A DNA stretch of 35,519 nucleotides from positions 1 to 35,519 of the forward strand of contig NZ_JALEGT010000078.1 in NCBI RefSeq assembly GCF_022763305.1, given 5' to 3'. Shown one piece after another: positions 1-35,519 of this stretch (positions are counted from its first letter, which is position 1; the number at the start of each line of letters is the position of its first letter). The stretch comes from Marivita sp. GTDB taxonomy: Bacteria; Pseudomonadota; Alphaproteobacteria; Rhodobacterales; Rhodobacteraceae. The translations under genes were made by a program, and so were the position numbers. The notes under the pieces are model-generated. The model did no database searches and was not told where the DNA came from. It saw only the letters and a program-made list of their open reading frames with translations.

Positions 1-95
1 ACGCGTGGCGACACGCTATGACCGCTGTCCCAAGGTCTTCCTCTCAGCCATCGCACTCGCTGCTGTCGTGATCTACTGGTTATGAATCCTGACCC
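1..95 (+). mobile_element. Right end of an IS5-family insertion sequence (truncated by the window edge)
   Basis: The first bases encode the C-terminus of an IS5-type transposase. They are followed by the terminal inverted-repeat sequence gaatcctgaccc at 84-95 and then TA at 96-97, the dinucleotide that IS427-group elements of the IS5 family typically duplicate. The rest of the element lies outside the window, so the other inverted repeat and the target duplication cannot be checked. Family assignment is from recall of the transposase tail and the end sequence. Confidence 0.7.
2..85 (+). CDS. IS5-family transposase, C-terminal 27 residues (partial)
   Basis: Frame 2 from the window edge gives 27 residues beginning RVATRYDRCPKVFLSA and ending VIYWL before a TGA at 83-85. 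The R-x-A-T-R-Y-D-x-C/L tail is typical of DDE transposases of the IS5 family, where it lies just after the last catalytic glutamate. The stop codon is one base inside the predicted inverted repeat, as is usual for these compact elements. It runs toward the FRG-domain gene. The catalytic DDE residues are outside the window, so integrity cannot be judged. Confidence 0.7.
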   Translation, partial: RVATRYDRCPKVFLSAIALAAVVIYWL

Positions 96-678
96 TAGTG
101 GATTCACACCTGTTCCACTCCCTGACAAAGTCTGCGTAACCGCTCGGGTTTTCGGCCTCAAAGTCTGTGAGGCTAATCTGCTGCGGGTCATCGTAGAAAC
201 TTTTCATACATTCTAAAGCTTCGCGTCCAAGTGAATTGCGCTCGCTTCGAGTAAGTAGAGACAAATTTGCTTTGCACGCAATCGCGTCACTAGAAGAGAA
301 TTTTAGCGTTTCTGCAGGAACTGAAAAAGTAAGTACTTCGCCATCTATCTTTTCGTGGCTTCGGCAAGCAAAGAAAAGCGCAATAAGTGGATTTGTGGTT
401 GTGTCAAGTATCCGGGTGGGCAAGCCGTAGTGTTGGGCTCTTACCAGCCTGTCGAACTGGCAAATGTCTTGGCTGAACTCATTTGGGCTTTCTGAGGTAA
501 GGTCCAAGAAAAGGTTTCTTTCATTTTCAGAGCTTTTGTCACTTCTGAAGATTGATGGAATCGCTTTGTAAGACCATTTGGAATGCCCGCGAAAAAATAA
601 GCTACCCTTTGATTTTAATGTAAGTTTCTCAATGCTTTCAATGAAGCTGCTAAGTGAATTGACGCTAACAGGTCCCAT
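73..678 (-). pseudogene. FRG-domain protein, 3' end truncated by the IS element
   Basis: The 201-residue reading frame carries the two hallmark blocks of the FRG domain: FFRGHSKWSYKAIPSIFR near residues 28-45 and QHYGLPTRILDTTTNP near residues 83-98, followed by a hydrophobic segment. FRG proteins are of uncertain function and often occur in accessory DNA. Native sequence ends at about Ser193; the last eight codons are read from the IS terminus and stop within the element at 73-75, so the original C-terminus is lost. It starts 9 bases after the pyrG stop with a good ribosome site (aggtgaaga), so it would be co-transcribed with pyrG. The gene is visibly AT-rich compared with its neighbours, which suggests transfer. 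Whether the shortened product is stable or active is unknown. Confidence 0.75.
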
Positions 679-687
679 TCTTCACCT

Positions 688-2331
688 TCAAACCAACCTC
701 GACACATCCTTCGCAGCTCTTACAAAATCCTTGAACAACGGATGCGGGTCAAATGGTTTCGACTTCAGCTCCGGGTGGAACTGGACGCCAATGAACCACG
801 GGTGGTCGGGCCATTCGACGATCTCGGGCAGGCGGCCATCGGGGCTCATGCCCGAAAAACACAGCCCGCCTTCCTCAAGCGCTTTGCGGTACTTGATGTC
901 GACCTCGTAGCGGTGGCGGTGGCGTTCGTCGATGGTGGTGGTGCCATAGACCTCGGCCACCTTTGAGCCTTCGGCCAGCACCGCGTCATAGGCGCCAAGG
1001 CGCATGGTGCCGCCCTTGTCGTCGGCCACGCTCCGGTTGACGGTCTGGTTGCCCTGCACCCATTCCTTGAGGTGGTAGACCACGGGTGTGAACCGCTTTT
1101 TCCCGGCTTCGTGGTCGAACTCCTCGGACCCGGCATCGGGCAGTTTGGCGACGTTGCGCGCGGCCTCGATCACCGCCATCTGCATGCCAAGGCAGATGCC
1201 CAGATAGGGGACCTTGTGTTCGCGCGCGAATTGCGCTGCCTTGATCTTGCCTTCGGTGCCGCGTTCGCCAAAGCCGCCGGGCACGAGGATCGCGTGGAAG
1301 CCTTCGAGATGGGGGGCGGGGTCTTCGCGTTCGAAAATCTCGGCATCGACCCACTGGATGTTGACCTTGACGCGGTTGGCCATGCCGCCATGGGTGAGCG
1401 CTTCGGCAATGGATTTGTAGGCGTCCTCAAGCTGCACGTATTTGCCCACGATGGCGACATTCACCTCTCCCTCGGGGTTGTAGATGCGGTCGGCCACGTC
1501 TTCCCATTTTTCGAGGTTCGGCTTGGGTGCGGGCGTGATCTGGAACGCGTCGAGCACCGCCTGATCGAGGCCTTCGCGGTGATAGGCGAGGGGGGCCTCG
1601 TAGATCGACTTGAGGTCCTGCGCGGCGATCACAGAGTCGGGGCGGACGTTGCAGAAGAGCGCGAGCTTCTCGCGTTCCTTCTGTGGGATCGGCCCTTCGG
1701 AGCGGCAGACGAGGATGTCGGGGGCGAGGCCGATGGAGCGGAGTTCCTTGACGCTGTGCTGCGTCGGTTTGGTTTTCAGCTCGCCCGACGCCTTGATGTA
1801 GGGCAGGAGCGTCAGGTGCATGAAGATGCACTGGCCGCGCGGCTTGTCTTGGGAGAACTGGCGGATTGCCTCGAAGAAGGGAAGGCCCTCGATGTCCCCC
1901 ACGGTGCCGCCGATTTCGCAGAGCATGAAATCGACCTCGTCTTCCCCGATGGAGATGAAGTCTTTGATTTCATTGGTGACGTGCGGGATCACCTGGATCG
2001 TTTTGCCAAGGTAATCGCCACGGCGCTCTTTCTCGAGCACGTTGGTGTAGATGCGCCCCGACGAGATGCTGTCGGTCTTGCGCGCGGGCACGCCGGTGAA
2101 GCGTTCGTAATGGCCAAGATCCAGATCGGTCTCCGCGCCATCATCGGTGACGAACACCTCGCCATGTTCAAACGGCGACATCGTGCCGGGATCGACGTTC
2201 AGGTATGGGTCAAGCTTGCGCAGGCGGACGGAAAAGCCACGCGCCTGCAGGAGCGCGCCCAGAGCGGCCGAGGCGAGGCCTTTGCCGAGGGAAGACACCA
2301 CGCCGCCGGTGATGAAAATGAAGCGTGCCAT
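688..2331 (-). CDS. pyrG: CTP synthase (glutamine-hydrolysing)
   Basis: Makes CTP from UTP, ATP and glutamine in the last step of pyrimidine nucleotide synthesis (cytosolic tetramer). At 547 residues it has the full family length. The N-terminal synthetase domain starts [15 protein letters not shown] and contains [15 protein letters not shown] and [11 protein letters not shown]. The C-terminal class-I glutamine amidotransferase domain has the oxyanion block PGGFGERG, the nucleophile in GICLGMQ (near residue 380) and the His/Glu pair in GVQFHPE. The start is supported by gggagg nine bases upstream. It lies downstream of secG with a terminator between them, so it probably has its own promoter. 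The truncated FRG gene follows after 9 bases. Confidence 0.98.
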
Positions 2332-2500
2332 GTGTGGAAACCTCCCGCGAAGCGCTGCAAATCATGCAATCTGCGCAGCCATCGGCACGCAGCATCACGG
2401 GATTTGAGCGGTAGAGGATTCGGCGGAAAAAGGCAAGGCCGAACCCCAAGATGATGTTACGTCAGATTGCTGCGCCTCAAGGGGTGGTGGGCCAGCAACC

Positions 2501-2534
2501 AAAGAAAAACGCGCGGGCCCGCAGGACCGCGCGT
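2501..2534 (-). terminator. Intrinsic terminator after secG
   Basis: Read on the minus strand, ACGCGCGG (2534-2527) pairs with CCGCGCGT (2516-2509), and the stem is followed directly by a T-rich stretch (TTTTCTTT, 2508-2501). It lies about 20 bases beyond the secG stop and separates secG from pyrG. Confidence 0.75.
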
Positions 2535-2555
2535 CGGTTCAGAGCTGTTGCCGGA

Positions 2556-2933
2556 TCAGTCGGCGCGGGGCAGGAGCGGCGCGTTCGGATCGACGGAGGA
2601 CGGCGGCGGCAGAAGGCCATCGGCGTCGAGGGCATTGCCCGTGCCGGTCTCTTCGGTTGCGGCATCACCGCCGGTGGTCAGGCGGTCCATGATGGAACTG
2701 CCCGAGGCGTTCTGTGCCGCGATGACCGTCAGGGTGATCGAGGTGCAGATGAACGCGATGGCGAGAATCCAGGTCAGTTTGCCAAGGCCGGTGGCCGCGC
2801 TGCGGGTGCTGATCGCCCCACCGCCGCCGCCGCCCATGGCGCCAAGCCCACCTCCGTCAGAGCGCTGCAGCAGCACGACGCCGATCAGCGCGAGCGCGAG
2901 AAGGAGGTGGATGATGAGAACGACGTTTTCCAT
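2556..2933 (-). CDS. secG: Protein translocase subunit SecG
   Basis: Small inner-membrane subunit of the SecYEG translocon that assists protein export. The preferred start at 2933 gives 125 residues beginning MENVVLIIHLLLALALIG. A further in-frame start 60 bases upstream would add a non-hydrophobic, unconserved extension. Features seen: TM1 (about residues 3-20), the family motif VVLLQRSDGGGLGAMGGGGG, a second TM near residues 52-70 (LTWILAIAFICTSITLTVIA), and an acidic, proline-containing cytoplasmic tail longer than in E. coli SecG, which is usual in alphaproteobacteria. It is followed by an intrinsic terminator. Confidence 0.93.
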   Translation of the reverse strand: MENVVLIIHLLLALALIGVVLLQRSDGGGLGAMGGGGGGAISTRSAATGLGKLTWILAIAFICTSITLTVIAAQNASGSSIMDRLTTGGDAATEETGTGNALDADGLLPPPSSVDPNAPLLPRAD

Positions 2934-3064
2934 GGCTGTCCCGGATCTCTTCGTGAATGGGGGGTATCTAAGGCCAAGTGGGGCGTGGTGCAACCCGTGT
3001 CGGGCGATCCTTGCACCTGCCTGTGGCCGCTCTGTTTTGACGGGTTTGGAATATGCGGGTGCGC

Positions 3065-3463
3065 CTATTCGTCGACATCGTCCACATCCGCCTGACCCGA
3101 GAGCTTGCGCCGCACGATGGACCAGCTGAGCCCGATGCCCAACACAAGCGACAGCGCGACAATGCCGATCCAGACTGTCAGGTTCCGGTTCTGCAGATCG
3201 AGCAGGCCGAAATCATAGGCGACCCACAGAAGTGCACCGACAAGGGCAAGGATGAGCATCATGCCGAACGCTCCGATGGAGCGCAGCGTCGCGCGCAGGT
3301 AGATGATGTAGCCGACCAGCAGCACAAGAGCGGCCAGCACCGTGATCGACAACTGCTCCTGCCCATCGGTCAGCGCCCAGCGGGTGAAATTGTAGGGCGT
3401 GGGGTTGTAGGTGGCGGCGACAAGGCCGAAGGCGAACAGCCAACGCAGCAGGAAACCCATCAT
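3065..3463 (-). CDS. DUF6524-type small integral membrane protein
   Basis: 132 residues (131 from the second of two adjacent ATGs at 3460) with four hydrophobic segments: roughly residues 4-18, 38-56, 64-83 and 95-114. The tail is charged (RRKLSGQADVDDVDE). The N-terminus MGFLLRWLFAFGLVAATYNP and the NPTPYNFTRW block match what I recall of a Rhodobacteraceae family listed as DUF6524; no biochemical role is known to me. Aaaggg precedes the start. It is divergent from purA across about 220 bases and lies upstream of secG on the same strand, with 131 bases between them. Confidence 0.75.
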   Translation of the reverse strand: MMGFLLRWLFAFGLVAATYNPTPYNFTRWALTDGQEQLSITVLAALVLLVGYIIYLRATLRSIGAFGMMLILALVGALLWVAYDFGLLDLQNRNLTVWIGIVALSLVLGIGLSWSIVRRKLSGQADVDDVDE

Positions 3464-3610
3464 TTTCGCCCTTTCCCTTGTGGAGTGATGCCGTCATGGC
3501 CCGAAGCGGCCGGCCCTGTCCAGTGGGCTGCGCGTGGTGGCGTGGGGGCTGTTGCATACGGGCAGAGCGCGTGCACGGTGATATGTCGCGCAGACGACAT
3601 GGAAAACCGG

Positions 3611-3639
3611 TTCCCCCCGCGCGGATTGCGCACTATACG
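3611..3639 (+). promoter_or_regulatory. Possible sigma-70-type promoter of purA
   Basis: TTCCCC (3611-3616), a 17-base spacer, then TATACG (3634-3639). The predicted start of transcription would be about 37 bases before the purA ATG. The match to consensus is weak and this is an inference only. Confidence 0.35.
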
Positions 3640-3682
3640 GGCGCGGGTTTGACGGAAGAAACTCCAGCAAAGGTCTAAAGAC

Positions 3683-4978
<1,296 letters not shown>

Positions 4979-4994
4979 TCGAAAGGAGGCGCGC

Positions 4995-5216
4995 ATGGCG
5001 TTAAGCTACAAGGCCCGGAAGCGTTGGGCGCTGGTGATCCTGCTCGTGGGCATGCCCGCGTATGTGGTCGCCTGCGTGACGGTGATCAACTGGCTTGAAC
5101 GCCCGTCCTTCCTGGTGGAATTGCTGGTTTATGTCGTGCTGGGCATCCTCTGGGCGCTGCCGTTCAAATTCGTGTTCAAAGGCATCGGGCAACCCGATCC
5201 GGATGCCAAAGACTGA
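4995..5216 (+). CDS. DUF2842 small membrane protein
   Basis: 73 residues with two predicted transmembrane helices (about 13-32 and 40-57) and short charged ends. The sequence MALSYKARKRWALVILLVG and the ending KGIGQPDPDAKD match DUF2842, a small family found beside purA in many Rhodobacteraceae as I recall it. Function is unknown. A very strong ribosome-binding site, aaaggagg, lies seven bases before the ATG. It is the distal gene of the purA operon and ends at a perfect stem-loop terminator. Confidence 0.85.
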   Translation: MALSYKARKRWALVILLVGMPAYVVACVTVINWLERPSFLVELLVYVVLGILWALPFKFVFKGIGQPDPDAKD

Positions 5217-5240
5217 TCCTTCGGCGCAGCCGCAACAAGA

Positions 5241-5275
5241 AAAGGCCGGACATGGTGTCCGGCCTTTTGTTTTTG
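5241..5275 (+). terminator. Bidirectional intrinsic terminator between convergent genes
   Basis: Perfect 12-bp stem AAAGGCCGGACA / TGTCCGGCCTTT (5241-5252 with 5256-5267) around a 3-base loop. It has T-rich sequence on the plus-strand side (ttttgttttt) and A-rich sequence on the other. It would end purA-DUF2842 transcripts and, read in reverse, those of the acidic-protein gene whose stop is at 5290. The loop (tgg) differs from the TCGA hairpins found elsewhere in the window. Confidence 0.92.
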
Positions 5276-5289
5276 TGATGTGACCCGGA

Positions 5290-7689
5290 TCAACCTGCGG
5301 CGCGGGCGTCCGGTTTGAAGCCGATGCTGTCGGAGGCGGCAAAGCGGCCGCCGCCCTTTTTCTCGATCTTGCCTTCGCGCAGAAGCTGGCCAAAGCTGCG
5401 CAGACGTTCTTCGCGCGAGCTGGCCTCACCCTCGGCCTGAAGCAGCTTGGTCATGAGCTGCGGGCGCGAGAACTGGTCGCGGCCTTCAACGAAGGACATG
5501 TAGGCGGCTGCGGCTTCGAGCAGTTCCGGCAGGGTGTGGGCCCCCTGGTTTTCGGCGAATTCCGCAAAACCACGGTCGTCGCTGGCCACCGCTTCGGCGG
5601 CGTCGACGGGCTCCACGTTGCGGACCACCCGACGGGGACGGACCGGAGCGGTGTCGGCGGCGCTGTCGACATCGATCCGCTGCTCGGCCACCAGCTTGAG
5701 CGGGGCCGGGCGCACCGGCGCGGGACGGGCCGAACGCGTCTCGCTGATCTTGGGGCGGCGCGGGCGCACCGCGTCAGCCAGATCCTCGCGGTAGGGTTCT
5801 TCCTCGTCCACGGTCTTCTTGCTGAAGCCAAGAATGCGATCCGCTTTGGTTGCGGCAACGGCGGCGCGCAGGTGCGCGATGGCGCTGCGGCGACGGTTGC
5901 CTTCAGGCTCTTCCATCTCCGTATCGGTCTTGTCGGCAAGCCGTTCGACGGATTCGGTGTCTTCCTCGATGGACGTGTCGGTCAGCATCGCGCGCGCCGG
6001 GCTGGTCAGCTTGACGGCCTTGCGGATGTTGGCGCTGGCGGCCTCTGCCTCGGCTTCGGTCAGCTCGTGCGTATCGTCGTCGTCCTCGTCGTCGAAATCC
6101 CAATCGTCGTCATTGTCGATCTCGGCGTGCAGATCGGCCAGTTCGCGGGCAAGCTCTGCCTCCTGCTCGGGGGTCAGGCTGCTGTCTTCCATGCCGGGGA
6201 TCGGACGGGCGATGGCGGCTGGGGCCACATCGTCTTCGTCCTCATCCTCGTATTCCTCGAGCCGACCGGCGGCGAGTGCGGCTTCGACATCGGCGCGACG
6301 GGCCTTGCCCACACGGGCAATCAGCGGCTGGCGCTGTCCGACCGTATCATCTTCATCGTCGTCTTCGTCGGCGACCGCGTTCTTCAGGACGAACGGCGCG
6401 ATGTCGTCGTCTTCGTCGCTGTCGGTCTCGGTCAGAGCGTCGATGTCGGCAGTCTCGTCTTCGTCGGCATCGTCAAAGGAGAGCGTGTCCTCATCCTCGT
6501 CTTCGTCATCGAGTTCGAGCGTGTCGTCGTCTTCATCGTCCTCGTCGTCGAACTCCAGAGTGTCGTCCGCGTCGTCCTCGTCATCATCAAGGTGAAGGGC
6601 GGCAAGGTCTTCCTCGGCCGGTTGCGTGGTCACAGCCTCTTCGGCGGCGCGCGTCGCGGCAGCCTGTGCTTCGAGTTCGGCGATCTTGGCGCGCAGCGCC
6701 TCCAGTTCCGACTGAGGGTCAGCCGTTGCGGTTGCGGCTGCGGCCACGGCGTCGTCTTCGTCGGCATAGGCCGTCTCGGGCAGGAACGAGTCGTCCTCGT
6801 CCTCATCCTCGATCTGGTCGGAAACAAGCGCCGCGATGGTGTCGGTGAAGAGGTTGTCGTCGAGCGACACAGCCTCTTCGGCATCTTCGTCATCGCTGTC
6901 GTCAAGGACGTCTGACCCGGCCATGGCGTGCTGGTCTTCGATATATTCCGGTGCCGCCTGCGACTTGGAGGCCACCACGGCGCGGATGCGCTGCAGCTTT
7001 TCGGCGACGCTGTCCGTGACCACCGGGGCGGCTTCGGGTTCGGGCGTTTCAACCTCGGCCAGAACTGCGTTGTCCTGCGCCGCGATCAGGTCCTCGATGC
7101 TGCCTTCGGCGTCGTCCTCACTCGGACCGTCAAGCACGTCCTCCGCGCTGAGAACATCCGTGTCGTCGTCGCCGGTGTCGATGGAAATGCCGGACAGATC
7201 GACCTCGGTCAGATCGAGGGCGTCGGTGTCAGACTCCGACATCTCCGACACGTCGGCAGCCTGCAGCGCCGTCGTGTCGGGTGTGTCGAGGCCCTCATCG
7301 GGCGCGGACCCCTCAGCCGCGGCCGATTGGGTGGCGACAGCCAGTGCGGTGGCAGCCGCTCCAGCTGTCGCGTCCCCGAGGGCTGCATCCCTGGACGACA
7401 GCGGCGCGACATCCCCTCGCGGCGGCTCGGCATCATCACTGGGACGCAGAACCAGGTTGCCTTTCTCAAAGCGGGCTTCGACCCGGCGCGCGATCTCGCG
7501 TTCTGCGATCCGCGCCAGCATCTCGGCATCCGGAGTCGGTGGTTCGGCCCCGAAATATCGGTCGTCCTGGGCGAGGTCGCGGAAATACTCCGCGATCGCC
7601 TTCATGGTGTCGAAGGAATTGTCGAATCCTTCGAGCGTACATGAAAAGGTACCGTAGGATACCGTGAGTATCTTGTTCGAACTCACCAT
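5290..7689 (-). CDS. Large acidic low-complexity protein, function unknown
   Basis: 799 residues from the ATG at 7689 (MVSSNKILTVSYGTFSCTLE); GTG or ATG codons upstream could add up to 28 residues. Three regions are seen. First, a conserved-looking N-terminal 65 residues (EGFDNSFDTMKAIAEYFRDL and YFGAEPPTPDAEMLARIAER). Second, about 500 residues dominated by Asp/Glu, with long DDED runs and an Ala-rich coiled-coil-like stretch (QSELEALRAKIAELEAQAAA). Third, a more basic C-terminal part with Arg/Pro-rich segments and a final compact domain of about 85 residues (TLPELLEAAAAYMSFVEGRD, then RSFGQLLREGKIEKK) that could be helical or a winged helix. There is no signal peptide or TM segment. I recall similar proteins in other Rhodobacteraceae but none with a known function. 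It is divergent from the thiamine pyrophosphokinase gene. Confidence 0.8.
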   Translation of the reverse strand: MVSSNKILTVSYGTFSCTLEGFDNSFDTMKAIAEYFRDLAQDDRYFGAEPPTPDAEMLARIAEREIARRVEARFEKGNLVLRPSDDAEPPRGDVAPLSSRDAALGDATAGAAATALAVATQSAAAEGSAPDEGLDTPDTTALQAADVSEMSESDTDALDLTEVDLSGISIDTGDDDTDVLSAEDVLDGPSEDDAEGSIEDLIAAQDNAVLAEVETPEPEAAPVVTDSVAEKLQRIRAVVASKSQAAPEYIEDQHAMAGSDVLDDSDDEDAEEAVSLDDNLFTDTIAALVSDQIEDEDEDDSFLPETAYADEDDAVAAAATATADPQSELEALRAKIAELEAQAAATRAAEEAVTTQPAEEDLAALHLDDDEDDADDTLEFDDEDDEDDDTLELDDEDEDEDTLSFDDADEDETADIDALTETDSDEDDDIAPFVLKNAVADEDDDEDDTVGQRQPLIARVGKARRADVEAALAAGRLEEYEDEDEDDVAPAAIARPIPGMEDSSLTPEQEAELARELADLHAEIDNDDDWDFDDEDDDDTHELTEAEAEAASANIRKAVKLTSPARAMLTDTSIEEDTESVERLADKTDTEMEEPEGNRRRSAIAHLRAAVAATKADRILGFSKKTVDEEEPYREDLADAVRPRRPKISETRSARPAPVRPAPLKLVAEQRIDVDSAADTAPVRPRRVVRNVEPVDAAEAVASDDRGFAEFAENQGAHTLPELLEAAAAYMSFVEGRDQFSRPQLMTKLLQAEGEASSREERLRSFGQLLREGKIEKKGGGRFAASDSIGFKPDARAAG

Positions 7690-7793
7690 AATATCACCCG
7701 CTTTCCAAACTTCTGCGAAGGACTTGCTAACATGTTTACCAAGACCAAAGCGCATCGAATCTGTGCCCCGCACGGTATCATTTCATGTCCTGA

Positions 7794-7823
7794 TTGTGAT
7801 CTGTTTCACCATTCGTCATTAAT
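7794..7823 (+). promoter_or_regulatory. Possible promoter immediately upstream of the thiamine pyrophosphokinase start
   Basis: TTGTGA (7794-7799), an 18-base spacer and ATTAAT (7818-7823) end only five bases before the ATG at 7829. There is no ribosome-binding site, so a leaderless transcript is possible. Inference from consensus similarity only. Confidence 0.3.
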
Positions 7824-7828
7824 CGGCC

Positions 7829-8512
7829 ATGAATGATCCGATTGTATTTGCGCAGGAACCAGTCCTGCTCGTGGGTGGCGCGCATGGCGACAATGCGCAG
7901 CTTTTGGCGCTATTGGACGAGGGCGGGCCTGTCGTGGCCGCCGACAGCGGCGCGGACTGGCTGCGTGCGGTGGGGCGGGTGCCCGATGCCCTGATCGGCG
8001 ATCTCGATTCGGTGTCACCGGCCACGCGCGCCGCGATACCGCCAGATGCGGTACATCTCATCTCCGAGCAGGACAGCACCGATTTCGACAAGGCGATCCG
8101 GTCCATCGCGGCGCCGCTGATCCTCGGGATCGGGTTTCTGGGTGGTCAGGTCGACCACCTTCTTGCGGCGATGACGGTGCTGGCCCGCTACCCGGATCGC
8201 GCGATTGTTCTTGTGGGCGAGCGCGATGTCGTCGCGCATCTGCCGCCCCGGATCACTCTGCCGCTGGCTGCTGGCACGCGTGTGTCGCTCTATCCGATGC
8301 GGACCGTGATCGGAACCTCCACTGGCTTGCACTGGCCGATTGACGGGCTCGCGCTGTCTCCGCACGGGCGCGTCGGCACGTCGAACCGGGCGGACGGGCC
8401 GGTGTCGCTCCGTGTTCAGTCACCCGGATTGCTGATCATCCTGCCGGTGTCTGAGCGCTCCGTTCTGCAACAGGCACTGGTTGCGGCTGACGCCCGATGG
8501 CCTGCTCTCTGA
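7829..8512 (+). CDS. thiN: Thiamine diphosphokinase
   Basis: Transfers pyrophosphate from ATP to thiamine to give thiamine diphosphate. The 227 residues fit the family. Catalytic-domain motifs are AADSGADWL (about 37-45), IGDLDSVSP (about 55-63, the metal-binding aspartates), DSTDFDKAI (about 80-88) and GGQVDHLLA (about 104-112), all typical of bacterial TPK. The C-terminal beta-rich part contains SLYPMR and the GTSNRA block that contacts thiamine in homologues. No ribosome-binding site precedes the start. The last 77 bases overlap, in the opposite direction, the 3' end of the EamA transporter gene. The symbol thiN is used for this family; tpk would also be acceptable. Confidence 0.9.
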   Translation: MNDPIVFAQEPVLLVGGAHGDNAQLLALLDEGGPVVAADSGADWLRAVGRVPDALIGDLDSVSPATRAAIPPDAVHLISEQDSTDFDKAIRSIAAPLILGIGFLGGQVDHLLAAMTVLARYPDRAIVLVGERDVVAHLPPRITLPLAAGTRVSLYPMRTVIGTSTGLHWPIDGLALSPHGRVGTSNRADGPVSLRVQSPGLLIILPVSERSVLQQALVAADARWPAL

Positions 8513-9380
8513 ACACGATGTAAAGACCCGAGGCGACAACGATGGCGATCCCGACCGAGGCCATCCCATCGGGCAGATCTCCGAAGACCGCAAATCCGAT
8601 GACCGTGGCAATGGGGATTTCAAGGTATTGCATCGGCGCCAGCGTGGCCGACGGCGCATAGCGCAGCGACCAGGTCATCAGCAGATGCGCCAGCGTGCCG
8701 GACAAACCGATGGCGACCAGAAGCCCCCATGTGCTTCCGGGCAATTCCGTGTCCCAGGCCAGCATCGGCATCACCGAGCTCGGCACCAGAAAGATCACCG
8801 GGGTCATCATCACAAGCGCCATAACACCGGAGACCGCCTGCAACCCGATCGGGTCGGTTTCCTTTGCAATCTTTCGGGTCACCAGCATGAAGAGGGCGAA
8901 GTTCACCGCAACACAGAGCGGCAGCAGCGCGGGCCACCCGACCTCCTGAAAGGACGGCTGGATCACCAGCAGCGTGCCGGCAAAGCCGACGGCACAGGCG
9001 ATCATCCGGCGCAGACCAACCTCTTCGCCCAGAACGTAATGCCCGAGCAGGAGCATGATGAACGGCATGACAAAGGCAATTGCGATGGCATCGGCAAGCG
9101 GCAGGTAATAGAGCGCCGAGACCATCGTCCCGATCCCGATGATGTGCATCAGAGTGCGCAGCAGAGTGAGCACGAGAACCCGGCGCGACATCCGCCAGAC
9201 CCGGCCTGTTGCGGCGATGATCGGAATGAGCACCGCCGCCTGAATGCCGAAGCGTACAAAGAGAAGCTGTCCCAGCGCCACCTTGTTCGAGAGGATCTTC
9301 GCAAGCGCGTCCCCCATCGGAGCCACGACGCAGAACCCCAGCATGAGGGCAATTCCGAGGGTGGGGCGGTCTTGTGTCAT
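8436..9380 (-). CDS. DMT-superfamily (EamA) transporter
   Basis: 314 residues with about ten predicted transmembrane helices in two EamA repeats: the first from MLGFCVVAPMGDALAKIL to about residue 140, the second from VGWPALLPLCVAVNFALFML to IVVASGLYIVFREQ. The motif APMQYLEIPIATVIGF in the second repeat is typical. Substrate unknown; relatives export metabolites or amino acids. No ribosome-binding site is seen, but a perfect TTGACA lies upstream with the possible -10 ending five bases before the ATG. The 3' end overlaps thiN by 77 bases in convergent orientation. The tail after the last helix is Pro/Ala-rich and is encoded within that overlap. Confidence 0.85.
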   Translation of the reverse strand: MTQDRPTLGIALMLGFCVVAPMGDALAKILSNKVALGQLLFVRFGIQAAVLIPIIAATGRVWRMSRRVLVLTLLRTLMHIIGIGTMVSALYYLPLADAIAIAFVMPFIMLLLGHYVLGEEVGLRRMIACAVGFAGTLLVIQPSFQEVGWPALLPLCVAVNFALFMLVTRKIAKETDPIGLQAVSGVMALVMMTPVIFLVPSSVMPMLAWDTELPGSTWGLLVAIGLSGTLAHLLMTWSLRYAPSATLAPMQYLEIPIATVIGFAVFGDLPDGMASVGIAIVVASGLYIVFREQAIGRQPQPVPVAERSAQTPAG

Positions 9381-9385
9381 ACGAA

Positions 9386-9415
9386 ACGCTACTCTTGGTT
9401 GAGTCTTTCTGTCAA
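9386..9415 (-). promoter_or_regulatory. Promoter of the EamA transporter gene, adjacent to its ATG
   Basis: On the minus strand a perfect -35 TTGACA (9415-9410) is followed by an 18-base spacer and TAGCGT (9391-9386), then five bases before the ATG at 9380. The spacer holds a short inverted repeat (ACTC-6-GAGT) that could be an operator. The -10 match is poor. The placement implies little or no 5' leader. Confidence 0.45.
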
Positions 9416-9479
9416 CGCTCTCCTATTTCTCTGCGCAGCGGTTCAAGATCGGGGCGAAAGCCCTTGGTTCTGCGGGGTT

Positions 9480-10853
9480 TCAGCAGTTCGGGATATTGAC
9501 TGCCAGCCCACCCAGAGAGGTTTCCTTGTACTTCTCGTGCATGTCCGCGCCGGTCTGGCGCATGGTCTCGATCGCCGAATCGAGCGGGACGAAATGGGTG
9601 CCGTCGCCACGCAGGGCGAGGCTGGCCGCACTGACGGCCTTGATCGCGCCCAGACCGTTGCGTTCGATGCAGGGCACTTGCACCAGCCCCTTGACCGGAT
9701 CGCAGGTCATCCCGAGGTGATGTTCCAGCGCAATCTCGGCGGCGTTTTCGATCTGCATCGGTGTTCCGCCCATCACGGCACAGAGCCCGGCGGCTGCCAT
9801 GGCGCTTGCGCTTCCCACTTCGGCCTGACACCCGGCTTCGGCCCCGCTGATCGAGGCGTTGAACTTGACCAGACCGCCGATGGCGGCAGCGGTCAGCAGG
9901 AATTCCGGCACCCGGCTTGTCGTGGCTCCCGGCACATGGTCGAGGTAATAGCGGATCGTGGCGGGCACCACACCGGCGGCCCCGTTGGTGGGCGCTGTCA
10001 CGACCTGACCTCCGGCCGCGTTTTCCTCGTTCACCGCCATCGCGTAGACGCTCATCCAGTCGTTGATCGTGTGCGGCGCGGTCAGGTTCATACCGCGTTC
10101 GGCCAGCAGTTTCTCGTGAATGCCCTTGGCGCGGCGTTTGACGTTCAGACCACCGGGCAGGATGCCATCGTTTTCGAGCCCACGGTCGATGCAATCGTTC
10201 ATCACCTGCCACAGACGGCGCATGCCTGCGTCAAGATCACTGACGGACCTGCGGGACAGCTCGTTCGCGCGCTTCATCTCGGCAATGCTGAGGCCTGAGA
10301 TCGCCGCCATCTCGAGCATCTCGGCAGCGGATTTGAACGGGTAGGGCACGGGTGCGCCATCATCGGTGTCCTTGCCCGCGTCCAGTTCGGCCTGCGTCAT
10401 CACGAAGCCGCCACCGATGGAGTAATAGGTCTCCTGCAGGATCACGTCGCCCTGCGGGTCGGTTGCGCTCAGGATCATGCCATTGGCATGGCCGGGCAGG
10501 TTGGGGCCGAAATCGAAGGTCAGGTCGGTCTCGGGATCGAACCGCAGCGCAGGCAGGCCGTCAGGGGTGACGGTCTTGGTGTCCTTGATCTGGGCCAGTG
10601 CCGCATCCGCCTTGTCCCGGTCATAGCTTTCGGGAACGAACCCGGCGAGGCCAAGGATCGTGGCGCGGTCAGTGGCGTGACCCACCCCGGTAAAGGCCAG
10701 CGATCCGTGCAGGGACGCCCTGACCCCGGCCACCGAGAACGGCGCCTTGCGCAACCGGTCGAGAAACCGCGCAGCAGCCACCATCGGGCCCATCGTGTGG
10801 GACGAGGACGGGCCGATCCCGACCTTGAACATGTCGAAGACTGACAGAAACAT
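9480..10853 (-). CDS. sdaA: L-serine ammonia-lyase (iron-sulfur type, single chain)
   Basis: Deaminates L-serine to pyruvate and ammonia using a [4Fe-4S] cluster. The 457 residues combine the N-terminal beta domain ([13 protein letters not shown], residues 12-24) and the C-terminal alpha domain. Predicted cluster ligands are Cys342 (AGCQAEVGS), Cys384 (GMTCDPVKG) and Cys395 (VPCIERNG), nearly the same numbering as reported for Legionella pneumophila serine dehydratase. The chain ends NIPNC, so the last residue is a cysteine; in the Legionella enzyme the terminal Cys occupies the open cluster site until serine displaces it. The start lies two bases after the stop of the upstream GST-like gene, with which it forms an operon. 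Confidence 0.96.
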
Positions 10854-10855
10854 GG

Positions 10856-11551
10856 TTACAAAGCGCTCCCTTCAGGTGGCGTGGCCGGACGTGGATTGGA
10901 AAAGGGCGTGGGTCCCAGACCCTCGGCGCGGATGGCGGTCTGGACAGATTCGCGCATCTCGACCCTCTGTGCAAGGGCGTGCAGATTGGGCCAGCGGGCA
11001 AGGTCGAACCAGCTGCGATCGGCAGCGACAGGATACAGCGCGGGCCATCGCAGCAGCACCGCGAGATAGATGTCGCAGATCGTGAGCCCCTCATGCGACC
11101 CGGGATAGCGGCTGTCGAGCAGTCCGAAATGCGCGCCAAGCGAGGATTGGATTTGCTGGCTGACGGTGGCCTGCAGCGCCGGGTCGGCACCGACCAGAAG
11201 ATGCGGATAGAACAGCGTGCGCATCTCGGCATGGACCGTGTTCGACAGGTAGAAGAGCCAGCTGAGAAACGCGCCCCGGTGCGGATCGGTCATGTCCGGT
11301 GAAAGATGCGCGTTCTCCCGGTGCCGGTCGGCCAGCCAGAGGCAGATTGCGGCGGTCTCGAACATCGGGCCGTCCGGTGTTTCAAGTGCCGGAATCCGGC
11401 CCACAGGGTTGAGGCGCTTGTAAGGCGCGCTGTGCTGGGCCGACTGGCTGCGATCCACCAAGACGGTTCGATAGGGCAGGCGCAATTCCTCCAGCGCCAG
11501 CCGAACGACCAGCGACGCATTGTCCGGGGCGTAATGCAACACAAAGCTCAT
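10856..11551 (-). CDS. Glutathione S-transferase family protein
   Basis: 231 residues from the ATG at 11551 (MSFVLHYAPDNASLVVRLAL). A longer frame runs 45 codons upstream but has no family features. The N-terminal thioredoxin-like domain includes LNPVGRIPALETPDG with the cis-proline, followed by the glutathione gamma-glutamyl-binding block ETAAICLWLADRH. The all-helical C-terminal domain contains ISLGAHFGLLD-like and ICDIYLAVLLRW segments, where the N-capping region SHEGLTICD is recognisable. Substrate not predictable. It is two bases upstream of sdaA on the same strand. No convincing ribosome-binding site precedes the start. Confidence 0.85.
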   Translation of the reverse strand: MSFVLHYAPDNASLVVRLALEELRLPYRTVLVDRSQSAQHSAPYKRLNPVGRIPALETPDGPMFETAAICLWLADRHRENAHLSPDMTDPHRGAFLSWLFYLSNTVHAEMRTLFYPHLLVGADPALQATVSQQIQSSLGAHFGLLDSRYPGSHEGLTICDIYLAVLLRWPALYPVAADRSWFDLARWPNLHALAQRVEMRESVQTAIRAEGLGPTPFSNPRPATPPEGSAL

Positions 11552-11708
11552 GCGGTGGGTGTAGCGCGCGCCGATTCCGTTCGAAGCAGCGAAAACGGCG
11601 CGTGGCGGTGAAAAAGCGATGCGCTTAACCGCGCCTTTACCCGGGTGCGTCAGTCTGTTGGCACATATGCTGCATGGCGTCGGCATGAATGACGCGAAAG
11701 GGATGCTG

Positions 11709-11885
11709 ATGACGACCTATCTTGACCGGGTGGCCTGGTTTGCCGCCCTTCTGACGATCCTGGCCTGGGCCATGGTGCCGCGTCCGGCCCTGGCCTTTCC
11801 GGTGATGCTGCCCAAGGTCCCGGCGGTGGAAACCCTGCCGCTGCCGCCATTCCCGCTTGCCGGGTCCGAAGACCGCGACGGCTAG
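11709..11885 (+). CDS. Small exported or membrane-anchored hypothetical protein
   Basis: 58 residues from the ATG at 11709, chosen because gaaaggg lies six bases before it; ATGs at 11703 and 11685 are in frame. The sequence MTTYLDRVAWFAALLTILAW followed by AMVPRPALAFPVMLPK reads as a signal sequence with a possible cleavage after ALA. The remainder is a short Pro/Leu-rich tail (VETLPLPPFPLAGSEDRDG). No family recognised. It is divergent from the GST-sdaA operon and upstream of rpiA with 114 bases between. Confidence 0.5.
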   Translation: MTTYLDRVAWFAALLTILAWAMVPRPALAFPVMLPKVPAVETLPLPPFPLAGSEDRDG

Positions 11886-11942
11886 GGGCAGGCCACCGCT
11901 CTGCTTGCGTCCGGTCCGAGCCGTGCCCATGTGAATTCGGTC

Positions 11943-11971
11943 TCGCCCCGCGCGGCGCGACGTCCTATAAC
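11943..11971 (+). promoter_or_regulatory. Possible promoter of rpiA
   Basis: TATAAC (11966-11971), one mismatch from the -10 consensus, with TCGCCC 17 bases upstream as a weak -35. The leader would be about 22 bases and includes the ribosome site aaggag. Confidence 0.4.
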
Positions 11972-11999
11972 ACGGGCAGACCGACCCAAGGAGCCCCCC

Positions 12000-12782
12000 A
12001 TGACCGGAGAATTGTCGCCCATCGACAAGGCCAAGTTCGTCGCCGCGAAACGCGCCGCCGACATGGTCGAGGACGGGATGCGCGTCGGTCTGGGCACTGG
12101 ATCCACCGCAGCCTGGCTTGTCCGGCATCTGGGCGACCGCGTCCGGGACGAAGGTCTGCGCATCAAGGGCGTGCCGACCTCGGCGCGCACGGCGCATCTG
12201 GCCAAGCAGGTGGGCATCACCGTGATCCCGCTTGATGAGGCGGGAACGCTCAACATGACGATTGACGGGGCCGATGAATTCGACGGTGATCTGAACCTGA
12301 TCAAGGGCGGCGGCGGCGCGCTCCTGCGGGAAAAGATCGTCGCCGCAGCCAGCGAGGAGGTGGTGATCATCGCCGATGCCGCCAAGGAAGTCGGCACGCT
12401 GGGCGCGTTCCCCCTGCCGATCGAGGTGGTCCCCTTCGGATGGACCACGACCCAGATCCTTGTCGAGGAACTGCTGGTGTCTGCCGATGTCATGGGCCGG
12501 CGCATCACGCTGCGGATGAATGCGGGCAAACCCTTCGTGACGGACGAGGGCAATTACATCCTCGATCTGCATCTCAGCCGGATCGGCAATGCCCGCCAAT
12601 TGGCGATGGCGCTGAACCAGATGCCGGGCGTCGTCGAAAACGGGCTGTTCGTCGATCTATGCGACAAGGTCATCATCGGCTACAGCGATGGCCGCGTCGA
12701 AACCCGCGACATCAACGAAGGCACCGTCAGCGAAGACCGCATCGACTTTGCCGAGACCGAGAACCTGTTCTCCGACATCTGA
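12000..12782 (+). CDS. rpiA: Ribose-5-phosphate isomerase A
   Basis: Interconverts ribose 5-phosphate and ribulose 5-phosphate in the pentose phosphate pathway and supplies precursors for nucleotide synthesis. 260 residues. Motifs: VGLGTGSTAAW (phosphate loop, about 30-40), TIDGADEFD with the catalytic aspartates (about 87-95), and IKGGGGALLREKI with the catalytic Glu (about 101-113). The ATG at 12000 is preceded by aaggag with six bases of spacing; an upstream in-frame ATG at 11931 would put the promoter-like sequence inside the gene and is rejected. 128 bases separate it from gor. Confidence 0.96.
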   Translation: MTGELSPIDKAKFVAAKRAADMVEDGMRVGLGTGSTAAWLVRHLGDRVRDEGLRIKGVPTSARTAHLAKQVGITVIPLDEAGTLNMTIDGADEFDGDLNLIKGGGGALLREKIVAAASEEVVIIADAAKEVGTLGAFPLPIEVVPFGWTTTQILVEELLVSADVMGRRITLRMNAGKPFVTDEGNYILDLHLSRIGNARQLAMALNQMPGVVENGLFVDLCDKVIIGYSDGRVETRDINEGTVSEDRIDFAETENLFSDI

Positions 12783-12910
12783 GCGCTGCACGCAGCCCCG
12801 AACACGCCGGTGTCACGACACCGCGACAGGGCAGTCTTGACCCGCGCTCGCTTCTGGCCTTCGCCGCCGCCATGTGAAATATCTATGCGCGCAAGCAAAA
12901 GGAGCCGGCC

Positions 12911-14350
12911 ATGAGCACATTCGACTATGATCTCTTCGTGATTGGCGGCGGCTCTGGCGGCGTGCGCGCCGCGCGCGTTGCTGCAGGCGAGGCGGGGGCC
13001 AAGGTGGCACTGGCTGAGGAAGACCGCTACGGCGGCACCTGCGTGATCCGGGGGTGTGTGCCGAAAAAGCTGATGGTGTTCGCCAGCGGCTATGGCGGCA
13101 TGGTCGAGGAAGCCATCCATTACGGCTGGGACATGCTGAACCGCGGCTTTGACTGGCAGACCTTTTCGGGCCACCTGAACACCGAATTGGACCGGCTCGA
13201 GGGTGTTTATCGCAAGCTGCTCGCCGGGTCCGGCGTGACCACCTACGACGCCCGCGCCCGGCTCAAAGACGCGCACACGGTCGAATTGTCGACCGGCGAG
13301 ACCTTCACCGCCAAGCACATCCTTGTCGCGACGGGCGGGCGTCCGTTGCGACCGGATATGCCCAACGCCCATCTCGGCATCGTGTCCGACGACATTTTCC
13401 ATCTCGACCAGTTGCCCAAGTCGATCCTGATCATCGGCGGCGGCTACATCGCCTGCGAATTCGCCTGCATCCTTGCGGGTCTGGGGGTCGAGGTGACGCA
13501 ATATTATCGCGGTGCGCAGATCCTGCGGGGCTTTGATGACGAGGCACGCGGCCTGATCGCGGAATCGATGCGCGAACTGGGTGTCGATCTGCACACCGGC
13601 ACCAATATCGTCGAAATGGACTGCTATCGCGGCGAGGATGACGACGGGATGGATGCGCCTGTCGAGGCGACACAATACGCGATGCCGGCGAAAGACGCAC
13701 CGCAAGAGGGACCGCTCAAGGTCAAGTCCACCAACGGTCATGTCAAGGTCTTCGATCAGGTGCTCTTCGCCACCGGACGCCGCCCGAACAGCGACGATAT
13801 GGGCCTCGAAGAGGTCGGCGTCACGCTCAAGCGGGGCGGGGCCATCGAGGTGGACGCCTACAGCCAGACCAAGGTGCCGTCGATCTATGCCATCGGCGAC
13901 GTGACCGACCGCGTGAATCTGACCCCCGTTGCGATCCGCGAGGGCATGGCCTTTGTCGATACCGTGTTCCACGGCAACCCGACACCTGTGGATCACGACC
14001 TGATCCCGTCGGCCGTCTTTACCCAGCCTGAACTGGGCACCGTCGGCCTGACTGAAGAACAGGCCCGCGATCAGGAAGAGATCGAGGTCTACTGCACCTC
14101 GTTCCGACCGATGCAGTCGGCCTTTGCCGACAAACCGGGCCGGGTGCTGATGAAACTCATCGTCAGCAAGAAAACCCGCAAGGTTCTGGGCTGTCACATC
14201 GTCGCGCCGGGGGCGGGCGAAATGATCCAGATGGCAGGCATCGCCATCAAGATGGGGGCCACGAAAGAGGATTTCGACCGCACGGTTGCGGTCCACCCGA
14301 CCATGTCCGAAGAGATTGTCACGATGCGCAAACCAATGCGCACGGCTTGA
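12911..14350 (+). CDS. gor: Glutathione-disulfide reductase
   Basis: FAD- and NADPH-dependent reduction of oxidised glutathione in the cytosol. 479 residues. Seen: FAD loop IGGGSGGVRAARVA (11-24), redox disulfide Cys44/Cys49 in GGTCVIRGCVPKK, NAD(P)H loop IIGGGYIACEFA (174-185), FAD motif YAIGDVTDR (326-334), and the catalytic His462/Glu467 pair in HPTMSEE. Residues about 238-268 form an acidic, apparently extra segment (GEDDDGMDAPVEATQYAMPA) in the NADPH domain before LFATGRRPN, which makes the protein longer than typical enzymes of about 450 residues. Start supported by aaaggag. Other flavoprotein disulfide reductases are possible, but the Cys spacing and length favour Gor. Confidence 0.93.
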   Translation: MSTFDYDLFVIGGGSGGVRAARVAAGEAGAKVALAEEDRYGGTCVIRGCVPKKLMVFASGYGGMVEEAIHYGWDMLNRGFDWQTFSGHLNTELDRLEGVYRKLLAGSGVTTYDARARLKDAHTVELSTGETFTAKHILVATGGRPLRPDMPNAHLGIVSDDIFHLDQLPKSILIIGGGYIACEFACILAGLGVEVTQYYRGAQILRGFDDEARGLIAESMRELGVDLHTGTNIVEMDCYRGEDDDGMDAPVEATQYAMPAKDAPQEGPLKVKSTNGHVKVFDQVLFATGRRPNSDDMGLEEVGVTLKRGGAIEVDAYSQTKVPSIYAIGDVTDRVNLTPVAIREGMAFVDTVFHGNPTPVDHDLIPSAVFTQPELGTVGLTEEQARDQEEIEVYCTSFRPMQSAFADKPGRVLMKLIVSKKTRKVLGCHIVAPGAGEMIQMAGIAIKMGATKEDFDRTVAVHPTMSEEIVTMRKPMRTA

Positions 14351-14421
14351 ATTTCCGAGCTTTGCCCACAGGTAAGAACGTGACATGAAAGACCGAATGT
14401 TCCGAGAGGGGAAAAGACCAG

Positions 14422-15594
14422 ATGGCAGGTAACAGTGGCGGCCCGTGGGGCGGCGGCGGTAACAACGGTGGAAACCGTGGCGATGATCGCCCGCGCGGCG
14501 GCAACAATGGTGGCGGGCGCAGACCCGGTGATGACAACCAACCGCAGATACCCGAAATCGACGAGCTGATGAAGAAAGGCCAGGAACGCCTGCGTGTTCT
14601 CATGGGCGGTCGCGGTGGCGGCGGCTTCAACGGCTCCGGTGGCGGCGGCGACGGCGGCGACGGCTTCAAGCTGACGCGCGGCACGATCGGTCTTGCGGCG
14701 CTGGGTGCCGTGGCGCTCTGGGCGTTCTCCAGCTTCTACACCGTGCGGCCGGAAGAGCAGTCCGTGGAACTGTTCCTCGGCGAATACTATGCCATCGGCA
14801 ATCCCGGTCTGAACTTCGCACCCTGGCCCTTCGTGACCGCAGAAGTCGTCAACGTGACCTCTGAACGGACCGAAAACATCGGCAGCGGACGCGGCAGCGT
14901 CGGCGGCGATGGCCTCATGCTCACGACGGATGCCAACATCGTCGATATCGACTTCCAGGTGGTCTGGAACATCAACGATCCGGCGAAACTGCTCTTCAAC
15001 CTGCGCGACCCGCAGACAACCGTTCAGGCGGTGTCCGAGGCGGTCATGCGCGAGATCATCGCTGCAACCAATCTTGCGCCGATCCTCAACCGGGATCGCG
15101 GTCTGATCGCCGACACCGCGCGCGAGAACATTCAGGCGACGTTGGATGAATACCAGAGCGGGATCACCATCGTCCGTGTGAACCTCGACACCGCCGACCC
15201 GCCCGCCGAGGTGATCGACGCCTTCCGCGAAGTGCAGGCCGCCGAACAGGAACGCGACCGTCTGCAGCGTCAGGCCGACGCCTACGCCAACCGCGTTCTC
15301 GCCGAGGCGCGCGGTTCCGCCGCGCAGATCCTCGAAGAGGCGGAAGGCTACCGTGCCCGCGTGATCAACGAAGCCATCGGTGAAGCCAGCCGCTTTATCG
15401 CCGTGGCGCAGGAATTCAACGAGGCGCCGGAAGTCACCCAGCGCCGTCTCTACCTCGAGACCATCGAAAGAACCCTTGGCGACATGGACAAGATCCTGCT
15501 TGACGATGCCGGTGCTGCCGGGCAGGGCGTGCTGCCCTATCTGCCGATCAACGAACTGCGCCGCTCTGGCCAGACAACCGGAGGGTCGAACTGA
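14422..15594 (+). CDS. hflK: FtsH protease modulator HflK
   Basis: Forms with HflC a large membrane complex that encloses and modulates the FtsH AAA protease. 390 residues: a Gly/Asn-rich cytosolic N-terminus (residues 1-85, with runs such as NGGGRRPGDDNQP), one TM helix (about 93-110, GLAALGAVALWAFSSFY), an SPFH/band-7 domain (YTVRPEEQSVELFLGEYYA onward) and a C-terminal coiled-coil rich in Ala/Glu/Arg (AEQERDRLQRQADAYANRVL). Its stop codon overlaps the hflC start (TGATG). Gagaggg lies upstream of the ATG. Confidence 0.95.
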   Translation: MAGNSGGPWGGGGNNGGNRGDDRPRGGNNGGGRRPGDDNQPQIPEIDELMKKGQERLRVLMGGRGGGGFNGSGGGGDGGDGFKLTRGTIGLAALGAVALWAFSSFYTVRPEEQSVELFLGEYYAIGNPGLNFAPWPFVTAEVVNVTSERTENIGSGRGSVGGDGLMLTTDANIVDIDFQVVWNINDPAKLLFNLRDPQTTVQAVSEAVMREIIAATNLAPILNRDRGLIADTARENIQATLDEYQSGITIVRVNLDTADPPAEVIDAFREVQAAEQERDRLQRQADAYANRVLAEARGSAAQILEEAEGYRARVINEAIGEASRFIAVAQEFNEAPEVTQRRLYLETIERTLGDMDKILLDDAGAAGQGVLPYLPINELRRSGQTTGGSN

Positions 15595-16625
15595 TGCGTA
15601 AATCCGCTTTCCTTCTTCCGATCGGTGTTCTGGCCGTTGTCGGTATCCTGTCGTCGATCTTCATCGTCGACGAACGCGAAAAAGTGCTGGTCCTGCAATT
15701 CGGCCAGATCAAGCAGGTGGTCGAAGAGCCTGGGCTCAACTTCAAGATCCCGATCATTCAGGAAGTCGTCCGGTATGATGGCCGTATCCTGTCGCTCGAC
15801 ACCGACACGATCGAGGTCACACCGTCCGATGACCGTCGTTTGGTCGTCGATGCCTTCACCCGCTACCGGATCGCGGATGTGGTCCAGTTCCGTCAGGCCG
15901 TTGGCATCGGCGGCACCCGTGTCGCCGAAGACCGCCTGTCTTCGGTTCTGAACGCGCAGATCCGCGAAGTTCTGGGTGCCGATCAGGTCACATCCGACAC
16001 CATCCTGTCCCCCGCTCGCCGCGACCTCGCGTTGCGCATCCGGGATCAGGCGCGCACCAGCGCGGCGGGCCTTGGGCTTGAAATCGTGGACGTGCGTCTG
16101 AAACAGACCAACCTGCCCGAGCAGAACCTGTCCGCCACTTTTGCGCGGATGCGGGCCGAACGGGAACGTGAAGCGGCGGACGAAATCGCCCGCGGTAACG
16201 AAGCGGCCCAGCGTGTGCGCGCGGCCGCCGACCGGACTGTGGTCGAAACCGTGTCGAACGCCGAACGGGACGCCAACATCACCCGAGGTGAGGCCGATGC
16301 GGAACGCAACCGCATCTATGCCGAAGCTTATGGCAACAACCCCGAGTTCTTCGCCTTCTATCGCTCTCTGGAAGCGATGGAGCGGTCGCTGAACAAGGAC
16401 AACTCGACCATGGTCTTCTCGCCGGACAGCGAATTCCTGGGGCAGATGTTCGGAGCCGTGCGCGCCGACGGCCTGGGCCGCATCGCCGCGACCGAGTTCG
16501 ATGTAGAGCGTCTGCGGGACATGGCGCCCGAAGCGACGATCTCGCCGAACCTTCCCGAAGTGGAACGGCAGCGTCTGGAAGAAGAGCTTGAAAATCAGGC
16601 TCCGGCCGAGGACGCGACCAATTGA
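15594..16625 (+). CDS. hflC: FtsH protease modulator HflC
   Basis: Partner of HflK in the SPFH complex around FtsH. 343 residues: an N-terminal signal anchor (FLLPIGVLAVVGILSSIFIV, about 6-25), then the band-7 domain (DEREKVLVLQFGQIKQVVEE, VVDAFTRYRI), and the coiled-coil segment with QTNLPEQNLSATFARMRAER typical of HflC. The C-terminus is longer and more acidic than in E. coli, ending in Pro/Glu/Asp-rich residues. The start overlaps the hflK stop by one base, and the stop overlaps the next gene's TTG by four, so translational coupling across the three genes is likely. Confidence 0.95.
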   Translation: MRKSAFLLPIGVLAVVGILSSIFIVDEREKVLVLQFGQIKQVVEEPGLNFKIPIIQEVVRYDGRILSLDTDTIEVTPSDDRRLVVDAFTRYRIADVVQFRQAVGIGGTRVAEDRLSSVLNAQIREVLGADQVTSDTILSPARRDLALRIRDQARTSAAGLGLEIVDVRLKQTNLPEQNLSATFARMRAEREREAADEIARGNEAAQRVRAAADRTVVETVSNAERDANITRGEADAERNRIYAEAYGNNPEFFAFYRSLEAMERSLNKDNSTMVFSPDSEFLGQMFGAVRADGLGRIAATEFDVERLRDMAPEATISPNLPEVERQRLEEELENQAPAEDATN

Positions 16626-16813
16626 TCGAGACCGTGATCCAGGGGATTGCGCTCGTGCTGATCATCGAGGGGCTGGCCTATGCGCTGGCCCCTTCGCTTA
16701 TTGAACGCATGCTGGAAGCGATGCGCAGCATGCCGATCGACATGCGCCGCATGGTCGGCCTCTCCGCGCTCGCGGCAGGGGTGGCTATGATGTGGATCGT
16801 CCACGCCTTCTGA
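16622..16813 (+). CDS. DUF2065 small membrane protein
   Basis: 63 residues with two hydrophobic helices (about 5-24 and 43-60) around a short basic segment (MRSMPIDMRR). This matches DUF2065, a small family commonly located downstream of hflC. The start is a TTG whose bases overlap the hflC stop (TTGA); the alternative GTG four codons later would shorten the first helix. Function unknown; position suggests a role with HflK/HflC. No terminator follows before the protease gene. Confidence 0.85.
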   Translation: MIETVIQGIALVLIIEGLAYALAPSLIERMLEAMRSMPIDMRRMVGLSALAAGVAMMWIVHAF

Positions 16814-16878
16814 CGGCGCGGGTTCCCTCAAGGCGCGTCACGTTCAAGTCACATAAGCTTGATCCGGCGCTTTCCTGT

Positions 16879-16906
16879 TTGCGTGTTGCGCAGGCGCACC
16901 TACATT
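16879..16906 (+). promoter_or_regulatory. Possible promoter of the Do-family protease gene
   Basis: TTGCGT (16879-16884), 16-base spacer, TACATT (16901-16906). Transcription would begin near 16913, leaving a leader of about 55 bases with the ribosome site gaaggagtt. I looked for a heat-shock sigma-32-type promoter here and found no convincing one. Confidence 0.4.
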
Positions 16907-16966
16907 GGTGACATGACAGGCAGGTGTCGGTCGATGCACCGCACCAAAGACGAAGGAGTTCTCCCC

Positions 16967-18436
16967 TTGACCTCACAGGCAAAAACAATCCAACGGGACC
17001 AGAGCACGCCGCTGCGCATGTTCTGGCTGACCTCGTTGTCCATGATCCTCATCGTCGCGCAGTCGCTGATGGGCCATGCGCAGGAAAGCTTTGCGAACCT
17101 CGCTGAAAAGATCAGCCCGGCCGTCGTGAACATCACCACATCCACAACGGTGGCAGGGCGCACCGGCCCGCAGGGCATCGTGCCCGAAGGCTCTCCGTTC
17201 GAGGATTTCTTCCGCGAATTCCAGGACCGCAACGGTCAGGGTGACCGCCCGCGCCGCTCGTCCGCGCTCGGGTCCGGCTTCGTGATTTCCGAAGACGGGT
17301 ACATCGTCACCAACAATCACGTGATCGAAGGCGCCGATGAAATCCAGATCGAGTTCTTCGAAGGGTTCGAGCTTCCGGCAACGCTGGTGGGCACCGACCC
17401 CAACACCGACATTGCGCTGCTCAAGGTGGAAAGCGAAACGCCGCTGAAATTCGTCAAGTTCGGCGACAGCGACACTGCCCGCGTCGGCGACTGGGTGATG
17501 GCCATGGGCAACCCGCTGGGGCAGGGGTTCTCGGTCTCCGCAGGCATCGTATCGGCCCGCAACCGCGCGCTCAGCGGCACCTATGACGACTACATCCAGA
17601 CCGATGCTGCCATCAACCGCGGCAACTCGGGTGGTCCCCTGTTCAACATGGACGGTGACGTGATCGGCGTGAACACGGCGATCCTGTCGCCGAATGGCGG
17701 TTCCATCGGCATCGGCTTCTCGATGGCGTCCAACGTCGTGACCCGCGTGGTCGACCAGCTCAAGGAGTTCGGCGAGACCCGTCGCGGCTGGCTGGGTGTC
17801 CGCATTCAGGACGTGACCGACGACGTGGCCGAAGCGCTGGGTCTCGCGTCAGCCAAAGGCGCACTGGTTTCGGACGTGCCGGAAGGTCCGGCCATGGACG
17901 CCGGCATGCAGGCGGGTGACGTTATCGTCAGCTTTGATGGCCGCGAAGTCGAAGACACCCGTGGTCTGGTCCGTCAGGTCGGCAACACCGAAGTGGGCAA
18001 GGCCGTGCGCGTCGTCGTCAACCGCGATGGGGCCACCCAGACACTGCTCGTCACGCTGGGCCGCCGCGAGGAAGCCGAAAGCGCCGTGCCCGCATCGCAG
18101 CCCGGCCCGGATGCGGAAGAAGCCCCGCAGTCGATGGAGCTGATGGGTCTGACCCTGAGCCCGCTGACCGCGGAAATCCGCGAGCAGCTGGAACTGCCCG
18201 AAAGCGCCAAAGGCCTCGCGGTGATGGACGTCGACGAGACCTCCGAAGCCTTCGAGAAGGGCCTCCGCGCCGGTGACGTGATCACCGAAGCCGGTCAGGC
18301 GCAGGTGCTGGCGATCAGCGATCTGGAAGACCGCATCGCCGAAGCCAAGGATGCAGGCCGCAAGTCCATCCTGCTCCTGGTCCGCCGCGCCGGTGATCCG
18401 CGTTTCGTCGCGCTGAACATCGCCGAAGACCAGTAA
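16967..18436 (+). CDS. degP: Do/DegP-family periplasmic serine protease
   Basis: Degrades or refolds misfolded periplasmic proteins. From the TTG at 16967 it has 489 residues; that codon is favoured by gaaggagtt eight bases upstream, while an ATG at 16934 is in frame but has no ribosome site. A signal sequence (FWLTSLSMILIVAQSLMGHA) precedes the protease domain. The catalytic triad is visible as His in TNNHVIEG, Asp in PNTDIALLK and Ser in NRGNSGGPL. Two PDZ domains follow (GWLGVRIQDVTDDVAEALGL and the segment around LMGLTLSPLTAEIREQLELP). It is 150 bases after the hflKC operon and ends at an intrinsic terminator. degQ or mucD would be equally fair names within this family. Confidence 0.93.
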   Translation: MTSQAKTIQRDQSTPLRMFWLTSLSMILIVAQSLMGHAQESFANLAEKISPAVVNITTSTTVAGRTGPQGIVPEGSPFEDFFREFQDRNGQGDRPRRSSALGSGFVISEDGYIVTNNHVIEGADEIQIEFFEGFELPATLVGTDPNTDIALLKVESETPLKFVKFGDSDTARVGDWVMAMGNPLGQGFSVSAGIVSARNRALSGTYDDYIQTDAAINRGNSGGPLFNMDGDVIGVNTAILSPNGGSIGIGFSMASNVVTRVVDQLKEFGETRRGWLGVRIQDVTDDVAEALGLASAKGALVSDVPEGPAMDAGMQAGDVIVSFDGREVEDTRGLVRQVGNTEVGKAVRVVVNRDGATQTLLVTLGRREEAESAVPASQPGPDAEEAPQSMELMGLTLSPLTAEIREQLELPESAKGLAVMDVDETSEAFEKGLRAGDVITEAGQAQVLAISDLEDRIAEAKDAGRKSILLLVRRAGDPRFVALNIAEDQ

Positions 18437-18456
18437 GTCAACCGACATCGAGAAAG

Positions 18457-18490
18457 AAAGGGCGCCTCATCGGGCGCCCTTTTGTGTGTT
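18457..18490 (+). terminator. Intrinsic terminator after the Do-family protease
   Basis: Stem AAAGGGCGCC (18457-18466) pairs with GGCGCCCTTT (18473-18482) around a six-base loop tcatcg, and is followed by T-rich sequence (ttttgtgtgttt). The stop codon is about 20 bases upstream. Confidence 0.9.
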
Positions 18491-18508
18491 TACCTTGCTG
18501 TGAAAGCG

Positions 18509-18552
18509 GGTTTTTCCGTCAACGGAAAAACCGGATGCGTCGACGCATCCGG
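18509..18552. repeat. TCGA-hairpin cluster A (two hairpins)
   Basis: Two adjoining perfect hairpins between convergent degP and prpE. A1: 18509-18532, 10-bp stem GGTTTTTCCG with loop TCAA. A2: 18531-18552, 9-bp stem CCGGATGCG with loop TCGA; A2 is fully self-complementary. The two share the bases CC at 18531-18532. Neither is followed by a T-run, and a conventional terminator already sits upstream at 18457. The core GATGCG-TCGA-CGCATC also occurs in cluster C (27225-27244). Confidence 0.85.
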
Positions 18553-18561
18553 CACCCGGCA

Positions 18562-20454
18562 TCACCCTTTTGCGTAGCCCATGGCCTGAAGCGCCACCTT
18601 GATCTCGTCCAGAATGGCCGGATCGTCGATGGTCGCTGGAAGTTTGAACTCTTCGCTGTCGGCGATCTTGACCATGGTGGCCCGCAGGATCTTGCCCGAG
18701 CGGGTCTTGGGCAGGCGGTCCACCACGGCGCAGAGCTTGAACGCCGCCACCGGGCCGATCTTGTCGCGCACCAGCTTCACGCATTCCTTGGTGATCTCGT
18801 CATGCGGCCGGTTCACACCGGTGGTCAGGCAGACAAAGCCCATCGGCAACTGGCCCTTGAGCTCGTCGCTCACCCCGATCACCGCGCATTCGGCGACATC
18901 CGGATGCGAGGCGAGCACCTCTTCCATGCCGCCCGTGGACAGGCGGTGGCCCGCGACGTTGATCACGTCATCGGTGCGCGCCATGATGTAGAGGTATCCA
19001 TCCTCGTCGATCATGCCCGCATCACCGGTCTCGTAATAGCCGGGGAAGTGCGACAGGTACGATTTGCGGAACCGGTCCTCGGCATTCCAGAGCGTCGGCA
19101 GCGTGCCCGGAGGCAGGGGCAGCTTGACCGCAATTGCGCCCAGCTCGCCCGGCTTCATCGGGTGGCCTGCCTCGTCGAGGATCTGCACGTCATATCCCGG
19201 CATCGGCACCGAGGGGGACCCGATCTTGACCGGTAGCGCTTCGATGCCCGCCGGCATGCCCGCGATGGTCCAGCCGGTTTCCGTCTGCCACCAATGGTCA
19301 TAGATCGGCTTGCCGGTGACCTTCTGCGCCCATTCGATCGTGTCCGGGTCGGCGCGTTCGCCTGCGAGGTAGATCGCGTTCAGGCAGGAAATATCGTATT
19401 TGCCGACGAATTCCCCCTTGGGGTCGTCCCGCTTGACCGCGCGGAACGCGGTGGGGGCGGTGAAGAAGCTGCGCACCTTGTGTTCGGAGATGACCCGCCA
19501 GAACGTGCCCGCATCAGGTGTGCCCACCGGCTTGCCTTCGAACACGATGGTGGTGTTGCCGTGGATCAGCGGACCATAGCAGATATAGCTGTGGCCCACG
19601 ACCCAGCCCACATCCGATGCCGCCCAGAACGTGTCACCGGGATCGACATTGTAGATGTTCTTCATCGTCCAGTTCAGCGCCACGAGATGCCCGCCGGTGT
19701 GGCGGATCACGCCCTTCGCTGCGCCGGTGGTACCGGAGGTGTAGAGAATATAGGCCGGATGATTGCCTTCGACCGGGACGCAGTCCGCCGGTTCGACACC
19801 GTACTGGAAACCGTGCCAGTCGAAATCATATCCGTCGTTCAGCTTGGCGACTTCCTGCTCGCGCTGGAAGATGACGGTGAAATCCGGCTTGTGCGTGGCA
19901 AGCTCGATGGCCCCGTCGAGCAACGGCTTGTAATGCACCACGCGGCCCGGCTCGAGCCCACAAGAGGCGGCGATGATCGCCTTGGGTTTGGCGTCGTCGA
20001 TGCGGACGGCGAGTTCGTTGGCGGCGAACCCGCCGAACACCACCGAATGGATTGCACCCAAACGGGCGCAGGCCAGCATCGCTTCGAGCGCCTCGGGCAC
20101 CATCGGCATGTAGATGATGACGCGGTCGCCTTTCTCAACCCCCTTGGCACGCAGCGCACCGGCCAGACGGGCGACACGGTTGCGCAGTTCGGCATAGGTG
20201 ATCTTGTGGAGCGTCCCGGTGATCGGGCTGTCATGGATGATCGCCACCTGTCCACCGCGCCCGGCTTCGACATGGCGGTCGACCGCGTTCCAGCAGGTGT
20301 TGGTCAGGCCATCGGCGAACCATTCGTACAGGTCATTGCCCTTGTCGAACAGCGCCTTGCTGGGTTTGCGGTCCCAGTCAATCGCCTCGGCGGCCTGCAT
20401 CCAGAACCCCTCGGGGTCGGATTTCCAGCCCTCGTACACCTCTTGGTAGCCCAT
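18562..20454 (-). CDS. prpE: Propionyl-CoA synthetase (propionate-CoA ligase)
   Basis: Activates propionate to propionyl-CoA via an acyl-adenylate. 630 residues from the ATG at 20454, which has aggagg eight bases upstream; the frame extends a further 69 codons without family features. ANL-superfamily motifs: YILYTSGTTGAAKGVIRHTG (AMP-binding P-loop), WWQTETGW, ETGDAGMIDEDGYLYI with GRTDD-equivalent ARTDDVINVAGHRLSTG, and the catalytic lysine in KTRSGKILR. Overall it fits the PrpE branch rather than acetyl-CoA synthetase (GYQEVYEGWKSDPEGFW N-terminus). Upstream DNA holds several TTGCAA half-sites resembling operators of short-chain acyl-CoA regulators. Convergent with degP. Confidence 0.93.
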   Translation of the reverse strand: MGYQEVYEGWKSDPEGFWMQAAEAIDWDRKPSKALFDKGNDLYEWFADGLTNTCWNAVDRHVEAGRGGQVAIIHDSPITGTLHKITYAELRNRVARLAGALRAKGVEKGDRVIIYMPMVPEALEAMLACARLGAIHSVVFGGFAANELAVRIDDAKPKAIIAASCGLEPGRVVHYKPLLDGAIELATHKPDFTVIFQREQEVAKLNDGYDFDWHGFQYGVEPADCVPVEGNHPAYILYTSGTTGAAKGVIRHTGGHLVALNWTMKNIYNVDPGDTFWAASDVGWVVGHSYICYGPLIHGNTTIVFEGKPVGTPDAGTFWRVISEHKVRSFFTAPTAFRAVKRDDPKGEFVGKYDISCLNAIYLAGERADPDTIEWAQKVTGKPIYDHWWQTETGWTIAGMPAGIEALPVKIGSPSVPMPGYDVQILDEAGHPMKPGELGAIAVKLPLPPGTLPTLWNAEDRFRKSYLSHFPGYYETGDAGMIDEDGYLYIMARTDDVINVAGHRLSTGGMEEVLASHPDVAECAVIGVSDELKGQLPMGFVCLTTGVNRPHDEITKECVKLVRDKIGPVAAFKLCAVVDRLPKTRSGKILRATMVKIADSEEFKLPATIDDPAILDEIKVALQAMGYAKG

Positions 20455-20550
20455 CCCGATCTCCTCCTGTGACGTGTTGGCATTGGCGTACGGCGCGCGG
20501 CACGTTGCGGCAAGCCTCACGATCCATCGCGCGGCAGAAGGCCGCAAAAA

Positions 20551-20661
20551 CTTTGCAGTTTTAGCGCTACCCGATTGCAAACTTTTGCAAACTCTTGCTG
20601 GATATGCAGAGTTTCTTTGCATGGTTTTCCGTTTTGCAAAGTTGCAAACTGTTGTGTGCAA
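20551..20661. promoter_or_regulatory. Cluster of TTGCAA half-sites upstream of prpE
   Basis: AT-rich region with repeated half-sites. Exact TTGCAA occurs at 20575, 20585, 20634 and 20642. Near matches are TTGCAG (20553), TTGCAT (20617) and GTGCAA (20656). The first exact pair reads ATTGCAAA-CT-TTTGCAAA, so the centres are 10 bases apart; the second pair is 8 bases apart. Regulators of the ScfR family, such as Rhodobacter sphaeroides PccR, are known to bind paired TTTGCAAA sites, from memory with a four-base gap. The spacing here differs, so the regulator's identity is an inference. No ScfR gene is in the window. Confidence 0.55.
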
Positions 20662-20685
20662 ACCTGCCTGCGCCGACTCGGGTGG

Positions 20686-21201
20686 TCACAGCTGGTCGCG
20701 CGGTGTCGCCAGAAGACCAAGCCCGCGCGCCGACTGGATCGACAGCAGCCCGCTGGGCAGACCATTGCTGCTTTGATAGCGGCGCACGGCACGGCGGGTG
20801 GGTACGTCCATCGCCCCGGTGATCGGCCCGCGATACACGCCGCGCGCCTCGAGGGCACGTTGCAGCGTCGAGATCAGCTCGGTTGTGAGCGCGTCGGGGC
20901 AGGGGACCTCAAAAATCAGCTCCTGCCGTTCCCGTTTGATCACCTGCACCGTTTCCGTGCGGAACCGTGACGGGGCCACCTCGACCTGTCGTGTGACCGT
21001 TTCGAGTTCCGCCGGAGCCACGTCGCGCACCCAGCATCCATCCGGGTTGACCCCGGGCGGCGGGGGAATCTGGGCTGAGGCGAAATCAGGCACCGGGGCC
21101 TCCACACCGTACCCACCATAGGTCTGCGGTCCTGCACAGGCAGCAAGGCTGACCACAGCCACGGCCCACAGAGCCCGGATCGCTGACGGGAGGGGGGTCA
21201 C
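20686..21201 (-). CDS. Lipoprotein with C-terminal peptidoglycan-binding domain
   Basis: 171 residues starting at a GTG (21201); no in-frame alternative lies before the lipobox. The N-terminus is a lipoprotein signal with lipobox LAAC (Cys22). The middle is polar, with a conserved-looking GCWVRDVAPAELETVTRQVE segment. The C-terminus (about residues 105-165) resembles PG_binding_1: STLQRALEARGVYRGPITGA followed by TRRAVRRYQSSNGLPSG. It is probably anchored in the outer membrane and touches the cell wall. The ribosome site is poor. It lies between prpE and the OB-fold gene, all on the minus strand. Confidence 0.75.
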   Translation of the reverse strand: MTPLPSAIRALWAVAVVSLAACAGPQTYGGYGVEAPVPDFASAQIPPPPGVNPDGCWVRDVAPAELETVTRQVEVAPSRFRTETVQVIKRERQELIFEVPCPDALTTELISTLQRALEARGVYRGPITGAMDVPTRRAVRRYQSSNGLPSGLLSIQSARGLGLLATPRDQL

Positions 21202-21243
21202 GGAGGATGTGCGCCTGTTTGCCTGTTTCTGCTTGAACGCAGT

Positions 21244-21651
21244 CTAACCTGTTTGGTCCTCTGGCGAAAGCGCCTCTGGCTCTGCCTCGGGGGCGGGGGC
21301 CAGAAGCTGGTCGAGCAGGGGCGAGATGTCCTCGATCACCTCGGCGATCACGTGGATCACATCGCCTTCGCTTTGCAGCCGCCCGGTGACACGCAGCATG
21401 CGCCCGGCGATCACCGCGCGGCGGTAGCGTTCGTAAAGCTTGCGCCAGACGATGATGTTCACCGTGCCGGTTTCATCCTCAAGCGTCAGGAAGATCACAC
21501 CTTTCGCGGTGCCGGGCCGCTGCCGCAGGATCACCAGCCCCGCCACCGTGATCCGCGCATTGTCGGGCGGCAGGCGCAACTGGTCGGCGCGCAGGCACGA
21601 GGGCGGACGCGGCCAGTCGGTTTGAGCAGGGCGGGGGGTGACGATGCGCAT
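21244..21651 (-). CDS. Orphan OB-fold protein resembling the C-terminus of error-prone DNA polymerase DnaE2
   Basis: 135 residues from the ATG at 21651. Residues about 37-115 match the C-terminal OB-fold of DnaE2/ImuC as I recall it: ITVAGLVILRQRPGTAKGVI, FLTLEDETGTVNIIVWRKLY, RVTGRLQSEGDVIHVIAE. DnaE2 is normally over 1,000 residues; none of the PHP or polymerase parts are here, and the sequence upstream belongs to a different gene. The start has no ribosome site. Instead a LexA box begins two bases upstream, and a possible promoter (TTGCAG-16-TATTTT) ends seven bases before the ATG. It may be a relic of an imuA-imuB-dnaE2 operon or a separate SOS-controlled small protein. A TTG at 21726 is in frame but would span the LexA box. 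Confidence 0.65.
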   Translation of the reverse strand: MRIVTPRPAQTDWPRPPSCLRADQLRLPPDNARITVAGLVILRQRPGTAKGVIFLTLEDETGTVNIIVWRKLYERYRRAVIAGRMLRVTGRLQSEGDVIHVIAEVIEDISPLLDQLLAPAPEAEPEALSPEDQTG

Positions 21652-21653
21652 GT

Positions 21654-21668
21654 GAACAAAAATAGAAC
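21654..21668 (-). promoter_or_regulatory. LexA (SOS) box, GTTC-N7-GTTC
   Basis: On the minus strand the sequence is GTTC-TATTTTT-GTTC, an exact match to the alphaproteobacterial LexA recognition element. It covers the predicted -10 (TATTTT, 21664-21659) of the OB-fold gene and ends two bases before that gene's ATG. It also lies upstream of the divergent 66-residue gene, so it could repress both. Confidence 0.75.
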
Positions 21669-21686
21669 ATTTGCGGTGTCCTGCAA
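21659..21686 (-). promoter_or_regulatory. Possible promoter of the OB-fold gene overlapping the LexA box
   Basis: TTGCAG (21686-21681), 16-base spacer, TATTTT (21664-21659), then seven bases to the ATG. The position implies a leaderless mRNA that LexA binding would block directly. The -35 match is weak. Confidence 0.4.
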
Positions 21687-21770
21687 GCCCCGCCCATTTC
21701 GCAGCTTCCGGATCGCTTTGGACCAATGGATCGGGCCTTAAGGAGGGAAGGCAAGGATGAGGAGGGCATC

Positions 21771-21971
21771 ATGGCGTATTTCGACACAGGCAAGACCGCC
21801 GGGGCGACTGTCGCTCTGGCTGTGGGCCGCGTTTTTGACCGTTTGGTCAAATTTGCCACCACGCAGGTCACGAAACGGTCTCCCCGGCCCGGACCGTCGG
21901 TGGAAGCGCTCATCGCCGCCCGGCAGCGCGCCGAAGCGCACCGCCGGGCGGTCGACAGGCTGATGCGCTGA
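21771..21971 (+). CDS. 66-residue basic hypothetical protein
   Basis: Starts at 21771 with a strong ribosome site (gaggaggg, six bases upstream). An in-frame ATG at 21726 would add 15 residues but lacks such a site. The sequence begins MAYFDTGKTAGATVALAVGR, has a moderately hydrophobic first half, a basic linker (TKRSPRPGPS) and a helical, Arg/Ala-rich end (ALIAARQRAEAHRRAVDRLM). The MAYF start recalls DUF1127-type small proteins of Rhodobacteraceae, but their signature C-terminal motif is absent, so no family is assigned. Divergent from the OB-fold gene with the LexA box between. Its stop is two bases from the convergent hydrolase stop. Confidence 0.6.
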   Translation: MAYFDTGKTAGATVALAVGRVFDRLVKFATTQVTKRSPRPGPSVEALIAARQRAEAHRRAVDRLMR

Positions 21972-21973
21972 GA

Positions 21974-22984
21974 TCAGTAGGCGGCAAAGAAAGCGGCGAC
22001 CTCGCTGGCGATCCGCGCATGTTCGGCGCGTCGGGCCTCGCGGCCCTCTTCGCAGACAAACACATCATCGGGTTCTTCCTCTTTCAGGATCGCCAGACCG
22101 TTTTCGGTGCAGACCCCCAGGAAGTCGAAATGCGCGAGGGTTTCCGGCTCGTGATAGGTGGTCAGTGATGGCGGCAGGGCCGCCACCAGCGCGCGGCTTT
22201 CCACGTCGAGGTTCAGGCCCTCCAGATCAACCGGCGCGCCATAGACCAGCATCGGGCTCTCGATCGCGCCGAGGCTTTCGGTCGAAAAGCTCTGGGTGCC
22301 ACCCAGATCAAACACGGCAAAGGCGCGGATGCGGTTGTCCGAGAGATCCTGCGCGATGGCAGCGCGGTCTTCGGGCGACCTCGCAACATGCCAGCGGTCG
22401 AAGATCCCGCAGACCAGATCGTCGGGCCTGTCGGCGCAGAACGCATCGAACCCGTCGGGGTCATAACGCCCGCCCGCCAGCGCCACGGCGGTGAAGCCAC
22501 CCAGCGAATGGCCCGCCATGTAGATGCGGCTGGCATCAATGCGCGGATCGTCTGCGAGGTGGTCGATCACCCGCGAGATGTCGCGGGGCCGGTTCCAGAG
22601 CTGGCGCTGGTGGTCGGGATCCCGGTTGAACGTCGAGGTGCCGGGATGGTCGATGGCCGCCACGGCATAGCCTTGGGCGACCAGCCGGTCTGCCAGCCAA
22701 GCCTGATTGCGGGCGTTGCCGAACATGCCGTGGGACAGCACCACAAGCGGGAACGGGCCGGGCCGTGCGGTGGCATCGGGGGCGACGAGGATCGGCTCCC
22801 ACACGGCGTTGCCATGGGCGGCTTCGGTCAGGGCGGTCTCCGCCGGATACCAAAGGAAGCCTTCAAGATGGCGGGTGCCTTGGGTGTCGGGGATCATCAG
22901 GGTCTGCATCCCGGTGGTGGCGTCCTGCGCGGCGAGGGCGCTTGTGCTCATCAGCAGGGCGGTGAGGGCGTGTCTGAGGGTCAT
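21974..22984 (-). CDS. Exported alpha/beta hydrolase (dienelactone hydrolase / PAF-acetylhydrolase-like)
   Basis: 336 residues from the ATG at 22984 (ggag six bases upstream). The much longer upstream frame is antisense to the AraC gene and is rejected. A signal peptide (MTLRHALTALLMSTSALAAQ) is followed by an alpha/beta-hydrolase fold. Seen are the oxyanion region LVVLSHGMFGNARNQAWLAD, AIDHPGTSTF, the nucleophile elbow YMAGHSLGGFTAVAL (Gly-His-Ser-Leu-Gly), and a likely catalytic His in PETLAHFDFLG near the C-terminus. A cysteine-containing loop (CADRPDDLVCGIFDRW) may form a disulfide in the periplasm. Substrate unknown. Divergent from the membrane-bound AraC regulator, which may control it. 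Confidence 0.82.
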   Translation of the reverse strand: MTLRHALTALLMSTSALAAQDATTGMQTLMIPDTQGTRHLEGFLWYPAETALTEAAHGNAVWEPILVAPDATARPGPFPLVVLSHGMFGNARNQAWLADRLVAQGYAVAAIDHPGTSTFNRDPDHQRQLWNRPRDISRVIDHLADDPRIDASRIYMAGHSLGGFTAVALAGGRYDPDGFDAFCADRPDDLVCGIFDRWHVARSPEDRAAIAQDLSDNRIRAFAVFDLGGTQSFSTESLGAIESPMLVYGAPVDLEGLNLDVESRALVAALPPSLTTYHEPETLAHFDFLGVCTENGLAILKEEEPDDVFVCEEGREARRAEHARIASEVAAFFAAY

Positions 22985-23116
22985 GTCGGTCTCCGTCATG
23001 GGGGTGTGTGATGGGTCAGACATCCCCATGGGAGCGTTGCAAAACAAGGACTTGAACCCGTCTCCTGCGTCCTTGATCATGATCGAGGACAGGCAGAACG
23101 CGAAAGAGGACAGGAC

Positions 23117-24160
23117 ATGCAGGGCAATCTGGCGGTTTTCCCCTTGCCAATGCTCACCTTCCTGTTGTCGGGGGTGGCCGCAGGGCTGCTTTGGCGGATG
23201 GATCTGGGCCGGGTGGCGGCCACGCGATTCTTTGCAGCGTTCTTTCTGGTGCTGGCGCTTGGGTCGTTCATGGTCGGCTTGCGGTTCGGTTATGGCGTGG
23301 ACACGCTGGTGCCGGTGCAGCGCGCGCTGCCGCTGTTCGCCGGGCCGCTGCTGTGGCTGGGTTTTGCCAGTTTCACACGCGACCGGATCGCAGATCTGGC
23401 GCTCTGGCATCTCGGGGCGACGGTCGGAATCATTGCCGTCGCGCCATGGGGGTTTCCCGATCTGCTGGACCTCGATCTGATCGTGGGTGCCAGCTACGTG
23501 ATCTATGCAGTCGCGTTGCTCTGGATGTGGTCACGCGGGGCGAACCATCTCTCGCATGCGCGGATGGGCGATGCGGTGCTGCTGCGCCGGTGGATGCTGG
23601 CGGGGATGGCGCTGCTTCTGGTCTTCGCACTGGCCGACACAGCGATTGCGCTCAGCTTTGCGGCCCGGCGGAGCGGGGATGCCATGGCGGTGATCTCGGC
23701 CGGTGCGGTGGTGATGGCCTTCGGTTTGATCGCGGTGATCGTCGCGGTCTCCAAGGGCGGCGGACGGATGACGGCGCAGGTGACCGTGGTGAAGACCGCA
23801 TCGGACCCCGAGGCGGAGACCCTCGAGGCCCGCGCCCGGACCCTGTTGACCGAGAGCAGGCTCTTTCTCGACACGGATCTGACGGTGGACCGGCTGGCCA
23901 AGCGCCTGACTGTCCCGTCGCGTGCCTTGTCGCTGGCGATCAACCAGACCAAGGGCGTGAACGTGTCCCAGTATGTGAATGACTTCCGGCTGGACCATGC
24001 CGCAGGTCTGTTGGCCGAAGGCCAAAGCAGCGTTGCCGAGGTGATGGAGCAGTCAGGCTTCCTCACCCGGTCGAATTTCTACCGCGAATTCCAGCGCCGC
24101 TTTGGCGTGACACCCGCCGCCTACCGCGAGGCTGCAAAGTCGGGTCAGTCGGGCATCTGA
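23117..24160 (+). CDS. AraC-family regulator with N-terminal membrane domain
   Basis: 347 residues. The first about 215 residues contain roughly seven hydrophobic helices (MLTFLLSGVAAGLLW, FFAAFFLVLALGSFMVGL, AISAGAVVMAFGLIAVIVAV-like). The last about 100 form an AraC/XylS DNA-binding domain: LTVDRLAKRLTVPSRALSLA (first helix-turn-helix), VSQYVNDFRLDHAAGLL, and SVAEVMEQSGFLTRSNFYRE followed by FQRRFGVTPAAYRE. Such proteins probably sense a signal at the membrane. The ribosome site agaggacagg precedes the ATG. It is divergent from the exported hydrolase across 132 bases, a common layout for a regulator and its target; that link is an inference. Confidence 0.88.
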   Translation: MQGNLAVFPLPMLTFLLSGVAAGLLWRMDLGRVAATRFFAAFFLVLALGSFMVGLRFGYGVDTLVPVQRALPLFAGPLLWLGFASFTRDRIADLALWHLGATVGIIAVAPWGFPDLLDLDLIVGASYVIYAVALLWMWSRGANHLSHARMGDAVLLRRWMLAGMALLLVFALADTAIALSFAARRSGDAMAVISAGAVVMAFGLIAVIVAVSKGGGRMTAQVTVVKTASDPEAETLEARARTLLTESRLFLDTDLTVDRLAKRLTVPSRALSLAINQTKGVNVSQYVNDFRLDHAAGLLAEGQSSVAEVMEQSGFLTRSNFYREFQRRFGVTPAAYREAAKSGQSGI

Positions 24161-24359
24161 TTATCGGTCCAGCTTGTGTCGGCGTCTTCCGGTGCGACCC
24201 GCATCACGGCGAGGGTCCACGCGGGCCAGCGCAGTCGCAGGTCTGAGGGCGACGTCCTGACGTGTCATTTTCAACTGCTGCATCGCAGTGCCATGTCCAC
24301 ATCGTGACCTGTCTCGTTCCGGTACTTGGGCGCGATCCGAAGCTGGGGTAAACCCATGA

Positions 24360-24767
<408 letters not shown>

Positions 24768-24769
24768 GC

Positions 24770-25477
24770 ATGCGGTGGGCCTGTCTGGCCGGTCTGGTGT
24801 TTGGGCTGGCATCGCAGGCCGCAGCACAGGAAATCGTGTCGGCGCGCTATGACGGGCCGACCACACGTTACCCGCACGGCGTGCTGGGCGACGAGATCGA
24901 ATATGACACATTGGTGGTGCGACTGAGCGACGGGCGCGAGATCGCCGCGCGCTGGGCGCAGGACATCGTGTTCGAGGATCTGTCGCCGCGTGTCGTGGAT
25001 GTGGATGGCAACGGGGTGCCCGAGGTGGTTGTGGTGGAAAGCCACGAGACCCAGGGCGCACGGCTGGCGATCTGGGGCATTCAGGATGGCACGCTCGCGC
25101 AGATCGCCGCAACACCCCATATCGGCACCCGGTTTCGCTGGCTGGCCCCGGTGGCTGTGGCCGATCTGGACGGGGACGGGCGGGTGGAACTGGCCTATGT
25201 GGACCGTCCGCATCTGGCCAAGGTGCTGCGGATCTGGCGGTACGGGGCGGATGGAGCCCTGACGCAGGTGGCCTCAGCCGAGGGCCTGACCAATCACCGG
25301 ATCGGCTGGGATTACATCGCGGGTGGTCTGCGCGATTGCGGGCAGGGGCCTGAGATGGTGCTCGCTGATGCCGGCTGGGCCAACGTGGTTGCGGTGCGCT
25401 TTGCGGACGTGGCACTCACGCAGCAGGTGCTGGGAAGGTATTCGCCCGAGGCTTTGGAACGCGCCTTGGGCTGCTGA
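24770..25477 (+). CDS. Exported VCBS/FG-GAP repeat-like protein
   Basis: 235 residues. Signal peptide MRWACLAGLVFGLASQAAAQ with cleavage expected after AAA or AQ. The mature part has two Asp-rich repeats of the calcium-binding beta-propeller type: VVDVDGNGVPEVVVVES and VAVADLDGDGRVELAYVDRP. A third weaker repeat is near GQGPEMVLADAGWANVVAV. Probably a small periplasmic propeller; function unknown. It starts two bases after the ferredoxin stop. A hairpin cluster follows, including one with a T-run. Confidence 0.8.
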   Translation: MRWACLAGLVFGLASQAAAQEIVSARYDGPTTRYPHGVLGDEIEYDTLVVRLSDGREIAARWAQDIVFEDLSPRVVDVDGNGVPEVVVVESHETQGARLAIWGIQDGTLAQIAATPHIGTRFRWLAPVAVADLDGDGRVELAYVDRPHLAKVLRIWRYGADGALTQVASAEGLTNHRIGWDYIAGGLRDCGQGPEMVLADAGWANVVAVRFADVALTQQVLGRYSPEALERALGC

Positions 25478-25481
25478 GCGG

Positions 25482-25596
25482 AAAGCGCCTTCGAAGGCGC
25501 TTTGGCACCGCGTTTCGAAACGCGTTTTTAACGCCAATTCGAATTGGCTTCGCGCGTTTTCGAAAACGCGGCCAAGGGCGGTCGACCGCCCTTGGC
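25482..25596. repeat. TCGA-hairpin cluster B (five hairpins)
   Basis: Five perfect self-complementary hairpins fill the convergent gap between the VCBS-like gene and yebC, each with TCGA in the loop. B1 25482-25503, 9-bp stem AAAGCGCCT. B2 25509-25524, 6-bp stem CGCGTT. B3 25533-25548, 6-bp stem GCCAAT. B4 25553-25570, 7-bp stem CGCGTTT. B5 25571-25596, 11-bp stem GCCAAGGGCGG. Stems differ while the centre is constant. Only B2 has a clear T-run after it. The sequence around B2 is repeated in cluster D. Confidence 0.9.
25509..25529 (+). terminator. Likely intrinsic terminator after the VCBS-like gene (hairpin B2)
   Basis: Stem CGCGTT-TCGA-AACGCG followed immediately by TTTTT (25525-25529). 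It is the only hairpin of cluster B with a T-tract in the direction of the upstream gene. The stem is short. Confidence 0.6.
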
Positions 25597-25603
25597 GCCG
25601 GTG

Positions 25604-26344
25604 TCAGAGTTGGGCCATGACCTCGTCGGTGGCCTCGAAATTGGTGGTGACGCGCTGCACGTCGTCATCATCTTCCAGCGCATCCACCAGCTTCATCAGC
25701 GCCTGCATGCCGTCGAGGTCGAGCTCGGTCGTGGTGGTCGGCTTCCAGACCAGCTTGGTCGAGTCGCTCTCGCCCAGTTCCGCCTCGAGCGCCGTGGCGA
25801 CCTCGTTCAGATCCGTGTCGGCGCACCAGATGACATGCCCGTCCTCGCTGCTCTCCACGTCCTCGGCGCCGGCTTCGATGGCGGCCATCATCACGGTGTC
25901 CGCATCGCCAACGCTGGCGGGGTAGGTGATTTCGCCCTTGCGGTCGAACATGAACCCGACCGATCCGGTCTCGCCCAGGTTGCCGCCGTTCTTGGTGAAG
26001 GTGGAGCGCACGTTCGACGCGGTGCGGTTGCGGTTGTCGGTCATCGCCTCGACGATCACGGCCACACCGTTCGGGCCGTAGCCCTCGTAGCGGATTTCCT
26101 CGTAATCCTCGCCATCGCCACCGGTCGCCTTCTTGATGGCGCGTTCGATGTTGTCCTTGGGCATGGATTGCGACTTGGCTTCCTTGATCGCAAGGCGCAG
26201 GCGCGGGTTCTTGTCGGGGTCGGGGTCGCCCATCTTGGCGGCGACGGTGATTTCCTTGGAGAACTTCGAGAAAAGCTTGGCGCGCACCGCGTCCTGACGA
26301 CCTTTGCGGTGCTGGATGTTTGCCCATTTGGAATGGCCGGCCAT
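25604..26344 (-). CDS. yebC: YebC/PmpR-family protein
   Basis: 246 residues with the family N-terminus [20 protein letters not shown] and the blocks [36 protein letters not shown] and [19 protein letters not shown]. The C-terminal half includes [10 protein letters not shown] and ends in an acidic stretch ([10 protein letters not shown]). YebC/TACO1 proteins were annotated as transcription regulators; more recent work links the family to translation of difficult sequences. Cytosolic. Start at 26344 with ggacagga upstream. Its 3' end faces hairpin cluster B. Confidence 0.96.
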
Positions 26345-26466
26345 TGTGTCCTGTCCTTGATTGTCGGATGTTCTGAGGTTTGCGGGTCTTTAGCGCAGAA
26401 GGCAGGCCGGGAACAAGTTGCGTTTTCGAGGTTTGCGCGCCGGGCGGGCTTGGCTATGAGAGCGGT

Positions 26467-27204
26467 ATGAAACCGTTTCTGATCCTGCAACTGCGTCCCG
26501 AGGCCGAGGCGAGCGATGGCGAATTCGCGGCCTTTCTCGAAAAGGGCGGGCTGACCGAAGCGCAGGTGCATCGCGTCTGTCTGGACCGCGAGCCGCTGCC
26601 CGAGGGGCTGGACCTGTCGGATTATGCCGGGGTGATCGTGGGCGGCGGGCCCGGCTGCGTATCCGACGATCCGGCCACCAAGGACCCGGTCGAGGCGCGG
26701 ATCGAGGCAGAGATCCTGTCGCTCATGCCCGAGATCACAGGGCGGGATGTGCCCTTCATGGGCTGCTGCTATGGCATCGGCATTCTGGGGCACCATCTGG
26801 GGGCCGAAGTGTCCAAGCGCCGCTTTGGCGAACCGGTGGGGCCGGTGACCTGCCGGGTGACGGTCGAGGGTGCGGCGGACCCGCTGGTGGCCGGGTTGCC
26901 GGGGGCCTTTGACGCCTTCGTTGGGCACAAGGAGGCGGTGCAGGAGCTGCCCGAGGGCTGTGTGCATCTTCTGGCATCCGACCCGAGCCCCTACCAGATG
27001 ATCCGGTACGGGCAGAACGTCTATGCCACGCAGTTTCACCCCGAGGCGGATGCCGGTGTGTTCGAAGAGCGGATCCGGATTTACCGCCACAAAGGGTATT
27101 TTGCGCCGGACACCGCGGATGATCTGATCGCCATGTGTCACGCCAGCGACGTGACCGTGCCGGTTGAGATCCTGCGCCGCTTCGTGGCGCGCTACGGCGG
27201 GTAG
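26467..27204 (+). CDS. Class-I glutamine amidotransferase-like protein (GMP synthase-like)
   Basis: 245 residues from the ATG at 26467. Seen are GVIVGGGPGCVSDDP, the nucleophile elbow FMGCCYGIGILGHHLG (Gly-Cys-Cys-Tyr-Gly) and the His/Glu pair in YATQFHPEAD, so the triad is complete. The domain stands alone with no synthetase part, as in the family annotated as GMP synthase-like glutamine amidotransferases; the acceptor is unknown. No good ribosome site; a promoter-like TTGCGC-16-TATGAG ends six bases before the ATG, so a leaderless mRNA is possible. Divergent from yebC. Its TAG stop is part of the first hairpin of cluster C. Confidence 0.88.
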   Translation: MKPFLILQLRPEAEASDGEFAAFLEKGGLTEAQVHRVCLDREPLPEGLDLSDYAGVIVGGGPGCVSDDPATKDPVEARIEAEILSLMPEITGRDVPFMGCCYGIGILGHHLGAEVSKRRFGEPVGPVTCRVTVEGAADPLVAGLPGAFDAFVGHKEAVQELPEGCVHLLASDPSPYQMIRYGQNVYATQFHPEADAGVFEERIRIYRHKGYFAPDTADDLIAMCHASDVTVPVEILRRFVARYGG

Positions 27205-27244
27205 GGGTCCGTCGACGGACCCCTCCGATGCGTCGACGCATCGG
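27203..27244. repeat. TCGA-hairpin cluster C (two hairpins)
   Basis: Two directly adjacent perfect hairpins between the convergent amidotransferase and SLC13 genes. C1 27203-27224, 9-bp stem AGGGGTCCG, loop TCGA; its first two bases belong to the TAG stop. C2 27225-27244, 8-bp stem CCGATGCG, loop TCGA. No T-run follows either on either strand. The 16-base core of C2 is identical to that of A2. Confidence 0.88.
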
Positions 27245-27249
27245 CCGCG

Positions 27250-29034
27250 TCAGAGCGGCCAGATCAGCGGAATGAGCGCCGAGGCCAGCATCCCCACGCT
27301 CAGGTTCAGCGGCACGCCCACTTTGAGGAAATCCGAAAACGCGTACCCGCCCGGCCCGTAAACCAGCGTGTTGGTCTGGTATCCGATGGGTGTCGCAAAG
27401 GCGCAGGACGCCGCCACCATCACCGCCACCACCAGCGGGCGGGGGTCGATCCCCATCACCTGGGCAAGGCCGATGGCAATCGGCGTGACCACCACCGCGA
27501 CCGCGTTGTTGCTGACCAGTTCGGTGAGCAGGCTGGTGAGCAGGTAGATTGCCCAGACGATGGCCCAGGGCGGCAGGTTCATCATGTAAGGGGCGAGGCC
27601 CTCGACAATAAGCGTGACCGCGCCTGAGGATTCGAGGGCGGCCCCGATGGCGAGCATTGCGAAAATGAGCGCCAGAAGCTGCCCTTCGACAAAGGAAAAC
27701 GCCTCGTCCGAGTCCACGCATTTCGTGAGCAGCACAACGGCGACTGCGATGATCGCCAGAGCAAGGATCGGGGCCACGCCAAACGCCGCCAGCAGCACCA
27801 GACCGGCAAGGGCCGCGATGGCGATGGGCGCGTGACTGCGCCGGTAGGCGCGGGCCGAGGGTTTGGCCACATCCACGAGGTTGAGTTCATCCGCCATGCG
27901 CTGGATGTCCTCCGGTGCGCCTTCGATCAGCAGCGTGTCGCCCACGCGCACCACCAGATCGTCAAGTTGCCGCCCGATGTTCTGGTTCCGCCGATGCACC
28001 GCCAGCGGATAGACCCCGTAGCGCCGCCGCAGGCGCATCGCGCCCAGACGCCGTCCGACCATCTTGCAGACCGGGGTGATCAGCACTTCGACCGTTGTGG
28101 TCTCCACCGCCGAGACCTGATCCACCCGGCGCAGCTCCTTGTTCCGCTGCAGGCTCAGCAGTTCCGTCATCTGCGTGCGCAGCACCACCCGGTCGCCCAC
28201 CTGCAGCGTCACGCCCTCCAGATTGCGCCGCAGCGAGGCATCGCCGCGGATCACGTCGATCAGGCGCACGCCGTCGCGTTTGAACAACTGCACACCCTGC
28301 ACCTCGCGGCCGATCAGGTTGCTGTCGGGCGGAATCACCGCTTCGGTGAAGAACTTCATCTTCGACCGGTCCGACAGCATCGCCGCCATGCTGGTGCGCT
28401 CGGGGAGCAGGTAGCGGCCAAAGGCCCAGAGATAGAACATGCCCCAGGCGATCAATACCAGCGCAAGGGGTGTGACTTCGAAGATGGTGAAGGGGTCCAA
28501 CCCCTGTGCGCGCGCAACCCCGTCGACCAGCAGGTTGGTCGAGGTGCCGATCAGCGTCAGCGTCCCGCCGAGAATGGCGGCATAGCTGAGCGGGATCAGC
28601 AGTTTCGACGGCGCGACCCCCAGTGTTTTTGCCAGTTGCACGAAGAGCGGCAGCATGACCACCACCACAGGTGTGTTGTTCATGAAGGCCGAGGCCACGA
28701 TCACCACGCCGATGATCCCCGCCATCGCGCGTTTCGGGCTTTTCTGCACCGCCGATTGCGCCGCATTGGTGAAGGCGTTGAGCGCCCCGGTGCGCACCAA
28801 GGCCCCCATCACCAGAAACATCGCCGCGATGGTCCAGGGCGCGGGGTTCGAAAGCACATCCAGCGCGTCCGCATAGGGCAGCACGCCGGTCGCCAGCAGG
28901 AAGGCCACACCGCCGATGGCCACCACCTCGGTCGGGTAGCTTTCGCGCACGAAGAGCGCAAACATGACCGCCACGGTGCCAAGCGCCAGCAGGGCCTGTG
29001 TGGTCTGGTCGAGGTCGATCAGTGCGGTGAGCAC
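27250..29034 (-). CDS. SLC13/DASS-family permease with two RCK_C (TrkA-C) domains
   Basis: 594 residues, starting at a GTG (29034) with aagga upstream. The first transmembrane half (about residues 10-200) contains MNNTPVVVVMLPLF and the SNT-like motif LIGTSTNLLVDG. A central cytosolic region (about 210-385) has two RCK_C-type modules (GVTLQVGDRVVLRTQ, DDLVVRVGDTLLIEGAPEDI). The second membrane half carries ELVSNNAVAVVVTPIAIGLA and PIGYQTNTLVYGPGGY. Known relatives move sulfate, dicarboxylates or other anions with sodium; substrate not predictable here. It begins 18 bases after the stop of the EamA gene, so they share a transcript. It converges on the amidotransferase gene at cluster C. Confidence 0.9.
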   Translation of the reverse strand: MLTALIDLDQTTQALLALGTVAVMFALFVRESYPTEVVAIGGVAFLLATGVLPYADALDVLSNPAPWTIAAMFLVMGALVRTGALNAFTNAAQSAVQKSPKRAMAGIIGVVIVASAFMNNTPVVVVMLPLFVQLAKTLGVAPSKLLIPLSYAAILGGTLTLIGTSTNLLVDGVARAQGLDPFTIFEVTPLALVLIAWGMFYLWAFGRYLLPERTSMAAMLSDRSKMKFFTEAVIPPDSNLIGREVQGVQLFKRDGVRLIDVIRGDASLRRNLEGVTLQVGDRVVLRTQMTELLSLQRNKELRRVDQVSAVETTTVEVLITPVCKMVGRRLGAMRLRRRYGVYPLAVHRRNQNIGRQLDDLVVRVGDTLLIEGAPEDIQRMADELNLVDVAKPSARAYRRSHAPIAIAALAGLVLLAAFGVAPILALAIIAVAVVLLTKCVDSDEAFSFVEGQLLALIFAMLAIGAALESSGAVTLIVEGLAPYMMNLPPWAIVWAIYLLTSLLTELVSNNAVAVVVTPIAIGLAQVMGIDPRPLVVAVMVAASCAFATPIGYQTNTLVYGPGGYAFSDFLKVGVPLNLSVGMLASALIPLIWPL

Positions 29035-29052
29035 GGTTGCGCGTCCTTCATG

Positions 29053-29976
29053 TCAGGCGGTCCCAGTCTGATCGGGTTCCAGGGGCGGAACAAGCACCGC
29101 TTTGGGGCGCGGCTGAACCAGCGCCAGCCCGCCCAGCATCACCGCCAGGGCTGCCCAGAAATAGGGCGAGTAGCTTTCGTTCAGGAACAGCATCGCCCAT
29201 GTGACCCCGAAGAGCGTCACGAAATAGCTGATCTGCACGGTGAACACCGCGCCCGCGCGTCCGACCAGCCAGACATAGGCGACATAGGCCGCTGCATGCA
29301 GCAGCGACGAGGCGACGATGGCCAGATCCGGCGCACTCCACGGCCCACGCGGGTCGATGAACTGGCCTGTGAGCACGGCCAGCGGCAGGGTGATCACAGT
29401 GCCGACCAGAGAAGCGCCGCAGAGCGTCTGAACCGGGTCCAGCCCTCCCAGGCCCCAGCGGGCGACCACGCTGCTTTCCAGCGCATAGAAGAACGACGAG
29501 ATCAGCGCGACGAAGACCCAGATCACCGGCACCGAGGCGGGCAGGCTGGCCTCGGGCAGGATCAGCAGGCAGATGCCGGCAAAGCCAAGGCTCAGCCCCG
29601 CCAGTCTGCGCCAGCGGAACCGCTCCAGCCCGAAGGCGAGCGCGATGGGAAAGGCGATCATCGGGATCGAACTGAGCAGGATCGACAGCACGCCCGAGGG
29701 CAGGTGGATCGCGGCGGAATAGGACGAGATGCCGGGCAGGACCGATCCGATCAGCGCAAGCGCCGTGTAGAGCGTCATGTCCCGCCGCGTGAAGCGCATG
29801 GGAGTGCCGCGCAGCACACAGACGAGACCCAGCACCGCCGCGCCGATGCCCATCTGCCAGAACAGGATGCCGAAATGGCGATAGCCTTCGCTGACGGCGG
29901 TCTTGGCCAGCGGCTGCGTCGCCCCCCAGGCTGCGCCCGCGAGGATCAGGACGATCAGCGGCAGGGCGCGTGTCAC
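29053..29976 (-). CDS. DMT-superfamily (EamA) transporter
   Basis: 307 residues from a GTG at 29976 (TRALPLIVLILAGAAWG), chosen because it starts 10 bases after the metallophosphoesterase stop and matches the expected hydrophobic N-terminus. An ATG at 30018 would add 14 polar residues and overlap the previous gene. About ten TM helices in two EamA repeats; GATQPLAKTAVSEGYRHFGI and YFVTLFGVTWAMLFLNESYS are recognisable. Substrate unknown. Followed 18 bases later by the SLC13 gene. Confidence 0.82.
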   Translation of the reverse strand: MTRALPLIVLILAGAAWGATQPLAKTAVSEGYRHFGILFWQMGIGAAVLGLVCVLRGTPMRFTRRDMTLYTALALIGSVLPGISSYSAAIHLPSGVLSILLSSIPMIAFPIALAFGLERFRWRRLAGLSLGFAGICLLILPEASLPASVPVIWVFVALISSFFYALESSVVARWGLGGLDPVQTLCGASLVGTVITLPLAVLTGQFIDPRGPWSAPDLAIVASSLLHAAAYVAYVWLVGRAGAVFTVQISYFVTLFGVTWAMLFLNESYSPYFWAALAVMLGGLALVQPRPKAVLVPPLEPDQTGTA

Positions 29977-29986
29977 GGCTTTGGTC

Positions 29987-30799
29987 TCATGGGGTGCTGG
30001 CCTGAAGACGGCCGCCATCCCGGATCATGTGGATCGCGGTGGCCTTGCCGGTGCGGTCGTCGGTTTCCACCAGAACACCCGAAAGTGTCGCCTCGCCCAA
30101 GGCCGGCTGGAAGCGGCCCTTGGCCATGCCGGTCACGAAGCGGCGCATCGGTTCGGTCTTTTCCATCCCGATCACCGAATTGTAGTCACCGCACATGCCC
30201 GCATCGGTCAGGTACCCGGTGCCGCCCGGCAGGATCTGCGCATCCCCCGTGGGCACATGAGTGTGCGTGCCGATCACAAGGCTGGCGCGGCCATCGCAGT
30301 AATGGCCCATCCCCATCTTTTCCGACGTCGCCTCGCAATGCATGTCCACAAGGATCATCTGCGCCTGACCGCCCAAAGGGTGAGCGCGCAGCACCGCATC
30401 GACGGCCGAGAACGGATCGTCGAAGGCGCGTTTCATGAAGACCTGACCCAGCACCTGCAGCACGAGGATCTTGCGGCCCCGCGCATCGGTGAACAGGCGA
30501 TGGCCGCGACCGGGGGCCTGTTTGGCAAAGTTCAGGGGCCGCAGGATGCGCGGTTCGTTCTCGATATAGGACAGCATGTCCTTCTGATCGAAGGCGTGAT
30601 CGCCCAGCGTCAGGCAGTCGACCCCGGCTTTCAGCAACGCGTCGGCATGCGCCCCCGACAGGCCCACACCGCTCGAGGCGTTTTCGCCGTTCACGACGCA
30701 GAAATCGACCTTGAGCCGGGTTTTCAGCTCGGGCAGCCGCTCGGTGATCGCGGTGCGGCCCGCGCGGCCCATGATGTCGCCCAGAAAAAGTGTTCTCAT
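29987..30799 (-). CDS. YmdB/TIGR00282-family metallophosphoesterase
   Basis: 270 residues. Dinuclear-metal phosphoesterase with the motifs LFLGDIMGRAG (residues 4-14), VVNGENAS (35-42), LTLGDHAFDQKD, VDMHCEATSEK and GTHTHVPTGDAQ, which hold the metal-binding Asp, Glu, Asn and His residues. Members act as cyclic-nucleotide phosphodiesterases (Bacillus YmdB); the natural substrate here is unknown. The 3' end runs into the EamA transporter gene 10 bases later. Upstream, 159 bases with hairpin cluster D separate it from xseA on the same strand. Confidence 0.92.
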   Translation of the reverse strand: MRTLFLGDIMGRAGRTAITERLPELKTRLKVDFCVVNGENASSGVGLSGAHADALLKAGVDCLTLGDHAFDQKDMLSYIENEPRILRPLNFAKQAPGRGHRLFTDARGRKILVLQVLGQVFMKRAFDDPFSAVDAVLRAHPLGGQAQMILVDMHCEATSEKMGMGHYCDGRASLVIGTHTHVPTGDAQILPGGTGYLTDAGMCGDYNSVIGMEKTEPMRRFVTGMAKGRFQPALGEATLSGVLVETDDRTGKATAIHMIRDGGRLQASTP

Positions 30800-30857
30800 G
30801 CGCTCAGGATTAGAGCGGTGGTCCGGGAAAGCAAAGAGGCAAACCGGGCGTGGGTGG

Positions 30858-30948
30858 CACCGCGTTTCGAAACGCGGTGGGAAAAGCCCATTCGGATGGG
30901 CTTTGAAGCGGCGTCGACGCCGCTTGGAAGCGATTTCGAAATCGCTTC
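30858..30948. repeat. TCGA-hairpin cluster D (four hairpins)
   Basis: Four perfect hairpins between the xseA stop and the metallophosphoesterase start, both on the minus strand. D1 30858-30879, 9-bp stem CACCGCGTT, loop TCGA. D2 30883-30904, 9-bp stem AAAGCCCAT, loop TCGG. D3 30906-30925, 8-bp stem AAGCGGCG, loop TCGA. D4 30927-30948, 9-bp stem GAAGCGATT, loop TCGA. On the minus strand only D2 is followed by a short T-run (TTTT including the stem end), so it could end xseA transcripts. D1 shares 22 bases with the B2 region. Confidence 0.9.
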
Positions 30949-30958
30949 GGCGCGCCTG

Positions 30959-32509
30959 TCAGAAGAGCGAGCCCTGTTCCGGCGGTTTCGGCTTGGACCG
31001 CGCCGCAGGTTTTGCGCCCGCCGCCCCAACCGTCATGCGCCCATCGGCGAATTCGATTTCGAGCGCCGTGGCCTTCTGTGCTGCCACCTGTGTCGTCACC
31101 ACCGCGCCATCGCCTCGCACCACCGCATAGCCGCGTTTCAGGGTTTCCTTGTAGCCCAGCGTTTCCCGCAGCCTGTCCAGCGCCGTCAGTCGCGACCGCC
31201 AGTCCTTCACCTGTGCCTGCCCGGCGCTGGACAGCCGCCGGGTCAGCGCCTCCAACCGGTCGCGCTTGACCGCCAGATCCCGTTCGATGGGCTTCAGCGT
31301 CAGCCGGTCGGCCCGTCGCGCGAGGGCCTCGCGCTTGGTCTCCACCACGCGCGACAGGCCCGGGGCCAGCCGTGTGGCGCTCTGATCAAACCGCCTGCGT
31401 TGCTCGGCCAGAGCGCGGGACAGAAGCGAGGGGCGCAGGGACGCGGACGCCTCGATGAGCCGCCCGCGCCGCAGATCGACCGACCGGGTCAGGGCGCGGG
31501 GCAACCTGTCTGCCATCAGGTCAAGCCGCTGTGTCGGCCCGGACAAAAGCGCGTCGGGCCGGGGCAGGGCGCGGGCCAGATCGCGCAGGCGCTGGTCGCG
31601 GGTCTGCATCCGCTGCGACACCGCGCGGGTCATGCGGGCCTGTTGGTCGCCGACCCAGCCCAGCAGTTCCAGCCGCACCGGCACCGCGATCTCTGCCGCC
31701 GCCGTAGGCGTCGGCGCGCGTTGGTCGGACACGAAATCGATCAGGGTGGTGTCGGTCTCATGCCCCACCGCCGAGATGAGCGGAATGTCCGAGGCCGCCG
31801 CCGCGCGTGCGACGATCTCTTCGTTGAAGCCCCAGAGGTCTTCGATGCTGCCACCCCCGCGAGCGACAATCAGCAGGTCGGGCCGGGGCAGGGCCCCGCC
31901 GGGTGTCAGCGCGTTGAAACCCGCAATCGCGCGGGCGACCTCGGGCGCACAGGCGGCACCCTGCACGGCCACCGGCCAGACCAGCACCTTGCGCGGAAAG
32001 CGGTCGCGCAACCGGTGCAGGATGTCCCGGATCACAGCCCCCGAGGGCGAGGTGATCACACCGATGATGTCGGGCAGGTAGGGCAGTTCCTTCTTGCGTG
32101 CCGGATCGAACAGACCTTCGGCCGCCAGCGCCTTCTTGCGTTTTTCCAGCATCGCCATCAGCGCGCCTTCGCCCGCGACGGTCACCTCGTCGACGTTGAG
32201 ATTGTACTTGGACTGCCCGCCAAAGGCCGTCATTCGCCCGGTGACGACAACCTCCAGCCCTTCTTCAGGGATCACGGAAAGCTGCGAGACCTGACCTTTC
32301 CACGTGGTGCAGGCCAGTACGCTCCGGTCGTCCTTGACGTCATAGTACAGATGCCCCGACCGCGCGGTGAACACGCGCCCCACCTCGCCACGCACGCGGA
32401 TGCGGCCGAACTGGTCCTCCAGCGTCTTCTTCACCGCGCCCGAGACCTCGGACACGGTATATTCCGGCATGTTCTGCCCCGGACGCGGATCGTCGATCAG
32501 ATCGGACAT
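30959..32509 (-). CDS. xseA: Exodeoxyribonuclease VII large subunit
   Basis: Catalytic subunit of the single-strand-specific exonuclease VII. 516 residues from the ATG at 32509 (gagg five bases upstream); the frame continues upstream antisense to purD and that part is rejected. N-terminal OB-fold (EYTVSEVSGAVKKTLEDQFG), catalytic domain with ELPYLPDIIGVITSPSGAVI, RDILHRLRDRFPRKV, IVARGGGSIEDLWGFNEE and SAVGHETDTTLIDFVSD, then a long Arg/Leu/Ala coiled-coil and the C-terminal LKRGYAVVR segment. The small subunit gene xseB is not in the window. Divergent from purD across 70 bases. Confidence 0.96.
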   Translation of the reverse strand: MSDLIDDPRPGQNMPEYTVSEVSGAVKKTLEDQFGRIRVRGEVGRVFTARSGHLYYDVKDDRSVLACTTWKGQVSQLSVIPEEGLEVVVTGRMTAFGGQSKYNLNVDEVTVAGEGALMAMLEKRKKALAAEGLFDPARKKELPYLPDIIGVITSPSGAVIRDILHRLRDRFPRKVLVWPVAVQGAACAPEVARAIAGFNALTPGGALPRPDLLIVARGGGSIEDLWGFNEEIVARAAAASDIPLISAVGHETDTTLIDFVSDQRAPTPTAAAEIAVPVRLELLGWVGDQQARMTRAVSQRMQTRDQRLRDLARALPRPDALLSGPTQRLDLMADRLPRALTRSVDLRRGRLIEASASLRPSLLSRALAEQRRRFDQSATRLAPGLSRVVETKREALARRADRLTLKPIERDLAVKRDRLEALTRRLSSAGQAQVKDWRSRLTALDRLRETLGYKETLKRGYAVVRGDGAVVTTQVAAQKATALEIEFADGRMTVGAAGAKPAARSKPKPPEQGSLF

Positions 32510-32519
32510 ATGGCCTCGC

Positions 32520-32548
32520 TTGCGCTTCACTCCCCCTGACCCTAGAAC
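32520..32548 (+). promoter_or_regulatory. Possible promoter of purD
   Basis: TTGCGC (32520-32525), 17-base spacer, TAGAAC (32543-32548), giving a leader of about 25 bases that contains the ribosome site ggag. Consensus match is moderate. Confidence 0.4.
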
Positions 32549-32579
32549 GCGCGAAACCGAAGGTGAAGACGGAGCGCCC

Positions 32580-33842
32580 ATGAACATTCTCATCCTTGGC
32601 AGCGGCGGGCGTGAACATGCGCTGGCCTGGGCGGTGATGCAGAACCCGAAATGCGACCGGCTGATCGTGGCTCCGGGCAATGCAGGGATCGCGATGATCG
32701 CGGACTGTGCGGCTCTGGACATCGAAGATGGCGGTGCGGTTGTCACCTTTGCCGAGGAAAACAGCATCGACTTCGTGATCGTCGGCCCCGAAGCACCCTT
32801 GGCCGCAGGGGTCGCGGACCGGTTGCGCGATGCGGGTCTTCTGGTCTTCGGCCCGTCTGCCGAAGCGGCGCGGTTGGAAGCTTCCAAGAGCTTCACCAAG
32901 GAAATCTGCGACGCCGCTAATGCACCGACCGCAGCCTATGGGCATTTCACCGATGCGGATGCGGCCAAAGCCTATGTCCGCGCACAGGGCGCGCCGATCG
33001 TGGTCAAGGCCGATGGGCTGGCCGCGGGCAAGGGCGTGATCATCGCGGAAACCGTGGCCGAGGCCGAAGCCGCCATCGACGACATGTTCGGTGGCGCGTT
33101 CGGCGGGGCCGGGGCCGAGGTGGTGATCGAGGAATTCATGCAGGGCGAGGAAGCGTCCTTCTTTGTCCTGTGTGACGGAACCGACGTGCTGCCCATCGGC
33201 ACCGCACAGGACCACAAGCGTGTGGGCGAGGGCGATACCGGTCTCAACACCGGTGGCATGGGGGCCTATTCCCCAGCCCCGGTTCTGACCGACGAAATCG
33301 CGCAGACGGCGCTGGATCAGATCATCAAACCGACCATGGCCGAAATGGCCAAACGCGGCGCGCCCTATCAGGGTGTGCTCTATGCCGGGCTGATGATCGA
33401 AAACGGCCAGCCGCGTCTGGTGGAATACAACGTCCGCTTCGGCGATCCGGAATGTCAGGTGCTGATGATGCGGCTGGGCGCACAGGCGATGGACCTGATG
33501 CATGCCTGTGCTGAGGGACGTCTGGCCGAGGCACGGGTCAACTGGGCCGACGACCATGCCATGACCGTGGTTCTCGCAGCGAACGGCTATCCCGGCAGCT
33601 ACGAAAAGGGCAGCGTGATCGGCGGGCTGGACGCATTGCCCGAAGACAGCTTTCAGATGATGTTCCACGCGGGCACCACCGAACAGGACGGCAAGATCAC
33701 CGCAACCGGGGGGCGCGTCCTGAACGCCACCGCGCGCGGTGCCACGCTGCAGGAGGCGCGGGACCGCGCCTATGCGATGGTCGATCAGGTGACCTGGCCC
33801 GAGGGCTTCTGCCGCCGCGACATCGGCTGGCGGGCGCTCTGA
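32580..33842 (+). CDS. purD: Phosphoribosylamine-glycine ligase (GAR synthetase)
   Basis: Second step of purine synthesis: phosphoribosylamine, glycine and ATP to GAR. 420 residues from the ATG at 32580 with ggag six bases upstream; an upstream frame overlapping xseA is rejected. ATP-grasp features: NILILGSGGREHALAWA (N domain), DFVIVGPEAPLAAGVAD, IVVKADGLAAGKGVII, HKRVGEGDTGLNTGGMGAYS, and YNVRFGDPECQVLM with the metal ligands. The stop is one base before the LysE-family gene, so the two are co-transcribed. Confidence 0.97.
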   Translation: MNILILGSGGREHALAWAVMQNPKCDRLIVAPGNAGIAMIADCAALDIEDGGAVVTFAEENSIDFVIVGPEAPLAAGVADRLRDAGLLVFGPSAEAARLEASKSFTKEICDAANAPTAAYGHFTDADAAKAYVRAQGAPIVVKADGLAAGKGVIIAETVAEAEAAIDDMFGGAFGGAGAEVVIEEFMQGEEASFFVLCDGTDVLPIGTAQDHKRVGEGDTGLNTGGMGAYSPAPVLTDEIAQTALDQIIKPTMAEMAKRGAPYQGVLYAGLMIENGQPRLVEYNVRFGDPECQVLMMRLGAQAMDLMHACAEGRLAEARVNWADDHAMTVVLAANGYPGSYEKGSVIGGLDALPEDSFQMMFHAGTTEQDGKITATGGRVLNATARGATLQEARDRAYAMVDQVTWPEGFCRRDIGWRAL

Positions 33843-33843
33843 G

Positions 33844-34437
33844 ATGACCACGGCACTGGCCGGGTTTGCGCTTGGCCTGTCCCTGATCCTTGCCATCGGT
33901 GCGCAGAACGCCTTTGTCCTGCGGCAGGGATTGCTGCGATCCCATGTGTTTGCGGTCTGCCTCACCTGTGCGCTGTCCGATGCCATCCTGATCGCCGCCG
34001 GGGTTGCCGGTTTTGGTGCGTTGACGCAGGCGATCCCCGGTCTCGAACTGGCGATGCGACTTCTGGGCGCGGCCTTCCTGATCTGGTACGGCGCACGCAC
34101 CTTTCAAAGCGCATGGCGCGGCGGGCAGGCGATGCAGGCTGGGCAGGCGGTGGGATCGTTGCGCAAGGCGCTGCTGACCTGTCTCGCGCTGACTTGGCTC
34201 AACCCGCATGTCTATCTCGACACGGTGGTCCTGCTGGGGGGGGTGGCGGCGCAATATGAGGACCGGCTTAACTTTGCGCTGGGGGCGATGACCGCAAGCT
34301 TTGTGTTTTTCTTCTCGCTGGGATACGGCGCGCGTCTTCTGGCGCCGTTTTTCGCCAAGCCGCGGGCGTGGCAGGTGCTGGACGTGATCATCGGGGTCGT
34401 GATGTGGGCCATCGCGGCGAAACTGCTGCTGATGTAG
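33844..34437 (+). CDS. LysE/ArgO-family amino-acid exporter
   Basis: 197 residues with about six TM helices. The N-terminal signature GLSLILAIGAQNAFVLRQGL and the NPHVYLDTVVLLGG motif are characteristic of the LysE/ArgO group, which exports basic amino acids such as arginine and lysine. The substrate is inferred from family only. It starts one base after purD and is separated by 83 bases from the downstream EamA gene. Confidence 0.92.
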   Translation: MTTALAGFALGLSLILAIGAQNAFVLRQGLLRSHVFAVCLTCALSDAILIAAGVAGFGALTQAIPGLELAMRLLGAAFLIWYGARTFQSAWRGGQAMQAGQAVGSLRKALLTCLALTWLNPHVYLDTVVLLGGVAAQYEDRLNFALGAMTASFVFFFSLGYGARLLAPFFAKPRAWQVLDVIIGVVMWAIAAKLLLM

Positions 34438-34520
34438 GATAAGGCCAGTCGAGCCCGCGCGCTGGCACCAGACGCGCGAGCACTCTTGAACTTCCCCTGC
34501 GCATTGGCTCCATTACCGGG

Positions 34521-35438
34521 ATGACACCCGCGTCGCCACCCAGCCCCCTTGCAAATCCCGTCCGAGGCATCTTCTGGATGGTCGTGACGGGCATCTGCTT
34601 TGTCGCGGTGACAGCCTTGGTCAAGACGCTGGGAGGCCGCATCCCGGCGGCCGAATCCGCCTTCCTGCGCTACCTGATCGGATTGGTCTTCCTGATCCCG
34701 ATCTGGCGCGAGCTGCGGTCGGTAAGCCTGACTCCCCGGCAGAAAAAGCTCTTTGGGCTGCGCGGCATCGTGCATTCGCTGGGGGTGATCCTGTGGTTCT
34801 ATGCCATGACCCGCATTCCCATCGCCGAGGTCACGGCGATGAACTATCTCAACCCGGTCTATGTCTCGATCCTCGCGGTGTTCCTGCTGGGCGAACGCAT
34901 GGCGCTGCGGCGCGTGCTGGCCGTGATCGCCGCGCTGATCGGGTCGCTGATCATCCTGCGGCCCGGTTTCCGCGAACTCGATCCCGGCCATATCGCCATG
35001 CTGGGCACGGCACTCCTCTTCGCGGGCAGCTACCTGATCGCCAAGATCGTGTCGGGCGAATTGCCCGCCAGCATGGTGGTCGCGCTCCTGTCGATCACGG
35101 TGACCCTCGGGCTTGCGCCGTTCGCGCTGGCGGTCTGGGTGACGCCCAGCCTTGCGGACCTTGGGGTCCTTGCCGCAATTGCCTGCTTTGCGACCGCTGG
35201 GCACTATACGATGACGCTGGCCTTTGCAGCGGCCCCCGTGACCGTGACGCAGCCCGTCACCTTCCTTCAGCTCGTCTGGTCGGTGCTTGTGGGCGCGCTG
35301 TTCTTTGCCGAACCGGTGGACCCCTGGGTGATCCTCGGTGGTGGCATAATCATGGCGTCGGTGATCTTCATCACATGGCGTGAAGCCGTGCTGCGCAAGT
35401 CGCATCGTACGCCTTTGGTCAATGAAACAAAGGGCTAA
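34521..35438 (+). CDS. DMT-superfamily (EamA) transporter
   Basis: 305 residues with about ten TM helices in two EamA repeats. Recognisable are PVRGIFWMVVTGICFVAVTA, AAESAFLRYLIGLVFLIP, IAEVTAMNYLNPVYVSILAV and APVTVTQPVTFLQLVWSVLV. Substrate unknown; the third EamA protein in the window, and not an obvious duplicate of the other two. No strong ribosome site is seen before the ATG. A stem-loop begins at its TAA stop. Confidence 0.87.
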   Translation: MTPASPPSPLANPVRGIFWMVVTGICFVAVTALVKTLGGRIPAAESAFLRYLIGLVFLIPIWRELRSVSLTPRQKKLFGLRGIVHSLGVILWFYAMTRIPIAEVTAMNYLNPVYVSILAVFLLGERMALRRVLAVIAALIGSLIILRPGFRELDPGHIAMLGTALLFAGSYLIAKIVSGELPASMVVALLSITVTLGLAPFALAVWVTPSLADLGVLAAIACFATAGHYTMTLAFAAAPVTVTQPVTFLQLVWSVLVGALFFAEPVDPWVILGGGIIMASVIFITWREAVLRKSHRTPLVNETKG

Positions 35439-35470
35439 GCTGACGTAAGCGCTTGCTGCGTCAGCTTTAT
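35437..35470 (+). terminator. Stem-loop terminator after the last EamA gene
   Basis: AAGCTGACG (35437-35445) pairs with CGTCAGCTT (35459-35467); the loop itself contains AAGCGCTT. It is followed only by a short TTTAT, so termination strength is uncertain. The remaining 49 bases to the window end show nothing I can assign. Confidence 0.65.
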
Positions 35471-35519
35471 CGCCATCCGGACCCGCATTGTTTCGAATTC
35501 CGCAAAAAACCGGGTTTGG

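Follow-up and report, generated by a model that had tools for sequence, protein, structure and literature searches.

Which process has placed rows of perfect hairpins at the 3′ ends of several genes in a Marivita genome, and what keeps their arms complementary while their sequences differ? The window considered here (the whole stretch of DNA analysed, 35,519 nt of contig NZ_JALEGT010000078.1) had been credited, from its letters alone, with thirteen perfect hairpins with stems of 6–11 bp in four clusters, and all of them were located again where claimed. A recount likewise returned TCGA as the four central bases of 11 of the 13, the exceptions being TCAA (18519) and TCGG (30892). The palindromes, to which no strand is assigned, fall mostly into two classes characterized below.

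18509..18532, no strand: class I TTTCCG-type palindrome, loop at 18519 TCAA (minus strand: TTGA), stem 10
18531..18552, no strand: class I GATGCG palindrome, loop at 18540 TCGA, stem 9
25482..25503, no strand: class II palindrome ..GCGCCTTCGAAGGCGC.., loop at 25491, stem 9
25509..25524, no strand: class II palindrome CGCGTTTCGAAACGCG, loop at 25515, stem 6, then TTTTT (plus strand)
25533..25548, no strand: class II palindrome GCCAATTCGAATTGGC, loop at 25539, stem 6
25553..25570, no strand: class II palindrome CGCGTTTTCGAAAACGCG, loop at 25560, stem 7; covarying, relatives GCATTTTCGAAAATGC
25571..25596, no strand: palindrome GCCAAGGGCGGTCGACCGCCCTTGGC, loop at 25582, stem 11; innermost pair covarying, relatives GGGCGTTCGAACGCCC
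27203..27224, no strand: class I palindrome AGGGGTCCGTCGACGGACCCCT, loop at 27212, stem 9
27225..27244, no strand: class I GATGCG palindrome, loop at 27233, stem 8
30858..30879, no strand: class II palindrome CACCGCGTTTCGAAACGCGGTG, loop at 30867, stem 9
30883..30904, no strand: class II palindrome with TCGG loop at 30892, stem 9
30906..30925, no strand: palindrome AAGCGGCGTCGACGCCGCTT, loop at 30914, stem 8
30927..30948, no strand: class II palindrome GAAGCGATTTCGAAATCGCTTC, loop at 30936, stem 9; xseA stop codon 10 nt away

The palindromes at 18509..18532 and 18531..18552 are class I partners, in canonical order on the minus strand. That at 27203..27224 starts within a TAG stop codon, has a stem that covaries with GTTTCCG forms and is separated by zero unpaired bases from the stem of 27225..27244. 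Those at 25509..25524 and 25533..25548 constitute an extra two-hairpin segment, present in G300 and HCUG and absent in other array-bearing relatives. Folded as RNA, seven stretches drawn from the clusters each outdid all 200 of their shuffles (z −4.4 to −5.5), and the predicted folds mostly reproduced the expected hairpins; for the 25482 array, on either strand, the minimum-energy fold pairs hairpin 2 with hairpin 4. Searches of the window with Rfam 15 (gathering score) and for tRNAs returned no match. Elsewhere in the window, the remainder of which is GC-rich, three AT-rich hairpins with TTTGCA or TTGCAAA motifs lie close together at 20550–20660.

On a gene map produced by our own gene-finding script, with names from Pfam, three of the clusters separate convergent genes and the fourth adjoins the stop codon of xseA, in agreement with the preliminary description.

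18456..18483, plus strand: hairpin resembling a terminator, followed by a T-run; lies before the first cluster and outside the element
24770..25477, plus strand: FG-GAP repeat protein gene, convergent partner at cluster 25482–25596
25604..26344, minus strand: YebC/TACO1 gene, convergent partner at cluster 25482–25596
26467..27204, plus strand: class-I glutamine amidotransferase gene, convergent partner at cluster 27203–27244
27250..29034, minus strand: CitMHS/TrkA_C transporter gene (citrate-type), convergent partner at cluster 27203–27244
30959..32530, minus strand: xseA (exonuclease VII large subunit), with the fourth cluster at its 3′ end

Further cluster-flanking genes identified with Pfam encode an AMP-binding (acetyl-CoA synthetase type) enzyme, a trypsin/PDZ protease and YmdB.

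An excess of TCGA-centred hairpins in the genome

The frequency of such hairpins was assessed in a non-random sample of the same genome comprising 61 stretches and 1,030,701 bases, window included, of a total of 4,426,255. The first part of the sample consists of the starts of contigs C1–C20, taken in number order, and the second of 40 stretches on contigs preselected by a TCGA pattern search, including C48 and C93 with exact matches; loci L001–L004 were excluded from counts. Within these 1.03 Mb, 141 hairpins have stems of at least 8 bp, with TCGA at the centre of 53, TCAA of 11, TTGA of 8 and the next commonest centre, GTAC, of 5. Intergenic TCGA hairpins with stems of at least 8 bp number 50 in the real sequence and 0 in each of 30 dinucleotide shuffles, and among perfect palindromes of at least 16 bp the sample has 61 centred on TCGA against 9 for the runner-up. 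A chance origin of the TCGA hairpins is excluded, and the elements are confirmed as a real repeated feature of the lineage. Counting as family units all TCGA hairpins with stems of 6 bp or more and all TCAA or TTGA hairpins with stems of 7 bp or more, the 1.03 Mb hold 81. Apart from these, another perfect palindrome, (C)AGATTCTTCGTACGAAGAATCT(G), is dispersed through the same 1.03 Mb in five copies, near variants included (L030:2756, L048:8956, L050:16251, L051:8759 and L064:19280), each 8–103 nt past a predicted plus-strand gene.

Two classes of tiled palindromes

The own-genome sample contains 41 arrays, 26 of which are made of two units. Among listed spacings of neighbours less than 60 nt apart, 47 of 53 measure 21–24 nt, so that stems usually abut. 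At 48 junctions between successive stems, the commonest numbers of unpaired nucleotides are zero (12 junctions) and one (9), and fully extended stems overlap at 12. Class I joins two unlike palindromes, one with a GATGCG and the other with a TTTCCG stem, and has the core CGTCGACG; class II has the core TTCGAA and many stem sequences. The class I linker is 5 nt (77) or 6 nt (73) long in all 150 examined of 225 matches, where 2–10 nt were allowed. Whole class I pairs also occur in tandem, at L036:18786–19028 with a period of ~67 nt and at L044:10717–10960 with a period of ~103 nt, a sign of array growth via larger duplications.

Stems had been portrayed as varying widely under the sole constraint of complementarity. 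This holds for the outer arms, which are free yet complementary: in 24 class I pairs, the first outer pair is complementary in 23/24 and 24/24 cases, with arms differing between copies. The stems as a whole are not simply free, however, in that class I stems recur, TTTCCG accounting for 19 and GATGCG for 17 of 100 intergenic units from three genomes. A strictly fixed UCGA loop is not supported, class I loops being varied. Among 150 examined, GATGCG units have TCGA in 72, TTGA in 23, GTGA in 14 and TCAA in 10, and TTTCCG units have TTGA in 57, TCGA in 28 and TCAA in 14; recognition of a single tetraloop is therefore unlikely to be the whole story. The base 5′ of the loop is constrained as well: in 74 intergenic TCGA units from three genomes it is G in 38, T in 35, A in 1 and C in 0, against a background in which A, T and C are about equally used before all 7,927 TCGA of the sample.

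Perfect DNA palindromes with conserved cores (CGTCGACG and TTCGAA) and listed spacings mostly of 21–24 bp might alternatively be bound, as double-stranded DNA, by a dimeric protein of the nucleoid or of supercoiling control, with dyads 21–22 bp apart on one face. We regard this as very unlikely indeed, given that the stems vary widely, that class I loops are often non-palindromic while their stems stay perfect, and that divergent gaps hold just 2 of the 81 units.

Placement at gene 3′ ends

The 81 units bear out the 3′-end placement proposed for the window: 41 lie in convergent gaps, 31 in codirectional gaps, 2 in divergent gaps, 2 inside genes and 5 at stretch edges. Convergent gaps total 13,322 nt, codirectional gaps 60,734 nt and divergent gaps 29,100 nt; convergent gaps thus make up 13% of the intergenic length yet hold 41 of the 74 intergenic units. 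Outer edges lie no more than 13 nt from a stop codon in 35 of 56 cases, and start-codon distances are 23–184 nt (n = 16). Non-family hairpins with stems of 7 bp or more (27 convergent, 40 codirectional, 4 divergent, 83 inside genes, 7 at edges) are also enriched at 3′ ends, as expected for terminators. With arrays in only 21 of the 114 convergent gaps examined, the element is optional. The orientation of class I relative to the gene is sense in 11 instances and antisense in 3, corresponding to 8 versus 3 loci (p 0.23), a lean that is not significant.

In other Marivita-genus genomes, placement in G306 and G298 agrees with the 3′-end rule, and of two 400-kb samples of genus relatives, one held 17 units, 9 of them convergent, 7 codirectional and 1 divergent, and the other held 9, every one convergent. 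Other genera were sampled with four short G186 stretches left out. The rule is followed in G208, where 19 of 23 units are at such gaps (11 convergent, 8 codirectional) and 4 inside genes, and in G277, with 8 of 9 (4 convergent, 4 codirectional) and the ninth inside a gene. Units were few in G191, where two share a divergent gap, two fall within a predicted gene and one is convergent, and in G142, where four are divergent and three convergent; in both they are mostly off clear 3′ ends. One combination of two class II palindromes occurs in G191 at both L187:11358 and L188:13173, off clear gene 3′ ends, and in that genus the pair may be carried within a larger repeat.

Hairpins readable both ways, sited at 3′ ends and in convergent gaps, recall bidirectional intrinsic terminators, which share with the arrays the form of GC-rich hairpins after stop codons and differ from them in that T is not enriched outside the arrays. 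T makes up 15.5% of the 8 nt outside the outermost stems, against 18.6% in the whole sample, and across 82 outer edges the maximum T count in those 8 nt is 4. By the rule applied here, a T-run terminator-like site is absent from 17 of the 21 array-bearing convergent gaps, a point in favour of terminators, but array-free gaps lack one nearly as often (65 of 93; Fisher p 0.42), and the complementarity of arrays with T-run sites in convergent gaps is not significant. Within the window, it was correctly noted that most hairpins have no T-run, TTTTT directly following only 2 of the 13: 25509–25524 on the plus strand, and 18531–18552 on the minus strand, where it falls within the neighbouring stem. 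The former, with its TTTTT tail, itself scored as terminator-like and could have a terminator role. Where the first cluster (18509–18552) had been described as sitting past a terminator, a terminator-like site at 18456–18483 does already lie upstream of it; a scan of the window found 9 terminator-like sites versus 8.6 in shuffles, that is, no excess overall. For the elements as a whole, a function as intrinsic terminators appears very improbable.

Covariation and turnover at orthologous sites

Selection on structure had been proposed, and pairing is indeed kept while sequence changes, with two-sided stem changes at orthologous sites. Alignment A1 (27203 cluster) retained 9 and alignment A2 (25482 cluster) 11 of 18 orthologous rows, after removal of duplicates (HCUG = G300; S4E24 = G310, the latter used in A2) and of rows with no array, a remnant, or a diverged or replaced array. 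Two-sided changes affect 3 of 16 pairs in A1, with 97.9% of cells paired, and 8 of 25 pairs in A2, with 95.3% of cells paired. The covariation score was reached by 0 of 500 shuffles in A1 and A2 alike; the A1 count of two-sided pairs, considered alone, is unexceptional (89 of 500 shuffles). By eye, relatives have GTTTCCG, GGTTCCG or GGGTCCG stems at 27205–27249, the intact copies with a matching other arm, and between L031 and G306 both arms of one hairpin changed together.

Whole arrays are also exchanged or lost. As judged by eye, the 27203 cluster is replaced by two TTCGAA hairpins in G301 and by one TTCGAA hairpin plus one TGCA-loop hairpin in G303; it survives as remnants in S4E24/G310 and G297, and G309 has none. 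At 25478–25603, most array-bearing relatives carry three hairpins or remnants, and five are found in the window, G300 and HCUG. The 30858 array has decayed in G298 (by eye). A single genus thereby offers natural covariation, loss and same-site replacement, which helps to separate structural selection from sequence copying.

Template switching in hairpins can correct one arm from the other. Mutational bias alone, in which such switching copies one arm onto the other and leaves the turn uncorrected, predicts two-sided changes, perfect arms and a variable loop, all of which are seen. It nevertheless seems improbable as the full explanation, for it leaves unaccounted for why arrays sit at stop codons and are over-represented in convergent gaps, why G or T precedes TCGA, and why one palindrome is replaced by another at the same site.

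Distribution across the genus and family

The GATGCG/TTTCCG composite, searched within the genus, occurs in 16 of 17 genomes with 225 matches, and the CGTCGACG pair in 15 of 17, at 0–14 copies each. In a sample of 295 genomes of the family, the CGTCGACG pair has 14 copies in the window's own genome and 1–2 in nine of the 294 others. One match from each of these nine was examined (second matches of G177 and G181 left out), and 8 of the 9 are attributable to chance, the stem round either TCGA extending over just 2–3 bp. Outside the genus, G181 has at L148:1501 a real back-to-back pair with the CGTCGACG core, whose stems, 10 and 8 bp long, differ in sequence from those of class I.

Class II pairs number 30 in the window's genome and 10–54 in 14 other genera among the 294 genomes, with at most one control match. 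With class-II-rich defined as at least 10 pairs and at most one control match, 15 of 295 genomes qualify, including the window's own; G014 (20 pairs, 8 controls) is excluded. The idea that class II is constant throughout the family was rejected, the rich genomes representing a scattered minority of genera. Among 113 genomes outside the family, only G400 reaches 10 class II pairs (13, control 2). Against the YebC loci of 80 public genome records, the window stands close to Marivita (98% identity to Marivita sp. HCUG1433-5), and TCGA arrays were found only at the locus of that strain, which has nine TCGA hairpins with stems of 7 bp or more. A second Marivita YebC locus (isolate S4E-24) has no TCGA arrays, and those of Leisingera, Roseovarius, Pseudaestuariivita, Shimia and Palleronia have one TCGA hairpin each.

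The patchy spread of class II among genera and the fixed heterodimeric composite, with its linker of 5 or 6 nt in 16 of 17 genus genomes, are features that selfish palindromic DNA might display, single-stranded hairpins being excised and inserted elsewhere by a transposase or recombinase and 3′-end placement reflecting tolerated insertion. The strand polarity of TTTCCG-unit loops (TTGA 57 versus TCAA 14, counts in which orthologues are non-independent) and the tandem class I pairs in L036 and L044 point the same way. On the other hand, the search for PF01797 (Y1/REP transposase) was negative for the window's genome (G000) and for 13 of 17 genus genomes, arrays adjoin stop codons instead of scattering over codirectional and divergent gaps, and the substitution of other hairpins at one site suggests some use there. 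We judge the selfish explanation to be possible, if on the whole unlikely.

Relation to known repeats

That no named family matches, as the preliminary description had it, is too strong a statement, for the elements behave like REPs and are similar in kind to Br-REP1 of Bradyrhizobium. In Bradyrhizobium japonicum, Br-REP1 is described as a perfect 20-bp palindrome centred on TCGA that occurs about 200 times between genes and that, with two neighbouring palindromes, forms an array where the 3′ UTRs of convergent genes overlap; its abundance is strongly unequal among related species, and dRNA-seq data are suggestive of complementary transcripts (Hahn et al. 2016, PMC5082802). It is the nearest described relative in kind: according to that account, it is, as here, a TCGA-centred perfect palindrome in a multi-palindrome convergent array. 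The two are nonetheless distinct. The Br-REP1 stem CCGGAATC/GATTCCGG, with any four-base centre, was found in 0 of 17 genus genomes; Br-REP1 has a C before TCGA, where C is absent in the 74 intergenic TCGA units here; and its description gives a single consensus, in contrast to the two classes, many stems and fixed heterodimer of the present elements.

CGTC-type REPs, mostly from alphaproteobacteria, are reported to have stems of 8–9 bp, loops mostly of 4–5 nt and apparently no dedicated transposase; GTAG/CGTC REPs prefer convergent and unidirectional gaps, and in the two species shown, most tagged copies in convergent gaps have fewer than 20 bp between them and the 3′ end on either side (Di Nocera et al. 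2013, PMC3733652). Short palindromes and a preference for 3′ ends and convergent gaps are thus shared with the elements here. Most tagged REP dimers, by that account, have spacers of 20–100 bp, whereas the present units are tiled back to back. The sequences flanking 24 class I pairs yielded no GTAG/CGTC head or CCA tail (top column 0.94 bit), the class II flanks having been inspected by eye. RAYT-linked REPs and BIMEs, as characterized by Nunvar et al. 2010 (PMC2817692), resemble the arrays in being dispersed extragenic palindromes that form composite arrays, and differ in their Y1 transposase, which has 0 matches in the window's own genome, 4 of 17 genus genomes being positive. The Y1 transposase PF01797 was also considered as a driver of class II and rejected: it is present in 2 of 14 class-II-rich and 1 of 14 class-II-free family genomes, with no evident link. 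The main text of a REP survey (PMC12306157) is without Rhodobacter, Roseo- or Marivita, and a search of the open-access literature, with subscription papers outside its scope, found no such elements for Rhodobacteraceae among the matches listed.

The broad definition of a REP describes these elements well: short palindromes in 81 dispersed units, 2 of them inside genes, with a preference for 3′ ends and convergent gaps. Because the class I pairs carry no such tag, the genome has no Y1 transposase match, and the matches listed from the open-access literature held no description from Rhodobacteraceae, they look like a new form within the REP class, an untagged branch of it.

A candidate role in transcript 3′-end formation

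REP-like elements are mostly familiar either as repeats dispersed in genomes or as stabilisers of mRNA. Of the options initially offered for the window, a transcript-end stabiliser or separator of convergent transcripts fits best, and recognition of one fixed tetraloop is unlikely to suffice. On the evidence of sequence, we consider it moderately probable that the arrays are untagged REP-like elements, specific to the lineage, and that as RNA hairpins they set the 3′ ends of transcripts and shield them. Each unit would form an RNA hairpin in a 3′ UTR, and one array could serve both transcripts of a convergent pair, since a unit is nearly its own reverse complement. RNA polymerase would pass the array and be released further on by Rho or collision, after which 3′–5′ exonucleases would shorten the RNA until halted, on either side, by the first stable hairpin, the hairpins then fixing and protecting the RNA end as a ‘trim stop’. 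New copies would arise via duplication and copying from other sites. In E. coli and B. subtilis, Rho-ended transcripts are described as being trimmed by exonucleases to a blocking stable structure (PMC12350095).

The recurrence of class I stems suggests spread partly by copying; more specifically, a role in structure alone would not call for identical GATGCG/TTTCCG stems, whose recurrence suggests either copying or a sequence-specific reader. Inverted repeats are reported to be enriched after bacterial stop codons and, near terminators, to vary more in their spacers than in their arms (PMC13155455), and it speaks against the preferred reading that 3′-end hairpins with conserved arms and variable spacers are, by that report, a general bacterial pattern. 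A more tentative reading, which we think unlikely, sees in the arrays a portable, sequence-flexible 3′-end module of coaxially stackable hairpin pairs that would be recognized by an RNA-binding protein or nuclease dedicated to it in this lineage, the loops being of KYGA type (UCGA, UUGA, GUGA, GCGA) next to a closing G-C or U-A. If this were true, one array would cap both convergent messages, and arrays would be interchangeable at the same stop codons.

The convergent gene pairs described here provide a clear test set for 3′-end formation without U-tracts in alphaproteobacteria. As a separate observation on array-bearing 3′ ends, GCGG occurs within about 14 nt past the stop codon at 19 of 49 of them, against 106 of 1004 predicted genes (the windows being cut slightly differently), and may belong to the element itself or to the sites that it favours.
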